64,000 bases of DNA. It comes from Bacteroidota bacterium. GTDB lineage: Bacteria > Bacteroidota > Ignavibacteria > OLB7. Shown one piece after another: positions 1-64,000 of this stretch. The notes below the pieces were generated by a model. It saw only the letters and a list, made by a program, of their open reading frames with translations. It ran no database searches and was not told the origin of the DNA. Made by a program: the position numbers and the translations under genes. The first letter of the stretch is position 1, and every line of letters begins with the position of its first letter. The stretch lies in the NCBI GenBank assembly GCA_018266795.1, contig JAFDZV010000018.1, positions 34,826 to 98,825 on the forward strand. The letters run 5' to 3'.

Positions 1-22
1 CTGACCACTGACCACTGACCAC
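1..22. repeat. Heptamer repeat (CTGACCA)x3
   Basis: Three perfect tandem copies of CTGACCA lie 7 nt beyond the stop codon of the four-helix-bundle gene. The same heptad, more or less decayed, recurs at 12131-12162, 16018-16031, 17258-17289 and 17861-17892. The copy may extend beyond the left window edge. Confidence 0.85.
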
Positions 23-28
23 GAACTG

Positions 29-394
29 CTACACCGCCTTCAGCACCGAGGCGATCTCAGTGCCGGTACTCTGCGTGAGGGGCCAGATGATATCCATGGT
101 GGCGTGCGTGAGGTAATCCAGCCTGAGGCCGAGTATCAGGAAGGTCTCCAACTGCATCAGAGCGAAGCGTGCCTCCTGCATGCGGGCGCGGCACTCCTTT
201 GCCGTGGAACGTGCGGCCCACCCCTCGGCGATGCTGGAGGGGATCATTGCGGCGGCGCGGCGTGTCTCCGCCGTGAGCGATGCGATTTCGGCGAGTGGAT
301 AATCGCGTGTGCAGCGGTACACCTCGGTTGCGAGCGTCATGGCTTCCTGCCATGCAAGCATTTCGTCGTAGGAACGGAGCGACTGAATCGTCAT
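29..394 (-). CDS. Four-helix bundle protein (S23/IVP-like)
   Basis: A complete 121-residue all-helical protein. The sequence YDEMLAWQEAMTLATEVYR, then a PSSIAEGWAA turn and an EARFALMQLETFLILGLRL helix, is the pattern of the four-helix-bundle family named after proteins encoded in 23S rRNA intervening sequences and related to Avd of diversity-generating retroelements. The biochemical function of the stand-alone members is not established. There is no rRNA or reverse transcriptase nearby. Heptamer CTGACCA repeats lie directly 3' of the gene, and a second family member (17347-17739) is also bordered by heptad repeats. This suggests that the gene travels with the repeats (inference). Confidence 0.8.
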   Translation of the reverse strand: MTIQSLRSYDEMLAWQEAMTLATEVYRCTRDYPLAEIASLTAETRRAAAMIPSSIAEGWAARSTAKECRARMQEARFALMQLETFLILGLRLDYLTHATMDIIWPLTQSTGTEIASVLKAV

Positions 395-674
395 GAGTTG
401 CCCGGTATGGAGGAGGAGATTTCTGGGTGCCGCATCGCGGCGGAGGATGACGTCGGCATCTGTTCAGCGAAGAGGAGTAGGCCCCGGTTCGCTATATACC
501 ATTCTTTGCCGACGATTGTGAAGGCGATGTCAACACCTACCACAACCCGTTACGAACCCGCGTTGCGTACTAACGGGGAGCAATGTAGGTTTGCTCGCTT
601 CATGGAAGGGCACGCCCGTGGGGTATGCCGTCTCCCCGGCTTCCTGTTGCAGCACGATTCCTGCGTTACGTTCG

Positions 675-1709
675 ATGAGTGGTTCGCGAGTTCGAATTGT
701 TCTTGACGCCATGGGCACCGACAACGCGCCCGCAGAGGACGTGCGGGGTGCGGTGGAGGCATTGAACGATCCCGCCCGGGGCGCGAACCCGTTCGATCTG
801 ATTCTGGTTGGCCGTGCGCAGGAGATAGAGCGCGAGCTGGGCCGGCATTCGGGCGCCGATCGTTCCCGTATCACCGTTGTGGATGCGCCGGACGTGATCG
901 GCATGGGGGACGAGCCGGCGCAGGCCGTGCGCACCAGGCGCGAAAGCTCCATCGTGAAAGGCATCACCCTGCACGCCGACGGTGGCGCCGATGCATTCGT
1001 GTCTGCAGGCAATACCGGAGCGGTGATGACCGCCTCCACGCTCATCCTCGGCCGCATCAAGGGCATCGCTCGCCCTACGATCGCATCGCAATTCCCTTCC
1101 GCCAATGGCTTCTGCATCGTTGCCGATGTTGGAGCGAATGTCGATACCAAGCCGCGCAATCTGTACGAGTTCGCGCTGATGACCAGCATCTACGCGGAAC
1201 AGATCTTCGGCCTTGCCAATCCCAGCGTCGGCCTGTTGAACGTGGGTGAGGAGGAAGGAAAGGGGGACGATCGTGCCGTGCAGGCGTACGACATGCTCAA
1301 GCGAAGCCGGCTGAACTTCGTCGGCAACGTTGAGGGGCGCGATATCCTGAAGGGGACGGCGCGCGTTGTGATCTGCGACGGATTCACCGGCAACATCGTG
1401 CTGAAGTTTGCCGAAAGCGTTCCCGGATTTCTCCGCTCCAAATTGAGCGCGCAGGCATCCGGATTCATGACCCGCCTGCGTCTCGGCGTTGCGCGCGGTG
1501 TGCTGCGCAATGTGTTCCGCGAGATGGATTATCAGGAATACGGAGGCGTGCCGCTGCTGGGCGTCAACGGCGTCTCCATCATCGGCCATGGCGGCTCCAC
1601 CGCGAAGGCTGTGAAGAACATGATCTTCAAGGCGGACGAGATGGTGCGCAAGGGGGTGAACCTGAAGATCATGGAGATGCTTGCCGGTGAGGAACCGGAG
1701 GCATCGTAG
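675..1709 (+). CDS. plsX: Phosphate acyltransferase PlsX
   Basis: 344 residues. PlsX converts acyl-ACP and phosphate to acyl-phosphate, the donor for PlsY in glycerolipid synthesis, as a peripheral membrane enzyme. The N-terminus RIVLDAMGTDNAPAEDVRGA matches the family's LDAMGGDxAP start. SAGNTGAVMTA, VADVGANVDTKP, NVGEEEGKG and CDGFTGNIVLK follow in the family order. I chose ATG 675 because the reading frame upstream adds 28 residues with no family resemblance. The gene heads the fab cluster. The usual upstream partner rpmF (ribosomal protein L32) is absent: 395-674 holds no recognisable gene. Confidence 0.96.
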   Translation: MSGSRVRIVLDAMGTDNAPAEDVRGAVEALNDPARGANPFDLILVGRAQEIERELGRHSGADRSRITVVDAPDVIGMGDEPAQAVRTRRESSIVKGITLHADGGADAFVSAGNTGAVMTASTLILGRIKGIARPTIASQFPSANGFCIVADVGANVDTKPRNLYEFALMTSIYAEQIFGLANPSVGLLNVGEEEGKGDDRAVQAYDMLKRSRLNFVGNVEGRDILKGTARVVICDGFTGNIVLKFAESVPGFLRSKLSAQASGFMTRLRLGVARGVLRNVFREMDYQEYGGVPLLGVNGVSIIGHGGSTAKAVKNMIFKADEMVRKGVNLKIMEMLAGEEPEAS

Positions 1710-1712
1710 CAG

Positions 1713-1758
1713 GCCGTTGCATGCCGCTACGGCAGGCGCCGCGGCGGCATGCAACGGC
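1713..1758 (+). terminator. Long hairpin after plsX
   Basis: A perfect 15-bp stem (1713-1727 with 1744-1758; GCCGTTGCATGCCGC and its complement) has a 16-nt loop and starts 4 nt after the plsX stop. It has no T-run, so it may be a processing or attenuation hairpin rather than a classical intrinsic terminator. Confidence 0.55.
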
Positions 1759-1864
1759 ATATCGACCGGCGACATATCGTTCGGTTACCAATTACGAGGA
1801 CGCTTCCGGTTGGCGCGCCCCGGTGAATTCGGGGCGGGCGTCCCAATAACCAGATCCAAACTTC

Positions 1865-2860
1865 ATGACATCGCTCAAACGAGCCGCGATTACCTCCGTG
1901 GGACATTACGTTCCGCCCGATGTGTACGACAATCACTACTTCGAGTCGTTCCTCGAGACCAACGATCAGTGGATTCGTGAGCGAACGGGGATTGTGGAGC
2001 GGAGGTTCCTGAAGGAAGGCGGTGCGAGCGATCTGGCACTTCCTGCGGCGCAGCTCTGCCTGGAGCGCCGCGGCATCACGGCCGCCGATGTGGAGTGCAT
2101 CGTCGTGGCAACGGTGACGCCGGACATGATCTTCCCGCCGACGGCGAGCATTCTGCAGGGGAAGCTGGGTGCGGTGAACGCCTGGTGCTTCGATCTCGAG
2201 GCGGCCTGCTCCTCCTTTCTCTATGCGCTGAACGTTGGCGCGCGCATGATCGAGAGCGGTGCGCATCGCAACGTTCTCGTTGTTGGCGCGGACAAGATGA
2301 GCGCAATCATGAACTTCGAGGATCGCAACACCGCGGTGCTGTTCGGTGACGGCGCCGGCGCGGTTCTGCTGGAGCCCTCGGAGGATGAGTCCCTGGGCCT
2401 GATGGACTTCTACCTGAAGGTGGATCCGTCCGGCGGCAAGAATCTCTACCAGCCAGCCGGCGGAAGTCTGCTTCCGCCAACGGCCGAGACCGTTGCAAAC
2501 AAGATGCACTACATCGTGCAGGATGGGAAGACGGTGTTCAAGGCGGCCGTGCCCGGCATGCAGGAGGCGGCGGAGATGATCATGGAGCGGAATCACCTCA
2601 CGGCCGACAATATCCGCTGGCTTGTTCCGCATCAGGCCAACCTCCGCATCATCTCCGCCACCGCGGACCGGATGGGACTGCCGATGGAGAAGGTGATGGT
2701 GAACATCGACAAGTACGGCAACACGACATCCGGTACACTCCCGATCTGCCTGAGCGAATGGTGGGAGCGGGGTGACCTCGCCAAGGGAGATTCGCTGGTG
2801 CTTGTCACCTTCGGCGCGGGCTACACCTATGGCGGCGCCTACGTTCGCTGGGCGTATTGA
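1865..2860 (+). CDS. fabH: 3-oxoacyl-ACP synthase III (FabH)
   Basis: 331 residues. FabH condenses acetyl-CoA (or a branched starter) with malonyl-ACP to begin fatty-acid synthesis. The thiolase-fold active site is visible: Cys115 in EAACSSFLYAL, His256 in VPHQANLRI and Asn286 in YGNTTSGT, giving the Cys-His-Asn triad. The N-terminal TNDQWIRERTGIVERR is the CoA-binding signature. The C-terminus ends in GAGYTYGGAYVRW as in the family. Start ATG 1865 gives the standard length; there is no clear Shine-Dalgarno. It sits between plsX and fabD. Confidence 0.97.
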   Translation: MTSLKRAAITSVGHYVPPDVYDNHYFESFLETNDQWIRERTGIVERRFLKEGGASDLALPAAQLCLERRGITAADVECIVVATVTPDMIFPPTASILQGKLGAVNAWCFDLEAACSSFLYALNVGARMIESGAHRNVLVVGADKMSAIMNFEDRNTAVLFGDGAGAVLLEPSEDESLGLMDFYLKVDPSGGKNLYQPAGGSLLPPTAETVANKMHYIVQDGKTVFKAAVPGMQEAAEMIMERNHLTADNIRWLVPHQANLRIISATADRMGLPMEKVMVNIDKYGNTTSGTLPICLSEWWERGDLAKGDSLVLVTFGAGYTYGGAYVRWAY

Positions 2861-2979
2861 TCGCGGCGGCAGCAGCAGTCTCGGCGGCGCAGTGACAGCC
2901 ACCGGATATCGTGTGCGTGCAATGTGGCGAGGGCCCGTTCCGGCGGGCGTCTCCAATCAGTATCAACCCACGTGTTCAG

Positions 2980-3903
2980 ATGAGAGCCTTCGTATTCCCG
3001 GGACAGGGATCGCAGTTTGTAGGGATGGGGCGTGAGGCCTACATCGAAAACAACATCGTGCGGGACATCTTCGATCGCGCGAACGATGTGCTTGGCTACG
3101 AGTTGACCGGCATCATGTTCGAAGGGCCGGACGATGAGCTGCGCCAGACGGAGAATGCGCAGCCGGCCATCTTTGTCCACAGCTACGCACTCTTTCAGTT
3201 GCTGAGCAGCCCGAAACCGACGATGGCTGCGGGGCATTCGCTTGGCGAGTACACTGCCCTTACGGTTGCCAATGCGTTTACCTTCGACGAGGCCTTGCGT
3301 CTCGTGCAGATTCGTGCCGGGGCGATGCAGGAGGCGGGGCGGCAGGCACGGGGAACGATGGCAGCGGTGATCGGGTTGGACGATGAAACGATCGGACGCA
3401 TCTGCCTGCAGGTGTGTGAGGAGGTGGGCGTGGTACAGTCCGCGAACTTCAACTCGCCCGGGCAGGTGGTGGTCAGCGGAACACCCGATGCGGTTGCCGA
3501 GGCGATGCGGCGTGCCAAGGAGGCCGGCGCCCGAATGGTGAAGCAGTTGAACGTCTCCGGCGCATTCCATTCTCCGTTGATGGAGCCGGCACGGCAGAAG
3601 CTTGCAGAGGCGCTTGGCGACGCACCGATTCGCGACGCGGACTTCCCGGTGTACGTGAATGTGAGCGGCGAGCCGGTGACTGCGGCCGATGCGATTCGCG
3701 AGTCGTTGCTGAAGCAGTTGACGGCTCCCGTACAGTGGACGAGGACGATAGAGCGGATGGCCGCCGACGGCGCCTCCGAGTTTATCGAAGTTGGTCCGGG
3801 GAACGTGCTTCAGGGACTGGTGAAGAGAATAGCCCCGGGCACCTCGCAGCGCGGAGTTGCGGACCTCGCGATGGTTGCCGCATTCAACGAGGCCGGAACC
3901 TGA
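2980..3903 (+). CDS. fabD: Malonyl-CoA:ACP transacylase (FabD)
   Basis: 307 residues from ATG 2980. FabD moves malonyl from CoA to ACP for chain elongation. The protein opens with AFVFPGQGSQFVGMG. The nucleophile is Ser87 in GHSLGEYTAL, Arg112 is the carboxylate-binding arginine in QIRAGAMQ, and the catalytic His197 is in GAFHSPLM. Residues upstream of this ATG in the same frame do not resemble the family. The gene lies 119 nt after fabH and is followed by fabG, the conserved fab order. Confidence 0.97.
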   Translation: MRAFVFPGQGSQFVGMGREAYIENNIVRDIFDRANDVLGYELTGIMFEGPDDELRQTENAQPAIFVHSYALFQLLSSPKPTMAAGHSLGEYTALTVANAFTFDEALRLVQIRAGAMQEAGRQARGTMAAVIGLDDETIGRICLQVCEEVGVVQSANFNSPGQVVVSGTPDAVAEAMRRAKEAGARMVKQLNVSGAFHSPLMEPARQKLAEALGDAPIRDADFPVYVNVSGEPVTAADAIRESLLKQLTAPVQWTRTIERMAADGASEFIEVGPGNVLQGLVKRIAPGTSQRGVADLAMVAAFNEAGT

Positions 3904-4015
3904 AGCAGCGGTTGAATGCCGGCCGGCGCGTGCGAACAGTGCGCGATGTGTTCCGCGAACAATGGAGGGCAGCCCGGGTGATTGCGGCTGTCGATGTACC
4001 AATGATGGACTTCAG

Positions 4016-4807
4016 ATGAGCACCGAGACAGCAGAGACAGTCGAGAGCGGCGCGCCGGCGCATCGAGGACGCCTGGCGGGGCGGGTTGCGATCGTAACCG
4101 GTGGATCGCGCGGCATCGGGCGCGCAATCGTGGAGCGTTTTGCCGCCGAGGGCGCGCGCGTTGCGTTCACGTATAACTCCTCTGCGGATGCCGCCACGGC
4201 CATGGTTCGGGAGCTAGGCGAGGAGAATGCAATGGCCGTGAAGTGCGATGTTTCCAGCGCCGAGGAGATAGCCTCGCTCGTTGAAAAGGTGCTCACGGCG
4301 TGGGGGAAAATCCATATATTGGTCAACAATGCGGGTATCACAAAGGATACCCTGGTGATGCGCATGAGCCAGCAGGACTTCGAGGATGTTCTGCGTACCA
4401 ACCTCACCGGCGCGTTTCTCGCCACCAAGGCGGTGATGCGTCCGATGATGGGAGAACGGTGGGGACGCATCATCAACATCGCCTCTGTTGTTGGTCTGAT
4501 CGGGAATCCCGGCCAGGCCAATTATGTTGCGTCGAAGGCCGGCCTGATCGGCATGACCAAGTCGATCGCGCACGAGGTTGCCTCACGCAATATCCTTGTC
4601 AACTGCATCGCTCCCGGTTTCATCCAGAGCGACATGACCGCCAAGCTGAACGAGGCGCAACAGACGGGACTGCTCGGCATGATTCCGTTGAAGCGCCAGG
4701 GGCAGGGGGCGGATGTGGCTGCGCTTGCGGCGTTCCTCGCCAGCGACGATGCCTCCTACATTACCGGCCAGGTGATTGCCGTCGATGGCGGCATGACAAT
4801 GGTCTGA
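4016..4807 (+). CDS. fabG: 3-oxoacyl-ACP reductase (FabG)
   Basis: 263 residues. FabG is an NADPH-dependent short-chain dehydrogenase that reduces 3-ketoacyl-ACP. The nucleotide-binding TGGSRGIG motif is at 28-35, NNAG at 104-107, and the catalytic Ser157, Tyr170 and Lys174 appear in INIASVVG and NYVASK. The end ASYITGQVIAVDGGMTMV is typical. ATG 4016 leaves about 22 extra N-terminal residues before VAIVTGG, so a later start is possible, although no better ATG exists. Neighbours fabD and acpP give the assignment to fatty-acid synthesis rather than to a generic SDR. Confidence 0.95.
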   Translation: MSTETAETVESGAPAHRGRLAGRVAIVTGGSRGIGRAIVERFAAEGARVAFTYNSSADAATAMVRELGEENAMAVKCDVSSAEEIASLVEKVLTAWGKIHILVNNAGITKDTLVMRMSQQDFEDVLRTNLTGAFLATKAVMRPMMGERWGRIINIASVVGLIGNPGQANYVASKAGLIGMTKSIAHEVASRNILVNCIAPGFIQSDMTAKLNEAQQTGLLGMIPLKRQGQGADVAALAAFLASDDASYITGQVIAVDGGMTMV

Positions 4808-5057
4808 TAGGCCGATTGCCTGTGCCGGTGCGGCGCGCCTCCCGCGTGGGGCCGGTGCCGCGGCGGTATCGGGATTGCGGCGGGAGCGTTGGGTGGTACC
4901 CCCTCTCGAAACCCGGCTGCACATGTTTGAGAATCCGGTTGCACCATGCATGGAACACGATGCCTCTGGCTTCGTAGCGCGCATGAGTACACTGGCACCG
5001 GATGTGCTTATGAACCTTTCCAACAATACACAGTAGAACTCTTACACGGAGAGACAA

Positions 5058-5297
5058 ATGGCAGACGTTGAGGCCAAAGTCAAGGAAATCATTGTCAATA
5101 AGCTTGGCGTCGAGGAGTCGCAGATTACCGATGGCGCATCGTTCATCAACGATCTCGGCGCGGACTCGCTCGACACGGTGGAGTTGATCATGGAATTCGA
5201 GAAGTCGTTCAACGTCACGATCGACGATGCCGATGCAGAGAAGATCCAGACCGTTGGCGACGCTGTGAGCTACCTGTCGGCAAAGACCGCCGCATAA
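5058..5297 (+). CDS. acpP: Acyl carrier protein
   Basis: 79 residues, acidic. It carries growing acyl chains on phosphopantetheine attached to Ser37 in the [10 protein letters not shown] motif. A good Shine-Dalgarno (GGAGAG, about 5047-5052) precedes ATG 5058, in contrast to several cluster genes that have none. High expression is expected. It lies 250 nt after fabG; that gap (4808-5057) is GC-rich and holds no recognisable gene. A hairpin follows at 5324-5345. Confidence 0.98.
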
Positions 5298-5323
5298 TTC
5301 GTTCCTGCATGTCCTTTCGGGAC

Positions 5324-5345
5324 CATGGTTCGTTCGAGAACCATG
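5324..5345 (+). terminator. Hairpin downstream of acpP
   Basis: An 8-bp perfect stem, CATGGTTC/GAACCATG, with a 6-nt loop lies 26 nt after the acpP stop. No U-tract follows, so terminator activity is a guess. Confidence 0.4.
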
Positions 5346-5379
5346 AAGGGCGCCGGCTTCTGCCGCCGCCGTATGCCTG

Positions 5380-5447
5380 GAGTTCCTGACATTCGGCGCT
5401 GCAGGGCCTGTAGGCTCCGGTGCGCATTCCGGTTTTGACAGGAACTG
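5380..5447 (+). repeat. 68-nt inverted-repeat element, copy A
   Basis: This copy matches the reverse complement of 55575-55642 at 58 of 68 positions. The ends are themselves inverted (AGTTCCTGACA at the left, TGACAGGAACT at the right), so the element can fold on itself. It is non-coding and lies in the acpP-fabF gap. The conserved core is CATTCGGCGCTGCA, and CCGGTTTTGAC lies near the right end. Confidence 0.8.
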
Positions 5448-5450
5448 TTG

Positions 5451-5513
5451 GATCTCCTACCCAGTCGCTTCAAGGCCGGCAGGTTGTTGCCACCCGGTTT
5501 TGTCAGGAGCTCC
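5451..5513 (+). repeat. Inverted-repeat element, diverged copy C
   Basis: This copy directly follows copy A in the same orientation. The right end CCGGTTTTGTCAGGAGCTCC parallels copy A's CCGGTTTTGACAGGAACTG, and its left end GATCTCCT mirrors it. The middle is diverged and about 5 nt shorter. The remainder of 5298-5817 shows no gene. Confidence 0.55.
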
Positions 5514-5817
5514 AAATCCGGATTCGCGTTGTGTGACATGCCGGAGTTTCCGCATCTCCACTCGACAGTCGAAATTATTCCGGCGGATCATTCTGAACGC
5601 ATGCGCGGAATCCATTGACGAACGTTGAGAGAATTGCCCGGTCTTGTAGCCTCACGGGGCACGAGGCCGGGCCTTCTTTCTGTGACGATCGCCTTCTACA
5701 CCTCGATCGGCGCGCGCTTCACAGCCTGCGGGCAACGGAGCCGAGCATGTTTCCGGTTGAGGCAGATGGTATGGACGCCGGCGATCAGTACGTCACAGCA
5801 CTTCATATCCTATACTC

Positions 5818-7071
5818 ATGGAGCAATATCCACGTCGCAGGGTGGTTGTTACGGGCCTTGGAGCGGTAACGCCAATCGGCAATACGTGCAGGGAATTCTG
5901 GGACGGCATGATGCAGGGGCGCAGCGGTGCGCACTTCATCACCAGGTTCGACGCATCGGACTACGATACGAAGTTCGCATGCGAGGTCAAGAATTTCGAT
6001 GCCGTTGCTCTGCTGGATCGCAAGACCGCCAACAAGACCGATCTGTTCACGCAGTTCGCGCTTGTCGCCACCGACGAGGCGATGGCCGATGCCGGCCTTA
6101 CCAGGGAGAGCGTTGTTCCGGAACGCTCCGGCTCGATCTACGGTTCGGGCATCGGCGGTATGTGGACGTATCATCATCAGATGATGACGCTCTTCGAAAC
6201 CGGCGGTCCGCATCGAATCAGTCCGTTCTTCATCCCGATGCTCATCTCGAACATCGCAGCCGGAATGATCTCGATGCGCTACAATCTGAAGGGGCCGAAC
6301 TACGCGACCACGTCGGCCTGTGCAACCAGTGCGAACGCGATTGCGGATGCATTCATCCTGATCCAGCGCGGCAATGCCGACGTGATGGTGACCGGCGGTT
6401 CCGAGGCCGTTGTCACGCCGATGGCAATCGGCGGCTTCAACGCCATGCGGGCGCTCTCCACCCGGAACGATTCCCCGGCAACGGCCAGCCGCCCGTTCGA
6501 TCTCGAACGTGACGGCTTCGTTCTGGGCGAAGGCGCTGGCACGATCGTGATGGAGGAGCTGGAGCACGCACGGGCCCGCGGCGCCAAGATCTATGCGGAA
6601 CTGGTGGGCGTTGGGATGACTGCCGATGCGTATCACATGACGGCTCCGGCGCCGGGTGGCGAGGGCGCACGCCGCGCCATGGCCGAGGCGCTTCGCGATG
6701 CCGGCGTTGAAACCACCGACGTGGATTACATCAACACCCATGGAACTTCAACGCCGCTGGGTGATATTGCCGAAGTAATGGCGATCAAGGATCTGTTCGG
6801 TGCACATGCGCACGAACTGCTGATCAGCGCCACCAAGTCCATGACCGGGCATCTGCTGGGTGCCGCCGGTGTGGTTGAAGCGATCGCCACCGTGCTCGCT
6901 CTGCAGAACGGAATGGCGCCGCCAACCATCAACAATGTTACTCCCGATCCGGAGATCGATCTGGATTTCGTTCCGAACGTTCCGCGCCAGCGGGAGATGC
7001 GGGTTGCCATTTCAAATGCATTCGGGTTCGGCGGCCAGAATGCATCGCTCTGCTTCAAGAAATTCGAATAA
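5818..7071 (+). CDS. fabF: 3-oxoacyl-ACP synthase II (FabF)
   Basis: 417 residues. FabF is the condensing enzyme that elongates acyl-ACP with malonyl-ACP. The thiolase-fold catalytic residues are Cys168 in TTSACATSANA, His308 in NTHGTSTPLGD and His345 in SMTGHLLGAAG. The C-terminal SNAFGFGGQNASL loop is complete. ATG 5818 starts directly at the conserved RRVVVTGLGAVTPIG. The gene follows a 520-nt gap containing the inverted-repeat elements, so it may have its own promoter. Confidence 0.97.
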   Translation: MEQYPRRRVVVTGLGAVTPIGNTCREFWDGMMQGRSGAHFITRFDASDYDTKFACEVKNFDAVALLDRKTANKTDLFTQFALVATDEAMADAGLTRESVVPERSGSIYGSGIGGMWTYHHQMMTLFETGGPHRISPFFIPMLISNIAAGMISMRYNLKGPNYATTSACATSANAIADAFILIQRGNADVMVTGGSEAVVTPMAIGGFNAMRALSTRNDSPATASRPFDLERDGFVLGEGAGTIVMEELEHARARGAKIYAELVGVGMTADAYHMTAPAPGGEGARRAMAEALRDAGVETTDVDYINTHGTSTPLGDIAEVMAIKDLFGAHAHELLISATKSMTGHLLGAAGVVEAIATVLALQNGMAPPTINNVTPDPEIDLDFVPNVPRQREMRVAISNAFGFGGQNASLCFKKFE

Positions 7072-7086
7072 CGTTCGTCTACGGCG

Positions 7087-7117
7087 TGCGGCGTGCCCGG
7101 AACCGGGTTACGCCGCA
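7087..7117 (+). terminator. Hairpin after fabF
   Basis: An 8-bp stem, TGCGGCGT/ACGCCGCA, encloses an inner CCCGG-AA-CCGGG palindrome 15 nt after the fabF stop. It is a plausible end of the fab transcript before rnc, but no T-run follows. Confidence 0.45.
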
Positions 7118-7255
7118 TCGCTGAACCGATTGCCAGTCCCCCCGCGATGCCTTCGTTGGCACCCACATGTCACGGTGGCGCAGTTCAAATACCCGCATCG
7201 CGCCCATCCCCCGGAGCGGTAGCGTCAAGAGGGGCAGTTCATATCCTCGCGTGCG

Positions 7256-8086
7256 ATGATTCGCCAACTCGTCAACAAGCTCTTCGGACGGGCACAGAGC
7301 CGTGGTTCGTCCGTTGAATCGATATTCTCGCCGTATCCCGACCGCAGACAGTTCGTCAATCACGGTCTGGTGACTCCGCGTGCAATGGCATTGCTGGAGG
7401 AGGTGGTGGGATATCGTATTGCGAACATCGCATACTTCGAACAGGCGCTCGTGCATCGCAGCTACCTTCAGGTGGCCGAGCAGGACTCCGTTGTCAGCAA
7501 CGAGCGATTGGAGTTCCTCGGGGACTCCATTCTGAACATGCTCATCGGGGAGTTCCTCTTCCACCGCTACACCGACATTCAGGAAGGTGAGCTCACCAAA
7601 CTTCGCAGCCGGCTTGTGAACCGCAAGGCGCTTACGCTCTGCGCACGCATGGTACGGCTGGAGGAGATCGTGCTGCTGAATTCCTCCGCGGAGCAATCGC
7701 TGGAGCAGGGGAACGACTCGCTGCTGGCCGATGCCTTCGAGGCGATCATCGCCGCAATCTATCTGGACACGAACGGTGATCTCCGATTGGTGAAGGAGTT
7801 CCTGGCGCGCACGCTTCTTACACCGGAGACATGCGAGAAGGTTCTCTTCATCGACGAGAACTTCAAGAGCATCCTGCTGGAGCACATGCAGGCGCAGGGT
7901 CTGGGCGCACCGCGCTACATGGTAGTGAAGGAGGAGGGGCCCGATCACGAACGCGTGTTTACCGTACAGGTGCTCGTGGGAGGGGAGGTGCGTGGCGAGG
8001 GACGCGGGCGGAGCAAGAAGGAGGCTGAGCAGCATGCCGCGGCGGAGGCCGTGGAGAAACTGAACATCGACATGCCCGCCATCTGA
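7256..8086 (+). CDS. rnc: Ribonuclease III
   Basis: 276 residues. RNase III cleaves double-stranded RNA in rRNA and mRNA processing. The nuclease signature NERLEFLGDSILNMLI is at about 82-97. The second metal-binding segment DAFEAIIAAIYLD has Glu162. The C-terminal double-stranded RNA-binding domain, about 203-272, contains APRYMVVKEEGPDHERVF and GRSKKEAEQHAAAEAVEKL. The N-terminal 30 residues are longer than in E. coli RNase III, as is usual in Bacteroidota. It commonly follows acpP-fabF in this phylum. The gap 7072-7255 contains only the fabF hairpin. Confidence 0.97.
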   Translation: MIRQLVNKLFGRAQSRGSSVESIFSPYPDRRQFVNHGLVTPRAMALLEEVVGYRIANIAYFEQALVHRSYLQVAEQDSVVSNERLEFLGDSILNMLIGEFLFHRYTDIQEGELTKLRSRLVNRKALTLCARMVRLEEIVLLNSSAEQSLEQGNDSLLADAFEAIIAAIYLDTNGDLRLVKEFLARTLLTPETCEKVLFIDENFKSILLEHMQAQGLGAPRYMVVKEEGPDHERVFTVQVLVGGEVRGEGRGRSKKEAEQHAAAEAVEKLNIDMPAI

Positions 8087-8254
8087 AGCCGGATGCGGGC
8101 GGTGAAGCCGATGCGGGCCGCGGCGAAGCGGACTGTGCATCGTTGAATCGGCCGGCCACCAGCCGGCGCCTGACCACCCAACCGGTTACACTCATATCTT
8201 CCTCGTGTCATCCCGCAGTTGTTCGATCAACGGTTTACAATTGCGGGAGGATAT

Positions 8255-9073
8255 ATGCACCGTCACTCTTCGCACCATGGCATTGCTTCAATTCTTCTGT
8301 TTGCGTTTCTGACGCACCATGCGATCGCGGCGCATGCGGCCATTCCGCAGCCGAATGCCGTGCGCACGAATCGGCCGGTTCCATATCAGGAGCCGGCCCT
8401 GCCGGCGGATACGCTTGCACCCGCGGACGAGGCGGATGGCCCCGGCGATCCCACCGTACAGCGATTGTTCATCATGCCCACCGCGCATACGATCCGCGAA
8501 GGAACGCTGATGGTCGGCGTTCACGAGTTCCTGTGGGGGGATATTGCGTTCGCGCCCACAGACTGGCTTCAGCTGACGGCGCTCTATGCGCCGGTGCCGA
8601 ACGGACTCAGCCTGATGGTTGGCGCGAAGGCCCAGGTGATCCATGCAGATGGATTATTCCACGGGTTGGCGTTGAGCGCCGATGCATCCATGCTCGATTT
8701 CAACGGCAGCCACAGCCTTGTCTCCCCCACGCCGGTGTTTACGGCCACCGCATCGGCCGGAAGCAATCGGGTGGAGGCGAGCATGAGCCTGACCGGAGGC
8801 TACGAACTGAAGCCGGTGGTGGGGTTCTCACAGATCGGCATCGCGATCTACAACGAACGCCGGGACATCGCCTTCATTGCGGAGTCCGTGATCGGGCCAG
8901 GCATCGATCGCGATATGGCTATCGATGATTATCTCCTAATGGCCGGTGTTCGCGGATCCGGCACACACTTCACATTCGAAGGAGCATTGATGGCGAGCCC
9001 CGTGCTCATCAGATATGCGGGGCCGTACCTTCCCGTGGTGTTTCCGTTCATCAGCGGGACGTATTACTTCTAG
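8255..9073 (+). CDS. Secreted or outer-membrane protein of unknown function
   Basis: 272 residues from ATG 8255, chosen because GGGAGGA lies 5-6 nt upstream and the signal peptide then begins properly (ASILLFAFLTHHAIAAHA, Ala-x-Ala site). The mature part has alternating hydrophobic residues, glycine-rich turns and a terminal aromatic (GTYYF), which fits a small beta-barrel. I do not recognise the family. HTIREGTLMVGVHEFLWGDI near residue 75 resembles the opening strand of other FCB barrel proteins. The neighbours give no functional clue. Confidence 0.7.
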   Translation: MHRHSSHHGIASILLFAFLTHHAIAAHAAIPQPNAVRTNRPVPYQEPALPADTLAPADEADGPGDPTVQRLFIMPTAHTIREGTLMVGVHEFLWGDIAFAPTDWLQLTALYAPVPNGLSLMVGAKAQVIHADGLFHGLALSADASMLDFNGSHSLVSPTPVFTATASAGSNRVEASMSLTGGYELKPVVGFSQIGIAIYNERRDIAFIAESVIGPGIDRDMAIDDYLLMAGVRGSGTHFTFEGALMASPVLIRYAGPYLPVVFPFISGTYYF

Positions 9074-9137
9074 AGTGCTGAGTGATGCCCCGCACCCATA
9101 ACCGACAGCCACACCCACAACCCATCACTCCTCTAGA
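9069..9137. terminator. Bipartite inverted repeat between convergent genes
   Basis: TCTAGAG and GAGTGATG on the left pair with CATCACTC and CTCTAGA on the right. The arms overlap the stop codons of the two convergent genes. The 35-nt loop reads as a degenerate heptad series (ACCCATA, ACCGACA, GCCACAC and so on). It may serve as a two-way terminator. Confidence 0.45.
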
Positions 9138-9900
9138 CCACCGCTTTGCGAAGGCGGGCGGAGATGAAGTCGATCGCCATCACCAGTATCACGATCACCA
9201 GCAGGATCATCGAGACGTTCTGGTACTGGAACTGCTTGATGTTGTCCAGCAGCAGGAAGCCGATGCCGCCGGCGCCCACGATGCCGAGCACCACGGCGCT
9301 CCGGATGTTGAGTTCGAGACGGTAGAGGAAGTAGGAGGTGATGTAGGGAAGCACCTGCGGCACCACGGCCCAGCGCACCACCTGCGCGCGCGAGGCTCCG
9401 GTGGATTCCAGCGCCTCCACCGGGCCGCGGTCGATTGCCTCGATCGCTTCGGTGAACAGCTTTCCCATGGAGCCGATGGTGTGGATCGCAATGGCGAGCG
9501 CGCCGGCAAGCGGACCCAGCCCCACGGCCGCAACCAGCACCAGCGCAACGATCAGCACATCGACGGAGCGGTCCACATTGAAGAAGAAGCGCGCGGCGGT
9601 TCCGGCCGCCACGGCCGGCGTGATGTTGCGTGCCGCGATGAAGGCGATCGGGAGCGAGATGGCGGCCGCGATCAGCGTGCCGATCCAGGCGATCTGAATG
9701 GTGATGAGCGACTGCTTCAGCACGTCGCCGAGGATGGCCCAGTTGAGCGGCCAGAGCCCGGAGAGAAACTGGCGGAAGAAGGGCTTCACGAAGAATCCCT
9801 CGTAGATGCGGCCAACGTTGAACTCCGTGTTGACCAGCGACCAGGCCGTGAACCCGATCACCGCAACGATCATCGCAATGCTGAACGAACGTTTACCCAT
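9133..9900 (-). CDS. phnE: Phosphonate-type ABC transporter permease (PhnE)
   Basis: 255 residues with about six hydrophobic helices. It is the inner-membrane channel of a phosphonate/phosphite importer. The permease EAA loop is clear: EAIEAIDRGPVEALESTGAS followed by VVRWAVVPQVLP. GIVGAGGIGFLL near the C-terminus is typical of PhnE. I chose ATG 9900 because GAAGGA lies 5 nt upstream and the first helix follows at once; an ATG at 9960 would add 20 polar residues. It lies 111 nt downstream of the fused PhnD-PhnC gene and probably belongs to the same operon. Confidence 0.92.
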   Translation of the reverse strand: MGKRSFSIAMIVAVIGFTAWSLVNTEFNVGRIYEGFFVKPFFRQFLSGLWPLNWAILGDVLKQSLITIQIAWIGTLIAAAISLPIAFIAARNITPAVAAGTAARFFFNVDRSVDVLIVALVLVAAVGLGPLAGALAIAIHTIGSMGKLFTEAIEAIDRGPVEALESTGASRAQVVRWAVVPQVLPYITSYFLYRLELNIRSAVVLGIVGAGGIGFLLLDNIKQFQYQNVSMILLVIVILVMAIDFISARLRKAVV

Positions 9901-10011
9901 GGTTCCTTCACTGGCTGTTGCTCTACTCTCGATTCGAACTGCGTTCATCTCACCGGACATCCTCGCCGCCGGATGGCGGGGAGGCGATCACTGCATGCGC
10001 GCTGCACTCGC

Positions 10012-12018
10012 TCACCCGGCCCGCAGCTCTTCGGCGTCAGTGTGGTAGATGCGCTCCACGGCCTCCTCCGAAAGCTCCGCAGGCGGGCCGTCGAATACGA
10101 CTTCTCCCGCGCGCAATGCGATGATGCGGTCCGCGTAGTTCCGTGCAAGCTCCAGGACGTGCAGGTTCACGATCACCGTGATCCCTTCCTCGCGATTGAA
10201 ACGGCGCAGCATCCCGAGCACGATCTCCGCAAGCTTCGGGTCCAGCGAGGCCATCGGTTCATCGGCGAGGATCACGGATGGCTGCTGCGCCAGCGCGCGC
10301 GCAATGGCAACGCGCTGCTGCTGGCCGCCGGAAAGGTTCGCGGCGCGGCTTTGAGCCTTCTCCGCCAGGCCCACTTCCCGGATGTATCGCAATGCGATAT
10401 CCCGGTCCTTCTTCGGGAATCGTCCCAGCATCGAGTCCAGCCAGGAGATATGCGCCAGGCGGCCGCCCAGCACATTCTTCATCACCGAAACGTTCTTCAC
10501 CAGATTGAACTGCTGGAACACGAATCCGATACGCCGGCGGATCGCGGCCAGCTCGCTCCCCTGCGCGTACGTGATCTCCCGTCCTTCGAAGAAGATCGCG
10601 CCGGCGGCCGGCTGGTTCATCCTGTTCAGGCAGCGGAGCAGCGTACTCTTTCCCGCCCCCGAAAGTCCGATCACCGCAACGAATTCGCCGGCGGCGATCT
10701 CCAGATCGACATCGGTGAGTGCCCGCACGGAGCGCCCCTCCTTGTCCGGATAGAGCACGGAGAGGTTCCGAACCGAGAACTGAACGTTCCCCGCTGGGGG
10801 CGGCACGGGCTCCCGCACTGTAACGTTCTGCATGCCCGCCATCGCATGCGCAGCGGCCTGGCCGGCGGATGGCGCGGCAACGCCGGCGGATGGCGCGGCA
10901 ATGCCGTTGAATGGTGCGGCCGTGCCGTGCGGCCCGCGCGTGCGGCGTTCGCGGATGGTTTGAAAGACGAGGAAGGCCGCGCCGAGGATGGCAAATGCGA
11001 TGAAGGCAACAGTGGAGATGAGTTCATTCCTCGCCTCTCCGGGTTCCTGCCCCGATTCCTGCGCCGTCCCGGAAGTGGGTCCGGCCGCGGGCACGGCCGC
11101 CCCGCCGGAACCGCCGATCTTTCCGGTGATGTCCAGCTTCAGCAGATCGGCGGCGCGGCGCACGGGGTCGTAGTCCGCGCTCGCCGCCGGGATCATCGCA
11201 TCCACGTGGTACATCTGCTGCATCAACTGCTTGCCGGCGGGGTTGTCCGTAAGGCCTGCCACGGCGTCGCGGATCTTCCGTACGATCTCCGGCCGCGTGT
11301 CGATCAGGTGCTGCGTGGTTGCAAGGTTGTCGCCGGGGATCGGCGGTGAGTAGAAGATGGGGCGTATCCTTCCCTTGAATGCTCCCTTGCCGAGCTGCGT
11401 CCACGATCCGTCCTCGCCTGCGGTGTCGTTGGCGTAGGTGGCGCCGGCGCTGATGGTGCCGTTGATCACGGAGAGGAGCACGGCGTCGTGCCCGCCGGCG
11501 AATGTCTGCTTCGCGAAGAACTTCTCCGGATCGATCCCCGCCTCCACCAGCGCCGCCTTCGGGAAGATGTGTCCCGATGCGGACGTGGGATCGACCCAGG
11601 CGATGTTCCGTCCCTTCAGATCCGCGAGCGTTCGATAGGAGCTGTCCGCATTCACCACGATGCAGCCGTAGTAGTACGGCTTCCCCTTGCGCTCCGCCTT
11701 CAGCAGCACGCGCGCTCCGGCGATGCGTTCGGCGAAGACATAACTGACCGGGGCGAAGAATGCGAAGTCGATGGTCTGGCCGCGCAGCGCCTCCACCAGG
11801 CCGCTGTAATCCTGCGCCACGAAGATCTTCACCTTCAGCCCCGAACGCTCGGAGATCAGGCGCGCAAGCACGTCCGCGTTCTTCTGCACATTCTCAGAAC
11901 GCTCGGACGGATTCAGCCCGATCACAACTTCGTCTGCCGGACGTTCGGTTGTACAGGTGGATGCCGTGAACGCGAGTGCGATCATCACCAGCGATAGTGC
12001 CGTGCGCTTCATCTGCAT
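10012..12018 (-). CDS. PhnD-PhnC fusion: phosphonate-binding protein joined to ABC ATPase
   Basis: A single 668-residue frame. Residues 1-22 are a signal or lipoprotein-like leader (Cys22). Residues 30-295 are a PhnD-type periplasmic binding protein with DFAFFAPVSYVFAE, YYYGCIVVNADSSY, VDPTSASGHIFPK and AGATYANDTA. Residues 333-354 form one membrane helix. An Ala/Gly/Pro-rich linker covers about 360-410. Residues 411-668 are a PhnC ATPase with Walker A GLSGAGKST (451-459), Q-loop QQFN, signature LSGGQQQR (562-569), Walker B VILADEP (582-588) and H-loop His620. One helix lets the receptor sit outside and the ATPase inside. Binding protein-permease fusions are known; binding protein-ATPase is unusual. 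Confidence 0.93.
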   Translation of the reverse strand: MQMKRTALSLVMIALAFTASTCTTERPADEVVIGLNPSERSENVQKNADVLARLISERSGLKVKIFVAQDYSGLVEALRGQTIDFAFFAPVSYVFAERIAGARVLLKAERKGKPYYYGCIVVNADSSYRTLADLKGRNIAWVDPTSASGHIFPKAALVEAGIDPEKFFAKQTFAGGHDAVLLSVINGTISAGATYANDTAGEDGSWTQLGKGAFKGRIRPIFYSPPIPGDNLATTQHLIDTRPEIVRKIRDAVAGLTDNPAGKQLMQQMYHVDAMIPAASADYDPVRRAADLLKLDITGKIGGSGGAAVPAAGPTSGTAQESGQEPGEARNELISTVAFIAFAILGAAFLVFQTIRERRTRGPHGTAAPFNGIAAPSAGVAAPSAGQAAAHAMAGMQNVTVREPVPPPAGNVQFSVRNLSVLYPDKEGRSVRALTDVDLEIAAGEFVAVIGLSGAGKSTLLRCLNRMNQPAAGAIFFEGREITYAQGSELAAIRRRIGFVFQQFNLVKNVSVMKNVLGGRLAHISWLDSMLGRFPKKDRDIALRYIREVGLAEKAQSRAANLSGGQQQRVAIARALAQQPSVILADEPMASLDPKLAEIVLGMLRRFNREEGITVIVNLHVLELARNYADRIIALRAGEVVFDGPPAELSEEAVERIYHTDAEELRAG
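10861..10923. repeat. 21-nt tandem repeat in the PhnD-PhnC linker
   Basis: There are three in-frame 21-nt units. The first two are identical except for the last base, and the third is diverged. They encode repeated A-A-P-S-A-G-V/Q-type heptapeptides in the cytoplasmic linker, so linker length could vary by slippage without a frameshift. Confidence 0.8.
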
Positions 12019-12130
12019 GGGGTCGTGTGGAACGAGGTTGCGTCCCTGCCGGGTGCGCGGACGCGGGGCAAGATAGTGAGGGGAATTCTTACGTGACGTG
12101 GGTTTGGTGGCTGGGGCGTTGGGTTGGTTA

Positions 12131-12162
12131 GTTGTCAGGCGTCAGTAGTTAGTGGTCAGTTG
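12131..12162. repeat. Degenerate CTGACNA heptads
   Basis: Read on the minus strand, four successive heptads can be lined up: CTGACCA, CTAACTA, CTGACGC and CTGACAA. It lies between the phn genes and the PD40-OmpA gene. It resembles the arms flanking the S23 gene at 17.3-17.9 kb. Confidence 0.6.
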
Positions 12163-12202
12163 GGTTTGTGGTTGTTGCATGCCATGCGGGAGTTCGCGCT
12201 GC

Positions 12203-12230
12203 TCATACTTCATATCTCATCGCTCATATT
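12203..12230. repeat. TCATNNN heptads
   Basis: TCATACT, TCATATC, TCATCGC and TCATATT run in 7-nt phase just beyond the stop of the PD40-OmpA gene. The region is AT-rich compared with its surroundings. Confidence 0.5.
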
Positions 12231-12232
12231 TT

Positions 12233-13777
12233 TTACTTCGGTTCCAGCACGCGCAGTTCAACGCGCCGGTTCATGGCGCGGCCGCCCTCAGTGGTGTTGT
12301 CGGCAATCGGTTGCGCGGCGCCGTAGCCCTTCACGGTGATCCGGTCCGCGGGGACGCGATTGGCTACCAGGTACGACTTTACCGCCTGCGCGCGGTCGCG
12401 CGAGAGCGCAACCGCCGCGTTGGCATCGCCGCTGTTATCGGTATGGCCGGCGATCTCCACATTGAGCGTGGGATTGACGAGCAGGAAGCGGACAACGTGG
12501 TCCAGGTCCGTCCGCGACTCCTTCTGCAGATTGCTCTGATCGGGTGCGAAGAAGACGAGCAGGCGCACCGTGCCGTTGATGGGGGAGAGCGTGAAGTCCA
12601 CGCGTTCCTCGTTGCTGTGTTCCAGATCAGCCGAGACCAGTACCTGCTGCGAGTTGAAGAGATAGCCCGGCGCGTGCGCCGTGAGCGCATAGTTGTGGCC
12701 GCGCGGAAGCACGATCGCATACTCCCCGGTCTCGGGATCGCAGTTGAAGGAGCCGGTCTGCTGAGCCGATGCCAGATCGTGCACGTCGATCGTTGCCGGA
12801 ATGATAACGCCGTTGTGATTGCGCACGATGCCGCGCACCACGGTCATCGGATCGGTCAGCGTCGGGACGGGTGCAACGCGATAGATGTCGAAGCCGCCGC
12901 GTCCGCCCGGCCTGTTCGATGCCATGAACGCCTCCCGTCCGTTGGACGAAAGCGAGAAGCAGATGTCGTCGTGATCGCTGTTGATCGGGATGCCCAGATG
13001 GCGCACGTGTGTAGTGCCGTTGATCATGACGGCGGCGAAGACATCGAAGCCGCCCAGGCTGGGCCGGCCGTTGGAGCTGAAGAACAGGGTGTTGTTGTCC
13101 GGTGAGAGCCAGGGGGTCACCTCATCCTCCGCCGTGTTGATCGCCTCGCCTGCATTGATCGGCGCATCCCACGAACCGTCGCGTGCGCGCCGGCAGAACC
13201 AGATGTCGCGCCCTCCCAGGCCGCCGGGACGGTTGCTGGAGAAGTAGAGGATGCTTCCATCCGCGGCGATGCACGGCTCGGAGTCCCAGAACACGCTGTT
13301 GATCCGCATCCCGGCATTCTCCGGGACGGTCCAGGGCGTTGCCTCGGGACTCACCGTGCCGCGCGGGCCGGCGTCGGCACGATAGAGATCGCAGTCACCG
13401 AATCCGAATCCTTCGCCCGAGAAGTAGATGGTCTCACCTCCCGGGGTCACCGTCGGGACGCCGATCGCGCGTTCGTTGTTGAGCTCCACGGCAAGCGCCG
13501 GCGTGTTCCAGCGGCCATCCTTCCAACGCGAGTAGAAGATGGATTGGTTGGATTTTGCCCCATCCCTGCCGGACGTGAAATAGATGATCGTGGTGTCCAG
13601 CGGCATCGCAACGCCGAAGTCATCGGCGGCGGAGTTGATGTCGTCCAGTGGCGTCAGCGTCACCGGGAGAGTCCGCACCTGATCCGGCGTGAGCGTGGGA
13701 ATCCTGACCGCACGCGTGCCGCCGCCGCAGCCTGCAATCATCGCGATCGCGGCGAGCAGGAGAACGCCGTACCGCAT
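12233..13777 (-). CDS. PD40-CRD-OmpA lipoprotein, PorE-like
   Basis: 514 residues from ATG 13777, where a lipoprotein signal starts (LLLAAIAMIAGC, Cys17). Residues about 50-310 hold WD40-like PD40 blades (IYFTSGRDGAKSNQSIFYS, IYFSGEGFGFGDCDLYR, LYFSSNRPGGLGGRDIW, LFFSSNGRPSLGGFDVF, AFMASNRPGGRGGFDIY). A carboxypeptidase-regulatory-like domain follows (VRGIVRNHNGVIIPATIDV), then a C-terminal OmpA domain with AGHTDNSGDANAAVALSRDRA and MNRRVELRV. This order resembles PorE, the peptidoglycan-anchored T9SS lipoprotein, without its N-terminal TPRs. In-frame ATGs at 13849 and 13846 overlap the preceding gene's stop (ATGATGG), so translational coupling or a longer start is possible. Confidence 0.85.
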   Translation of the reverse strand: MRYGVLLLAAIAMIAGCGGGTRAVRIPTLTPDQVRTLPVTLTPLDDINSAADDFGVAMPLDTTIIYFTSGRDGAKSNQSIFYSRWKDGRWNTPALAVELNNERAIGVPTVTPGGETIYFSGEGFGFGDCDLYRADAGPRGTVSPEATPWTVPENAGMRINSVFWDSEPCIAADGSILYFSSNRPGGLGGRDIWFCRRARDGSWDAPINAGEAINTAEDEVTPWLSPDNNTLFFSSNGRPSLGGFDVFAAVMINGTTHVRHLGIPINSDHDDICFSLSSNGREAFMASNRPGGRGGFDIYRVAPVPTLTDPMTVVRGIVRNHNGVIIPATIDVHDLASAQQTGSFNCDPETGEYAIVLPRGHNYALTAHAPGYLFNSQQVLVSADLEHSNEERVDFTLSPINGTVRLLVFFAPDQSNLQKESRTDLDHVVRFLLVNPTLNVEIAGHTDNSGDANAAVALSRDRAQAVKSYLVANRVPADRITVKGYGAAQPIADNTTEGGRAMNRRVELRVLEPK

Positions 13778-13845
13778 GCGAGCCGCCGCCGTGCCGCCGT
13801 TGAGGGGCGCCGCGAGGTACTGCCGGACTCTGGTAGGGCGTTCCA

Positions 13846-14733
13846 TCATTGAATTGCGTACCGAAGCGTTGCGAGAAGGGCGTAGATGCCGAGATCCGAA
13901 TTCGGGGATTTGTTGATGGCGTTCATGCCGAAATCCAGCACCAGCTCCGGCGCGAACTGCATGCGCGGCGAAAGCTGATAGTTCAATCCCGCACCGAATC
14001 GGAATGCGTAGTGCAAATGCGTGGGGCTCGGGATGCCGCCATGCTCCTCGAGTGTGGACTGCCCGCCCGATCCCGGGAAGAAGCAATCGGTTGAGCCGAA
14101 GGTGCGCGTCCGGTCCAGCCCGGTGGAGAGCGGCCGCGCGGCCGCCAAGCCGCCGAGCAGATACCACGATCCCAGGTCCAGCTTGATGGCTGCGCCCAGC
14201 TTCACGAAGTCGATATGCGCAGAGAAGTCGTGGAGGGAGGTGCCGAGGCCCGTGGTGCTGTCGCGGCGTACGCACGGCTCGGTGACCGTTCCGCTGGACC
14301 CGAACGAGGAGTGAACGTACTCCAACGTGCCGAGGATTGCGAAGGAGCGGTTCAGCGGGTACTCGAGATCGATGCCGACGTTGTATCCGAACCCGGCAGC
14401 CGACGAGTAGATCTCCGTCTCGCCGCTCACGTCCCCTACGTCGAACGGGACATTGTTGAGGAAGCGGTCGTTGGAATAGGAGGAGCGGTTCAGGCCGGCG
14501 CGGATGCCGATCATGATCGGCGGCATGTCGTTGCGGACGTTCGGATTCAGAACATCGCCTGGCGGCATCGGCAACACATGCTGCGCGGGCAGAAGCTCGC
14601 AGTTGAATGCCGCCGCCAGCAGCAGGCATGCCACGATGCGCGCCGCCCGCAGAGGATGGAGCGTGTCAAATGCAGTCACGGAAGCACGTAGAATGGAAAC
14701 AACGCCAACCTCGAATTTGAACGAAAACAACAT
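13846..14733 (-). CDS. Outer-membrane beta-barrel protein
   Basis: 295 residues from ATG 14733. An uncleaved-looking leader is followed by a hydrophobic stretch RIVACLLLAAAFNCELLPAQ, so cleavage after about residue 50 is likely. The rest alternates as in beta-strands: PPIMIGIRAGLNRSSYS, GFGYNVGIDLEYPLNRSFA, HIDFVKLGAAIKLDLGSWY, YAFRFGAGLNYQLSPRMQF, GIYALLATLRYAIQ. This suggests a PorT/OmpX-like eight-stranded barrel. Its stop overlaps the ATG of the PD40-OmpA lipoprotein, so the two are probably made together. I infer a role in envelope assembly or T9SS from that pairing; the sequence alone does not prove it. Confidence 0.72.
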   Translation of the reverse strand: MLFSFKFEVGVVSILRASVTAFDTLHPLRAARIVACLLLAAAFNCELLPAQHVLPMPPGDVLNPNVRNDMPPIMIGIRAGLNRSSYSNDRFLNNVPFDVGDVSGETEIYSSAAGFGYNVGIDLEYPLNRSFAILGTLEYVHSSFGSSGTVTEPCVRRDSTTGLGTSLHDFSAHIDFVKLGAAIKLDLGSWYLLGGLAAARPLSTGLDRTRTFGSTDCFFPGSGGQSTLEEHGGIPSPTHLHYAFRFGAGLNYQLSPRMQFAPELVLDFGMNAINKSPNSDLGIYALLATLRYAIQ

Positions 14734-14919
14734 AGTGCGCGCCGGTGTAATTTCCGAAGCGGAGGTGGAGGGAGCGATGTGTGCATTTGTCAGCGCATGT
14801 TGTGTCTTCTGCCCATTGCCGGCATCTGCATGAGAGGGGAAACGTGGAGACCGCGCCGATGAGCGCTGTGCCGGACGATCCATCGGGACTGACGGCTACA
14901 GCATATCATGCACGGCGGG

Positions 14920-15408
14920 TCAGGCCGTGTCCGCATCGGCGCGGAAATCTCCCGAGCGCCCGCCGCTCTTCGCCAGCAGCCGGATGCCCTCGATCGTGAT
15001 CGCCTTCTCCACGGCCTTGCACATGTCGTAGATGGTGAGTGCGGCAACCGATGCGGCCGTGAGCGCCTCCATCTCCACGCCGGTTCTGGCAACCACCTTC
15101 ACCGTGGCTTCGATCCTGACAGCATGCGTCTCCTCGAGCAGATCGAACGTGACCGTTACGCCGGTGATCGGGAGCGGATGGCAGAGCGGGACAAGGTCGC
15201 CCGTCCGCTTCGCGGCCATGATGCCGGCCACACGCGCAACGCCGAGCGCATCCCCCTTCTTCAGGTTGCCGGCGGCCAGTGCGGCGAACGCGTTTGCCCC
15301 GAGCCTGACGAATGCTTCTGCGGTCGCAGAGCGCTCCGTAACTTCCTTTGCTCCAACGTCAACCATGTGAGCATTTCCGCTCGCGTCGAGATGGGTCAAC
15401 TCCGACAT
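14920..15408 (-). CDS. moaC: Cyclic pyranopterin monophosphate synthase (MoaC)
   Basis: 162 residues. MoaC acts with MoaA to turn GTP into cyclic pyranopterin monophosphate in molybdenum-cofactor synthesis. Conserved blocks are present: DLVPLCHPLPI (71-81), GVEMEALTAASVAALTIYDM (110-129) with the catalytic Asp128 and Lys131, and the KSGGRSGDF tail. The start follows GGGAG by about 7 nt. It is divergent from crcB with only 14 nt between start codons. No other moa gene is in view; 14734-14919 has no gene. Confidence 0.97.
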   Translation of the reverse strand: MSELTHLDASGNAHMVDVGAKEVTERSATAEAFVRLGANAFAALAAGNLKKGDALGVARVAGIMAAKRTGDLVPLCHPLPITGVTVTFDLLEETHAVRIEATVKVVARTGVEMEALTAASVAALTIYDMCKAVEKAITIEGIRLLAKSGGRSGDFRADADTA

Positions 15409-15422
15409 CGTTCTGCTCCCGA

Positions 15423-15785
15423 ATGATTCTGAATCTTCTGATCGTTGCGGCAGGCTCCGCCATCGGCGGCATGCTGCGCTACCTTGCGGCGGTCGGCGGC
15501 AGGGCCTACCCAGCGCCGTTGCCATACTGGACGCTCGGCGTCAACCTGATCGGCGGGTTCGTGATCGGCGCAGCGGCCGTTACCCTTACAAGCTCGGAAC
15601 GGACGCGCCTGCTGGTGATCACCGGTTTCTGCGGCGGCTTCACCACCTTCAGTGCGTTCTCGCTGGAGACGCTGGAGCTCTTTCGCGAAGGAGCCTACGC
15701 GTGGGCGTTTGTGAACATCCTGCTCAACATCATCCTCTCCATTCTCGCCTGCTGGGGCGGCTACGCACTCTTCTCGCGATCATAA
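15423..15785 (+). CDS. crcB: Fluoride efflux channel CrcB/Fluc
   Basis: 120 residues with four membrane helices, the usual size of one Fluc subunit, which works as an antiparallel dual-topology dimer that exports fluoride. Signature parts are GGMLRYL near the N-terminus, the pore Asn41 in TLGVNLIGGF, and GFCGGFTTFSAFS (68-80) with the phenylalanine-box and central sodium-site region. No crcB fluoride riboswitch can fit, because only 14 nt separate it from divergent moaC. Confidence 0.96.
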   Translation: MILNLLIVAAGSAIGGMLRYLAAVGGRAYPAPLPYWTLGVNLIGGFVIGAAAVTLTSSERTRLLVITGFCGGFTTFSAFSLETLELFREGAYAWAFVNILLNIILSILACWGGYALFSRS

Positions 15786-15858
15786 GGATCGTTGCGCAAG
15801 CTGACAATATAGCTGTCGGTCAACGGTGATGTCCAATACGTACCCGCTGTGTTGTCCG

Positions 15859-15895
15859 GGACAGATTGCCATCGGCGCTGCTCCGCAGTGCCACG
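15859..15895. repeat. 37-nt dispersed repeat, copy 1
   Basis: This matches 56257-56293 at 33 of 37 positions, in the same orientation. The core GGCGCTGCTCCGCAGTGCC folds into a short hairpin. It resembles the widespread class of short dispersed repeats that read GCACTGCGAAGCAGCGCCGA on the other strand. The surrounding gap 15786-16162 holds no credible gene. Confidence 0.7.
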
Positions 15896-16017
15896 GCTCG
15901 CTACGCCTGCCTCGCGAAGACTGCGGGCGAGCGTTGCAGAGGAAGGCCCTGGCACCGTCGGTGTTCATCTCCTGCGATAACCACGCAGGCTCTCGCCCGG
16001 CATTCCTCTTCTTCCTG

Positions 16018-16031
16018 CTGACCACTGACCG
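16018..16031. repeat. CTGACCA heptad pair
   Basis: Two heptads, CTGACCA and CTGACCG, lie in the gap downstream of the transketolase C-half. It is a minor relic of the repeat family found at 1-22. Confidence 0.5.
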
Positions 16032-16092
16032 AAGCGAGGCCGATGCGGTGGCATCGCGCCGAGCGTACCAATAACCAGGGGCCAACAACGAG

Positions 16093-16119
16093 CGAAGGCG
16101 CATCATCGATGCGCCTTCG
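16093..16119 (-). terminator. Strong hairpin downstream of transketolase C-half
   Basis: An 11-bp perfect stem, CGAAGGCGCAT/ATGCGCCTTCG, with a 5-nt loop lies 44 nt beyond the stop. On the minus strand it is followed by the T-rich CTCGTTGTTGG, which fits an intrinsic terminator for the transketolase operon. Confidence 0.65.
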
Positions 16120-16162
16120 GATGGAATATCTCGCGGCCTGATCGTGGCGCGGAGCCGCGCGG

Positions 16163-17257
16163 TTATGCCACCGCGTTCTCGGCTGCCTTGCGATCGTTCT
16201 CGATCAACTCTTCGATCGGGAACACCGTGCCCGGCTTCGGATAGCCCGCCGGATGCTGTCCCTCGAAGCCAACCTCCGTCATCGCCTGCACCTGGTTCCA
16301 CTCGCCCGCGCGGCGTGCCAGCACCTTCTTCACGGAATTGTAGATGTCATTGGAGGTGAGGCCGAACGCCTTCATCAGTTCGTTCGGATTTCCCGAGCCG
16401 CCGAAGGTATCGGTGACGCCAACGAACTCCATCGGCACCGGTGTGTTCTTCACAACAACCTGTGCAACCGCGGAGCCCATGCCTCCCATGATCTGATGCT
16501 CCTCCGCGGTGACGATGGCGCCGCACTCGCGCGCGGCGGCAGCGATTGCCTCCGTGTCGATCGGCTTGATCGTGTGCACGTTCACCACGCGCGCCTGGAT
16601 TCCCTCCTTGGCAAGCTCCTCGGCCGCCACAAGCGATTCCCAGACCATGCAGCCGGTTGCTATGATCGCCACATCGTTCCCTTCGCGAAACGTCTCTGCC
16701 TTTCCAAGGCGGAACGGCGTATCCTCGCGCGTGAAGGAGGGAACGGGCTCTCGGCCGAACCGGATATAGGCGGGACCTTCCATCCGGCCTATCGCGATCG
16801 TTGCCTTCTTGGCCTCCAGATAGTCGCACGGCACTACCAATGTCATGTGCGGGAGTGCGCGAAGGAAGGCCATGTCCTCCAGAACCTGATGCGTGGCGCC
16901 GTCCGGACCAACCGAGATTCCGGAGTGGCCGCCGCCGATCTTCACGTTCGCCTCGTTGTAGCAGACGGAGATGCGAAGCTGGTCCGCATTGCGAAGCGCA
17001 CAGAAGGCGCCGTAGCTGGCGAAGAAGGGAATCTTTCCGGAGAGGGCGAGTCCGGCGGCAACCGTGGTTGCATTCTGCTCCGCGATACCCATGGAGAAGA
17101 AGCGATCAGGGAAACGATCCTTGAAGAGATTCGTCATCACCGATCCGGTAATGTCACCGCCCAGCACAACGATTCGCTCATCATGCTCGCCGAGTTCGAC
17201 AAGCCCTTCACCGAATCCGAATCGAGTCGCCTTCGCGCCGTATTGTTCGTATGCCAT
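16163..17257 (-). CDS. Transketolase, C-terminal half
   Basis: 364 residues. It supplies the pyrimidine-binding and C-terminal domains of a split transketolase, the pentose-phosphate/Calvin-type C2-transfer enzyme that needs thiamine diphosphate. The catalytic glutamate is Glu60 in FFSMGIAEQNATTVAAGLA. Other blocks are GGGHSGISVGPDGATHQ, PCDYLEAKKA and AEEHQIMGGMGSAVAQV. It is longer than a typical ~310-residue C-half because of a 40-residue tail (GFEGQHPAGYPKPGTVFPIEE). The N-half is at 17900-18742 on the same strand. The S23 cassette separates the two, and its left inverted repeat begins at the base next to this start codon. Confidence 0.94.
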   Translation of the reverse strand: MAYEQYGAKATRFGFGEGLVELGEHDERIVVLGGDITGSVMTNLFKDRFPDRFFSMGIAEQNATTVAAGLALSGKIPFFASYGAFCALRNADQLRISVCYNEANVKIGGGHSGISVGPDGATHQVLEDMAFLRALPHMTLVVPCDYLEAKKATIAIGRMEGPAYIRFGREPVPSFTREDTPFRLGKAETFREGNDVAIIATGCMVWESLVAAEELAKEGIQARVVNVHTIKPIDTEAIAAAARECGAIVTAEEHQIMGGMGSAVAQVVVKNTPVPMEFVGVTDTFGGSGNPNELMKAFGLTSNDIYNSVKKVLARRAGEWNQVQAMTEVGFEGQHPAGYPKPGTVFPIEELIENDRKAAENAVA

Positions 17258-17289
17258 GTCAGTTGTCAGTTGTTCGTAGTCAGTAGGGC
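17258..17289. repeat. Left inverted-repeat arm of S23 cassette
   Basis: These 32 nt match the reverse complement of 17861-17892 at 28 of 32 positions, and the arm is itself built of heptads (CTGACTA, CGAACAA, CTGACAA). It directly abuts the ATG of the transketolase C-half. Confidence 0.85.
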
Positions 17290-17346
17290 TGTGTTGTCAT
17301 CGCATCGTACCCGCGTCTACATAGAGGATGCAGAGCCAGCCCGTAT

Positions 17347-17739
17347 CTACACTCCCGCCGAACGGGTTTGTCCGATAGACTTGATATATGCATTGAGCAT
17401 TGGTGCAAGCGCATCGAGAATGGAACGCAGGTGCTCAATCTGATTCAACGCGAGAAGATCGCGTCGAACGGCTCGCCTGAGCCAATGCTTCACTTCATTC
17501 AATGAGCCACGTGCAACGATGGCAAATCGTCTGTTGTCCGCGTACGTTGCTCGTCCAACTCCCTCGGCAATGTTTGCTCCGACGCTGTCCGAAGCTCGGA
17601 CAAGTTGGTAGCCCATGGTCGATTTCGCGAAGGATGGCCATGTGGCCACTACATCCCATATCGCATCCGCAAGTTGCTCGGCCAGGCGATACACATGCAG
17701 AGCTTCGAACTGTGATCGTGCCATCACCGGTTTCTCCAC
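17347..17739 (-). CDS. Four-helix bundle protein (S23/IVP-like), in cassette
   Basis: 130 residues, or 123 if the second ATG (17718) is used. It has the family pattern FEALHVYRLAEQLADAIWDVV, then GYQLVRASDSVGANIAEGVGR, then RGSLNEVKHWLRRAV and a C-terminal helix. It is a paralog of the 29-394 gene but not a recent copy. It lies on the transketolase strand between the two subunit genes, inside a 635-nt segment bordered by 32-nt imperfect inverted repeats. Function unknown. Its location suggests insertion into a pre-existing two-gene operon, and it may be cotranscribed with the transketolase genes. Confidence 0.85.
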   Translation of the reverse strand: MEKPVMARSQFEALHVYRLAEQLADAIWDVVATWPSFAKSTMGYQLVRASDSVGANIAEGVGRATYADNRRFAIVARGSLNEVKHWLRRAVRRDLLALNQIEHLRSILDALAPMLNAYIKSIGQTRSAGV

Positions 17740-17860
17740 CGGGGGGATAACAGATCTGATGAACTAACAACGTTGCGCGTACCACAACATATACGTGGAA
17801 ATGGGTGCGCTCAACGTTCATCCCGCAACAACGGCTTACTCATGAACCGCGCCACTCCAT

Positions 17861-17892
17861 GCCCTACTGACCACCAACCACTGACTACTGAC
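17861..17892. repeat. Right inverted-repeat arm of S23 cassette
   Basis: It begins GCCCTACTGAC and continues in 7-nt phase. It pairs with 17258-17289 with 4 mismatches and ends 7 nt short of the stop codon of the transketolase N-half. Confidence 0.85.
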
Positions 17893-17899
17893 CCACTTA

Positions 17900-18742
17900 C
17901 TACTCCGCCAACTCCTTCAATGCCTCTTCCGCCTGCTCCGGTGACGGGGGCTTGCCGTGCCACTCGTAGCGATCCTCCATGAAGGAGACGCCATGGCCCA
18001 TGTAGGTCTTTGCAATGATGCAGGTCGGCTTGCCGGTCACGGTCTTGAACTCGTCGAACGCGGCAAGCAGTGCGCCGTGATTGTGCCCGTCCACCATGAT
18101 CACGTGGAAGTTGAAGGACTCGAACTTCTCCTTCAGCGGATAGATGTTCATCACGTCGGTAACGCGGCCGTCGATCTGGCAATCGTTGTTGTCCACGATC
18201 ATGCAGAAGTTGTCCAGCTTGTAGTGGGCTGCCGCCATCACGGCCTCCCAGATCGATCCTTCCTCCAACTCGCCGTCGCCGGTGAGGGAGTAGACGCGTG
18301 CGCCATTGTGGTCCAGCAGTTTGTCGCTGAGTGCCATCCCGACGGCGATGGAGAGTCCCTGCCCCAGCGAGCCCGTGCTGGACTCGATGCCCGGCAGCAT
18401 CATGTCGCGACCGGGATGGCCCTGCAGCCGGCTGCCGAACTTGCGGAGCGTAAGCAGCTCAGACTTTGGGAAGAATCCGGCATTGGCCAGTGTGGCGTAG
18501 AGCACCGGACACATGTGGCCGGCGGAGAGGATGAACCGGTCGCGCCCCGGCATGTGCGGATGTGCGGGATCGTGGTTCATCACGCCTCCCATGTAGAGCA
18601 CGGCGAAGATATCCGCCGAACCGAGCGGTCCTCCGGAATGGCCGGACTTCGCTTCAACGAGGGATCGGATGATATCGCGGCGTATTTCCGTTGCGATCTC
18701 GGCGAGCTGTTCAGGCGTTCGGCGTTCGTTGGTAAACGGCAT
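17900..18742 (-). CDS. Transketolase, N-terminal half
   Basis: 280 residues. This is the diphosphate-binding half of the split transketolase. The thiamine-diphosphate motif GDGELEEGSIWEAVMAAAHY starts at 155 and ends with VDNN (183-186). SGHSGGPLGSADIFAVLY (33-50), RDRFILSAGHMCPVLYA and GSLGQGLSIAVGMA match the family. ATG 18742 gives the standard size. It is the first gene of the minus-strand group N-half, S23, C-half. The divergent TPR gene starts 333 nt away, and the gap (18743-19075) shows no gene or recognisable regulatory motif. Confidence 0.95.
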   Translation of the reverse strand: MPFTNERRTPEQLAEIATEIRRDIIRSLVEAKSGHSGGPLGSADIFAVLYMGGVMNHDPAHPHMPGRDRFILSAGHMCPVLYATLANAGFFPKSELLTLRKFGSRLQGHPGRDMMLPGIESSTGSLGQGLSIAVGMALSDKLLDHNGARVYSLTGDGELEEGSIWEAVMAAAHYKLDNFCMIVDNNDCQIDGRVTDVMNIYPLKEKFESFNFHVIMVDGHNHGALLAAFDEFKTVTGKPTCIIAKTYMGHGVSFMEDRYEWHGKPPSPEQAEEALKELAE

Positions 18743-19075
18743 GGGATCGGCTGCGTTAACGTTAGACTGAAGTCCGGCTAAACTACGAAACGGGCGCCGA
18801 TTGAGAGGTAACGAAAGACAGCCCCGGAGCCGCCGGCAGTGACGGGTGTTCGCGGCCGGCCGGCCGGTTTCCCGCACGGTTACGCCCATTCCGGCCGCAG
18901 AACGGGTACTGTTACCAATCGTCAACGCCCGGGGCCATGTTGTGCAAGGCGCGGCTTTTACGTAGGTTCCTACCCTTTCCATGTATCAAAAGTCCCCAAC
19001 CTGGGTAGATTGACTCGTGGCGTCCCTGCGCCACTGATCACACCGAAATCGATACATATCGGAGCAGTCCCGACA

Positions 19076-20545
19076 ATGAGAATCACGCTTGTTGCTCTCT
19101 TTGCCGCAACGGTCTTCATGGCGTTGAGCGGCTTTGAATGTGCCTCCACCGAGATGACGACCGCAAAGGTTGCCCTGCAGCAGAAGGATTATGCGAAGGC
19201 CGAAGCTTCGTTGAAGAAGGAAACGGCGGCCCGTCCGCAGAATGGCCAGGCATGGTTCATGCTCGGCGAGATCTACAGGACCCAGGAGAAGGGGAAGGAG
19301 ATGGTGGACGCCTACGACAAGGCACTCGCGGCCACGGATCCGGCACTGAAGCCGACGGAGAAGGAGACAATCTATGCCAACCGCTACAATGCCTGGCAGG
19401 ATGCATACAACGCGGCGCTCAACAAGCTCAACGCGCACGAGTACCAGGCGGCGCTGGCGAAGCTGGATGCAGCCCAGGCCATCCGTCCGGATGCCGCGGA
19501 CAACCTTTTCCTTCGCGCCGCGGTATATCGCGACATGAAGAATGAGGATCTGGAGACGAAGGCCAACAAGGACTATATCAGCCTCGTCGATCCGGACGCC
19601 CAGCGCGGCGTCACCGCCGGCCTCTCGCTCGGAATGTCCCGTTCGCAGGTGGAGGGGAAGATGGGGAAGCCGTTCAAGTCGCTCCTGGACAGCACCGGCG
19701 GCTACGGCTTCTATCCCGACAACGAACTCTATGTCTATTACGACGGCTCCGGCAAGGTGATCGGCTGGCACTACTACAATGGGTCGTCCGTCCCGGACGT
19801 GATTCGTGAGGTGCCGACGGAGCTGCGCAGCGGTCCGTACTATACGCTCGGAGTGGACAGTTATTATGCGGGCGAGAAGGACAAGAACCGGTACGACGAG
19901 GCATTGAAGTATCTTCAGTTCGTACAGCGTCTGGACCCTTCGCAGGAGAAGGTAGGGCAGGTGATCGCCGACATCTACGGCCGCACCGGGCGCACGGACG
20001 AAGCGAAGCGTTCGTTCGAGGCGAGCATCAGGCAGAATCCGAACGAGCCCTCGCTCTATATCAATTACGGCACGCTGCTCGTGAACATGAAGGATTACGA
20101 GGGGGCCATCCAGAATTTCAACAAGGTGCTGACGCTTACCAAGAGCGGTGACGACAAGCACAGCACGGCGCTCTTCAATCTCGGTGCCGCGTACAAGAAC
20201 TGGGGAGCCGACCTGCAGAAGGCCGCCGGCGACAAGCCGTCCAAGGCGCAGTTGGATGCGATCACCGGCAAGCTCCGCGAGTCGGCGAAGAACTTCGAGC
20301 AGCTTCGGGCCGACAACGGAGGCTCCGATTACGTTGTGCTGAGCGAACTGGCGAACCTTTATCTCGTGCTTGGCGAGAAGAGCAAGTTCGAATCCGCGCT
20401 CGGCGATCTGGAGAAGCTGAAGGACAAGGCGGATGTTGCCAGCGATCCCTATTACTGGCAGGCAATGAGCCGCCTGTATGTGATCAAGGGGGATACCAAG
20501 AAGTCCGAAGAGGCGATGAAGCGCTCGGAGGAACTTCGGAAGTAG
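19076..20545 (+). CDS. TPR-repeat protein with SmpA/BamE-like insert
   Basis: 489 residues from ATG 19076. A signal peptide (LVALFAATVFMALSGFECAS) puts it outside the cytoplasm; a Cys at residue 22 is possible for lipidation, but the lipobox is weak. TPR units begin at about 25 (KVALQQKDYAKAEASLKKE, QAWFMLGEIYRTQEKGKEM) and resume after about 265 (EVPTELRSGPYYTLGV onwards). Between them, GLSLGMSRSQVEGKMGKPFK plus YYDGSGKVIGWHY resembles the SmpA/OmlA fold used in BamE-type proteins. Function unknown; a periplasmic scaffold is the likely role. An inverted repeat at 20626-20660 may end the transcript. Confidence 0.8.
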   Translation: MRITLVALFAATVFMALSGFECASTEMTTAKVALQQKDYAKAEASLKKETAARPQNGQAWFMLGEIYRTQEKGKEMVDAYDKALAATDPALKPTEKETIYANRYNAWQDAYNAALNKLNAHEYQAALAKLDAAQAIRPDAADNLFLRAAVYRDMKNEDLETKANKDYISLVDPDAQRGVTAGLSLGMSRSQVEGKMGKPFKSLLDSTGGYGFYPDNELYVYYDGSGKVIGWHYYNGSSVPDVIREVPTELRSGPYYTLGVDSYYAGEKDKNRYDEALKYLQFVQRLDPSQEKVGQVIADIYGRTGRTDEAKRSFEASIRQNPNEPSLYINYGTLLVNMKDYEGAIQNFNKVLTLTKSGDDKHSTALFNLGAAYKNWGADLQKAAGDKPSKAQLDAITGKLRESAKNFEQLRADNGGSDYVVLSELANLYLVLGEKSKFESALGDLEKLKDKADVASDPYYWQAMSRLYVIKGDTKKSEEAMKRSEELRK

Positions 20546-20625
20546 GCGGCGCATCGGGAGGCGAATCCTGAAGGGGCCGTTGAGGCCGCCGAATACAACG
20601 TTGACGGGAGATCGGCCATGTGCTG

Positions 20626-20660
20626 GTCTCTCGTCCCGTTTCGTGCCCCGGGCGAGAGAC
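20626..20660 (+). terminator. Inverted repeat after TPR gene
   Basis: GTCTCTCG and CGAGAGAC (8 bp) enclose a 19-nt loop, 80 nt after the TPR stop and upstream of the DUF3467 gene. There is no U-tract. Confidence 0.45.
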
Positions 20661-20712
20661 GTCCGGCCGGCGTGAGTGAACAACCTGACATGCAGAGGAA
20701 GAGAATACAGCC

Positions 20713-21045
20713 ATGAGCAACAACAGCGGTATGGACGACGAGCAGGGCGGGCACCAGATAAATATCGAGCTTGGCGAGAAGGAGGCCGAGGGGATCTATT
20801 CCAACCTCGCAATCATCAGCCACTCGCCCGCGGAATTCGTTATCGACTTCACGCGCCTTCTCCCGGGCGTGCCGCGCGCGCGCGTGCATGCACGCATCGT
20901 GATGACGCCGCAGCATGCGCGGCTTCTCCTGAACGCGCTTCAGGACAACATTGCCAAGTTCGAGATGCAGTACGGCGAGATTCCGATGAACACCGGTGGT
21001 TCGTTCGGCTTCCAGATGCCGGAGAGCGGCGAACAATTCCATTGA
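20713..21045 (+). CDS. DUF3467 family protein
   Basis: 110 residues, cytoplasmic and acidic. The sequence QINIELGEKEAEGIYSNLA, then SPAEFVIDFTRLLPGVPRARV, then RIVMTPQHARLLLNALQDN and YGEIPM, is the complete DUF3467 pattern. The fold and function are not established. The next gene (GH57) starts 16 nt later, so the two are likely cotranscribed. Confidence 0.92.
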   Translation: MSNNSGMDDEQGGHQINIELGEKEAEGIYSNLAIISHSPAEFVIDFTRLLPGVPRARVHARIVMTPQHARLLLNALQDNIAKFEMQYGEIPMNTGGSFGFQMPESGEQFH

Positions 21046-21061
21046 GGCATGCGGCGATATC

Positions 21062-22801
21062 ATGGATGGTTCGCTGGTTCTGATCTTTCACACACATCTG
21101 CCGTACGTGCTGCGTCACGGCAAATGGCCGCATGGCTCCGATTGGCTCTGCGAGGCGGCGGCTGAGTGCTACATTCCCATCCTCAACGAATGCCGGGAAT
21201 TGATGGAGGAGGGAATCGTCCCGAATATCACGATCTCCCTCTCTCCAGTTGTGGCCGAGCAGTTGGCCGATTCGGAGTTCGCCGGCATCTTCAACGACTA
21301 TCTGGATGAGAAGATCGCCTCTTCGATCGATGACCGTGCATACTTCGCGGAGCGGCGGCAGGAACGGCATTACGTGCCGATGGCGGATTTCTGGTGCCAG
21401 TGGTACCGCGATCGCCAGCGGGACTTCAACGAGCGCTACGGAGCCGATCTCTGCGGGGCGTTCCGCCGGTTGATGGAGGATGGAGCGATTGCACTTCAGA
21501 CCTGCGGCGCAACGCATGGCTATTTCCCGCTGCTGGGGCACGACCGGAATATCGATGCGCAGATCGGAGTCGCGATGGCGAGCCATACACATCGCTTCGG
21601 CGCCGCTCCCCGCGGCATCTGGATGCCCGAGTGCGCGTACAGACCCGGCGGCTACTGGCAGTCGCCGGTTCCCACGGATCATGCGCAGGAGGGAATGCGC
21701 CAGGGCGTTGAGCAGTTGATCGCCGCCCATGGGCTCGAGTACACCGTTGTGGACAGCCATCTCACACGCGGCGGCAAGCCGCTCGGCGTCTATGCCGGAC
21801 GATTCGATGCGGTGCAGCGCATGGCCCAGGAGGGCGCAATCCTTCCGCTGGACGATTCACGATCGGTGTACGACGTGTACCGCGTTGCGTCGGCAGCGGA
21901 GCCGGATGCCGGGATGATGGCGGTCTTCACGCGCGATGCCGAGACCACGCTCCGCGTGTGGAGCGGCGTATTCGGGTATCCGGGCGATCCCGACTATCTG
22001 GAGTTTCATAAGAAGCACCACAACAGCGGGCACCGCTACTGGCGGGTAACCGACTCGCAGATCGACCTCGCGCTGAAGACGATCTATCGCCCGGAGAAGA
22101 CCGCCGCCCGCGTAGCCGTTCAGGCGGAGCACTTCGTGTCGATCGTGGAACGGGCGCTGGCGGACTTCAGGCAGGCAACCGGGCGCGAGGGCGTTGTTAC
22201 CGCCCCGTTCGATACGGAGCTGTTCGGGCATTGGTGGTTTGAAGGTCCTCGCTTTCTTGGAGAGGTGCTGCGGCGGTTCGCGCGGGGGAGCAGTGTCCGC
22301 GTTCGCACCGCGCCCGATGAACTGGACGCGCGCGATCCGGGGCTGGTGATTCAGATCCCCGAAGGATCATGGGGCGAGGGAGGCGGCCATGCAGTCTGGC
22401 TGAACGACGAAACGGCGTGGACATGGCCGATGATCTACGAGGTGGAGGATCGTCTCTCGGCATTGCTGGCCGTGCCGGCAGGACTTCCGGAGGAGGATCG
22501 TATTCTTCGGCAGATGGCGCGAGAGCTGCTGCTGCTGGAGGCTTCGGACTGGCAGTTCCTGATCACCACCGCGTCCGCGGCGGAATATGCGAGGCAGAGA
22601 CTGGTCGGCCACTACAACAATGCGATGCGGCTGGCAGGTTATGTGGATGCGCTCCGGCGTGGAGAGACATTGTCGGCGGGGTCGGTTGAGGATCTGGCGG
22701 CACTGGAGTCGGATAACCGGCTTTTCCCGAACCTCTCGCTGGAACATTTCATGGCGCATTCTGTCTCATCGGCCGGCCGAAGCGAGCGCCTGAACGTCTG
22801 A
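21062..22801 (+). CDS. Glycoside hydrolase family 57 protein (alpha-glucan branching enzyme-like)
   Basis: 579 residues from ATG 21062. GH57 enzymes cleave or transfer alpha-glucan chains. HTHLPYVLRHG (10-20) is conserved region 1. WMPECAY places the nucleophile at Glu190, and TAPFDTELFGHWWFEGPRFL places the acid/base at Asp384. The C-terminal helical domain (LLLLEASDWQFLITTASAAEYA) follows the branching-enzyme/DUF1957 subgroup rather than the amylases, so glycogen branching is the best guess. It is somewhat longer than the ~525-residue enzymes. No other glycogen gene is in the window. Confidence 0.92.
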   Translation: MDGSLVLIFHTHLPYVLRHGKWPHGSDWLCEAAAECYIPILNECRELMEEGIVPNITISLSPVVAEQLADSEFAGIFNDYLDEKIASSIDDRAYFAERRQERHYVPMADFWCQWYRDRQRDFNERYGADLCGAFRRLMEDGAIALQTCGATHGYFPLLGHDRNIDAQIGVAMASHTHRFGAAPRGIWMPECAYRPGGYWQSPVPTDHAQEGMRQGVEQLIAAHGLEYTVVDSHLTRGGKPLGVYAGRFDAVQRMAQEGAILPLDDSRSVYDVYRVASAAEPDAGMMAVFTRDAETTLRVWSGVFGYPGDPDYLEFHKKHHNSGHRYWRVTDSQIDLALKTIYRPEKTAARVAVQAEHFVSIVERALADFRQATGREGVVTAPFDTELFGHWWFEGPRFLGEVLRRFARGSSVRVRTAPDELDARDPGLVIQIPEGSWGEGGGHAVWLNDETAWTWPMIYEVEDRLSALLAVPAGLPEEDRILRQMARELLLLEASDWQFLITTASAAEYARQRLVGHYNNAMRLAGYVDALRRGETLSAGSVEDLAALESDNRLFPNLSLEHFMAHSVSSAGRSERLNV

Positions 22802-22825
22802 TTTCACTCAGAATCGAGGAAGAGG

Positions 22826-23602
22826 ATGAATATCCGGATTGTCGTACCGCTGGAATTCCTCCTTGCGATTATCTTAATGGGCTGCTCATCGGTGAGCATG
22901 CTCGAGCTCCAGGATGCCGAAACCGTTCCGGCCGGCCGGGTTGTCTGGTACGGCGGGCTGGCCAACGGCGCCGATCTCGCAGGCCTGTATCACGATTCGT
23001 CGCGCCATCTTGCAGGCTCGTTTATGCCGGCGGTGCAGGGAGGAGCGACGCTGGGTCTCGGGGAGCACGTGGATGCAGGTGCTTCCGTCTGGACGTCCGC
23101 TCCGCTTGCCGCTCCCGCCACCGGCTTCCAGGCATTCGACGCAGGCATCAGGGCCGGTACGAAGATCATGCTGACGGAACGGCGCTCGCGCAACCGGGTT
23201 GCCCTCTCCCTCGGCGGCTGGCTGTACGGAGCCACCAATGTGTTCGCGTCGGATAACTCCGCGGACCGCGGATATGGCTGGACAGCAGGAGGAAGTTCCG
23301 CAGCGATCTACTCCTTCGTGCTGAATCCCGCGGACTCCGCGGAGCAGGAGCGTGTGCGTTCGTTGTATGCAGGCCTTCGCTGCATACTGTTTCGCGGAGA
23401 CTTCACCTACGGCATCGTGAGCGATTCGCTTCCCGACAGAACCGTCGGGAGCTTCGCCGGAACGCGGCTGGGGTACGGAGCCCTTGTCGGCTTCAGCCGG
23501 GGAACAGCGGCGGCGGCCGAAGTTGCATGCTTCGTTACGCCGGGGCTCGACCCCCATACAACGGCGTGGACGCTGTTGCTGGGGCTTCGCTTCGCGCTGT
23601 AG
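22826..23602 (+). CDS. Putative outer-membrane lipoprotein
   Basis: 258 residues with a Shine-Dalgarno (GAGGAAGAGG) just before ATG 22826. The signal FLLAIILMGC has a lipobox, with Cys20 as the probable lipidation site. The remainder is rich in glycine and alternating hydrophobics (GGATLGLGEHVDAGASVW, RNRVALSLGGWLYGATNVF, AGTRLGYGALVGFSRGTAA, TAWTLLLGLRFAL), which fits a small beta-barrel. It looks analogous to, but not clearly homologous with, the 8255-9073 protein. Family not recognised. Confidence 0.65.
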   Translation: MNIRIVVPLEFLLAIILMGCSSVSMLELQDAETVPAGRVVWYGGLANGADLAGLYHDSSRHLAGSFMPAVQGGATLGLGEHVDAGASVWTSAPLAAPATGFQAFDAGIRAGTKIMLTERRSRNRVALSLGGWLYGATNVFASDNSADRGYGWTAGGSSAAIYSFVLNPADSAEQERVRSLYAGLRCILFRGDFTYGIVSDSLPDRTVGSFAGTRLGYGALVGFSRGTAAAAEVACFVTPGLDPHTTAWTLLLGLRFAL

Positions 23603-23662
23603 AGACCGGAATCCCTGACCCGAACGAGAAATCTTCAGCTACTGAGATCATAACGAGCACGA

Positions 23663-26353
23663 ATGGGAAAGAAGCTAGTGATAGTAGAGTCGCCGACGAA
23701 GGCGAGAACCATCAAGGCGTTTCTGCCGCCTGAGTACCAGGTGGAGGCTTCGATGGGGAGCGTGCGCGATCTTCCTGCGAAGGCTGCCGACGTGCCCGCC
23801 GCGGTGAAGAAGGAGAAGTGGGGGAGGCTCGGAGTGGATGTTACCAACGGGTTTCAGCCCCACTATGTGATTCCCTCTGCGAAGGCCAAGGTGGTGAAGC
23901 AGTTGCGCGACGCGATGAAGGATGCAGAGGAGGTGGTGATCGCGACAGACGAAGACCGTGAGGGGGAGTCCATCGGATGGCATCTGCTGGAGATTCTTCG
24001 GCCGAAGGTGCCGGTTACCAGGATGGTATTTCACGAGATCACGAAGGCCGCGATACTCGAAGCCCTTCGCGATACGCGCCAGGTTGATCAACGCCTTGTT
24101 CGCGCGCAGGAGACGCGCCGGATACTGGACCGGCTGTACGGCTACACACTCTCGCCTCTGCTCTGGAAGAAGGTGGCGCGGGGCCTCTCGGCCGGCCGCG
24201 TGCAGTCGGTGGCGGTGCGTCTGCTGGTGATTCGCGAACGGGAACGGCGTGCGTTCCGCAGCGGTGCCTACTGGGATCTGCAGGCGCATCTGGCGATTGC
24301 GGCCGGCAACGCCCAGTTCGATGCAGTGCTCACGGGTGTCGGTGGGAAGAAGATTGCCGGCGGGCGCGACTTCGACGCAGCTACCGGACGGCTTGCAGCC
24401 GGCCGCGATGTTGTGCTGCTGGATGAGGCGGCCGTTGTTCAGCTTCGCGAACGTGTGCTCCGGGAGACTTGGCGCGTAACCGAGGTGGACGAGAAGGAGG
24501 AGGTGCGACGCCCCTCTCCCCCGTTTACAACGTCCACGCTTCAGCAGGAGGCGAACCGCAAGCTTGGCCTGAGCGCGCAGCAGACCATGCGGGTTGCCCA
24601 GAAGCTGTACGAGCAGGGATTGATCACCTACATGCGTACGGATTCGGTGAACCTTTCGGAGCAGGCGATCGATGCGGCCCGCGCCGCGGTGGAGACCAAG
24701 TACGGTTCCCAGTACCTGAGCCCAGCGCCGCGCCGCTTTACAACGAAGTCGAAGGGAGCGCAGGAGGCGCACGAGGCGATCAGACCCGCAGGCACGTTGA
24801 TGCCGACAGCCGGTGATCTGAATCTGGAGGGGGCGGATGCCGCACTCTACGACATGATCTGGAAGCGGACCATGGCCACGCAGATGGCGGAGGCCCGGCT
24901 TCGGTTCGTCTCGGCCACAATCGAGGCGGGTGACGCAACCTTCCGTGCGAACGGGCGCCGCGTGGAGTTCCCCGGCTTCTTCCGTGCGTATGTGGAGGGG
25001 TCGGACGATCCCGAAGCTGCGATCGAGGATCGCGACGCTCCGCTTCCGCAGCTCTCACGCGGTCAGCAGCTGGAGTGCAACGGGGTGGATACCGTGCGTC
25101 ACGAAACGAAGCCTCCGGCTCGCTACAGCGAGGCCGCGCTTGTTCAGGCGCTGGAGAAGGAGGGGATCGGCAGGCCCAGTACGTACGCCAGCATCATCAA
25201 CACGATTCAGGACCGCGGCTACGTGCGCAAGCAGGGGCAGCAGCTTGTGCCCACCTTCACGGCGATCGCCGTCGTGTCGCTGCTGGAGATGCACTTCCCG
25301 CAGCTCGTGGATCTCAAGTTCACCGCGTCGATGGAGCAGACGCTGGACGATATCGCGACGGGTGAGGCGGACTGGCTTCCCTACCTCAACAAGTTCTATC
25401 TGGGAACTGCGGGGTTGGAGGAGCAGGTGAAGATGCAGGAGGAGAAGATCGATCCGCGCGAGGCCTGCACCATCCGGTTCGACGATCTGGATGCCGATGT
25501 CCGCGTGGGACGGTTTGGCGCCTACCTCGAGAAGGAGGATGAGGGAGAGACGATCAAGGCGTCGCTTCCGGAGTCCGTTGCGCCGGCCGATCTGACCTCC
25601 GATGAGGCGGAGAAGATCATCCGGCAGAAGCTGGGCGGGGCGGAGGCGCTGGGGCATCACCCGGAGACCGGGGAACCGATCTATCTCCGTGTGGGTCCGT
25701 ACGGACCGTATGTGCAGCTTGGCGACGAGAGCGAGGACAAGGGGGTGAAGGTGACCCGGACCTCGCTGCCGAAGGGGATCACGCCGGAGAATATTACGCT
25801 CGAGCAGGCAATCGGGCTGGTTGGCCTTCCGCGCACGCTGGGTCTGCATCCCGAGACAGGAAAGGAAGTGAAGGCGGCGATCGGCCGGTTCGGGCCGTAT
25901 GTGATGCACGATGGCCAATTCGCTTCGCTGAAGGCCACGGACGACGTGCTGACCGTTGGGCTGGATCGTGCCCTTGAACTCTTCGAGCTGAAGAAGCTGG
26001 GACCCGGGAAGCGGGGGTTGGTGCGAATCATCGGAGTGCATCCTTCCGATGGAGAGCCCGTGGAAGCGTACTCGGGACGTTACGGCCCGTACGTGAAACA
26101 CGGCGAGATCAATGCTCCGGTGCCGAAGGGTGTGAGCGTGGAGGAGATTGCGCTCGAGCATGCCGTGAAGCTGATAGCCGAACGTGCCGCAAACCCGCCG
26201 GAGAAGAAGGGGAAGCCTGCTCGAAAGGCCCCGGCAAAGAAGAGCGCTGCGGCGTCCAACGGTGCTGCCGCAACCAAGAAGAGCACTGCGGCCAAGAGCG
26301 CAGGAACAACGAAGCGTGCGGCAACGAAGAGCGCGCCGAAGAAAAAGAAGTAG
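23663..26353 (+). CDS. topA: DNA topoisomerase I
   Basis: 896 residues. This is a type IA topoisomerase that relaxes negative supercoils. The Toprim domain has KKLVIVESPTKARTI at the start and TDEDREGE (95-102). The catalytic Tyr323 is in ITYMRTDSV. GLSAGRVQSVAVRLL and GIGRPSTYASIINTIQDRGY match the family. The C-terminus has no CxxC zinc fingers. It has four GRFGPYV-type repeats (about 615-820), then a Lys/Ala/Thr-rich histone-H1-like tail over the last ~50 residues. A hairpin terminator begins 6 nt after the stop. Confidence 0.97.
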   Translation: MGKKLVIVESPTKARTIKAFLPPEYQVEASMGSVRDLPAKAADVPAAVKKEKWGRLGVDVTNGFQPHYVIPSAKAKVVKQLRDAMKDAEEVVIATDEDREGESIGWHLLEILRPKVPVTRMVFHEITKAAILEALRDTRQVDQRLVRAQETRRILDRLYGYTLSPLLWKKVARGLSAGRVQSVAVRLLVIRERERRAFRSGAYWDLQAHLAIAAGNAQFDAVLTGVGGKKIAGGRDFDAATGRLAAGRDVVLLDEAAVVQLRERVLRETWRVTEVDEKEEVRRPSPPFTTSTLQQEANRKLGLSAQQTMRVAQKLYEQGLITYMRTDSVNLSEQAIDAARAAVETKYGSQYLSPAPRRFTTKSKGAQEAHEAIRPAGTLMPTAGDLNLEGADAALYDMIWKRTMATQMAEARLRFVSATIEAGDATFRANGRRVEFPGFFRAYVEGSDDPEAAIEDRDAPLPQLSRGQQLECNGVDTVRHETKPPARYSEAALVQALEKEGIGRPSTYASIINTIQDRGYVRKQGQQLVPTFTAIAVVSLLEMHFPQLVDLKFTASMEQTLDDIATGEADWLPYLNKFYLGTAGLEEQVKMQEEKIDPREACTIRFDDLDADVRVGRFGAYLEKEDEGETIKASLPESVAPADLTSDEAEKIIRQKLGGAEALGHHPETGEPIYLRVGPYGPYVQLGDESEDKGVKVTRTSLPKGITPENITLEQAIGLVGLPRTLGLHPETGKEVKAAIGRFGPYVMHDGQFASLKATDDVLTVGLDRALELFELKKLGPGKRGLVRIIGVHPSDGEPVEAYSGRYGPYVKHGEINAPVPKGVSVEEIALEHAVKLIAERAANPPEKKGKPARKAPAKKSAAASNGAAATKKSTAAKSAGTTKRAATKSAPKKKK

Positions 26354-26358
26354 GGGTT

Positions 26359-26384
26359 CCCGCCGTTGCTGAACCGACGGCGGG
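26359..26384 (+). terminator. Terminator hairpin of topA
   Basis: An 8-bp stem, CCCGCCGT/ACGGCGGG, with a 10-nt loop begins 6 nt after the topA stop. The 354-nt gap to the next start shows no other gene. Confidence 0.55.
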
Positions 26385-26707
26385 AGCCGGCCATGTATCC
26401 GTGGAGATTCGCCGGCGCATGCCGAGTGCGCCCGCTCGGTGCTCGTTGCGCTGAGACCTGTCCGGCTCTCCCGGTTCATACGATGCGGGCCGATGCTTGC
26501 AGCATCGGTATCTCGAATGTGCGGATGCTGCGATCCGGCGCTCCCTGCGGTGCCGACGATATCTCGCAGCGCTGCGTATCTGGTGCGCCGGTCGTCTGCG
26601 CAACTCCGGCACTCCGGCGGCAGGCGTTGATCGCTTGCATTATTGATACCCGAAGTACTATCATCGTCCCGGCTGGAATGCTCCTGCATACCATGTATGC
26701 GATTATC

Positions 26708-29254
26708 ATGGAGCCCTTCAGCCTCTCTCACCCGGCGCGCAACCCGAAACCAACTACGGTAACAGACGTGGTAGCAGTACGTTGCGTCCGCCTGGTGACC
26801 ATTGTCGCCATCCTTCTCGTATTATCCGGCGCGCTGGCTCACGCCCAGGATACGCTGCAAAGCGGCGTCATCAATCTCTATACACCGGTCCTTGCATTCG
26901 GTGACTGTGCAACGATTGTTGTCCGCGATGTGCAGGGATATTCAGCCGGGGATCTCGTGATGATCCTCCAGATGCAGGGGGCCGTCATCGACACCTCCGG
27001 CACGGCCGCATACGGTTCCGTTGCCGACTACAACAATGCCGGCAGCTACGAATGGAATCGTATCGGATTCATCACCGGCGATACAATCCATCTCACGCAC
27101 TATCTCGACAACACCTATTCGCTTCCCGGCCACGTGCAGCTTGTGCGCATTCCCGAATACGGCGACGTGGTGATTCCCTCCCCGGCCGTGGTCACCTGCG
27201 CGCCGTGGAACGGCGAGACGGGGGGTGTACTTGCGTTGCGAGCCGCAGGCACGGTGCGGATTGATGGTTCCATGGATGTCACCGGCAAGGGGTTCCGCGG
27301 AGGAACGGTGAAATCTGCCGGGTTTGTATCCTACTACGATACTACGTTTGCGGGACCGGAGAATCCGGATCGCTATGGACTGAAGGGCGAGGGGATTGCC
27401 GGCTTCGGCGTGCCTCCGAATATCTCCGGCCATGGAGCTGCGGCAAACGCGGGCGGCGGCGGCGGCAATCACAATGCCGGAGGAGGAGGAGGAAGCAACA
27501 GCGGTGGCGGCGGTCTGGGAGGGTATGCCTACAGGGACAGCCGGTACGCCGGAGACTATCGTCATACCCAGGGGCTGGGGGGCTATCCGCTGGTGCCGAA
27601 CAGACGGCTCTTCCTTGGCGGCGGTGGCGGCGCCGGCCATGACAACAACAACGTGGGGACCAGCGGTGCACGCGGCGGCGGCATCATCGCCATCGAGGCC
27701 GCCCGCATCACTGGTGCGAACGGCCGCATTGTTGCATCCGGTGCCGATGCCGTCGACGCAAGCTACGATGGCGGCGGCGGCGGCGGCGCTGGCGGGTCCG
27801 TAGTGATGGATGTTGCAGCATTCAACGGCACGTGTACCGTGGATGTGCACGGCGGCGGCGGCGCGGATGCCGGCACTACGGTCTTCAACCAGGATGCAGG
27901 TCCGGGCGGCGGCGGTGGTGGCGGCTCCGTATCATTGACTGCTGCACTTCCTCCGGCGTCGGCGCTCGCAGTTGTGGCTGCCGGCGGCGCAAACGGTACC
28001 GATGTATTTGCTCACGGCCCGTATGGATCCACGCCGGGCGGCACCGGCGTTGTCGCGGGTAATCAGGAGTTTGTACGCAGCGCGCGCGAGGCCGTTCGGC
28101 CGGCTGTTGACGCCGGGCCCGATGTGGATCTCTGTCTCGGAGCCTCCGTCACACTGAAGGCAACCGGTGGTGTGCGCTATCACTGGACGCCGATCGCCGG
28201 ATTGAGCTGTGTTGATTGCGCCAGCCCCGTTGCGTCGCCGAATACCCCAACCACATACTATGTAGTCGGGACGGATTCCAACGGGTGCACCAATCTGGAC
28301 AGCGTGAAGGTGAACGTGAACACCTGTGCAGATGCCGACTTCATTCTGCCGACGATTTGTGCGGGCCGTAGCGAGCATACGTTTGTGGATTACTACAACC
28401 GCCGGCATGTGGATACGATCGTCTCCGTACAGTTCCTGGGCGATCGCGCTTCGGACTATGCATTCGAAGGGACGCTCCCCTTTGTGCTGACCCCGACCCT
28501 CACGATGCACATCCCGGTGCTGCACCGGTGGATTGTTCCGGGCGCACACGTCACGCTGATGCGCATGACCGCCCGCAGTGGGGATATCTATGACTCGCGC
28601 GTGCTTGCCGTCACGGAGACAACCATCGAATCCGTTCTCAAGATCGGCTCGCTCCATCTCGGCGTGCATGCCGGGCCGTTCGACACATGCTTTGCGGTGC
28701 CAAATCCCTACTATGTCCGCGTGCTCATTACCGACACGGCGTGGATTCAAGGGAACGAGCAGCTGCGTATATCGACGCCGGGACTTCCGATCAATATCGA
28801 CCGGCACGACAGCGTTCTTCTCTGCCTGCATGTCGAAAGCCTGAAGGCATCGGACACCGCGACGCTGGTGCTGGGAGGAGTGGTTGTGGACAGCTGCAAC
28901 ATCGGCCGCTGTGTCTCGCAACTGATCACGATCGATGGCGGCCCGCCGCGCCCCGGCAATCCGGATGCCGCGGTCGGAGAGAGTGAGGAGAATGCCGGGC
29001 TTGCGATGGAGATATTCCCGAACCCATCGGGAAGTGACGGTTCAATCCGGATCCGTCTGCCGCATGCGGACCAGGTGCGTATCACCGTGCTGAACCTTGC
29101 CGGGCGGGAGGTGGCCGTGGCGGCCGAAGAGTGGCTGCCCGGTGGTGAACACGTCATTCCATTCTCAGTGCCCGGGCTCCCATCCGGCGCCTACTCCTTC
29201 GTGATTCGCACGCGAACCGGCATTGCCCGCATCCAGCATCTCATTGTGCGATAG
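26708..29254 (+). CDS. Secreted glycine-rich protein with T9SS sorting domain
   Basis: 848 residues from ATG 26708; ATG 26693 is an alternative, and a GTG at 26769 would sit closer to the signal peptide RLVTIVAILLVLSGALAHAQ. Residues after about 250 (27450-27930) are very Gly-rich, with runs such as AGGGGGSNSGGGGLGGYAY. A cysteine-bearing Ig/PKD-like segment follows (DAGPDVDLCLGASVTLKATG, then SPNTPTTYYVVGTDSNGCT), as in gliding-adhesin-type proteins. The last ~80 residues are a type A T9SS domain (EIFPNPSGSDGSIRIRLP, VLNLAGREV, GLPSGAYSFVIRT). It is predicted to be exported through the T9SS and held at or released from the cell surface. Confidence 0.88.
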   Translation: MEPFSLSHPARNPKPTTVTDVVAVRCVRLVTIVAILLVLSGALAHAQDTLQSGVINLYTPVLAFGDCATIVVRDVQGYSAGDLVMILQMQGAVIDTSGTAAYGSVADYNNAGSYEWNRIGFITGDTIHLTHYLDNTYSLPGHVQLVRIPEYGDVVIPSPAVVTCAPWNGETGGVLALRAAGTVRIDGSMDVTGKGFRGGTVKSAGFVSYYDTTFAGPENPDRYGLKGEGIAGFGVPPNISGHGAAANAGGGGGNHNAGGGGGSNSGGGGLGGYAYRDSRYAGDYRHTQGLGGYPLVPNRRLFLGGGGGAGHDNNNVGTSGARGGGIIAIEAARITGANGRIVASGADAVDASYDGGGGGGAGGSVVMDVAAFNGTCTVDVHGGGGADAGTTVFNQDAGPGGGGGGGSVSLTAALPPASALAVVAAGGANGTDVFAHGPYGSTPGGTGVVAGNQEFVRSAREAVRPAVDAGPDVDLCLGASVTLKATGGVRYHWTPIAGLSCVDCASPVASPNTPTTYYVVGTDSNGCTNLDSVKVNVNTCADADFILPTICAGRSEHTFVDYYNRRHVDTIVSVQFLGDRASDYAFEGTLPFVLTPTLTMHIPVLHRWIVPGAHVTLMRMTARSGDIYDSRVLAVTETTIESVLKIGSLHLGVHAGPFDTCFAVPNPYYVRVLITDTAWIQGNEQLRISTPGLPINIDRHDSVLLCLHVESLKASDTATLVLGGVVVDSCNIGRCVSQLITIDGGPPRPGNPDAAVGESEENAGLAMEIFPNPSGSDGSIRIRLPHADQVRITVLNLAGREVAVAAEEWLPGGEHVIPFSVPGLPSGAYSFVIRTRTGIARIQHLIVR

Positions 29255-29284
29255 GCGATCGCGAAACAAACAAGGTGACACGAG

Positions 29285-29312
29285 GGGTTGCCGTCCGGTG
29301 GGACGGCAACCC
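29285..29312 (+). terminator. Strong hairpin after T9SS cargo gene
   Basis: A 12-bp perfect stem, GGGTTGCCGTCC/GGACGGCAACCC, with a 4-nt loop lies 30 nt after the stop. A U-tract is lacking, as at most hairpins in this window. The rest of 29255-29670 holds no other gene. Confidence 0.7.
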
Positions 29313-29508
29313 GCGGGTGTCGGACGCATGATCGACGGGTATCGATCTCCAGTCCCTTGCACACAGGTTTTTTCCGCCTGGAATTTGGCACGTGCATGAG
29401 CCTCGCGGCCTCGCAGACGGATTGCGATGCGCCCGATGGTATTGATCCGCTTCGGCGTCGGTTTACATTCCGTTGCGGCCTTCGGACGGATTCGCCTAAA
29501 AGTTTATG

Positions 29509-29539
29509 TTGGATGGCTCCGTGTAACGGCTATATATTG
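29509..29539 (+). promoter_or_regulatory. Possible Bacteroidota-type promoter
   Basis: TTG (29509-29511), a 19-nt spacer and TATATATTG (29531-29539) resemble the phylum's -33 TTTG / -7 TAnnTTTG pattern, although neither box is perfect. It would drive the small secreted protein starting at 29671. Confidence 0.3.
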
Positions 29540-29670
29540 CGTGGCACTTCAAGCCGTGGTGGGCGAGAAGTGCATGTCCAGCCACCGTCCTACAATTGAG
29601 GTCCCAAACGTTCGTGGTCGAGGTCCGTCCAAGCGCTTCAGCATATTCACGCATGAAGAGGATAGATACT

Positions 29671-29973
29671 ATGTCTCGGACTCGCATCTCGGTTGTTCTG
29701 GTTCTTCTCGCTGGGCTTGTTGCCTCGAGCGCCGCATCTGCCAAGACTGGTGATCGTGCGCAGAGTGAAATCATGCAGGCTGCCATGAAAGGCTCCGTGA
29801 AGATGGTCACGACCATTTTTTCGGTGAAGCGCCCTGTAAACACGCCGCTGCTCGATTGGGCGAAGGCGACCACTGAGAAGGCAAAGCTTCAGCGCATTCA
29901 TCGTGAGACGTCGCGCAGGAGTGTGCCGGCCATGGATCAGGATCAGATGGAGTTTTCGCGCGACCGCGACTGA
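29671..29973 (+). CDS. Small secreted protein of unknown function
   Basis: 100 residues from ATG 29671. AGAGG lies about 9 nt upstream and the signal peptide (ISVVLVLLAGLVASSAASA) begins at once. An in-frame ATG at 29653 would add six residues. The mature ~75 residues are basic and mostly helical, without cysteines (GSVKMVTTIFSVKRPVNTPL, TTEKAKLQRIHRETSRRS). I recognise no family. It has its own putative promoter and a strong downstream hairpin, so it is likely a single-gene transcript. Confidence 0.6.
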   Translation: MSRTRISVVLVLLAGLVASSAASAKTGDRAQSEIMQAAMKGSVKMVTTIFSVKRPVNTPLLDWAKATTEKAKLQRIHRETSRRSVPAMDQDQMEFSRDRD

Positions 29974-30033
29974 TCGTATCCGTGTGGAGCATCGGATGGC
30001 AAAACGCTCTCCCGCTCCCGATAAAAATTCAGA

Positions 30034-30062
30034 CGCCCTGTGAAGCCGATCTTCACAGGGCG
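30034..30062. terminator. Perfect 12-bp hairpin between convergent genes
   Basis: CGCCCTGTGAAG/CTTCACAGGGCG has a 5-nt loop and is preceded on the plus strand by ATAAAAATTC. Transcripts from both sides (29671-29973 and the minus-strand methyltransferase) converge here, so it may be bidirectional. Confidence 0.7.
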
Positions 30063-30147
30063 TTGTGCGTTTGGTGCGCCAGGCATGGGCGCGTGCACTG
30101 AATGTGCCTTCTGCCTGGGGGGAAGCGTCGAAGCTCGTCACGGGTTC

Positions 30148-31059
30148 CTAGGCGTATTCGGCAACCTTCTTGCGATGTACTCCCGTGTAGAGCGCGGGAG
30201 CAAGGCCCGGCGCTCCCTCCATGGCACTCTCCGCCTTCCGCACAACCGGCCGAACGGCGTAGCCGTCGTTCGTCAGTTCCATAACGATCACCAACCCCAT
30301 GCCGAACAGCGAGGAGGCAAGCGCAACCGGTGCGGCCGTTACCGTCGCAGCGATGCCGGGTTCGCGAGCGCCGAAGATCGATGCCGCTACCTCACGTACA
30401 GCGGAGCGAGATTGGACGGAGGCAACGTTGAAGCCGAAGCGTGAAGCATATTCGCCCAGCACCGGCGGAGTGAAGAGATGTTGTGCATCTTCTGCGAAGC
30501 GTGTCAACCAGGAGCGGCGATTCAACCGCGCAGGGAGCGACGATGCGTTCAAGGCCACCACGAGCAGGCGCCCGCCGGGGTTCAGCCAGCGCCGGGCGCG
30601 ATCGAAAAGCCGCGACGGTGTTGGGTATCGTTCCAGGCCCACCGTGTTGATGATACAGTCGAACGATTCCGCAGCGAATGCCGCACCTTCCAGCGACCAC
30701 GCAAATGTGCGCACGCCGTCGATCGGTGAATGTCCCGGCTCCACCAGCGCCGAAAGCGCGATGCCCATTTCGGCGGCCTCGGCGATCAGTGCACGATCCG
30801 GCTCGCCGAGCACAAGCGCTGAAGGGAACGGCCGGCCAAGCAGCGACCGAAGCGCCTCACGCTGCAGTGTAAGCGGCACCGAAGACGTCGTGCTGGCGGC
30901 AGTCCGGCGCTCGGCCTCATCGTGGGCAATGCTGATCAACCCGCACTTGCGGCAGCGTCGCAGCAGCAGGCCCTGCGCCGTCCGCTCCTCCGCGTGCTCC
31001 AGATTTCCGCAGAGGTCGCAGGCAGGCACCCACCAGGTTGATTCCGATTCTTTACGCAT
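30148..31059 (-). CDS. SAM-dependent methyltransferase-like protein with N-terminal zinc motif
   Basis: 303 residues. The N-terminus has CDLCGNLEHA and RRCRKCGLIS (two CxxC pairs, about 14-40), a zinc knuckle often seen before class I methyltransferase domains in FCB genomes. The Rossmann part is degenerate: ALVLGEPDRAL stands where a glycine-rich SAM loop is expected. FDCIINTVGLERYPTPSRLF and ARRWLNPGGRLLVVAL keep the later conserved pattern. A hydrophobic stretch near the C-terminus (APVALASSLFGMGLVIVM) could touch the membrane. The substrate cannot be told, and catalytic activity is uncertain. Confidence 0.75.
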   Translation of the reverse strand: MRKESESTWWVPACDLCGNLEHAEERTAQGLLLRRCRKCGLISIAHDEAERRTAASTTSSVPLTLQREALRSLLGRPFPSALVLGEPDRALIAEAAEMGIALSALVEPGHSPIDGVRTFAWSLEGAAFAAESFDCIINTVGLERYPTPSRLFDRARRWLNPGGRLLVVALNASSLPARLNRRSWLTRFAEDAQHLFTPPVLGEYASRFGFNVASVQSRSAVREVAASIFGAREPGIAATVTAAPVALASSLFGMGLVIVMELTNDGYAVRPVVRKAESAMEGAPGLAPALYTGVHRKKVAEYA

Positions 31060-31265
31060 CGGCTTTCGGCATTGATAGATCGTGAGTTGCGAATCGCAAC
31101 GAACGCTGCGTTCGCCATACTGGACACGCCCCCCAAAAATCGACTATTGGCGTGTGATCGTCAAGGGGTGCTCCGCATGCTCGCGTATAAGACGAGGAAG
31201 CACACCTCCGATTATCGGAGATGCGCTTCCGTTCGCAGAAATACGTTCCGAGCGGTGTGCGAATG

Positions 31266-34200
31266 CTACGGAGTGATCGTTAGGTTCACTGCGTTGCCGT
31301 TGCCGCGCACCTCGGGATAGTACATCAGTTCCGCAACTGAAGGCATCACCGAATACGTGCCCGGAATCTGCGCGCGCATGACGTAACTGAACTCGAACGG
31401 AGCCCGCGGAATCTCCCGGGCGAAGAACGTCACCTTCTCATCGCGCACATTGCGGTCGGAATACCACCACCACCATTCCGACTCGTCTGCGTTCTCCTCA
31501 CGCGCCTTCTGGTCGTAATCCTTCTCACCGGCAATCGTGTAGCCGTCCGTATTGGTTACCACCTCGCAGCCCGCAGGCAGCGGGTCCTCCAGCATGAAGT
31601 ACTCGTAGTTGCGATCGGGTACAACACGTACCTTCACGAACAGTTCATCACCCGTCCTTACCGTGCCGCGGAACGGCTGCTTGGTGTAGACATAGATGTC
31701 GCCGCGCCGGGCCTTGGTGAGCGTGTAATATTCACGTACCACCTTGAAGCCGGAGCTCGCCGAACGGAGTGCAGGTCCGGTTGCATAGTACACCATCCGA
31801 GCCGAGGCATACAGCCTTCCCGGGCCGTTCTTCTCGATGCTCACGGCATTGTTGCCGTTCACGAGATTGGGATCGTGCAACTGAACGCGCTGCTCCGGAA
31901 GGAATACGTCCGCCCGCGTGACATGCTTGGTGAAGATCTCGCGCCCGTTCATCTTCACGCTCAGCGTATAGTCCGGGTTCAACTGCCCCGATGACTTGAT
32001 GTAATCCACAAGGGCATAGATCACGAGAGCCGTTGTCTTCGTGTTCTCCCACGTGTCGCCGAGCTTCTGCGAGAGCAGCCACTGCACGCCCTTCTGCGCA
32101 AGCTGCGTCTCTCCCTTGGTCTCCAGGATCGCCTTTACCGCGAACGCGGTTGCCTCCACCGGATCGTTCTGCCAGAACCATCGCAGGCCCTTCGGCTGCC
32201 AGAACGCATAGTCGGTCCCGGACGTTGCGTCAGCCTCCAGCCGTGCGTCCATTGTGTTGACAACGTCCTGCATCCCCTGCGCCTTTGCAGCCAGCGCAAT
32301 CAAGGCGCGGCTGTATTCGCTCAAGGTTTCCACGTGCGCCATCGCACGGATCTTGTCGGTCAACACCTGTTGCGGCTTTCCCTTGTCGATGGTCGCGAGC
32401 ACATAGACCATGTAGGCCTGCGTGGTTGCATCCAGCGGATGCCCCTTGTCGCCGCCATCGGTCAGGAGCTTCATCAACGCATCGTGGCCATTGTCGTACC
32501 GCTCCTTGTTCACCTCGTAACCGGCGCGCTGCGCCGCCGTGAGACCGTACATGACGTAGGCCGTCATATACGGATCCGTCTGGTCCCATGTCCACCATCC
32601 CCAGCCGCCATCCTCATGCTGCATTCCATACAGCTTTGAGAATCCACGCGATACCATGCGCGGTATCTCGGCACGGCGTTTCTCGTCGAACGGTACGTCC
32701 AGTTTCTTCAGCACGTCGGCCACGACTACTGTTGGAAGGAAGCGGCTCATTGTCTGCTCCACACATCCATACGGGTAGCCGATCAGCGAGTCCAGCGTGC
32801 CGAGCATGGAGCCGGCAAGCGACGGCGAGAGCGCGATGTAGACGTCGCCGCTTTTCGGATCGGCACCGGGCGGCAATTGCAGGTTCAGCGTGCGAGCCGC
32901 GGTTGGACCATCGAGCTGCGTTACGGCGCCGGTTGCCAGCTTCATGCCGCGCGGCAGCACCGGAACCGAGAGCTCCATCGCGTCGGATTCCTCGTTCGTC
33001 AACGCCTTCACATTCAGGAGCGCAGTGCCGTTGTACTGGGCGGAGATCTTCCAGTCGATACGCTGTTCGCCGTTTGCCGGAATAGTCACGGTCTTCTCGC
33101 GATCGCCCAGCGAAACGTTCTCTCCTCCGAAGGCCACCTTGGTGGTCTTCGCCGTGGAGAGGTAATTGTGCACCGTTGTCGCGATCAACAACTCATCCCC
33201 CTGAATCAGGAAGCGCGGCGTCTCCATGCGCACAAGCAGCTCCTTGCGCTCCACCACGCGCGCCGTGGCCTGCCCAACCGCCGTTTCGTTGGTGATACCG
33301 CGAGCCGTGATACGCCAGGTGGTGAGGTTGTCCGGGAAGTCCACCGTCATCGTGGCCTTGCCGTCGGAACCGGTGCGCGCGCTCGGCGTCCAGAACATCA
33401 TGTCCTTGAAGTTCCTGCGCGTGGCGGGCTGCACGAACATGCTTCCCTTCACATCACCGAATGCGATGGCACGCGCATTCGATAGTCCGCTGGCCAGTCT
33501 GGGGGAAAGGCTGTCGTACACGGGATGCCCGTGATGATATCCGTAGAGCGCATCGGTTGCGTCCTTGTCGATCTTTACCGCATCGCCGTAGAAGCTGAAA
33601 TTGAGAGATGAGCTCGTGGAGACCTCGTTCCAGCGCGCTCCGTAGAACGAGCGCTGGATGTCGGGAGTGTTCTCCGGGCGAATCGCATAGATGGCCTCGT
33701 CCACCATTCCCACGGCAACGTCCACGTTGCCAACCGGCGAGCCCTTCTCATCGAGCGCGCGCACCGTTACCGTTCCCTTCTCACCCGGGCGATACGTCTG
33801 CTTGTCGGTGGTCACCTCCATGTGCAGCAGCTTGCCGTCCGGCACTACCGAAACACGCTGCGTCTCGTGGTACATCTCGCCGTCGACGATCGCCGACGCA
33901 CTGAGGAACACCGTGGGCGCATGCTTCTCTTCGATCGGAATCCGTACGATCGTGGACGTACCGTTCAGCCGCTCCACCTGGCTGGAGTAGAGTGTCGCTC
34001 CCTCCAGGGTCACCAGTGCGTCCACATTGGGGGCCGGCATGATCACGAGTGCGCTCATCGTCTCTCCCGGCTTGTAGGCTGCCTTGTCCGGGATTATCTG
34101 CACGTCGCTCGATCCCTCGCGATACCAGTTGGCGTATGCCTGATCGGCTACGTAGATGTAGCTGGACTCGGTGATCTGCGTGCCGCGCCTGTCCGCCACG

Positions 34201-36194
34201 GTCACTTCCATCTCGAAGTAGCCGGGCTGGCTGGGCTTGTACGTGAGCGTTCCCTTGCCTGAGGCATCGGTGGCTCCGCTGCCGCTCCATACCTGGTCGT
34301 GATGTGCCTTGTAGACGAAGCCGCTGGGCATCGAGTCGTTCTTCACTCTGTCCCACCATGTGTGGATCACCTTCGCGGTGAAAGGCGCTGCCACCGGCTT
34401 CTCCCCCTCGCATGTGGCCACCTCGACGCTGATTTTCGCTTCGTCGTTCGGACGGTAGACGTACTTGTCCGTGCTCATGGTGATGAAGTACTCACCACGG
34501 GTTACCTCCACGGACTTCGCCCCGGCAATCATGCGCCGACTGTTGTCAACCACGTTCGCCTGAACGCGATAGACATAGTCGCGATCGGCTGCGGGGTCCG
34601 TGCGATAGTCGATCTGGAACGTTCCGTCCGGGTTCAGCACTCCCTTCGCAGAATGCACCATCTCCATGCGATAGGTTGCGAAGTCATCGTCATCACCTCC
34701 CTCATAGAGGTATGCCCAGTCGGAGCCGCGCCACCACGGCCGCCAGTAGCGGGCGCGATACACGAAGTACTCCACTTCCGCATTGGCCACCGGTGAGCCG
34801 AAATAGTAATCGGCCTTCACCGTTGCCTTGATCTCGTCACCGCGCGTGTAGGTGGTGCGGTCCGTTGTTACCACCACCTTGTACTCCGGCTTCTTGTACT
34901 CCTCAACGGAAAAGTTGAAGTACTGCGCTTCGTCGCTCGAGGAGCCGAGTGCGAAGACCTTTACGGACCAGATGCCGAGCGGCGGTTCATCGCTGATAAC
35001 GAACTGGCTGTTGAATGTGCCGGCATCCGATAGCGTGAGCGTGTCGCGCCGGAAGCTGTCGCCCCGTGCGTCGTCGATCTCTGCAATCATTCGCTGTCCG
35101 GCCTGCGGGCCTGCGTATGTCCCGTCCGTATTCGTGCTGCGAACGATGCCGCGATAGTAGACGGTGTGGCCCGGGCGATAGACCGGGCGGTCCGTGTGCA
35201 GGTAGATCTTCGGGGCGTTGCCGCTTCCGTAGTTGTAGAAATAGGGATCGGAGATCACGAAGTTCCCATCCTTCTCACCCAGCACCAGCAGCGTGCGCAT
35301 TCGATAGTCCCACTGCCACTCATCCTCCGGGTCGTCCTGGCTGGTTGCCGTGTGTTCGTGCTTGGGAGGGGCGGGAACGGAGACGCGTGCCGTGCCGTCC
35401 GCGGAGGTGGTCTTGTCCGTAATCTTCTCACCGGCGCGCGTCACCACGAGCGGTACATCTCCCACCCGCTCGCCCGTGCGCGTGTTCACTACGAATGCCA
35501 GCAGTTCCGTGTTGGACTGCTTCATTACCATACCGTATTCCGAGATCACGAGCGTCGTGAGCGCACGCTTGCCGCGCACGCGCGCCTCGATGAGATACAC
35601 ACCCTTCTCCTTCACCGGCACCGGGATCGATTCGTAGTGCCAGTTGCCGGATTCCTCCGGCTTCGGATTCAACTCGTGCTCCCACGTGGCCACGATTGGA
35701 TAGTGCTCCGCGCCCTTCGGGATGTCGTCCACCGCAAGCTTGCTGGGATCCTTCGGCGCCCCGCGCTCACGCTGCTGGCGCTCCTTTTCCGCCTTCGTGC
35801 CGTTCAGATCGGCCACATCGCGAATCGCTCTGCGCGCATCGGCAGGCATCACGCTGCGAGCCGCATAGCGCACGTCACGCTGCACCTTGTCCAGTCCCTG
35901 CCGCAGCATCTCGAAGGTGTTCGGCGGGTTCAACGAGGCGAGCGATGGTGCGTGCGGGTCCTTCTGGCTCATGAAGAAGTCCACGGGATCCGGGATCCGG
36001 AACGCGCGCATGTACACCTTCACCTTGCCCACGGCGTTGCCGCCGAAGTTGACGGCGGTTTCTGCAGCTCCGGGATAGAAGATCTGTTCCACCGAGAGCG
36101 AGAAGGAGAACGAGTTGTCGTCACCATCGAAGGCGAACGCCATCATCGCGGCGAGGATGATGAACGAGCGGGTAGCGAAGGAACGGAGATTCAT
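31266..36194 (-). CDS. Alpha-2-macroglobulin family protein 1 (thioester CVEQ)
   Basis: 1642 residues from ATG 36194; a GTG 12 nt upstream is less likely. A short signal peptide (FIILAAMMAFAFDGDD) has no lipobox, so it is periplasmic or secreted rather than a YfhM-type lipoprotein. Macroglobulin domains follow: MG2-type HTDRPVYRPGHTVYYRG at about 331, and YKPGETMSALVIMPAPNVDA further on. A candidate bait stretch is at about 865-935, just before DMMFWTPSARTGSDG. The thioester motif GCVEQTMSRFLP has Cys1144 and Gln1147, and a TED helical toroid follows (GGWGWWTWDQTDPYMTAYVM). The C-terminal receptor-like domain ends VRGNGNAVNLTI. Known role of the family: trapping attacking proteases through bait cleavage and thioester coupling. 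Confidence 0.93.
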   Translation of the reverse strand: MNLRSFATRSFIILAAMMAFAFDGDDNSFSFSLSVEQIFYPGAAETAVNFGGNAVGKVKVYMRAFRIPDPVDFFMSQKDPHAPSLASLNPPNTFEMLRQGLDKVQRDVRYAARSVMPADARRAIRDVADLNGTKAEKERQQRERGAPKDPSKLAVDDIPKGAEHYPIVATWEHELNPKPEESGNWHYESIPVPVKEKGVYLIEARVRGKRALTTLVISEYGMVMKQSNTELLAFVVNTRTGERVGDVPLVVTRAGEKITDKTTSADGTARVSVPAPPKHEHTATSQDDPEDEWQWDYRMRTLLVLGEKDGNFVISDPYFYNYGSGNAPKIYLHTDRPVYRPGHTVYYRGIVRSTNTDGTYAGPQAGQRMIAEIDDARGDSFRRDTLTLSDAGTFNSQFVISDEPPLGIWSVKVFALGSSSDEAQYFNFSVEEYKKPEYKVVVTTDRTTYTRGDEIKATVKADYYFGSPVANAEVEYFVYRARYWRPWWRGSDWAYLYEGGDDDDFATYRMEMVHSAKGVLNPDGTFQIDYRTDPAADRDYVYRVQANVVDNSRRMIAGAKSVEVTRGEYFITMSTDKYVYRPNDEAKISVEVATCEGEKPVAAPFTAKVIHTWWDRVKNDSMPSGFVYKAHHDQVWSGSGATDASGKGTLTYKPSQPGYFEMEVTVADRRGTQITESSYIYVADQAYANWYREGSSDVQIIPDKAAYKPGETMSALVIMPAPNVDALVTLEGATLYSSQVERLNGTSTIVRIPIEEKHAPTVFLSASAIVDGEMYHETQRVSVVPDGKLLHMEVTTDKQTYRPGEKGTVTVRALDEKGSPVGNVDVAVGMVDEAIYAIRPENTPDIQRSFYGARWNEVSTSSSLNFSFYGDAVKIDKDATDALYGYHHGHPVYDSLSPRLASGLSNARAIAFGDVKGSMFVQPATRRNFKDMMFWTPSARTGSDGKATMTVDFPDNLTTWRITARGITNETAVGQATARVVERKELLVRMETPRFLIQGDELLIATTVHNYLSTAKTTKVAFGGENVSLGDREKTVTIPANGEQRIDWKISAQYNGTALLNVKALTNEESDAMELSVPVLPRGMKLATGAVTQLDGPTAARTLNLQLPPGADPKSGDVYIALSPSLAGSMLGTLDSLIGYPYGCVEQTMSRFLPTVVVADVLKKLDVPFDEKRRAEIPRMVSRGFSKLYGMQHEDGGWGWWTWDQTDPYMTAYVMYGLTAAQRAGYEVNKERYDNGHDALMKLLTDGGDKGHPLDATTQAYMVYVLATIDKGKPQQVLTDKIRAMAHVETLSEYSRALIALAAKAQGMQDVVNTMDARLEADATSGTDYAFWQPKGLRWFWQNDPVEATAFAVKAILETKGETQLAQKGVQWLLSQKLGDTWENTKTTALVIYALVDYIKSSGQLNPDYTLSVKMNGREIFTKHVTRADVFLPEQRVQLHDPNLVNGNNAVSIEKNGPGRLYASARMVYYATGPALRSASSGFKVVREYYTLTKARRGDIYVYTKQPFRGTVRTGDELFVKVRVVPDRNYEYFMLEDPLPAGCEVVTNTDGYTIAGEKDYDQKAREENADESEWWWWYSDRNVRDEKVTFFAREIPRAPFEFSYVMRAQIPGTYSVMPSVAELMYYPEVRGNGNAVNLTITP

Positions 36195-36685
36195 TGGCAG
36201 ACTCACGGGATTGATGCCGATGGGTCATAACACGGTAGTACCCGGAACTTAGCGCATTTCAGGTTCTTCACGAACTGACGCGCGCACGCGGGAGCGTAAC
36301 AAGACCCCGCACTGCAACGCGGGCCTGGAAGTAGCCGGATAAATTGGGGCCTCCCGGCGCCGTGGCTACGGAGAGCCTGAGCCCGGATACGGAGCGATTG
36401 CCGGAGGAGCAGAGAGCATGATGGAATCTCGAACTACACGCAACACCCGCTCCGGGCTTGCGCCGTGATGCGCGCTGAGCGAATTCAATGTTACGCATTC
36501 GCCATGCGGTTCGCATGTTCGGCTGTGCAATCCATTCCGCAGATTGCGCTCACCTGTTGCCGTACCGTCCGCGATGGTTCGGCAATGGATCTGCGTCCGC
36601 ACCATGTGTGCAGCCCCGGGCCTCCAGGCCTGCGGCTCCGCTTCGCACACTCCAACCGAACGCCGAACTCCGGGATCGAATCCAC
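36195..36685. other. Divergent intergenic region without recognisable gene
   Basis: 491 nt between the A2M-1 start and the DUF4253 start. Both promoters must lie here, but no convincing -33/-7 pair, repeat or small gene could be picked out by eye. Confidence 0.5.
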
Positions 36686-37354
36686 ATGAACAACATCGAG
36701 ATCATTACCGTAGCCGGACGCAATGCACTTCCGGAGCTGCAGCGGCTCAGGCGGGAATATGCGGCTACCGGCCTCTATCCGATTATTCTCGGCGATGAGG
36801 AGGACTTCGAATGCTTGCAGGATCTGTATGACGAGGGGGAGGAAACGGACGCCGCCGCCATCATCGCTGAGAGCAGGACTATCGACGTTCAATCCCTGCT
36901 TCGGGAACGGCGAGGGGAGTTGGCCGACATGTTCGAACAGGAAGATGGTGGTGACGGCGATCTCGCCGGCGGAATGGAACTCGTGGCGCATCTCGACATG
37001 GGAACAATGCAGCCGAAAGAGACCGTGATACTCGGGTTGTTGCGGGTTGCCGCTCCATGGGAAGTGTTCGCATATTTGGGCTGGGGCGGTTGGAACGAGT
37101 GCCCGTTCGTCGCGGAGCACTGTGCGATGCACCGGTACTGGCAGGCGAGACATGGCGCCGAAGTGATCTGCGTGACGGCCGATATCGTGCAATGCATCGT
37201 GGAACGTCCGCCGCACGACCGTCCGGCAGCTCTTGCACTTGCGCACGAGCAATACCTCTACTGCGCCGATATCGTTGAACAGGGAACCGAGACTGTTGGG
37301 CAATTGGCCGCTGCGCTGGTGAGTTCGCCGTACTGGTATTTCTGGTGGGATTGA
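36686..37354 (+). CDS. DUF4253 domain protein
   Basis: 222 residues from ATG 36686; the frame upstream is unlike the family. The C-terminal part carries the DUF4253 features: WNECPFVAEHCAMHRYWQAR, HGAEVICVTADIVQCIVERP, ALALAHEQYLYCADIVEQG and the terminal SSPYWYFWWD. The N-terminal part (ELQRLRREYAATGLYPIILG) reads as the partner segment that opens such proteins. Function unknown; DUF4253 proteins are often found among toxin-immunity and accessory genes. It is cytoplasmic. It starts a short plus-strand group inside the otherwise minus-strand A2M region. Confidence 0.85.
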   Translation: MNNIEIITVAGRNALPELQRLRREYAATGLYPIILGDEEDFECLQDLYDEGEETDAAAIIAESRTIDVQSLLRERRGELADMFEQEDGGDGDLAGGMELVAHLDMGTMQPKETVILGLLRVAAPWEVFAYLGWGGWNECPFVAEHCAMHRYWQARHGAEVICVTADIVQCIVERPPHDRPAALALAHEQYLYCADIVEQGTETVGQLAAALVSSPYWYFWWD

Positions 37355-37484
37355 ACGAAATCAATCGCAGTGCGATATGTTCGGTCGCTCCCCGACGTTC
37401 TCATAGTTGTCGATGCTCCGCGGTCAGGTGGTGCGCACGCCGCGGCGGGCGCTTGTTTGGAATTATCAATCGGGACGCATTCGT

Positions 37485-37694
37485 ATGAAATCCGACTACT
37501 GGAATGTGAGCGACGAGCAGGTGATCGAAAAAACCGGCAAACCGATCGCGCACTGGGTGAAGACGCTCAAAACCTTCAAGGCCGAGACAAGGAAGTCCAA
37601 CGATGTCGTTGCGTTCCTCCAGGAGAGCCATGGCGTGCCGCGCTACTGGGCTCGCACGCTCACCACGCTCTATCTGAAGAGCCTGGAGGCATAG
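37485..37694 (+). CDS. DUF4287-like small protein
   Basis: 69 residues from ATG 37485; a start at 37407 would add 26 unrelated residues. VSDEQVIEKTGKPIAHWVKT, then FKAETRKSNDVVAFLQESHG and VPRYWARTLTTLYLKSLEA, resemble the DUF4287/'vegetative' family in which a short helical unit precedes or stands apart from a DUF5655-type domain. The protein is basic and cytoplasmic, with no known activity. It lies 130 nt after the DUF4253 gene. Confidence 0.72.
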   Translation: MKSDYWNVSDEQVIEKTGKPIAHWVKTLKTFKAETRKSNDVVAFLQESHGVPRYWARTLTTLYLKSLEA

Positions 37695-37811
37695 GCGCTC
37701 GCCCGGTGCAACATCCAATCTTCGCCGGACAACGTAGTGTAGCATGTGATGCATGGGGCGTGATGATGCCGCTGCCATCCCTAACCAACATCGAGCTATC
37801 AGGAGAAGAGC

Positions 37812-38237
37812 ATGTCAATCGCTTCGAACAAGGAACTTGCGCGACGGTTTGTTGAGGATATCTGGGGCACGGGCGATCTGAATCTTGCAGAACAGCTTAT
37901 CGCTGCGGACGTTGTGGATCACAATCCCATGCCGGGGTTGCCGCCGGGACGCGATGGGCACAATGCCATGCTGGCGATTGTTCGCGCCGCATTTCCGGAT
38001 GCCACGTTCACGCTCGATCAGGTTGTTGCCGAAGATGACATGGTGGTGGACCATTGGACCATGCGCGCCACACATACCGGACCGTTCATGGGAATTCCAG
38101 CCACCGGCAGGCCGGTAGTGCTCCGTGGCGTGGATATTCTCCGAATCGAGAACGGACAGATCGCGGAGTTCTGGCATATCGAGGATATCGTGGGCGTGCT
38201 CGGCCAGCTTGGCGTTCTGCCGCCGCCGAAGCCATAG
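37812..38237 (+). CDS. SnoaL-like ester cyclase / NTF2-fold protein
   Basis: 141 residues with a clear Shine-Dalgarno (AGGAGAAGAG). NKELARRFVEDIWGTGDLNL, ADVVDHNPMPGLPPGRDG, MVVDHWTMRATHTGPFMGIP and LRGVDILRIENGQIAEFWHI make the standard SnoaL/polyketide-cyclase-like pattern with the conserved DHN and WHIED positions. The family ranges from true cyclases to small-molecule hydrolases. Without pathway neighbours the substrate is unknown. It is probably an accessory gene acquired with the DUF4253/DUF4287 pair. Confidence 0.88.
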   Translation: MSIASNKELARRFVEDIWGTGDLNLAEQLIAADVVDHNPMPGLPPGRDGHNAMLAIVRAAFPDATFTLDQVVAEDDMVVDHWTMRATHTGPFMGIPATGRPVVLRGVDILRIENGQIAEFWHIEDIVGVLGQLGVLPPPKP

Positions 38238-38398
38238 CACCACAGGTGCAATGCTGTTCGTACCGCGGAGGAGAAACGACCCTCCGTGGTGCTTCGTTTA
38301 CCGGAGGACATCAATTCGTACTCGGGAACAATCGGAATGAGCGGGAGGGACCGTTTCGTCGTTGCAGAGGTTGGTGCCTCCGCGCGCCTGAAGGCCTG

Positions 38399-38566
38399 AT
38401 GTTTGTCGGCGTCTCGATCGGCCTCAACGGGATAATATCCTTTCCGGGGCTGACCGGCCGTGTGTTCGAGGTGTTGATGGCTCTTCTCACGGTGCTCGTG
38501 ATTTCCTCGCTGGCTCTGGTGCACGGCGAGACTGTACTTCAAGGCGAAAACCAATCGTGCGAATGA
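38399..38566 (+). pseudogene. Remnant of a small membrane protein
   Basis: 55 residues from ATG 38399 with two hydrophobic stretches, VGVSIGLNGIISFPGLTGR and VLMALLTVLVISSLALVHG. This looks like the amino-terminal third of a multi-helix membrane protein of about 170 residues that I know from memory only. The frame stops at 38566 and no continuation is visible in other frames. There is no Shine-Dalgarno. It lies in the decayed, repeat-bearing stretch beside the transposase (38238-38855), where no other gene was seen. Confidence 0.4.
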
Positions 38567-38768
38567 CCTGATAGATCTCGATACCTGCCTGCCGATGTCC
38601 TCCGGCGATGCAGGCGCATGGCTGCGCACGACGTTGCAGGTTGCGCATCCAGAGGGGCATGCATGGACCGGCACGATATCATAAGCGGATCGGCCAGCCA
38701 TCTGGAATCCACAGTTGTGCGGTGATGCGTGGGCGTATGTCGCATGGTTGAACGGTTATGCCGGCCGC

Positions 38769-38788
38769 GTAGGCGCACGTCGTGCGGG
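38769..38788 (+). repeat. REP element, short-loop variant
   Basis: GTAG is followed by a palindrome, CGCACG-T-CGTGCG. It is in the same orientation as, and 42 nt before, the full REP at 38811, within a direct repeat that also shares TGAACGG and GGCCG segments. Confidence 0.7.
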
Positions 38789-38810
38789 TGAACGGGGGTA
38801 TGCGGGCCGT

Positions 38811-38836
38811 GTAGGCGCACGTCTTCAGCGTGCGCC
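38811..38836 (+). repeat. REP element, left of transposase
   Basis: GTAG plus a perfect 8-bp hairpin, GGCGCACG/CGTGCGCC, whose first G is the G of GTAG. This is the classical REP layout (tetranucleotide followed by a stem-loop). It is the exact 26-nt reverse complement of 39509-39534. Confidence 0.85.
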
Positions 38837-38855
38837 CAATTCACGCGCAGCACCA

Positions 38856-39329
38856 TCACATCGAATTGAGATCGTATTTCGTAGATCCCTTGAATCGAAA
38901 GTCCTTTGAAGAAGCCACAATCCCGGCCTTGACGGGATTGTTTAGGATATATCGGAAATGATTCTGCCGCTCCCACTGCGTTCGAACAATGCGATCATAA
39001 AAATCCTTCTGCCAACGAGTGCCGGGCAGATTGCCTGCCAGCCAATAATTGCTCCGTTGCTTGAAGCGCTTCATTGCCGATAACACGTCCCCATCTTCGT
39101 TGACCGATGATAGAAGTGCGTGGAGATGGTCCGGCATGAACAGATAGATATCCAGATCGGACCGGTATTGTTCCGCAGCTTCGCGGAGAATCGATTCCAT
39201 CGCGTTCACAACCCAGGAGTCGACGAAGATCCTGACGCGGTTATGAACGCACGCAGTGAAGGCAACAACACGCAGGCCGGTATAGTGGGCGGCGGGTAAT
39301 CGGTGATGACGCTCTCGGATCGGTTTCAT
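38856..39329 (-). CDS. REP-associated tyrosine transposase (RAYT)
   Basis: 157 residues from ATG 39329, chosen because GGAGG lies 7 nt upstream. It is a Y1_Tnp/IS200-like HUH nuclease domesticated with REP hairpins. The HxH metal motif is MPDHLHALL (His68, His70). The catalytic tyrosine is probably Tyr95 in QRSNYWLAGN. YTGLRVVAFTACVHNRVRIF opens the domain, and RYILNNPVKAGIV is the conserved end. Exact inverted REP copies lie 19 nt beyond its stop and about 180 nt upstream. The gene is complete and may be active. It sits between A2M genes 1 and 2. Confidence 0.9.
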   Translation of the reverse strand: MKPIRERHHRLPAAHYTGLRVVAFTACVHNRVRIFVDSWVVNAMESILREAAEQYRSDLDIYLFMPDHLHALLSSVNEDGDVLSAMKRFKQRSNYWLAGNLPGTRWQKDFYDRIVRTQWERQNHFRYILNNPVKAGIVASSKDFRFKGSTKYDLNSM

Positions 39330-39508
39330 AGCAGCCTCCATGCCGATACGGAATGCGATCGGCAAACAGGAGGAGCGTTCGATCTGCCTAAACGTATGAC
39401 AGGCGGTTGTGACCTGCAAACGGGGGGATGCGGGTGGGTGGTGTTTGCGGGGCGTTTGGTGAATCGGGTGGTGGGGGATTGCGCGTTGTAATGGCGGACG
39501 CTGAAGAT

Positions 39509-39534
39509 GGCGCACGCTGAAGACGTGCGCCTAC
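39509..39534 (-). repeat. REP element, right of transposase
   Basis: On the minus strand it reads GTAGGCGCACG...CGTGCGCC, identical over 26 nt to the left REP but inverted. Partial copies (GGACGCTGAAGATGG at 39496-39510, GGCGCCTACGGGGTG downstream) show further REP material in 39480-39600. Confidence 0.85.
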
Positions 39535-39657
39535 AAGGCATGGCGCCTACGGGGTGCGTGCCTGCGGGGTGTGTGCCTGCGGGGTGTGCCGGTATACGAC
39601 AACCCCCCGCCGCAATGCAAACCGTATGCGACGGGGGAAATGATGTGGGGACCGTGC

Positions 39658-42600
39658 CTACCCGGCGATCTTCATCGCCAGGCTTCCGGAATTGCCGCGC
39701 ACTTCCGGGTAATACATCAACATTCCAACCGATGGCATCACCGAATATGTGCCGGGAATCTGCGCCCGCATGATGTAGCTGAACTCATAGGTTTGCGGTT
39801 CCATCTCGCGTGCGAAAAAGGCTACCTTCTCGTCACGCACATCGCGGTCCGCATACCACCAGCGCCATGCCCAGAAACCATAGCGGCGGTAGTCATTGTT
39901 GTCCTCGCCGTAGCCGCTCTCACCCGGGATGTTGTACCCATCGGTGTTTTTCACAACCTCGCAGCCGGCCGGTAGCGGGTCTTCCAGCAGGAAGTACTCG
40001 TAGCGTGCGCTCGGCGTAATCTTCACCTTCACGAACACTTCGTCTCCGCTCTTTACCTGGCCCGTGTACGGCATCTTTCGATAGATGAACTGCCCGTCCT
40101 TCCAGTCGCGACGAAGGAGCGAATACTCCCGCGTCACCTTGAATCCTGCATCCGCGGCCGCAAGCGCCGGTCCTGTTGCGAAGTAGTTCAGGCGCGCCGT
40201 GGCATACAGCTTGCCGGAGCCGCTCTTCTCGATCTCGATGGTGTTGTCGCCCGTGTGCAGGGCGGAGCGCTCCACCTTGATCTGTTTCTCCGGAGCGAAG
40301 ATATCCGCCTTCGTGATGTGCTGCGTGAACACCTCACGACCATTCACCCGCACATGCACGGTATAGTCCGGCTCCAATTCGTGCGTGCTGCGTACATAGT
40401 CCGCCAGTGCGTATACCACCATTGCGGTCTGCCGGGTATTTCTCCACGCATCTCCCTGCTTCTGCGCAAGCAGGAAGTGGATCCCCTTCTTCACCAGCTC
40501 GGTCTCGCCGCGAATCTCCAGCAGCGCCTTCACGGCGGAGGCGGACGTTTCCACCGCATCATCCTGCCAGTTGTAATGCCAGCTCTTGCCGTTCCACTGT
40601 GCGCCCGTGGCCGAAACGGTGGCGGCCTTCTCCAGCCTCTCGGCCAGGCGGTTCGCAGTGGCATTGTCGCTCTCGTAGTGCGATGCCATCGCCAGGAGCG
40701 CAACGGCGTAGTTGTTGATATCGTCACGTCGCGCGAGCGCGTTGATGCGTTCATCATAGAGCGCGTCGCGCGTGCCGCGATTGATGAAGCATGCCACGTA
40801 CAGCATGTATGCTTCCGTGGTGGCCGCAAGGCGTTTGTCGTCGCTCCCGAGGCCGCCTCCCGCCCGGCGTGCCTCGATCAGCGCGCGAAGCGCGCGCCGG
40901 CCGTTCTCGTAGCGGTCGTTGTTCACGGTATATCCGGCGTTGCGGGCTACCGTCAGACCGTACATGACATACGCTGTCATGAATGGATTCGTCTGGTCGT
41001 GTTCCCACCAGCCCCAACCGCCGTCATCGTGCTGCAATCCGTACAGACGCGTGAATCCCTTCTCAACCATCTTCGGAAGTTCCTCGCGCTTCTGCGGATC
41101 GAACGGTACATCCAGCTTCTTCAACACGTCCGCCACCATTACCGTCGGGAGGAAACGGCTCATCGTCTGCTCGACACATCCGTAGGGATAGCCAACCAGC
41201 TCATCCAGAGCCCCGAGAATCGAACTCGCCGCCGAAGGAGATAACGCAATCGAAAGCGTTCCCGTGGATGGATCGCTGTTGGTTGGAAGGCTCAGCGCAA
41301 GCGTTCGCTGCCGCGTCTGCTCGTCCATGTCGGCAATCGCGCTCGATCCGGTGAGCACGCCCTGCGGCAGAATCGGCACGGTAAGCTGCATCGCGTCGGA
41401 CTCCTCGTTCGTGAGCGCCTTCACGGTCAGCTTCGCCTGGCCAACCTTCGGCGCCTTGATTGTCCAGTCGATGCGCTTCTCTCCGTTCGCCGGAATCGTC
41501 ACCGTCTGTTCGTGGCCCGCGAACTCCACACCCTCGGCCTCGAAGACCACCTTCGTCTTCTTCTCGCCGCCGAGATAGTTGTGGATAGTTGTGGCGATCG
41601 AGAGCTGATCGCCCTGCGTGATGAAACGCGGCGTCTCCATGCGGACAAGCAGATCCTTGCGCTCGATCACGGTGGCCCGAGCCTGTCCAACGGCGGTTGC
41701 CTTCGTTATGCCGCGCGCCGTGATGCGCCACGTTGTCAGGTTGTCCGGGAATGTCACGTTCACGGTTGCGTAACCGCGGGTATCGGTGCGCACCGAGGGG
41801 GTCCAGTACATCTGGTCGCGGAAATCCGTACGCACCACGGGTTGTACCAGATCGTCGGCCGTCTTGTACTGCGGCGCCGCGGCCGGAGGAGGAGGGGGTG
41901 CGTTCTCGGAGCGATCCATCAGTGCCTCCTTCCGCGACGCGCCGGACGCCATCACGCCGTCGCGAGCCATCGCCCGCCGCGAAGCCGCCCAGAAGCTGAA
42001 GTTGAGGGAACTGTTCGTGGAGACATGGTTCCAGCGCGAACCGTAGAAGAACTTCTGAATGTCGGGCGTCTCGTCCGCATGGATTGCGTAGATCGCTTCG
42101 TCCACCATGCCGAGCGCCACATCAACGTTCCCCACCGGCTCACCGCCTGCATCCACCGCACGTACGGTTACCGTTCCCTTCTCGCCCGGCTTGAACGTTT
42201 CCTTCTCCATCTTCACCTCCAGCCTGATCAACTTCCCCTCCGGCGTCACCACAATCCGGTGGTTCGCATTGTAGAAGTTGTCCGCCGCCAGCGCCGATAC
42301 GTTGAGATAGAACATCGGCGCATGCTGGGCCACAATCGGAACGCGGATCACGGCGGAGGTGGAACTGAGCCGCTCCACCTGATAGCTGTAGAGCGTCGTG
42401 GCCTCGGATGTAACCAGCACATCGATGTTCGGCTGCGGCATGATCACGAGCGCGCTCATCGTCTCCCCCGGCTTGTACATCTCGCGATCCGGTATCACCT
42501 GCACATCGCCGCCGTCGTTGTTCCAGTAGGAATAGTAGCCATCACTCACGTACACGGAGGAACTTGTTCCGATCTCCGTGCCGCGATGGTCTTTCGCCGT

Positions 42601-44340
42601 TACGTAGACGGTATAGTATCCGGGGTCCTTGGCGTTGAATGTCACGGAGCCGCTGCCGTTGCCGTCGGTGCTGCCAGAGCCGGTCCAGATCGTGGCGCGC
42701 TGCGGCTCGTTCCTCCGGACGGTACGTCCCTCCCACCAGACCCGCTCTACCTTCACGCTGAACGGAGCGGAGATCGGCTTCTCACCATCGAAGGCAATCG
42801 TCTCCACGTTCACGCGCACCTCCTCCTGAGGCTTGTAGACGTACTTCGACGTTCTGGCGCTCACGTAGAACTCGCCACGCGTAACGCGCGCGGAGGCCGT
42901 GCCTGCGATCGAACGGCGGCTGGCGTCCACAACGTTCGCCTGAATGCGATAGACATAGTCATCATCGGCCTTGCCGTCCGTCTGATAGCTCACGGAGAAT
43001 GTGCCGTCGGCGTTCAGCTTTCCCTCGCCGGAGTTGACCATCTGCATCCCGCTGGAGTTCATGTACTCCGGTGCGTCCTCGTACAGATATGCCCACTCGG
43101 AACGGTACCACCAGGGGCGCCAGTAACGCGAACGATAGATGAAGTACTGAACCGTTCCCTCCGACACCGGCGATCCGAAATAGTACTTCGCGTTCACCGT
43201 TGCCTTGATCTCGTCCCCGCGCGTGTACTGGTCGTGATCGGTCTTCACCGTCACTTCATACTCCGGCTTTTTGTACTCCTGCACGTCGAAGGAGAAGGAG
43301 GATGTCTGCCCGCCGATGTTCACGGTGATCGTGTAGTTGCCGAGGGGCGGCTCCTCGCCGAGCGTCAGATCGCCGCTGAACGTTCCGAAGTCCGAGATGC
43401 GCAGCGTGTCCTTCTTCAACGAACCGCCGCGAGCGTCCGTGACCTCCACGTAGGCCTTGCCCGTATCCACGTTCTCGTACGTGCCTGCCTCCGTCACCGA
43501 ACGCACGATGCCGCGATAGTAGACAGTCTGCGACGGACGATAGACAGGCCTGTCGGTGTGGAGATAGACGACGGACGATGCTCCGTTGCGGCCGTAGGTG
43601 CGGTAGAAGTAGGAGTCGCAGATCACGAAGTCGTCGCCGCGCCCGCCAACCGCAACGATCTGGTTGCCGTACCCACCGTCGAACTCGTCGCCGCCGGCGT
43701 TATCGGTGGACATATCCATCACAGTCTTGGCGACGCCGTCGCTGCCGGTTGTCGCGGTTGTCTTCGACTTCGGGCCGCGCTCGAACGTCACCGGCAGGCC
43801 CGTCACCTTTTCTCCGCTCTTGCGGTTCACCACGAATGCGAGCACCTGTCCGTTCGCCTGCTTCATGATCATGCCGAGCTCCGTGATCACAACCACGGTT
43901 GTCGCCACCTTGCCGCGCGCCGAGGCCTGCACCAGGTACACTCCCTTCTCGTTCATCTGCAGCGGAATGTTCTCGTACTGCCAGTACTTGTCGCGCGAGC
44001 TGAGGGTGTAGTCCCAACTGGAGAGGGGGATGAACTGCCGGTGATCGCGCAGGTCTATCGCATCCGTGCTGTCGCTTCCGTGCCCGGGCGCGTGCGGATT
44101 GGCCTGTGCCACGAAGAAGGCAACCGGATCGGCGATCCTGTAGGTGTGCATGGAGATCGTGGTGTGCCGATCCACACGGCCGCTGAAGCCGACGGAGACA
44201 TCCTTGTCGCCCGGACTGTAGATCCTGTTGCTCGAGAGATAGAACTCGAAGCTGTTGTCGTCACGATCGAAACCGATTGCGGCAAGAGCTGCCATGAGGG
44301 TGACGAGTAGTGTTGAAATGGACTTGATGCTGATGTTCAT
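39658..44340 (-). CDS. Alpha-2-macroglobulin family protein 2 (thioester CVEQ)
   Basis: 1560 residues from ATG 44340. A signal peptide (TLLVTLMAALAAIGFDRDD) without lipobox leads into FDRDDNSFEFYLS, the same motif that follows the signal in protein 1, so the two are the closest pair. MG2-type HTDRPVYRPSQTVYYRG is at about 260. A candidate bait at about 778-840 is rich in Ala/Pro/basic residues and precedes RDQMYWTPSVRTDTRG. The thioester GCVEQTMSRFLP has Cys1055 and Gln1058. TED (GGWGWWEHDQTNPFMTAYVM) and a receptor-like end are complete. It lacks the ~80-residue charged insert seen near the start of protein 1. Confidence 0.93.
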   Translation of the reverse strand: MNISIKSISTLLVTLMAALAAIGFDRDDNSFEFYLSSNRIYSPGDKDVSVGFSGRVDRHTTISMHTYRIADPVAFFVAQANPHAPGHGSDSTDAIDLRDHRQFIPLSSWDYTLSSRDKYWQYENIPLQMNEKGVYLVQASARGKVATTVVVITELGMIMKQANGQVLAFVVNRKSGEKVTGLPVTFERGPKSKTTATTGSDGVAKTVMDMSTDNAGGDEFDGGYGNQIVAVGGRGDDFVICDSYFYRTYGRNGASSVVYLHTDRPVYRPSQTVYYRGIVRSVTEAGTYENVDTGKAYVEVTDARGGSLKKDTLRISDFGTFSGDLTLGEEPPLGNYTITVNIGGQTSSFSFDVQEYKKPEYEVTVKTDHDQYTRGDEIKATVNAKYYFGSPVSEGTVQYFIYRSRYWRPWWYRSEWAYLYEDAPEYMNSSGMQMVNSGEGKLNADGTFSVSYQTDGKADDDYVYRIQANVVDASRRSIAGTASARVTRGEFYVSARTSKYVYKPQEEVRVNVETIAFDGEKPISAPFSVKVERVWWEGRTVRRNEPQRATIWTGSGSTDGNGSGSVTFNAKDPGYYTVYVTAKDHRGTEIGTSSSVYVSDGYYSYWNNDGGDVQVIPDREMYKPGETMSALVIMPQPNIDVLVTSEATTLYSYQVERLSSTSAVIRVPIVAQHAPMFYLNVSALAADNFYNANHRIVVTPEGKLIRLEVKMEKETFKPGEKGTVTVRAVDAGGEPVGNVDVALGMVDEAIYAIHADETPDIQKFFYGSRWNHVSTNSSLNFSFWAASRRAMARDGVMASGASRKEALMDRSENAPPPPPAAAPQYKTADDLVQPVVRTDFRDQMYWTPSVRTDTRGYATVNVTFPDNLTTWRITARGITKATAVGQARATVIERKDLLVRMETPRFITQGDQLSIATTIHNYLGGEKKTKVVFEAEGVEFAGHEQTVTIPANGEKRIDWTIKAPKVGQAKLTVKALTNEESDAMQLTVPILPQGVLTGSSAIADMDEQTRQRTLALSLPTNSDPSTGTLSIALSPSAASSILGALDELVGYPYGCVEQTMSRFLPTVMVADVLKKLDVPFDPQKREELPKMVEKGFTRLYGLQHDDGGWGWWEHDQTNPFMTAYVMYGLTVARNAGYTVNNDRYENGRRALRALIEARRAGGGLGSDDKRLAATTEAYMLYVACFINRGTRDALYDERINALARRDDINNYAVALLAMASHYESDNATANRLAERLEKAATVSATGAQWNGKSWHYNWQDDAVETSASAVKALLEIRGETELVKKGIHFLLAQKQGDAWRNTRQTAMVVYALADYVRSTHELEPDYTVHVRVNGREVFTQHITKADIFAPEKQIKVERSALHTGDNTIEIEKSGSGKLYATARLNYFATGPALAAADAGFKVTREYSLLRRDWKDGQFIYRKMPYTGQVKSGDEVFVKVKITPSARYEYFLLEDPLPAGCEVVKNTDGYNIPGESGYGEDNNDYRRYGFWAWRWWYADRDVRDEKVAFFAREMEPQTYEFSYIMRAQIPGTYSVMPSVGMLMYYPEVRGNSGSLAMKIAG

Positions 44341-44884
44341 CGCTGTACCTGATGAGTGGCCCGGCCGCCAACATACTGCAATTCCGGTTTCCGCTTCCCG
44401 AGGGAGGAGATCGCAGCGCCTGTTGCGTCGGATGCATGCAGGACCCGGAGGTGGGGGAGCGTGGCCCGCTGCCGACGTGAGCTGCTATGACCGGCACATC
44501 ACGAGGACGTTGAATCGTTCGGGGAGTAACACCCTGCGGTGGCAATTGCTCGTAACAGATCATCCGAGGTCGCGCTGCGGTTGGCAGGACTCTACGATCG
44601 AGAGATAACGCGGCCTGCACGGCGTTCCTCCACGACGAGAACCGCTCAGGCGGTTCGTGCATCGTTCCACATACCATGAAGCCGAAACGGTAAGTCCGGT
44701 ACGCCCGCGGCGCAACGCGAACGCCCCGCCAGCATGATGTTGACGGGGCGTTCCGCATGGCGATGTTCTACCAGGGGACATCGCTACGTTGTTTCGGCCA
44801 TTGTCATCACAAGAAACCAACTCCGACTGTGCCAGAGCATTCGCCGGCAATGATCACGAGGCCGTTGCATGCAGGGAGACTCTG
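44341..44884. other. Intergenic region with two hairpins, no gene
   Basis: 544 nt between A2M genes 3 and 2. Short open frames on both strands have no family resemblance. Two hairpins are the only structure: 44639-44656 (GAACCGC/GCGGTTC) and 44719-44753. The gap suggests that each A2M gene has its own transcription unit. Confidence 0.5.
44719..44753 (-). terminator. Hairpin downstream of A2M gene 3
   Basis: A 10-bp perfect stem, GAACGCCCCG/CGGGGCGTTC, with a 15-nt loop lies about 130 nt beyond the stop of A2M-3. There is no U-run. Confidence 0.5.
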
Positions 44885-47800
44885 CTATTCCAGAATCATC
44901 ATCTGGCGCGAGTCCGAGTTGCCCCGGACATCCGGGTAGTAGTTGAGCATGCCGATGGTTGGCATTACTCCGTAGCTGCCCGGAATCTGCGCCCGAAGGA
45001 TGTAGGAGAACTCGTAGGTCTTCGGCTCCAGGCGCTGCGCGAAGAACGCGATCTTGTTATCCTTGATATCGCGGCTGGAGTACCACCACTTCCATCGTTC
45101 GCCGCCCGAAGGGGCGATCCCCTGGTAGTCGGTCTCGCCATCGATCACGTAGTTGTCCGTCTCGGTCATCACCTCGCAGCCTGCAGGGAGCGGGTCCTCC
45201 AGCAGGAAGTACTCGTACGCCTTGTTCGGAACGATCTTCACCTTCACCAGCAGCTCGTCGCCGGAGTGAACCGTGCCGTTGAAGGACTGCTTCGTGTAGA
45301 TGTATGCGCCGTCGCGCAGTTCACGGCGCAGCACGAAATACTCGCGGCTCACGGCAAAGCCCTGATTGTCCGGATGGATCGATGCCACATCGCTGTAGTA
45401 ATCCACCCATGCTGCGGCGTGAAGGTTTCCGGAGCCGGTTTTCTCCACGGTGATCGTGTTGCGGCCGGCATGCACCTGGCTGGCGTCCACCGTAATGCGT
45501 TGATCCGCGCCAAGCATCTCCGCCTTGGCGATCCGGCGTGTGTAGATCGGGTTGCCGTTCAGCTTCACGGTGATGGAATAGTCCGCGTCGCCCGTGGGGT
45601 TGGCTCGGAGATAGTCCGCCATCGTGAACACGATCATCGCGCTCTGCCGCGTGTTGCCCCAGGAATTGCCGCGCTTCTGCGACATCAGCCATGCGATGCC
45701 CCGGTTCAACATCTCCTCCTGCCCGCCGGTTTCGAACAGCGCCTTCACGGCGAATGCAGAGGTCTCCAGATTGTCCTCCTGCCATGCATGTTCCCAGGTA
45801 ATTCCCTTCCAGCAGGTTCCGCCGTTCTCCGTCTTCGCCATGGAAGCCAGCCGTGCGGCGAGTGCGGAGGCGGTGGCACTGTCTCTCTGGTTGTGGGCCG
45901 CCAGCGTGAGGAGCGCGATGCAGTAGCCGTTCACGTCCGTGCGCCTTGCCAGCTCCTCGATCCGCTGGCTGCAGAGCGGATCGAGGTTCCCGGCCGCGAT
46001 ATACGTTGCCACGTAGAGCATGTACGCTTCGCTCGTGGGGTCCAGCGGCGTTCCCCGCTGGCTGTACGATCCGGCCGCCGGCCGCGTCCTGATCTGCTCG
46101 CGCAGCGAGGCGAGCCCGCGATCGTAGCGCGATCCATCCACATCGTAGCCGGCCTTGCGCGCAACCGTGAGACCGTACATGATGTAGGCGGTCATGAACG
46201 GATGCGTGGCGTCGGCCTGCCACCATCCCCAGCCGCCATCGGAATGCTGATAGCCGTACAGCTTCTCCAGTCCAGCGGCCACCATCTTCGGCATCTCGGC
46301 CTTCTTCTTTTCGTCGAAGGGGAGATGCAGATCGCGCAGCACGTTCGCCACCACGATCGTCGGGAGGAAGCGGCTCATCGTCTGCTCGGCGCAGCCGTAG
46401 GGATAGCCGATCAGATCATCCAGCGCACCGATTACGGAACTGCCAACCGATGGTGAGAGCGCAATCGAAAGCGATCGCGAGGTGCTGTCCGTTCCTTCCG
46501 GCACGTCGAGCGTCATCGTGGACGAATGAACCGGCTCCGCCAGATCCGTTGCTGCTGACGCGCTCCCCTTCAGGCCGCGCGGAAGGATCGGGACGCTGCG
46601 CCGCATCGCGTCGGATTCCGCTCCCGTCAGCGCCGTCACCGTGATCGTGGTGCTGTCCGTGCCGCTCACGGCCACCGGCCAGTCCACGCGGCCCTCGCCA
46701 TTGGCCGGGACGGTGACGGCCGTATCGTGCATGCCGAGCTCCGCCTGCGTTGCGTTGAAGCGAAGCGTTACGTGCTGGTCCTCCGCCAGATAGTTGTGGA
46801 CATTCGTTGCGATAAGCAGACGGTCGCCCTGCGTCACGAAACGCGGCGTCTCCATGCGAACAAGCAGGTCCTTGCGCACGATCACATCCTCCGTGGTCTC
46901 GCCAACCTGCGTCTCCTCGCCCACGCCTCGCACCACGATGCGCCAGGTGGTGAGATTGTCCGGAAACTTCACCACCACCTTCGCATATCCTTCGGCATCG
47001 GTACGCAGTTCCGGCGCCCACTCCATGATGTCGCGGAAATCCGCCCGCATCTTCGGCTGAACGTATCCGGCGATTCCGTCATCCGTCTTTTCGATGACCG
47101 GACCATTCTCCGTGACCGTTCTCACAGTATCTGCTACTGCAGACGCTCTCCCGCTCCGTATCGATATGCCACCGCCCGAGTTGGCGTCCGTGACCAACCC
47201 GGACATCGGAACGGACGCCACGCGATCCAGCTCCACGGCATGACTCAGCGATTTGCGCCGCACATGTATTTCGCGATCCTCCCCGGAGGGTGAGAGCGGG
47301 GCATCTTCCTCGTCCCCCGCCATGTCCCGATACTTGTACTTGAGCTGCTCATAACTCGCCGGGAATGTGAACGGCGGCGCGGATGTCTGCACGTTGTTGG
47401 CCCGGTGCGGATAGAAGACCGAGGCAATCGGCTTCGTTCCATCCGCCATGATATCGTACAACGATACATCCACCATGGCGAGCGCCAGATCGGCGCCCGC
47501 AAGCGGCCGGTTCTTTCCGTCCAGCGCCCGCACGGTGATCGTGCCGGAGTCACCGGGGCGATACGTGGCGCGATCGTGGGCCACCTCCAGCTTCATCGCA
47601 TACGGCGCCGCGCGAACCGCGATCTCTCGTCCACCGGTCTGTACGCTTCTGTTCACCACGGTGGAGACGCCCAGGAAGAAGTTCGGCGCATACTCCTCGC
47701 GTACCGGCATCGCGACGATCGCTGCATGCCCGCCGAATCGCTGCACACTGTGCCGGTAGATGGAGGTTCCCTCCGCCGTGATCAGTGCGTCGGCGAACGG

Positions 47801-49648
47801 CGTCGGGGTGAGCACCAGAGCGTTTACTTCCTGGCCGGGCTCATAACTGTCGTGTTCCGGGATGATGGTGATCGCTCCATCGGCGGGAACTTCGCCTGCG
47901 AGTTCCGGCCCTGCCACGTACACGGTGCGTGTGGCCTCCGATGTGACTCCGCGTGCATCGGCCGCGGCCGCGCGCAGCTCGATCATGCCGCCCGCCACGG
48001 GAAGGCACGAGGCGTGGATCGCCCCGTTTGCGTCACTGGTCCGATCCTCCTCCCACAGCACGGAGCGCTGTGCCTGCGTGGATCGCGACCCGCCGTCGCC
48101 GTGCCATATGCGCGTGGCGCTGACGTGAACCACAACGCCCGCCGGCGACTTCCCGTCGTAACGATTCAGCTTCACATCCATCTCGATTGGTATGCCGGCT
48201 CCGTAGAAGTTCCGATCGCTTGCTGCTGAGAGGGCGAGATCGGAATGTGTTACCTGGGCGCTCGCGGAGCCCTCGATCATCCGCCGGCTTCTGTCCACAA
48301 CACGGGCCTCCACGCTGTAGACATAGTCTCCGTTCCCCCTGGCGTCCGTCGGGATCTCGAACCGGTAGCTTCCCTGCGCATCCATCTGGCCGTTGAGTGT
48401 GCGGACCATCTCCGTTGCGCGGGAGGCGGGCTTCGACCCGTAGTTGCTGGCGCTCGAAGTGCCGGGAATCATGGTGCGATATACCAGGCATTCCACCGTG
48501 GCTCCGGCCACCGGCTCGCCGAAGTGATAGCGCGAGCGAACAGTTCCGCTCATCGTTTCGCCGGAGGTATAGTGCGGGCGCTCCGTGGTAACGTCCACAC
48601 TGTATTCAGGCTTCTTGTACTCGATCACGTCGAACTGATGCGAGCCGGGGACGCCGCCAACCGTGGCGACTGCGGTGTACGTGCCGAGCGGTGCTTCCTG
48701 CCCGAGCGCGATCTCGCCGTGAAAGATGCCGCTCCTCGAGATCTGCACCGTCTGCTTGCCGATTCCCTTGCCGCGCGCATCGGTGAACTGGATCTCCGCC
48801 GTGCGCACCGATGCCGTTGTGTAACGGCCGTTGCTGATATCGCGCACCACGCCGCGATACTGAACCTGATGGCCGGGGCGGTAGACGTGGCGGTCCGTGT
48901 GAAGATAGACGGTGCGTACCGCGGAGGTATTTGCCGTGGCAGGTGTGTAAGGTGCTGATATCAGGCTTCCCTGGTTGTAGCCGAGAATGTTGACGGGTGG
49001 ATCGCGCCGTTCGATGCGCGAGGGAGAGAAGTAGACGGTGCCGTCCTCATCGGCGGCGATCTGGTTGGTGGATCCGTTTCGCCCCACAAGGGTGAGCCGC
49101 GCAAACGGGATCTTGGCGCCGGTTCGTGTGTTGACCACGAAGAACAACTGATGTTCCGCGTCGCTCTTCATCACCAGTGTCTGGTCGGAGATCACGAGCG
49201 TGGAGCCCTGTGCAATCGGCTGATCGTTGACGGCGAACACGTAGACACCGGGTGCGCGTATCGGAAGCGGGATCGTCTCGTTCACGTAGCCGCCGTCGAC
49301 GGCCACGTGCGGGTTTTGGTTGTAGGTCCCGACGTATCGGAGCCGGGAAGCCCATGCAACAACGGAGTCATGGTTCTTCGGGGCCGGTTTCGATTCGTCC
49401 AGATAGTCGTACGGGTTGTTCATGTAGGCGATTGGATCGGCAACGCGATATGCACGTACATGAATGGCCTGCCGGGCGCGTGCCACCCCCACGTAGCGAA
49501 TGCCGATGGCGGTGTCGCTGCTCGAGTAGGGGTGGTCCGCCGTGGCGGAATAGGGTTGATACCTTCTCTGCGAGAAGAGATTGAGTGCCGCAAGCAGCAG
49601 CAGCAGGATGGTGGCCGGGAACAGCCGGCCGTGGTTGCATCGGATCAT
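44885..49648 (-). CDS. Alpha-2-macroglobulin family protein 3 (thioester CAEQ)
   Basis: 1587 residues from ATG 49648, where the signal peptide (LFPATILLLLLAALNLFS) begins; the frame upstream is unlike the paralogs. MG2-type HTDRHVYRPGHQVQYRG is at about 248. The candidate bait is the longest of the set (about 753-873): acidic, then basic, then Ser/Gly-rich, ending at FRDIMEWAPELRTDAEG. The thioester is GCAEQTMSRFLP with Cys1086 and Gln1089. TED has GGWGWWQADATHPFMTAYIM. The C-terminus ends VRGNSDSRQMMILE. It is more diverged at its N-terminus than proteins 1 and 2 and lacks their FDxDDNSF motif. Confidence 0.93.
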   Translation of the reverse strand: MIRCNHGRLFPATILLLLLAALNLFSQRRYQPYSATADHPYSSSDTAIGIRYVGVARARQAIHVRAYRVADPIAYMNNPYDYLDESKPAPKNHDSVVAWASRLRYVGTYNQNPHVAVDGGYVNETIPLPIRAPGVYVFAVNDQPIAQGSTLVISDQTLVMKSDAEHQLFFVVNTRTGAKIPFARLTLVGRNGSTNQIAADEDGTVYFSPSRIERRDPPVNILGYNQGSLISAPYTPATANTSAVRTVYLHTDRHVYRPGHQVQYRGVVRDISNGRYTTASVRTAEIQFTDARGKGIGKQTVQISRSGIFHGEIALGQEAPLGTYTAVATVGGVPGSHQFDVIEYKKPEYSVDVTTERPHYTSGETMSGTVRSRYHFGEPVAGATVECLVYRTMIPGTSSASNYGSKPASRATEMVRTLNGQMDAQGSYRFEIPTDARGNGDYVYSVEARVVDRSRRMIEGSASAQVTHSDLALSAASDRNFYGAGIPIEMDVKLNRYDGKSPAGVVVHVSATRIWHGDGGSRSTQAQRSVLWEEDRTSDANGAIHASCLPVAGGMIELRAAAADARGVTSEATRTVYVAGPELAGEVPADGAITIIPEHDSYEPGQEVNALVLTPTPFADALITAEGTSIYRHSVQRFGGHAAIVAMPVREEYAPNFFLGVSTVVNRSVQTGGREIAVRAAPYAMKLEVAHDRATYRPGDSGTITVRALDGKNRPLAGADLALAMVDVSLYDIMADGTKPIASVFYPHRANNVQTSAPPFTFPASYEQLKYKYRDMAGDEEDAPLSPSGEDREIHVRRKSLSHAVELDRVASVPMSGLVTDANSGGGISIRSGRASAVADTVRTVTENGPVIEKTDDGIAGYVQPKMRADFRDIMEWAPELRTDAEGYAKVVVKFPDNLTTWRIVVRGVGEETQVGETTEDVIVRKDLLVRMETPRFVTQGDRLLIATNVHNYLAEDQHVTLRFNATQAELGMHDTAVTVPANGEGRVDWPVAVSGTDSTTITVTALTGAESDAMRRSVPILPRGLKGSASAATDLAEPVHSSTMTLDVPEGTDSTSRSLSIALSPSVGSSVIGALDDLIGYPYGCAEQTMSRFLPTIVVANVLRDLHLPFDEKKKAEMPKMVAAGLEKLYGYQHSDGGWGWWQADATHPFMTAYIMYGLTVARKAGYDVDGSRYDRGLASLREQIRTRPAAGSYSQRGTPLDPTSEAYMLYVATYIAAGNLDPLCSQRIEELARRTDVNGYCIALLTLAAHNQRDSATASALAARLASMAKTENGGTCWKGITWEHAWQEDNLETSAFAVKALFETGGQEEMLNRGIAWLMSQKRGNSWGNTRQSAMIVFTMADYLRANPTGDADYSITVKLNGNPIYTRRIAKAEMLGADQRITVDASQVHAGRNTITVEKTGSGNLHAAAWVDYYSDVASIHPDNQGFAVSREYFVLRRELRDGAYIYTKQSFNGTVHSGDELLVKVKIVPNKAYEYFLLEDPLPAGCEVMTETDNYVIDGETDYQGIAPSGGERWKWWYSSRDIKDNKIAFFAQRLEPKTYEFSYILRAQIPGSYGVMPTIGMLNYYPDVRGNSDSRQMMILE

Positions 49649-50058
49649 GGTACACTCACAGAATGCGTTGCGGTGTGCCCGTGCAGGGCCATCGTTCGCA
49701 ACAAGGTGACATTGATACGCCGGTACGGATTCTCTCCGGATCTTGGCGAAGGTTGCTGCTCGAAAGCGCCGCCGCTGCGATCCGGTACGTTCCGTTCGGG
49801 CAACACGCTGCCCGCGCTCCATGTTATCGTGCGGAGCGCCGACCTGCGCCGGAAGTACTGTCTATTGTGTGTTGTTGAAGGGGTGCGAGGCGGTGCGCGA
49901 TCGCATCATCCTCTTCGTTGCTGCCCGCGCCTACTGGCCTTCGGTCAATACACGATGAGGACGCGAGGCAGAGCGTTCAGTAACAACGATGGGTTAAGAG
50001 GCATGAGTTGTGGGCTATGCGATCATCACCCATCACTCATACCTCACGACTACGTCCG
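49649..50058. other. Intergenic region with heptad repeat
   Basis: 410 nt between A2M genes 4 and 3, with no credible gene. Near its right end, 50024-50051 reads CATCACC CATCACT CATACCT CACGACT in 7-nt phase, just beyond the stop codon of A2M-4. Confidence 0.5.
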
Positions 50059-53000
50059 TCACGGTGAGGCTGGCTCGCCGATCGCGAGCGTCATCGTGCC
50101 CGATGATCCGTACTGGATCGGGTTTCGGCCGGAGACAACTGCCGGGAGCACGCGGAAGGTGCCCGGCGTTGTGGCACGCACAACCGTGCCGTACTCATAC
50201 TGCAGCGACCACGACTTCGTTCCCACCGGCAGTACAACGCTTCCCTCGAGGCCGCTGAATGTGATCGGCGCGGCGCTCTGAAACAGGATGCGGCTGTTGT
50301 CCGAGGAGTCCGGATAGGTTCGCCTGTCGATCTGGCCGATCGAGGTCTCGCCGTCGGGAACGCAGCCTCCGGGAAGAGGGAGCGAGAGCGTGGCGCCTTC
50401 CACCGGCTCCCTGCTGAGCATCCGTACGCGTACCAGCAGCAGGTCGCCGGGGCGGATGGAGTCCGGCGGCTCGGCATGATAGACCCTGGTGCCGGAGATG
50501 CTCCGCGGGCTCAGCTTGAAGATGCTCCGATCCACATGGATGCCGCTGTTTGTTGAATCACCTCCGAAGTCGTTCGTCTCGTACTCCCACATCACCGTTG
50601 CATCCACGCCAGGCCCGCCGGTTGCATCGATGGTAATGCTGTTCTCACCCACCTTCAGCGGTGCGGCAAGCAGCACGGAGGTATCCGGGCGCATGAGGTC
50701 CGCGGGGGAATCCAGATGGCGTTCATACACGATGTCTCCATTCAGACGCACCGTAGCCACGTTGGAGAGCGGAAGGGCATATGTGCGCAGGTAGCGGGCC
50801 AGCGCCAGCCCGACGAGCGCGTTGCCGTAGTCGGTGCGCCAGTAGTTGAACTTGTTGACCTTCATCAGGTTCAGCGCTCCGCGGTGCATGATCGGCTGCT
50901 CCACTCCGATCGTCAGCAGCGTCTCCAGCACCATCCCCCTGGTGTCCGCGTCGCCGCCGTATCCCCACATGTCCCTCATTGCTCCGCTGCTGGACCAGGT
51001 AACCGGGGCACCGTTTCCGGGCTGGTCGCCATCGGCAATGGATATGAGCCGCGCGGTGCCGATGCTGTATCCATTGAGTGCAACCTGCGTTGCGATCCGT
51101 TCGGCGAGCGCCGTCTCTCCCAGTGAATGCGCCGCGAGGGCGAGTGCAGCTGCGGAGTTGTTCGGAAGTCTGTTTTCCTCCGTGAGCGCCTTGATGCGTT
51201 CGGCAAGCATCGGATTGCGATCGGTGCCGGAACGTGCGGCCGCGAGAATTGCGATCGCCTCCACTCCCGGCCTGAGCAGGCTGTCCTTCGGTATCGAGCC
51301 GGCCAGCCGTGCATTGCTGTCGAGAATGGCGATGAGCCTGTCATGTGCCCGCGCGATCGTCTCCGGCGGAACGTCGTGCCCTGCCTGCCGTGCGCGGAGG
51401 AGCGCGTAGAGTGTGATCGCCGTCCACGATATCCCCTCGCGTCCGGAGTAGGAACCGGCCCACCATTCGCCGGATGGGCGCTGTGTTCCAGCAAGGAGGG
51501 CGATCGTGCTGTCGATGAGGCGCGGCAACCGGGCGCGAAGCGTATCGGGCAGCGTGAACGGAGGGAGCGCGCCCAGTGCCTCCGTGGCGAGCGCGCACAT
51601 CAACATCATGTGCGGTACGTTGTTGAACGTGTTGCATCCCTTGATCAGGCTGTCCAGCCGGCCGAGCAGTGAGCCGGCCAGCGATGGGCGTAGAATCAGG
51701 CGCAACGTTCTCGGGCCTGTGCACGACGCGCGCACGCGAAGCCCGGTCTCCGCATGCAGCGCTGCAGCGTTCGTAATCAACTCCCTCGATTCTGCCACAT
51801 GACCTTTCGACGTTGCAACCGGAATGGCCGTGCTCTCGCTGTCCGTGATGCCGGCGGAGGCGGCCCGCAGGCTCACGCGAATGGTGTCCTCGGTGGTTAC
51901 GGCCAGCCGGAGTGCAACGGCCCGTGCCCCGAACGGCGGAATGATCATCGTGGAATCCAGATGCCTGCCCGTGGAGGTTGCCAGGTGCACCGTCGCGCTC
52001 CGTTGCGTCGAGGAACGGTTGCCTGCCACGGCTGCGAAGGCCGCCGTGTCACCCGGCGCGAGATGCGTCGGGCCGCTGTAGCGAACGGTCAGAGGCTGCA
52101 CGCTCCTGATGATCCGAGCATCCGTTGCGAGCTGGTACTCGCCGCCGAAACCCACCGCGGCGAGGCTCCAGGTTGCGTCGTCGTTCGGCAGGCGTATCAG
52201 TGCGTGCGCGGCGCCGCGGTCGTCGGTAATCAGCGAGTCGTACCAGACCGTGCCGATCGTCCGGCTTCTCGGCAGAACAGGGCTTGCAGCATTTCGATGA
52301 ACAATCGTTTCATGGAACGAGCGTGCGTTTGAAGCGCCGTCGAAGGCGAACATGCGCGGTTCCGGTTCTCTCGAAATGCGCTGCTGCTGCAGCGTCCATA
52401 CGCGGGGCACTGCTGTTGCCGGCATGCCGGTCTGCAGGTATGCGCGATAGTCGAACGTCTGCGATGCCGAACGCAGGTATGGGATGGGAGCGGCGCCCCC
52501 GCGAGTCGGTTCCAGGCGGGGGCGCATCGTCTCCGGTGCCACGGCGGGATCGTTCCGTGTAAGCCACGCGGTGATCGCCACGCCCGGAACAGGATTGCCC
52601 AACGGATCGGTGACGGTAATGCCTGCGCGGCAGTATCCACCGGCCGTGTACGATGTGGAGTCCGTCGCCAGGGTCAACCGGAGCCCCGCCGGCTGGTTGG
52701 CGACGTCGAACTGCGTGCTGTCGGTGCACATCGTTCCGTGATGCCACGCGTTGAGGGCAACCGTTGTCCGCGGCGAATTCGCCGGCAGAAGCGGAAGCGT
52801 GACGATCGCGAAACCATGCTCCACGCGTGCCAGCATTCTGCGCGCCGGCTGCGCTGCGATCTCGGTGAGGTAGGCATCCGCATCCTCCCGCGGGTGGAGA
52901 ATCAACAGCCGCACGGTATCGTCCGGGGCATAGCGATACTTCTCGGCGATGATGCGCGGTTGATCCGCATACTGCCGGACTTCCGGCCCGCGTGCCCGCG

Positions 53001-55047
53001 CGTGCGATCCCGGGCCACCGGAGGCAGGCAGCCCGATCAGCATTGCGGAACGCGACGTAGTATGGCCCGCCGTATCCATCGTGCCCACAACAATCTCCAG
53101 AGAACCTTCTGTCTCCACGGGGCAGAGCACCGTTGCCATGCCCGACGAATCGCAGTGTACGGTGGTGCTCCAGATGGCGGATCGGTGCGCCCGTGCCGTG
53201 TCACCGGCATGTGCGGGATCCAGACGGTAGATCGTTACCGAACACGGATGGCCGCTCGTACCTTCTCCGGTAAGATCGGCGAGCCTGAGACTCAGCAACA
53301 CCTGCTCACCCACGCGGGCGAATCGCCGGTTGGGTTCCATGTCGATGCCGATGCCGCAACGCGTCACGAACACATCGCAGAGCGGAGCCCCGCCATCGGC
53401 TGTTCTGATCTCCGGAAGCAGGGAGCAATGGAGTACATAGTCCCTCTCGCCTTCCTGTACAGTCGGGATCAGAATCGTAAAACGGCCGTTCGTGTCCGTG
53501 GTGGCATTGCCCGAGCCGATTGCCGTCGGCATACCGTAGGCTTGCAACGGGACGGCTCCGAATGCGAACGATCCGTCGTGCTCCCATTCCAGCCGTTCGA
53601 GCCCGAAGATATAGCCGAAGGTGGCCAGGCTTGCCGGGCTTCCGTCGCGCTCCCGTGCGGATACGTCGATCGCGATCGTGTCGCCCCGCACGTACCATTG
53701 TCTGGATGGCTCGAGATCGGTGATGCAGCCGGCGCGGGTGTTGCTGGCAACGCGGACCGGCGCGTATTGGTTTCCCGAGTCGGATTCTACCTGGGCCTCG
53801 TACGTTCCGGGCGGAGCATTGCGCGGAATGACCAGGTCGCAATGCAGCTCGCCATGCTTCCCCGGTTGCAGGCTGTCCCTGTATACGCGAACAGGGGGCA
53901 GGCCATCGGAAGAGTAGGTGGCGTGCACGTCTGCGTATACCCTCTTCGTGGATGACATCCGAATCCGCCCACCGGTGTCGCGCTGCCGTGCGACGGCAAC
54001 AACGTGAACGGTGTCACCCGGCATGTAGAGCGATCGGTCCGTCCAGGCGGCAACGATCCCCTGCCCGGCCAATTCCCTGACGGGCGGCGCCGTGACACAT
54101 GCGAAGGAACCGTTCCGATAGGCCGTTACCAGCGGCGGCTGGTTGCCCGAGCTGATTCCGGATTGAAGCGATGGGATCGTAACCTCGGCAATGCCGTCCG
54201 GTCCCGTCGTTGTGCTGTCCGTGCGTCCCGGCGATGTCACAGCGATCGGCACATTCCCGAGGCGCTTTCCGGTAGCCGCGTCCACGGCGATGATCCGGCA
54301 GATGCCGCGTGAGGATTCCACGGCAAGATCGATGTCGTTGATCAGGAGCAGGGACCAGTCCGTCCACGTACCGTAGTTCATCTCCACCAGATAGCATCCG
54401 GGCGTACGCGTCCTGACCGGCACGTGCGTCAGATAGTAGTATGGCGTTGCAGGCGTTACAGTCCAGTGAGCATCATCGGTCCAACTTCCCCGATGCTCCT
54501 TCAGCCATTCGCGAAGCAACTGCGGGTGCTGATAGTTGCTTGCGCCGCGAACGAAGTCTGTGATCGGTGCCGGGCCGCTCACGCGGTAGAGACGGCACTC
54601 CACGGGCAGACCCGGTTCGGGATAGTGCGGCAGTTCGAGCAGGACCAGCGAGTCCGAGGAGCGAAATCCGCACGGCTCGCTTCCGGCGGGTACGTACATA
54701 TAGCCGAATCCATCCGTTGGCACCTTCGCCATCTGAATCGTGAACTGCGCCGGCGTTGCAGGGCCTATGTGCGCATGCCCTCTGAACTCCAGATAGCCGG
54801 CGGCCGTGCACGTGACGTCGTATACTCCGTCACTGTAGACCGTGACGTCGAGGAGGGAGTCCGGCCGGTGCACAACGGGGAGTCGTGCGTAGTAGGAGCC
54901 GGCGGTAATCTGCAGTCCCGAATTCGGAATGCGGTGGCCAAGGGAATCCAGCACCTGCACGGTGACGGTACGTTTCTGCGGCTGAGCGATCGCGGCGGCC
55001 GATGCAAGTGCGGCGATGACGACGATGGCGACGAGGAATGCACGCAT
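50059..55047 (-). CDS. Alpha-2-macroglobulin-like protein 4, thioester lost
   Basis: 1662 residues. A signal peptide (FLVAIVVIAALASAAAIAQ) leads into a CnaB/CRD-like domain (VTVQVLDSLGHRIPNSGLQI) that the other three lack. MG-type repeats follow (DRSLYMPGDTVHVVAVAR near 334; KYRYAPDDTVRLLILHP). The TED region is present (RLDSLIKG..., QRPSGEWWAGSYSGREGISW), but at the thioester position the sequence is GCNTFNNVPHMM: ungapped alignment puts Phe-Asn-Asn-Val over CxEQ. It cannot form the thioester. The C-terminal part still ends like the family (FRVLPAVVSGRNPIQYGSSG). It is the most 5' of the minus-strand A2M set. Confidence 0.88.
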   Translation of the reverse strand: MRAFLVAIVVIAALASAAAIAQPQKRTVTVQVLDSLGHRIPNSGLQITAGSYYARLPVVHRPDSLLDVTVYSDGVYDVTCTAAGYLEFRGHAHIGPATPAQFTIQMAKVPTDGFGYMYVPAGSEPCGFRSSDSLVLLELPHYPEPGLPVECRLYRVSGPAPITDFVRGASNYQHPQLLREWLKEHRGSWTDDAHWTVTPATPYYYLTHVPVRTRTPGCYLVEMNYGTWTDWSLLLINDIDLAVESSRGICRIIAVDAATGKRLGNVPIAVTSPGRTDSTTTGPDGIAEVTIPSLQSGISSGNQPPLVTAYRNGSFACVTAPPVRELAGQGIVAAWTDRSLYMPGDTVHVVAVARQRDTGGRIRMSSTKRVYADVHATYSSDGLPPVRVYRDSLQPGKHGELHCDLVIPRNAPPGTYEAQVESDSGNQYAPVRVASNTRAGCITDLEPSRQWYVRGDTIAIDVSARERDGSPASLATFGYIFGLERLEWEHDGSFAFGAVPLQAYGMPTAIGSGNATTDTNGRFTILIPTVQEGERDYVLHCSLLPEIRTADGGAPLCDVFVTRCGIGIDMEPNRRFARVGEQVLLSLRLADLTGEGTSGHPCSVTIYRLDPAHAGDTARAHRSAIWSTTVHCDSSGMATVLCPVETEGSLEIVVGTMDTAGHTTSRSAMLIGLPASGGPGSHARARGPEVRQYADQPRIIAEKYRYAPDDTVRLLILHPREDADAYLTEIAAQPARRMLARVEHGFAIVTLPLLPANSPRTTVALNAWHHGTMCTDSTQFDVANQPAGLRLTLATDSTSYTAGGYCRAGITVTDPLGNPVPGVAITAWLTRNDPAVAPETMRPRLEPTRGGAAPIPYLRSASQTFDYRAYLQTGMPATAVPRVWTLQQQRISREPEPRMFAFDGASNARSFHETIVHRNAASPVLPRSRTIGTVWYDSLITDDRGAAHALIRLPNDDATWSLAAVGFGGEYQLATDARIIRSVQPLTVRYSGPTHLAPGDTAAFAAVAGNRSSTQRSATVHLATSTGRHLDSTMIIPPFGARAVALRLAVTTEDTIRVSLRAASAGITDSESTAIPVATSKGHVAESRELITNAAALHAETGLRVRASCTGPRTLRLILRPSLAGSLLGRLDSLIKGCNTFNNVPHMMLMCALATEALGALPPFTLPDTLRARLPRLIDSTIALLAGTQRPSGEWWAGSYSGREGISWTAITLYALLRARQAGHDVPPETIARAHDRLIAILDSNARLAGSIPKDSLLRPGVEAIAILAAARSGTDRNPMLAERIKALTEENRLPNNSAAALALAAHSLGETALAERIATQVALNGYSIGTARLISIADGDQPGNGAPVTWSSSGAMRDMWGYGGDADTRGMVLETLLTIGVEQPIMHRGALNLMKVNKFNYWRTDYGNALVGLALARYLRTYALPLSNVATVRLNGDIVYERHLDSPADLMRPDTSVLLAAPLKVGENSITIDATGGPGVDATVMWEYETNDFGGDSTNSGIHVDRSIFKLSPRSISGTRVYHAEPPDSIRPGDLLLVRVRMLSREPVEGATLSLPLPGGCVPDGETSIGQIDRRTYPDSSDNSRILFQSAAPITFSGLEGSVVLPVGTKSWSLQYEYGTVVRATTPGTFRVLPAVVSGRNPIQYGSSGTMTLAIGEPASP

Positions 55048-55214
55048 GACTGTCCAGAGTGAATTGAAGTACCTCTGCCGGCATGCCCTTCGATACCGCG
55101 CGTCGCCGGGCGCGGATCCTGGACATGCTGTTCCAGTTGTCGGTTCTCAGAAGATGTCTATCTGTCCATTTCCGCACGGCCGGTTGTCAGCGGACGCGCG
55201 TTTCTCTAGTTTCG

Positions 55215-55574
55215 ATGTTTCGACAATCAATACTACACCAGATGCTCATACCCGGTTACTCCACGGTGACGCCCTCGGGCGATCCCACGAAGATGACGAA
55301 GCTGAATCAGTTCGAATCGGACCGCATGTTCGTGGATTACTATCTTCTGGAACCGGGGCAGGAACAGAAGCCGCACACGCACGCGGAGAACGACAAGCTC
55401 TACTTCGTGCTGCAGGGGCGCGGCATGTTTCTTCTCGGCGAGACCGAGCACGAGCTGGAGGCGGGCACGGGATGCGTCGCAGAGGCGGGCGTTCCGCATG
55501 GTGTGCGAAATCACACCGCCGATCGTCTGGTGCTCCTGGTTTCGATGGCTCCGCATCCGGGGCGCAAGGGATAG
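55215..55574 (+). CDS. Cupin domain protein
   Basis: 119 residues from ATG 55215; ATG 55242 is also possible. A single beta-barrel cupin carries the two motifs: PHTHAENDKLYFVLQGRGMF (His-x-His, then Glu/Asp) and EAGVPHGVRNHTADRLVLL (third His). Such small proteins bind a metal and serve as dioxygenases, isomerases or ligand sensors; the substrate is not evident. It is divergent from A2M-4. The 68-nt inverted-repeat element starts at the base right after its stop codon. Confidence 0.9.
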   Translation: MFRQSILHQMLIPGYSTVTPSGDPTKMTKLNQFESDRMFVDYYLLEPGQEQKPHTHAENDKLYFVLQGRGMFLLGETEHELEAGTGCVAEAGVPHGVRNHTADRLVLLVSMAPHPGRKG

Positions 55575-55642
55575 CAGTTCCCGTCAAAACCGGGATGCGC
55601 TTCAGAGTCTACAGGTCTTGCAGCGCCGAATGTTGGGAACTC
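55575..55642 (-). repeat. 68-nt inverted-repeat element, copy B
   Basis: On the minus strand it aligns without gaps to 5380-5447 (58/68 identical). Its ends are inverted (CAGTTCCCGTCAA and TTGGGAACT). It immediately follows the cupin stop codon and could act as a 3' hairpin for that gene. Confidence 0.8.
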
Positions 55643-55729
55643 TGAGCCATGCCGCCTCCGGCGAGGATTGCTGCCGGAGCAGCCGGGCGGGCCAACATCG
55701 GCACTCCTACAATCAAACAGGAACGTTAC

Positions 55730-56176
55730 ATGCTTCAGGCTGGAGATATCGCACCGGACTTCACTGCAACGACAACGGATGGGGCAACCGTTTCGTTGAG
55801 TTCATTCAAGGGAACCGGCAATGTGGTTCTCTTCTTCTATCCCGAGGACGACACATCCGGCTGCACGCGCGAAGCCTGTGACTTCCGCGATGCGCATGCG
55901 GATTTCAACGCCGCTCACACCGTGATCTTCGGTGTGAGCACGGACGATCAGGCCTCGCACCAGGCGTTCACACAGAAGTATGGGCTCAATTTCCCACTGC
56001 TCGTAGACGCGGACCGCACGATCTGTAACCTCTACGGAGTTCCGGTGGACGATCGCTGGGCGCAGCGCACCACGTTCCTCATCGACCGCAACGGCGTTAT
56101 CAATCGGGTGTGGGAGCAGGTGCGCGTGATAGGGCATGCGGCCGAAGTGCAGGAGGCCGCGGCCGCGCTCTCGTAG
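55730..56176 (+). CDS. bcp: Thioredoxin-dependent peroxiredoxin (Bcp/PrxQ)
   Basis: 148 residues from ATG 55730. It reduces hydrogen and organic peroxides. [17 protein letters not shown] contains the peroxidatic Cys45 and the resolving Cys50, the two-cysteine arrangement of the PrxQ class. [14 protein letters not shown] (5-18) and [25 protein letters not shown] and [10 protein letters not shown] complete the thioredoxin fold. There is no export signal, so it is cytoplasmic. It shares strand with the cupin and M28 genes but is separated from each by repeat elements. Confidence 0.96.
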
Positions 56177-56256
56177 GCACGCGGAGCGGATGCCGCGACG
56201 TGGCAACCCGTGCCGGCCGGCATCACGGTCTACTCGACGCAACGACGTGCCGTGCG

Positions 56257-56293
56257 GGAGAGATGGCCTTCGGCGCTGCTTCGCAGTGCCACG
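56257..56293. repeat. 37-nt dispersed repeat, copy 2
   Basis: 33 of 37 positions match 15859-15895. Here the core forms the first of four consecutive hairpins (56272-56361) between bcp and the M28 peptidase. Confidence 0.7.
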
Positions 56294-56361
56294 TCCCGAC
56301 AACGTCGGGACGCGTGATGACCACCCGTGGTCACCGCTGGGGAATGCTCCGACGCAGTCGG
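56272..56361. other. Run of four hairpins, possible structured RNA or REP cluster
   Basis: Stems in order: GGCGCTGC/GCAGTGCC (56272-56290, one wobble), CGTCCCGAC/GTCGGGACG (56292-56312, 9 bp, loop AAC), TGACCAC/GTGGTCA (56318-56333, loop CC) and CCGAC/GTCGG (56349-56361, loop GCA). They lie 96-185 nt after the bcp stop and about 100 nt before the peptidase start. No coding frame explains them. Confidence 0.6.
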
Positions 56362-56461
56362 GTTGATGTTCCCGCAACGTTCGTGTTCATACGGCGTGCT
56401 GCGCGCGGCCAACGGCCCGCATGCGGTGCGCCACCATCTGCCAATCGCTGGTTGTACCATC

Positions 56462-58279
56462 ATGTTGAAGCACTCACGCGCGCTGCTTGGCCGCATTCTC
56501 TCGCTGACTCTTCTTCTCGGCATCCCGGCGCTTCTCTCCGCGCAGAGCCCGGGCCGTCTGGAACCGGACTCCGTCCTTGCGTCACGCATCCGTGACCACG
56601 TGCGCTATCTGGCAGGCGACGAGCTTGCCGGGCGCAGAACCGGCGAGGCGGGATGCACGGCCGCCGCGAGCTACATCGCGCAGAAGTTCCAGAACGCCGG
56701 GCTGGTTGCGGTGCCGGGCTGTGACGGCTACTTCTATCATTACGATTATCTGGCGGGCGTCACGCTCGGTGAGCGGAACTGGCTTACCATTCGCCATCCG
56801 AACGGTACGGAGGTGAAGCTTGCTCCAGGCGATCGGTACAATCCGTTCGGCTTCAGCGACAACGGCGGCGCCGATGACGATCTGATGTTTGCAGGCTACG
56901 GCATCACTGCGAAGGATGAGAATTACGATGACTACGCCGGGCTGGATGTGCGAGGGAGGATCGTGGTGGTGATGCGCTATTCTCCGGACGGGACGAATCC
57001 GCACGGTGCGCTTGCCCGCTTTGCAACCTATGCCTCCAAGGTTCGCACCGCTCACGAGCACGGAGCCGCGGCGCTCGTGATCATCAATCCGCCGCTCGAC
57101 CCTCCGGTGCTGCTTCCCGTTGCGCTGGACAGGAACTATACCAATGCCGGCCTTCCCACCGTGTTTGCGTTCAGCACATTGTTCGATGATGTGCGCGATC
57201 CCGCCGGACGCACGCTCGCGAAGGTTCAGCAGCTCACCGACTCGCTCCGCAAACCGATCACCTTTCCGATGCGCGGCTGGAAGGCATCGGTGAAGGTTCA
57301 TGTCAACATGCGGCGCGTGAACGTGGCGGACGTGATCGGCATGGTGCCGGGGAACGACCCCGCACTACGCGATCAGATCATCGTGATCGGCGGCCACTAC
57401 GATCATCTCGGCATGGGAGGGGAAGGTTCGCTGGACGGCGGCCACGAGCCGGCCATTCATCACGGTGCAGACGACAACGCCTCCGGCTCCGCCGGCGTGA
57501 TGGAACTCGCGCGCTACTTTGCCGCACAGCATACCAACCGGCGCACGCTGGTGTTCATGTGCTTCTCCGGCGAGGAGGAGGGACTACTTGGTTCTGCCGC
57601 GTTCGTCGGCAAGCCGCCGTTCCCGTTGGAGCGGGTCTCCACGATGGTGAACATGGATATGATAGGGCGGTTGGACACCGCGAAGTCGTTGATCGTGCAG
57701 GGCGTGGGCACCTCGCCATGGTGGAAGCCGATGCTGGACAGCAACAATGCCGGGCATTTCATCCTGAAGATGGTGGAGGATGGATTCGGGCCGAGCGATC
57801 ACTCCAGCTTCTATGCAAAGGGAATCCCGGTGCTTTTCTACTTCACCGGTCTGCACAGCGACTATCATCGCCCCACTGATACATGGGACAAGATCAACTA
57901 CGGCGGTGAGGCGGATGTCCTAGCCGGCGTTGCCGGCATGGTGCAGCGCATCGACGCACGCACGGAGCGGCCGCCGTTCACGAAGACGCAGTCCAGCACG
58001 CGCACGAGCGGCGGGTTCAAGGTGTACGTGGGGACGATACCCGATTATGCGTACGAGGGGAAGGGACTGCGTCTGAGCGGCGTCTCCGAAGGAGGCCCGG
58101 CGCAGAAGGGAGGACTGAAGGAGGGGGATATCATCGTGCGGTTCGGCACCAGGCAGATCAACAACATCTACGACTATACCGATGCGCTTGGAGATGCAAA
58201 GCCGAAGGATCGCGTCGAGATAGAATTCCTGCGTGGTGAGGAGAAGAAGACCGTGACGGTGGAACTGGGGAGCAGGTGA
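56462..58279 (+). CDS. M28-family zinc peptidase with PDZ domain
   Basis: 605 residues from ATG 56462 with a signal peptide (RILSLTLLLGIPALLSAQ). A PA-like insert occupies about 120-270. The zinc peptidase core has GGHYDHLG (His312), HHGADDNASGSAG (Asp337), CFSGEEEGLLGS (catalytic and metal-binding Glu pair), NMDMIGRL and the last ligand His in DYHRPTDTW. The C-terminal PDZ domain (GLRLSGVSEGGPAQKGGLKE, GDIIVRFGTRQINNIYDY) probably binds substrate. It is an aminopeptidase-type enzyme of the periplasm or cell surface that releases N-terminal residues from peptides. Confidence 0.94.
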   Translation: MLKHSRALLGRILSLTLLLGIPALLSAQSPGRLEPDSVLASRIRDHVRYLAGDELAGRRTGEAGCTAAASYIAQKFQNAGLVAVPGCDGYFYHYDYLAGVTLGERNWLTIRHPNGTEVKLAPGDRYNPFGFSDNGGADDDLMFAGYGITAKDENYDDYAGLDVRGRIVVVMRYSPDGTNPHGALARFATYASKVRTAHEHGAAALVIINPPLDPPVLLPVALDRNYTNAGLPTVFAFSTLFDDVRDPAGRTLAKVQQLTDSLRKPITFPMRGWKASVKVHVNMRRVNVADVIGMVPGNDPALRDQIIVIGGHYDHLGMGGEGSLDGGHEPAIHHGADDNASGSAGVMELARYFAAQHTNRRTLVFMCFSGEEEGLLGSAAFVGKPPFPLERVSTMVNMDMIGRLDTAKSLIVQGVGTSPWWKPMLDSNNAGHFILKMVEDGFGPSDHSSFYAKGIPVLFYFTGLHSDYHRPTDTWDKINYGGEADVLAGVAGMVQRIDARTERPPFTKTQSSTRTSGGFKVYVGTIPDYAYEGKGLRLSGVSEGGPAQKGGLKEGDIIVRFGTRQINNIYDYTDALGDAKPKDRVEIEFLRGEEKKTVTVELGSR

Positions 58280-58398
58280 GTGGCGAAGAGCGATCCGCCG
58301 CAGCGGCATGCGGCCGCGCATGGTGGTTGAATCCCCTCCGTTCCTTTGCATCCGTTTCAGTTCACCAGTTCAGCAATCGATCCATTCAGGGAAGTCCA

Positions 58399-58971
58399 AT
58401 GCGCACACGGATACGCGAGGAAGTGGCGTTGATCCAACCGCTCGATGACACCGAGCGCGAACACATTGCAGACGCGCTTGCCTGGATCGATTCGGGCGCC
58501 GAACTCTGCCGCATCGAGAAGCCGGCGGTGCCGCCGAAGCATCTGGTCTCCTACGTTGCTGTTCTGGACGGCGATCACATTCTTCTGGCCGATCACCGGA
58601 ATGCCGGACTGTGGCTGCCGATGGGGGGACACGTTGAGCGCGGCGAGCATCCGCGCGCTGCAGCGGCGCGTGAGGTTCAGGAGGAACTCGGGCTCGCGGC
58701 CGATATGCCGATCGATCCTCCGCTGATGATCACTTGCACGACAACCGTTGGCCTCACGGCCGGCCACACCGACGTGTCGCTCTGGTACGTTCTGCGCGGA
58801 AGCCGCCAGGTATCGCTGCAGTTCGATGCCGCGGAGTTCAATTCCGTGCACTGGTTTCCGTTGAGCGAAGTGCCGCTGGACAGGAGCGATCCGCACATGC
58901 ACCGGTTCCTCGCGAAGCTCGCCGCGCGCGGTTCGGCAGGAACGTGGTCCGCCCTCCCCCATCCGTTGTAG
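58399..58971 (+). CDS. NUDIX hydrolase
   Basis: 190 residues from ATG 58399; in-frame residues upstream are unrelated and overlap the peptidase end. The Nudix box GHVERGEHPRAAAAREVQEE (77-96) keeps all metal-binding Glu residues, with Gly77, Glu83, Arg91-Glu92 and Glu95-Glu96. A helical N-terminal extension (DDTEREHIADALAWIDSGAE) is typical of the subgroup that hydrolyses nucleotide-diphosphate-type or damaged nucleotide substrates. The exact substrate is not readable. It lies 119 nt after the peptidase gene on the same strand. Confidence 0.93.
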   Translation: MRTRIREEVALIQPLDDTEREHIADALAWIDSGAELCRIEKPAVPPKHLVSYVAVLDGDHILLADHRNAGLWLPMGGHVERGEHPRAAAAREVQEELGLAADMPIDPPLMITCTTTVGLTAGHTDVSLWYVLRGSRQVSLQFDAAEFNSVHWFPLSEVPLDRSDPHMHRFLAKLAARGSAGTWSALPHPL

Positions 58972-59149
58972 CAGGACCTCACAGCGCCCTGTGAACGCCC
59001 GGTCGCGGATGCCGATCTCCGGGAGGATGTTCAACAATCGTATCTTGCCCGTCATATCCCCCAAGCCGCTACGTCCTGGTCTTCGAAGGAAGGCGCAGGG
59101 TTTCCCGGCGGATGTGGCGTACACTCTGAAGTATCCTCGGGGCAGAGTC

Positions 59150-60133
59150 ATGAACTATAGATCGATTCCAACTACCGTACCATTCCTGGTGGCCGCGCTT
59201 CTCGCCGTTGGCTGTTCCAACGCCGACAGCCAGAACAAGCCTGCGGCGAAGGCCGTTCGGGGGAGCGCGCCACAGTCCATGCCCGCCGCTCCGCCGGTGG
59301 ATGCACAGTTCGGTGCGTACTGGTATCAGGGGAAGGCGGAGCTCACGCGCTTCGCGCTCGATCAGGCGCGCTATGGCGAGATCCGCCACGGCGATGCGGT
59401 GCTGATTTTCGTGACGGAGGATTTCCTGGCGGACAAGGAGGTGAAGCTGGAGAGCGAGCCGGCCGGAAGGCCGGTGCTGCCTGTCCTGAAGCTGAACCTG
59501 GTGAAGAAGTTCGCCACCGGCATCTACTCCTATTCGATGATGACTTCCGTCTTCACGCCGGTTGACGTTGCGGCGCATCCGCATTCGCTGAAGGTGAGCA
59601 CCTCCTCGCAGGAGTGGTGCGGCCACACGTTCACGCAGCTCAATCTGCGCGACTCCAAATACGATGTGGAGCTTCGTTCGTACTTCGAGAAGGAAGGCGA
59701 TCGCAACTTCTCGCTCGACACGGTCTATCTGGAGGACGAGGTGTGGACACACATCCGTCTGGCTCCGGAGCGCCTGCCGACCGGCCGGATACGAATCGTT
59801 CCCGGCACGATGGCGCAGCGCCTCCGCCACACGGAGCTCGATGTGGAGACCGCTACGGCCACGCTGGAACCGATTGCGAACGACCCCGCGAAGAACGGCC
59901 GCATGCGCTACACGCTCAACTACGGCAACGGCGATCGCACCCTCGCGATCGAATTCGAGTCCGCATTCCCCCATCGCATCATGGAGTGGAGCGAGACGTA
60001 CAAGGACGGCTTCGGCGCGAAGGCGCATGTGCTGACCACGCACGCCGTTCGTACGAACGAGAAGGTGATCGACTACTGGACCAAGAATTCAACGGCAGAC
60101 GATTATCTGCGCAAGGAGCTTGGGCTGCCGTAG
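59150..60133 (+). CDS. Conserved Bacteroidota lipoprotein ('Maf-like', misnamed family)
   Basis: 327 residues from ATG 59150, where a lipoprotein signal begins (VPFLVAALLAVGC, Cys22). FGAYWYQGKAELTRFALDQA, RYGEIRHGDAVLIFVTEDF, KKFATGIYSYSMMTSVFTPV and STSSQEWCGHTFTQLNLRDS are the hallmarks of a Bacteroidota family that databases often label 'septum formation inhibitor Maf', although it does not resemble the nucleotide pyrophosphatase Maf. It is predicted to be anchored in the envelope. Function unknown. It is separated from the kynurenine genes by only 30 nt but is probably not part of that pathway. Confidence 0.82.
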   Translation: MNYRSIPTTVPFLVAALLAVGCSNADSQNKPAAKAVRGSAPQSMPAAPPVDAQFGAYWYQGKAELTRFALDQARYGEIRHGDAVLIFVTEDFLADKEVKLESEPAGRPVLPVLKLNLVKKFATGIYSYSMMTSVFTPVDVAAHPHSLKVSTSSQEWCGHTFTQLNLRDSKYDVELRSYFEKEGDRNFSLDTVYLEDEVWTHIRLAPERLPTGRIRIVPGTMAQRLRHTELDVETATATLEPIANDPAKNGRMRYTLNYGNGDRTLAIEFESAFPHRIMEWSETYKDGFGAKAHVLTTHAVRTNEKVIDYWTKNSTADDYLRKELGLP

Positions 60134-60163
60134 GACCTCCAACATTCATAACCGATCGTTGTC

Positions 60164-60682
60164 ATGCGCACTCCGTTCAATCTGCATCAATGGATCGATG
60201 AACATCGGCATCTGCTGAAGCCGCCGGTGGGAAACGATCAGCTCTGGAAGGAAGAGCATCCGGAATTCGTGATCATGGTGGTAGGGGGCCCCAACGCCCG
60301 CAAGGATTTTCACGTCGATGTGGGGGAGGAGTTCTTCTACCAGCTCGAAGGAGATATCACGCTTCGGCTCGTGGAGGATGGCGCCATCCGCGATGTTCGG
60401 ATCAGGGAGGGGGAGGTGTTCCTTCTCGCTCCGAACATTCCGCACTCGCCGCAGCGCGGTGTCAATACGGTGGGGCTGGTGATCGAGCGCAGGCGAACGG
60501 AGAACGAGCTGGACGGCTTCCAGTGGTATTGCGAGAACTGCGGCACGAAGCTGTACGAACAATTCCTTCATGTCTCCGATATCACCACGCAGATGAAGCC
60601 GGTGTTCGATGCCTTCTGGGGGAATCTCGAGGCGCGTACCTGCTCCAGCTGCGGCACCGTGATGCAGCCGCCGGGCGCGTGA
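60164..60682 (+). CDS. nbaC: 3-hydroxyanthranilate 3,4-dioxygenase
   Basis: 172 residues. It opens the ring of 3-hydroxyanthranilate to 2-amino-3-carboxymuconate semialdehyde (ACMS). The cupin iron site is readable: His50 in KDFHVDVGEEFFYQ, Glu56 and His94 in PNIPHSPQR. A C-terminal rubredoxin-like second metal site has Cys123, Cys126, Cys160 and Cys163 (CENCGTK, CSSCGTV), as in bacterial HAO. It is the first gene of the kynurenine block and feeds the next enzyme, ACMSD. Confidence 0.97.
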   Translation: MRTPFNLHQWIDEHRHLLKPPVGNDQLWKEEHPEFVIMVVGGPNARKDFHVDVGEEFFYQLEGDITLRLVEDGAIRDVRIREGEVFLLAPNIPHSPQRGVNTVGLVIERRRTENELDGFQWYCENCGTKLYEQFLHVSDITTQMKPVFDAFWGNLEARTCSSCGTVMQPPGA

Positions 60683-60785
60683 TCCCCGCGAGCCGCCCCC
60701 ATCAAGGGCTGCGCGCACCGGATCCGTTTCCGATTGAGAAAGCTGCCGACGAATCGATGACCGATTACCAACAACTGCTCGTCAC

Positions 60786-61796
60786 GTGAAGATCGACATA
60801 CACACGCACATACTCCCTGAAACCTGGCCCGACCTGCGCGAGCGCTACGGATACGGAGGCTGGGTCCGCATGGAGCATCACAGGCCGTGCTGTGCGCGGA
60901 TGATGATCGACGACAGGTTCTTTCGCGAGGTGGAGGAGAATTGCTGGAGTCCGGAGGCCCGCATCCATGAATGCGACCGGCACGGCGTGCACATTCAGGT
61001 TCTCTCCACGGTTCCGGTGATGTTCAGTTACTGGGCTCAGCCGGAGCATGCGCACGATCTCTCTCGCATCCTCAACGATCACATCGCCTCCGTCGTGGAG
61101 CGCTATCCGAAGCGCTTCGTGGGGCTCTGCACCGTGCCGATGCAGGCGCCGGAGCTCGCGGTGAAGGAACTCGAGCGATGCGTGAAGACGCTCGGCATGC
61201 CCGGTGTGGAGATCGGATCGCACATCAACGATTGGAACCTGGACGACGAATCGCTCTTCCCCTTCTACGAGGCGGCGCAGGATCTGGGGGCGGCGATCTT
61301 CGTGCATCCATGGGACATGATGGGGAAGGAGAAGATGCCGCGGTACTGGCTGCCGTGGCTGGTTGGGATGCCGGCGGAGACGTCCCTTGCAATCTGCTCC
61401 GTTCTCTTCGGCGGCGTGCTGGATCGCTTCCCGAATCTTCGCTTCTGTTTCTCGCACGGCGGCGGCTCCTTTCCGTTTACGCTCGGGCGCATCGAACACG
61501 GCTTCCACGTGCGTCCGGATCTGGTTCAGATCAGGACAACCACGGAGCCTCGCGCCCTTGTGCCGAGGCTCTACTTCGATTCGCTCGTGCACGATCCCGC
61601 CGCGCTCCGCTACATGCTGGATCTCTTTACCTCCGAACGGATCATGCTCGGCTCGGATTATCCGTTCCCGCTGGGGGAGCATCATCCGGGGGCGCTGATC
61701 GAGTCCATGCACGAAATCGATGCCGCGTCGCGCGAGCGGCTGCTTGCCGGAACCGCGCTGGAGTTCCTGGGGCTCAGGCAGGAGGCCTTCGCATGA
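60786..61796 (+). CDS. nbaD: ACMS decarboxylase (2-amino-3-carboxymuconate-6-semialdehyde decarboxylase)
   Basis: 336 residues with a GTG start at 60786, forced by the N-terminus KIDIHTHILP. This amidohydrolase-fold zinc enzyme decarboxylates ACMS, steering it away from spontaneous closure to quinolinate. Metal and active-site residues are His6, His8, His174 (FVHPWDMMG), His224 (FSHGGG) and Asp291 (GSDYPFPLGEHH). The length fits the family exactly. The stop overlaps the next start in an ATGA, so the two are coupled. The 103-nt gap before it holds nothing recognisable. Confidence 0.96.
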   Translation: MKIDIHTHILPETWPDLRERYGYGGWVRMEHHRPCCARMMIDDRFFREVEENCWSPEARIHECDRHGVHIQVLSTVPVMFSYWAQPEHAHDLSRILNDHIASVVERYPKRFVGLCTVPMQAPELAVKELERCVKTLGMPGVEIGSHINDWNLDDESLFPFYEAAQDLGAAIFVHPWDMMGKEKMPRYWLPWLVGMPAETSLAICSVLFGGVLDRFPNLRFCFSHGGGSFPFTLGRIEHGFHVRPDLVQIRTTTEPRALVPRLYFDSLVHDPAALRYMLDLFTSERIMLGSDYPFPLGEHHPGALIESMHEIDAASRERLLAGTALEFLGLRQEAFA

Positions 61797-62617
61797 TACT
61801 GGCGTTCAACCTCGCAGGAGGTTCGTGGCAGATCGATACCGACGCGGCGCACGACATTTCCATTCCGCTTCACTTCAACGGGCCGCAGCCGCGCGCCTTC
61901 GGTATCGGCCCCGCTATCTCGACCTCCGTGGAGGCGGGAAGCTTCGTTGGGGATACGCGCCGCGGCGGGGCGTGCAACTGCGAGACGGTGACATTGAACC
62001 CGCACGGCAACGGAACGCATACGGAGTGCATGGGGCATGTGGTGGATGCGCGCGTTGCTGTTGCGGCCGTTCTGCGCGAGCCGTTCGTTCCTTCCGTCCT
62101 TGCGAGCGTAACGCCGCTCAATGCCGGGAACGGCGACAGGATGCTGGAGGGGGCTGCCGTTGGCGATCGCGTGATCACGCGGCGTGCGTTGGTGAATGCC
62201 CTGGAGGGGCTCGGCTCCGTTCCCCGCGAATTCTTCTCCGCGCTGGTTCTGCGCACGCTGCCGAACGATGATTCCAAGCTGAGTGCGGCCTACTCCGGAA
62301 CCAACCCGGCGTATCTGACGCAGGCTGCGATGCATCTGATTCGCAAGCTTGGCGTGCGGCATCTTCTGCTGGATCTTCCCTCCGTCGATCGCGAGGAGGA
62401 TGAGGGGAGGCTTGCGGCGCATCGCATCTTCTGGGACCTTCCCGCCGAGGGGCACGGCCGGCCGGCGCCGGCGGAAGCACGAACGATTACCGAGATGATC
62501 TACGTTCGCGATCACATTGCCGACGGTTGCTACATGCTCAATCTTCAGATCCCGCACTTCATGCTGGATGCCGCTCCATCGCGCCCGCTCCTCTTCGAAT
62601 TGATCCGCCGGCAATAG
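61793..62617 (+). CDS. Cyclase-family arylformamidase (probable kynurenine formamidase)
   Basis: 274 residues beginning in an ATGA overlap with ACMSD. The cyclase (KynB-type) metal motif appears as HGNGTHTECMGH (71-82), a variant of HxGTHxDxxxH with Glu in place of Asp. LLLDLPSVDREEDEGRLAAH is the second active-site region. It is longer than KynB proteins (~210 residues), with extra sequence between about 85 and 190. From the motif and context I infer hydrolysis of N-formylkynurenine to kynurenine. The diverged motif leaves room for another amidohydrolase role in the pathway. Confidence 0.82.
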   Translation: MILAFNLAGGSWQIDTDAAHDISIPLHFNGPQPRAFGIGPAISTSVEAGSFVGDTRRGGACNCETVTLNPHGNGTHTECMGHVVDARVAVAAVLREPFVPSVLASVTPLNAGNGDRMLEGAAVGDRVITRRALVNALEGLGSVPREFFSALVLRTLPNDDSKLSAAYSGTNPAYLTQAAMHLIRKLGVRHLLLDLPSVDREEDEGRLAAHRIFWDLPAEGHGRPAPAEARTITEMIYVRDHIADGCYMLNLQIPHFMLDAAPSRPLLFELIRRQ

Positions 62618-62707
62618 CTGCGGCATCGGTGCGCTTCGATCGCGACGGAGTCCCCTTCCCCACTGACAGGAACCAGAGCCGGTATATCCCGGCGCCGGAA
62701 GAATGAA

Positions 62708-64000
62708 ATGAATCAACCAACAGATATCACTGCCGACCGGGCCACGCATCGGACTGCGCCGGCGTTTCAGGCCGATCGTGCATCTGCCGCCGCTCTGGAC
62801 CAGAGCGATCCGCTTGCAGCCTTTCGTGATTCCTATCACTTCCCGCGGCACACGAACGGCGAGCCGATGATCTATCTGGTGGGCAACTCGCTCGGGTTGC
62901 AGCCGAAGGGAGTGGGGGAGGCGATCGAGCAGGAACTGCGCGACTGGGCGGAGCTCGGCGTCGAGGGGCACTTCGAGGCGAAGCATCCGTGGTACAGCTA
63001 TCACGAGATCTTCGCGGAGCCGGCGGCCGCACTGGTCGGCGCGAAGCCGGGCGAGGTGGTTGTGATGAACACGCTCACAACCAACCTCCATCTCATGATG
63101 GTCTCCTTCTATCGCCCAACATCCGAACGCTACAAGATCGTGGTGGAATGGGGAGCGTTTCCATCGGACAAGTACGCGGTCTGGAGCCAGGCGCGGTTTC
63201 ACGGCTTCGATCCGGAGCAGGCGGTTGTGGAGCTTCACCCGCGCGACGGGCAGGACCTGCTGCTCACGGAGGATATCGAGCGGTACCTCGCAGAACACGG
63301 GCACGAGGTGGCGCTGGTGATGATGGGCGGCGTCAACTTCTACACCGGCCAGGCGTTCGACATGGAGCGCATCACTGCGGCGGCGCATGCTGCCGGATGT
63401 GTGGTCGGGTTCGACCTTGCGCATGCGGCCGGGAATCTGGATCTGCGGCTGCACGACTGGGATGTGGACTTCGCCGTCTGGTGCGGCTACAAGTATCTCA
63501 ACTCGGGGCCCGGTGGCGTTTCCGGCTGCTTCGTGCACGAGCGGCATGCCTTCAGTCCGGATCTGCCTCGCTTCGCAGGGTGGTGGGGGAACGATCCCGG
63601 GAGCCGGTTCGAGATGCGCCCGGATTTCTTGCCGCAGCGGGGCGCAGGTGGCTGGCAGTTGAGCAACGCCCAGATCCTGCCGATGGCCGCTCACAGGGTT
63701 GCGCTGGACCTTTTCACGCAGGCCGGCATGCAGAATCTTCGCGCCAAGTCCGTAACGCTTACCGCGTATCTCGAGTATCTGATCGATCTCATACCCGGTG
63801 ACCGTTACACGATCATCACGCCGCGCGATCCGGCGCAGCGCGGCTGCCAGCTTTCGATTCGTACAACGGCGAACGCGCGCGATCTGGCGCACCGCCTGCG
63901 CGCGGCCGGCGTCACGGTTGACTTCCGTCCTCCCGACGTGATTCGTGTTGCGCCGGTGCCGATGTACAACACCTTCCTCGATGCGTGGCGATTCGCGGAT
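62708..64000 (+). CDS. kynU: Kynureninase (3' end beyond window)
   Basis: The first 431 residues; the gene runs off the right edge. Kynureninase is a PLP enzyme that splits kynurenine or 3-hydroxykynurenine into (3-hydroxy)anthranilate and alanine. The PLP lysine is Lys262 in WCGYKYLNSGPG, with Asp236 in GFDLAHAAGN for the pyridine nitrogen. YLVGNSLGLQPKGV, VVVMNTLTTNLHLMM and FLPQRGAGGWQLSNAQIL are family blocks. I start at ATG 62708 because the nearby ATG at 62703 stops after one codon. It follows the formamidase by 90 nt. Confidence 0.96.
   Translation, partial: MNQPTDITADRATHRTAPAFQADRASAAALDQSDPLAAFRDSYHFPRHTNGEPMIYLVGNSLGLQPKGVGEAIEQELRDWAELGVEGHFEAKHPWYSYHEIFAEPAAALVGAKPGEVVVMNTLTTNLHLMMVSFYRPTSERYKIVVEWGAFPSDKYAVWSQARFHGFDPEQAVVELHPRDGQDLLLTEDIERYLAEHGHEVALVMMGGVNFYTGQAFDMERITAAAHAAGCVVGFDLAHAAGNLDLRLHDWDVDFAVWCGYKYLNSGPGGVSGCFVHERHAFSPDLPRFAGWWGNDPGSRFEMRPDFLPQRGAGGWQLSNAQILPMAAHRVALDLFTQAGMQNLRAKSVTLTAYLEYLIDLIPGDRYTIITPRDPAQRGCQLSIRTTANARDLAHRLRAAGVTVDFRPPDVIRVAPVPMYNTFLDAWRFAD

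Follow-up and report, generated by a model that had tools for sequence, protein, structure and literature searches.

S23-family genes within inverted short-repeat arrays at operon junctions: a unit between two transketolase genes and its counterparts in other genomes

The S23 gene between the transketolase genes

The analyzed window is a 64-kb stretch of a bacterial genome (G000). On its minus strand, the gene for the N-subunit of transketolase (tkt; 17900-18982, annotated start uncertain) is followed by a gene of the S23 family (17347-17739) and then by the gene for the tkt C-subunit (16163-17257), all in the same direction. The S23 gene lies between two inverted arms of 32 nt each, which are 28/32 (88%) complementary and enclose a 571-nt core with no ORF other than S23. 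The arm 5' of the gene (17861-17892, plus strand) is made of GTCAGTN heptads when read on the minus strand, and the arm 3' of it (17258-17289, minus strand) of CTGACNA heptads on that same strand, which is the sense of the operon. The tkt C-gene begins directly after the 3' arm, with its start codon abutting the repeat, and the stop codon of the tkt N-gene lies 7 nt from the other arm. The imperfect inverted repeats described in the original prediction stood out in a scan for pairs of 32-mers across the whole window: only one further pair reached at least 27/32 at a spacing of 300-1000 nt, and none did in the mirror-repeat control. The predicted pairing of the two arms is strong (a 96-nt construct joining arm to arm gives -53 kcal/mol). 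The other pair bounds a RAYT-like gene (38.8-39.5 kb). This Y1 transposase ORF (38856-39515, minus strand) sits within its own 38-nt imperfect inverted ends (38806-39539), which is the classical REP-type arrangement.

The S23/IVP family has had orphan status for some thirty years, and most of what is known of it comes from rRNA IVSs. The gene between the arms, proposed to be a complete S23-like gene, matches PF05635 (E-value 2.4e-26, 92.5 bits, cut-off 33.8) and TIGR02436 (5e-26, 91 bits, cut-off 24), and its product is a member of the S23/23S_rRNA_IVP family by both profile and four-helix-bundle fold. An AlphaFold model of 105 residues has a mean pLDDT of 96, and its best structural matches are the S23 structures 2gsc (TM 0.93) and 2rld, followed by the Avd structures 4dwl and 8ube (TM about 0.8). 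As a further, weak likeness to Avd, the profile NF033474 matched one S23 protein of this family (E-value 1.8e-5, far under the cut-off). No transposase family profile matched the protein of the window, and no recognized catalytic domain was found in S23. A role as a defence system was rejected, as PADLOC returned no match. The S23 protein of Xanthomonas has been reported as a pentamer (PMC4990558).

Where the original prediction had spoken of transketolase halves, nothing is interrupted: the flanking genes encode the N- and C-subunits of a two-gene enzyme, with neighboring N and C ORFs in all 17 of the closest relatives examined, which rules out a split gene. Comparison of the tkt site among relatives, as originally proposed, revealed both empty and filled sites. 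In the only other genome of the genus that was searched (G001), the tkt proteins are 82-88% identical to those of G000 and the site has no S23, leaving a gap of about 85-100 nt. S23 is also absent from the site in a genome of the same family (G002) and in 13 further relatives. Both genomes of a sister genus (G003 and G004) carry an S23 gene that is 63-64% identical, in the same place and direction and with heptad arms. Alignment with the start in this sister genus indicates that the window gene probably starts at the ATG at 17724, giving a protein of 125 aa. The unit at the tkt site is thus present or absent as a whole, and this behavior at a homologous site supports the view that the segment is a unit without its own transposase. 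The history of the site may have been an old presence followed by loss, or independent arrivals at one preferred site. A target-site duplication is not readable here or at the acd site described below; arm length drifts and the spacers of the empty sites differ.

G000 contains two more S23 genes. The second (about 29-394, minus strand) was thought to be bordered by heptads as well. This is true only of its 3' side, next to an assembly gap, where a CTGACCA array lies at 1-22 (plus strand). On the contig upstream of window positions 1-394, a run of N is followed by an array in the opposite orientation, and the region around this gene is possibly a collapsed repeat in the assembly. The third S23 gene (C2:199268) has no heptads.

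Repeat arms of S23 genes in many phyla

S23 genes of other genomes were also flanked by repeat arms, and the reading of the window locus therefore survives this comparison. Matched inverted arms were present at 58% of 139 S23 genes from many phyla and at 4.2% of 165 other ORFs from the same loci (odds ratio 31, P-value 1e-26, Fisher test), with the arm calls depending on score cut-offs and the loci, taken from draft genomes, being related by descent. The motif SIPSNIAEG, with ranking by similarity to one alignment, served to collect the survey loci, of which 48 of 73 had matched arms by the score cut-off. Such loci belong to Bacteroidota, Pseudomonadota, Cyanobacteriota, Planctomycetota, Verrucomicrobiota, Chloroflexota, Acidobacteriota, Bacillota and candidate phyla, as well as one archaeon. 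Across 103 loci (29 of the same class as the window and 74 from the many-phyla survey), self-similarity at a lag of 7 was 0.62-0.64 in S23 flanks versus 0.42-0.44 in control flanks 900 nt away, which were flat. The S23 flanks were raised at lags 7 and 14 and slightly at lag 8, and flat at the remaining lags.

The arms match their own partners. When left arms were compared with the reverse complement of right arms, the mean score was 15.7 for the arm of the same locus and 7.9 for those of other loci, and the own right arm ranked first of 99 in 40 loci and among the top five in 64. The sequence of the repeat unit varies among loci, even inside one genome: one genome (G179) has 19 S23 matches, and its clearly armed loci each have their own repeat unit. 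Some loci, for example one Mesorhizobium site, have units of 8 nt. CTGACNA is therefore no general signature of S23 arms, as had been assumed, and it was rejected as a universal arm since only four such arrays occur in 30 loci of the class, where other heptamers appear as well. What S23 arms have in common is not sequence but period (7, sometimes 8), inverted order and placement from stop to start codon.

In 20-kb stretches scanned independently of S23, every repeat-built inverted pair with a gene-sized core (368-676 nt) contained S23, and no gene-sized pair of this kind was found in 694 kb that had not been picked for an S23 locus. Not every S23 locus is armed: about 40% lack clear arms, among them two of the three loci in G000, where arms are absent or one-sided. 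Spread through plasmids was rejected on the basis of one match in 72,556 plasmid records, obtained with a single-sequence query.

Armed S23 genes occupy the short space between operon genes. The genes on both flanks lie on the same strand in 70 of 94 loci. The left arm starts a median of 2 nt from the upstream stop codon, which falls within the arm itself in 39 of 89 loci, and in 52 of 86 the right arm and the downstream start codon are at most 20 nt apart. Judging from translated flanks read by eye, what we take to be the nuoC/nuoD junction holds S23 units in several Ignavibacteria-type genomes and in Methylobacterium, and presumably the accB/accC junction holds one in Rhodanobacter. The nuoC/nuoD units (L069, L074, L082, L093 and L179) come from different phyla and have different repeat units; their recurrence reflects either a preferred site or repeated arrival. 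At one locus (L251) the right arm overruns the downstream start codon, and the conserved S23 motif is short by two residues.

Scattered arrays and the history of S23 sites

Heptads of the kind found in the arms are not confined to S23 genes. Within the window, CTGACNACTGAC has nine matches with at most one mismatch, against 0.98 expected. In pattern searches and sampled contigs, GTCAGTN/CTGACNA arrays were spread throughout G000, and a CTGACNA 19-mer had 466 matches at up to two mismatches in the genome compared with two for the reversed pattern; both counts put these heptads far above chance. In the G000 arrays period 7 alone is raised. On a 294-kb contig, neighboring arrays are mostly inverted pairs in the fixed order GTCAG then CTGAC, separated by 9-155 nt; no such pairs appeared when the sequence was reversed as a control. 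Short hairpins without a gene are thus scattered in the genome with the same ends as the S23 unit, which has the same form and differs in its 571-nt core. An isolated degenerate array without S23 (12127-12159, minus strand) is a dispersed member of the same repeat; it has no inverted partner and adjoins a stretch of CTCATAT-like heptads. A second heptad family, GTTCTTN/NAAGAAC, occurs on contig 10 of G000 (for example C10:75108, 101963, 278500-278678 and 284475; L095-L108), and no cognate S23 for it was found in this genome.

The three genomes with an armed S23 at the tkt site are also those with many CTGACNA array matches (219 in G000, 378 in G003 and 497 in G004). No such match occurs in G001 or G002, the family members that lack this S23. 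Among 61 relatives CTGACNA is abundant only in these three genomes, followed by one with 19 matches (G037), whose S23 arms are of the TAGTCAG type. In 54 of 83 cases (5% expected), scattered arrays were closer to the S23 arms of their own genome than to an equal number of foreign ones, a resemblance to which common base composition may add. The S23 element is linked to scattered, S23-less hairpins of its cognate repeat. If the ancestor of the family had the element, G001 and G002 lost both the gene and all arrays, which would imply that arrays decay fast without S23; alternatively, the element may have entered more than once.

The best-sampled site is the acd junction of Mesorhizobium. Among 30 relatives (91-100% identity) it is filled in ten and empty in 19, with a 51-57-nt read-out, and in one (L249) an array without S23 occupies the same spot, made of TAGTGAG and CTGACTA heptamers that differ from the repeats of the S23 unit. 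The filled and empty states require at least eight changes on the tree of the flanks. Divergence of S23 at this site tracks that of the flanks (r 0.83 with the upstream flank) and the S23 tree splits alike, which fits an insertion of old date, lost or replaced repeatedly since then, rather than a fresh jump. Its S23 gene is under strong purifying selection (dN/dS 0.067). Recent transposition within Mesorhizobium was rejected, with the 83-99% S23 copies at one site and the fetched 62-74% group at another, and no copy at a new site was found among the Mesorhizobium copies compared. The suggestion that the window segment is a small mobile unit without a transposase thus holds for presence and absence at the same site, but not for the S23 tree at the acd site, which follows the flanks.

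The arms evolve in concert at another Mesorhizobium site, where the units are 8-mers: the unit variants of the two arms covary across 16 homologues (r 0.70, permutation P-value 0.0017). Mesorhizobium genomes with S23 have a median of 23 array matches and those without it a median of three (P-value 2e-8; 0.02 after subtracting 12), a link that comes partly from the element's own arms and from shared ancestry. One genome (G388) has 23 array matches and no detected S23, which counts against the link between S23 and the arrays.

Known systems and possible explanations

23S rRNA IVSs with an S23 ORF are known from Leptospira and Coxiella. Like the window unit, they have an S23 ORF in transcript sense, inverted-repeat ends and no transposase. 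Unlike them, the window unit sits between the protein genes of an operon rather than inside 23S rRNA, both of its arms are tandem arrays, and its repeat recurs across the genome as hairpins that lack S23. In the Coxiella IVS, tandem GACAGAT heptamers in varying copy number precede the S23 ORF, the ends are inverted and the IVS is excised by RNase III (PMC4990558). The 23S rRNA IVSs look like rRNA-dwelling members of the S23 element family.

The S23 element resembles REPIN/RAYT systems in having one gene with matching inverted ends and many short gene-free hairpins per genome, but it encodes S23 and no Y1 transposase, and its ends are tandem arrays of 7-mers (or 8-mers). It differs from insertion sequences and MITEs in that the window unit has neither its own nor a related transposase. 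S23 shares its fold with the Avd protein of DGRs, whereas the S23 loci examined have no reverse transcriptase and no template or variable repeat. Heptamer repeat arrays are unexplained in many genomes. The TAACTGA heptamers of Beggiatoaceae, cyanobacteria and Bacteroidetes are, like S23 arms, tandem and intergenic near start codons, often ending 1 nt before them, but the description is of direct repeats, with a single inverted case, and the searched text of that paper has no mention of S23 (PMC4679880). In the open-access literature (subscription journals and preprints being outside the search) no paper joins S23 genes to inverted heptad arrays beyond rRNA, and the element family is apparently undescribed.

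On balance, we lean towards the view that the window segment is a copy of a widespread small element in which S23 acts on the inverted arrays to match and spread them, following a logic similar to that of RAYTs and REPINs. The element consists of an S23 gene within two inverted short-tandem-repeat arrays, in the direction of the operon and between the stop and start codons of its genes. A ring of S23, pentameric and related to Avd, may bind the repeat arms, in the form of DNA or of transcript hairpins, and may work together with replication or repair enzymes of the host to keep the arms alike and let repeat hairpins arise at new gene junctions. Copies with S23 would then be self-sufficient and the short hairpins would depend on them, the same division as between RAYTs and REPINs. 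By folding the transcript, the arms would also allow RNase III to cut out the inserted stretch; such trimming is likely by analogy with S23-bearing 23S rRNA IVSs. Both the mobility of the element and the action of S23 on arrays are what we infer from these comparisons. Against this reading stand the S23 tree that follows the acd flanks, with no copy caught at a new site, the lack of a recognized catalytic domain in S23, the roughly 40% of S23 loci without clear arms, and the partial nature of the link to dispersed arrays in Mesorhizobium.

Joining S23 proteins to heptamer arrays provides the family with a function that can be tested, namely action on the arms, and suggests what may make the repeats; rRNA IVSs become special cases of a common element that lives in operons. 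It would also add a possible route of DNA spreading without a recognized transposase or recombinase. We advance more tentatively, and with more doubt than belief, the broader idea of a new class of mobile elements in which a ring of the S23/Avd fold, non-enzymatic in appearance, directs the creation, matching and spread of arrays at gene junctions of bacteria and archaea, rRNA IVSs and heptamer repeats being its two faces.

A different explanation, which we regard as rather unlikely yet worth serious weight, is that of a passive, IVS-like parasite: folding and cutting of the transcript would make insertion into operons harmless, ordinary replication slippage and template switching between inverted repeats would create the arms and keep them alike, and S23 would have its own role, for host or element, that has nothing to do with making the arrays. 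The same-strand placement inside operons, the strong predicted pairing of the window arms and the excision of the Coxiella IVS by RNase III (PMC4990558) all agree with it, and concerted arms require no special enzyme, as template switching between inverted repeats could match them. However, arm mismatches in the sense RNA comprise 130 G-U and 132 A-C cases. This lack of a G-U excess gives no support to selection on an RNA stem, and the symmetry suggests that the arms are kept alike as DNA. Slippage also leaves unexplained why hairpins of the cognate heptad are confined to genomes with the S23 element and why a period of 7 (sometimes 8) is strongly preferred across unrelated phyla.

It is improbable that some other enzyme, for instance a Y1 (RAYT/IS200-type) transposase, moves the arrays, with S23 as cargo or bystander. 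Although G000 has RAYT-like genes, including the window gene with inverted ends described above, and the REPIN logic is similar, the presence of Y1 transposases does not track the heptad arrays: G003 has no Y1 match despite its 378 CTGACNA matches, and G001 and G002 have three to four each and no CTGACNA, with the reservation that draft assemblies could hide a gene. Y1 was rejected as the mobilizer on these grounds, and the gene-sized inverted pairs contained S23 and not other genes. That S23 genes just tolerate or attract simple repeats, both occupying short intergenic gaps in a purely compositional association, is very improbable: the arms are simple in composition, with only 8.5% C on the left-arm strand, and heptamer repeats are known without S23 (PMC4679880), but only 4% of other ORFs at the same loci are armed, each arm resembles its partner rather than the arms of other loci, and the raised signal is limited to lag 7 and, to some extent, lag 8.

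Two further candidates for the origin of the repeats were rejected. DGR-like adenine mutagenesis found no support, as departures from the repeat columns are not specific to adenine (A 0.225, C 0.297, G 0.197, T 0.206), a further difference from DGRs. Stop codons in all frames are a weak explanation of period 7 (0.30 versus 0.22, sd 0.04).
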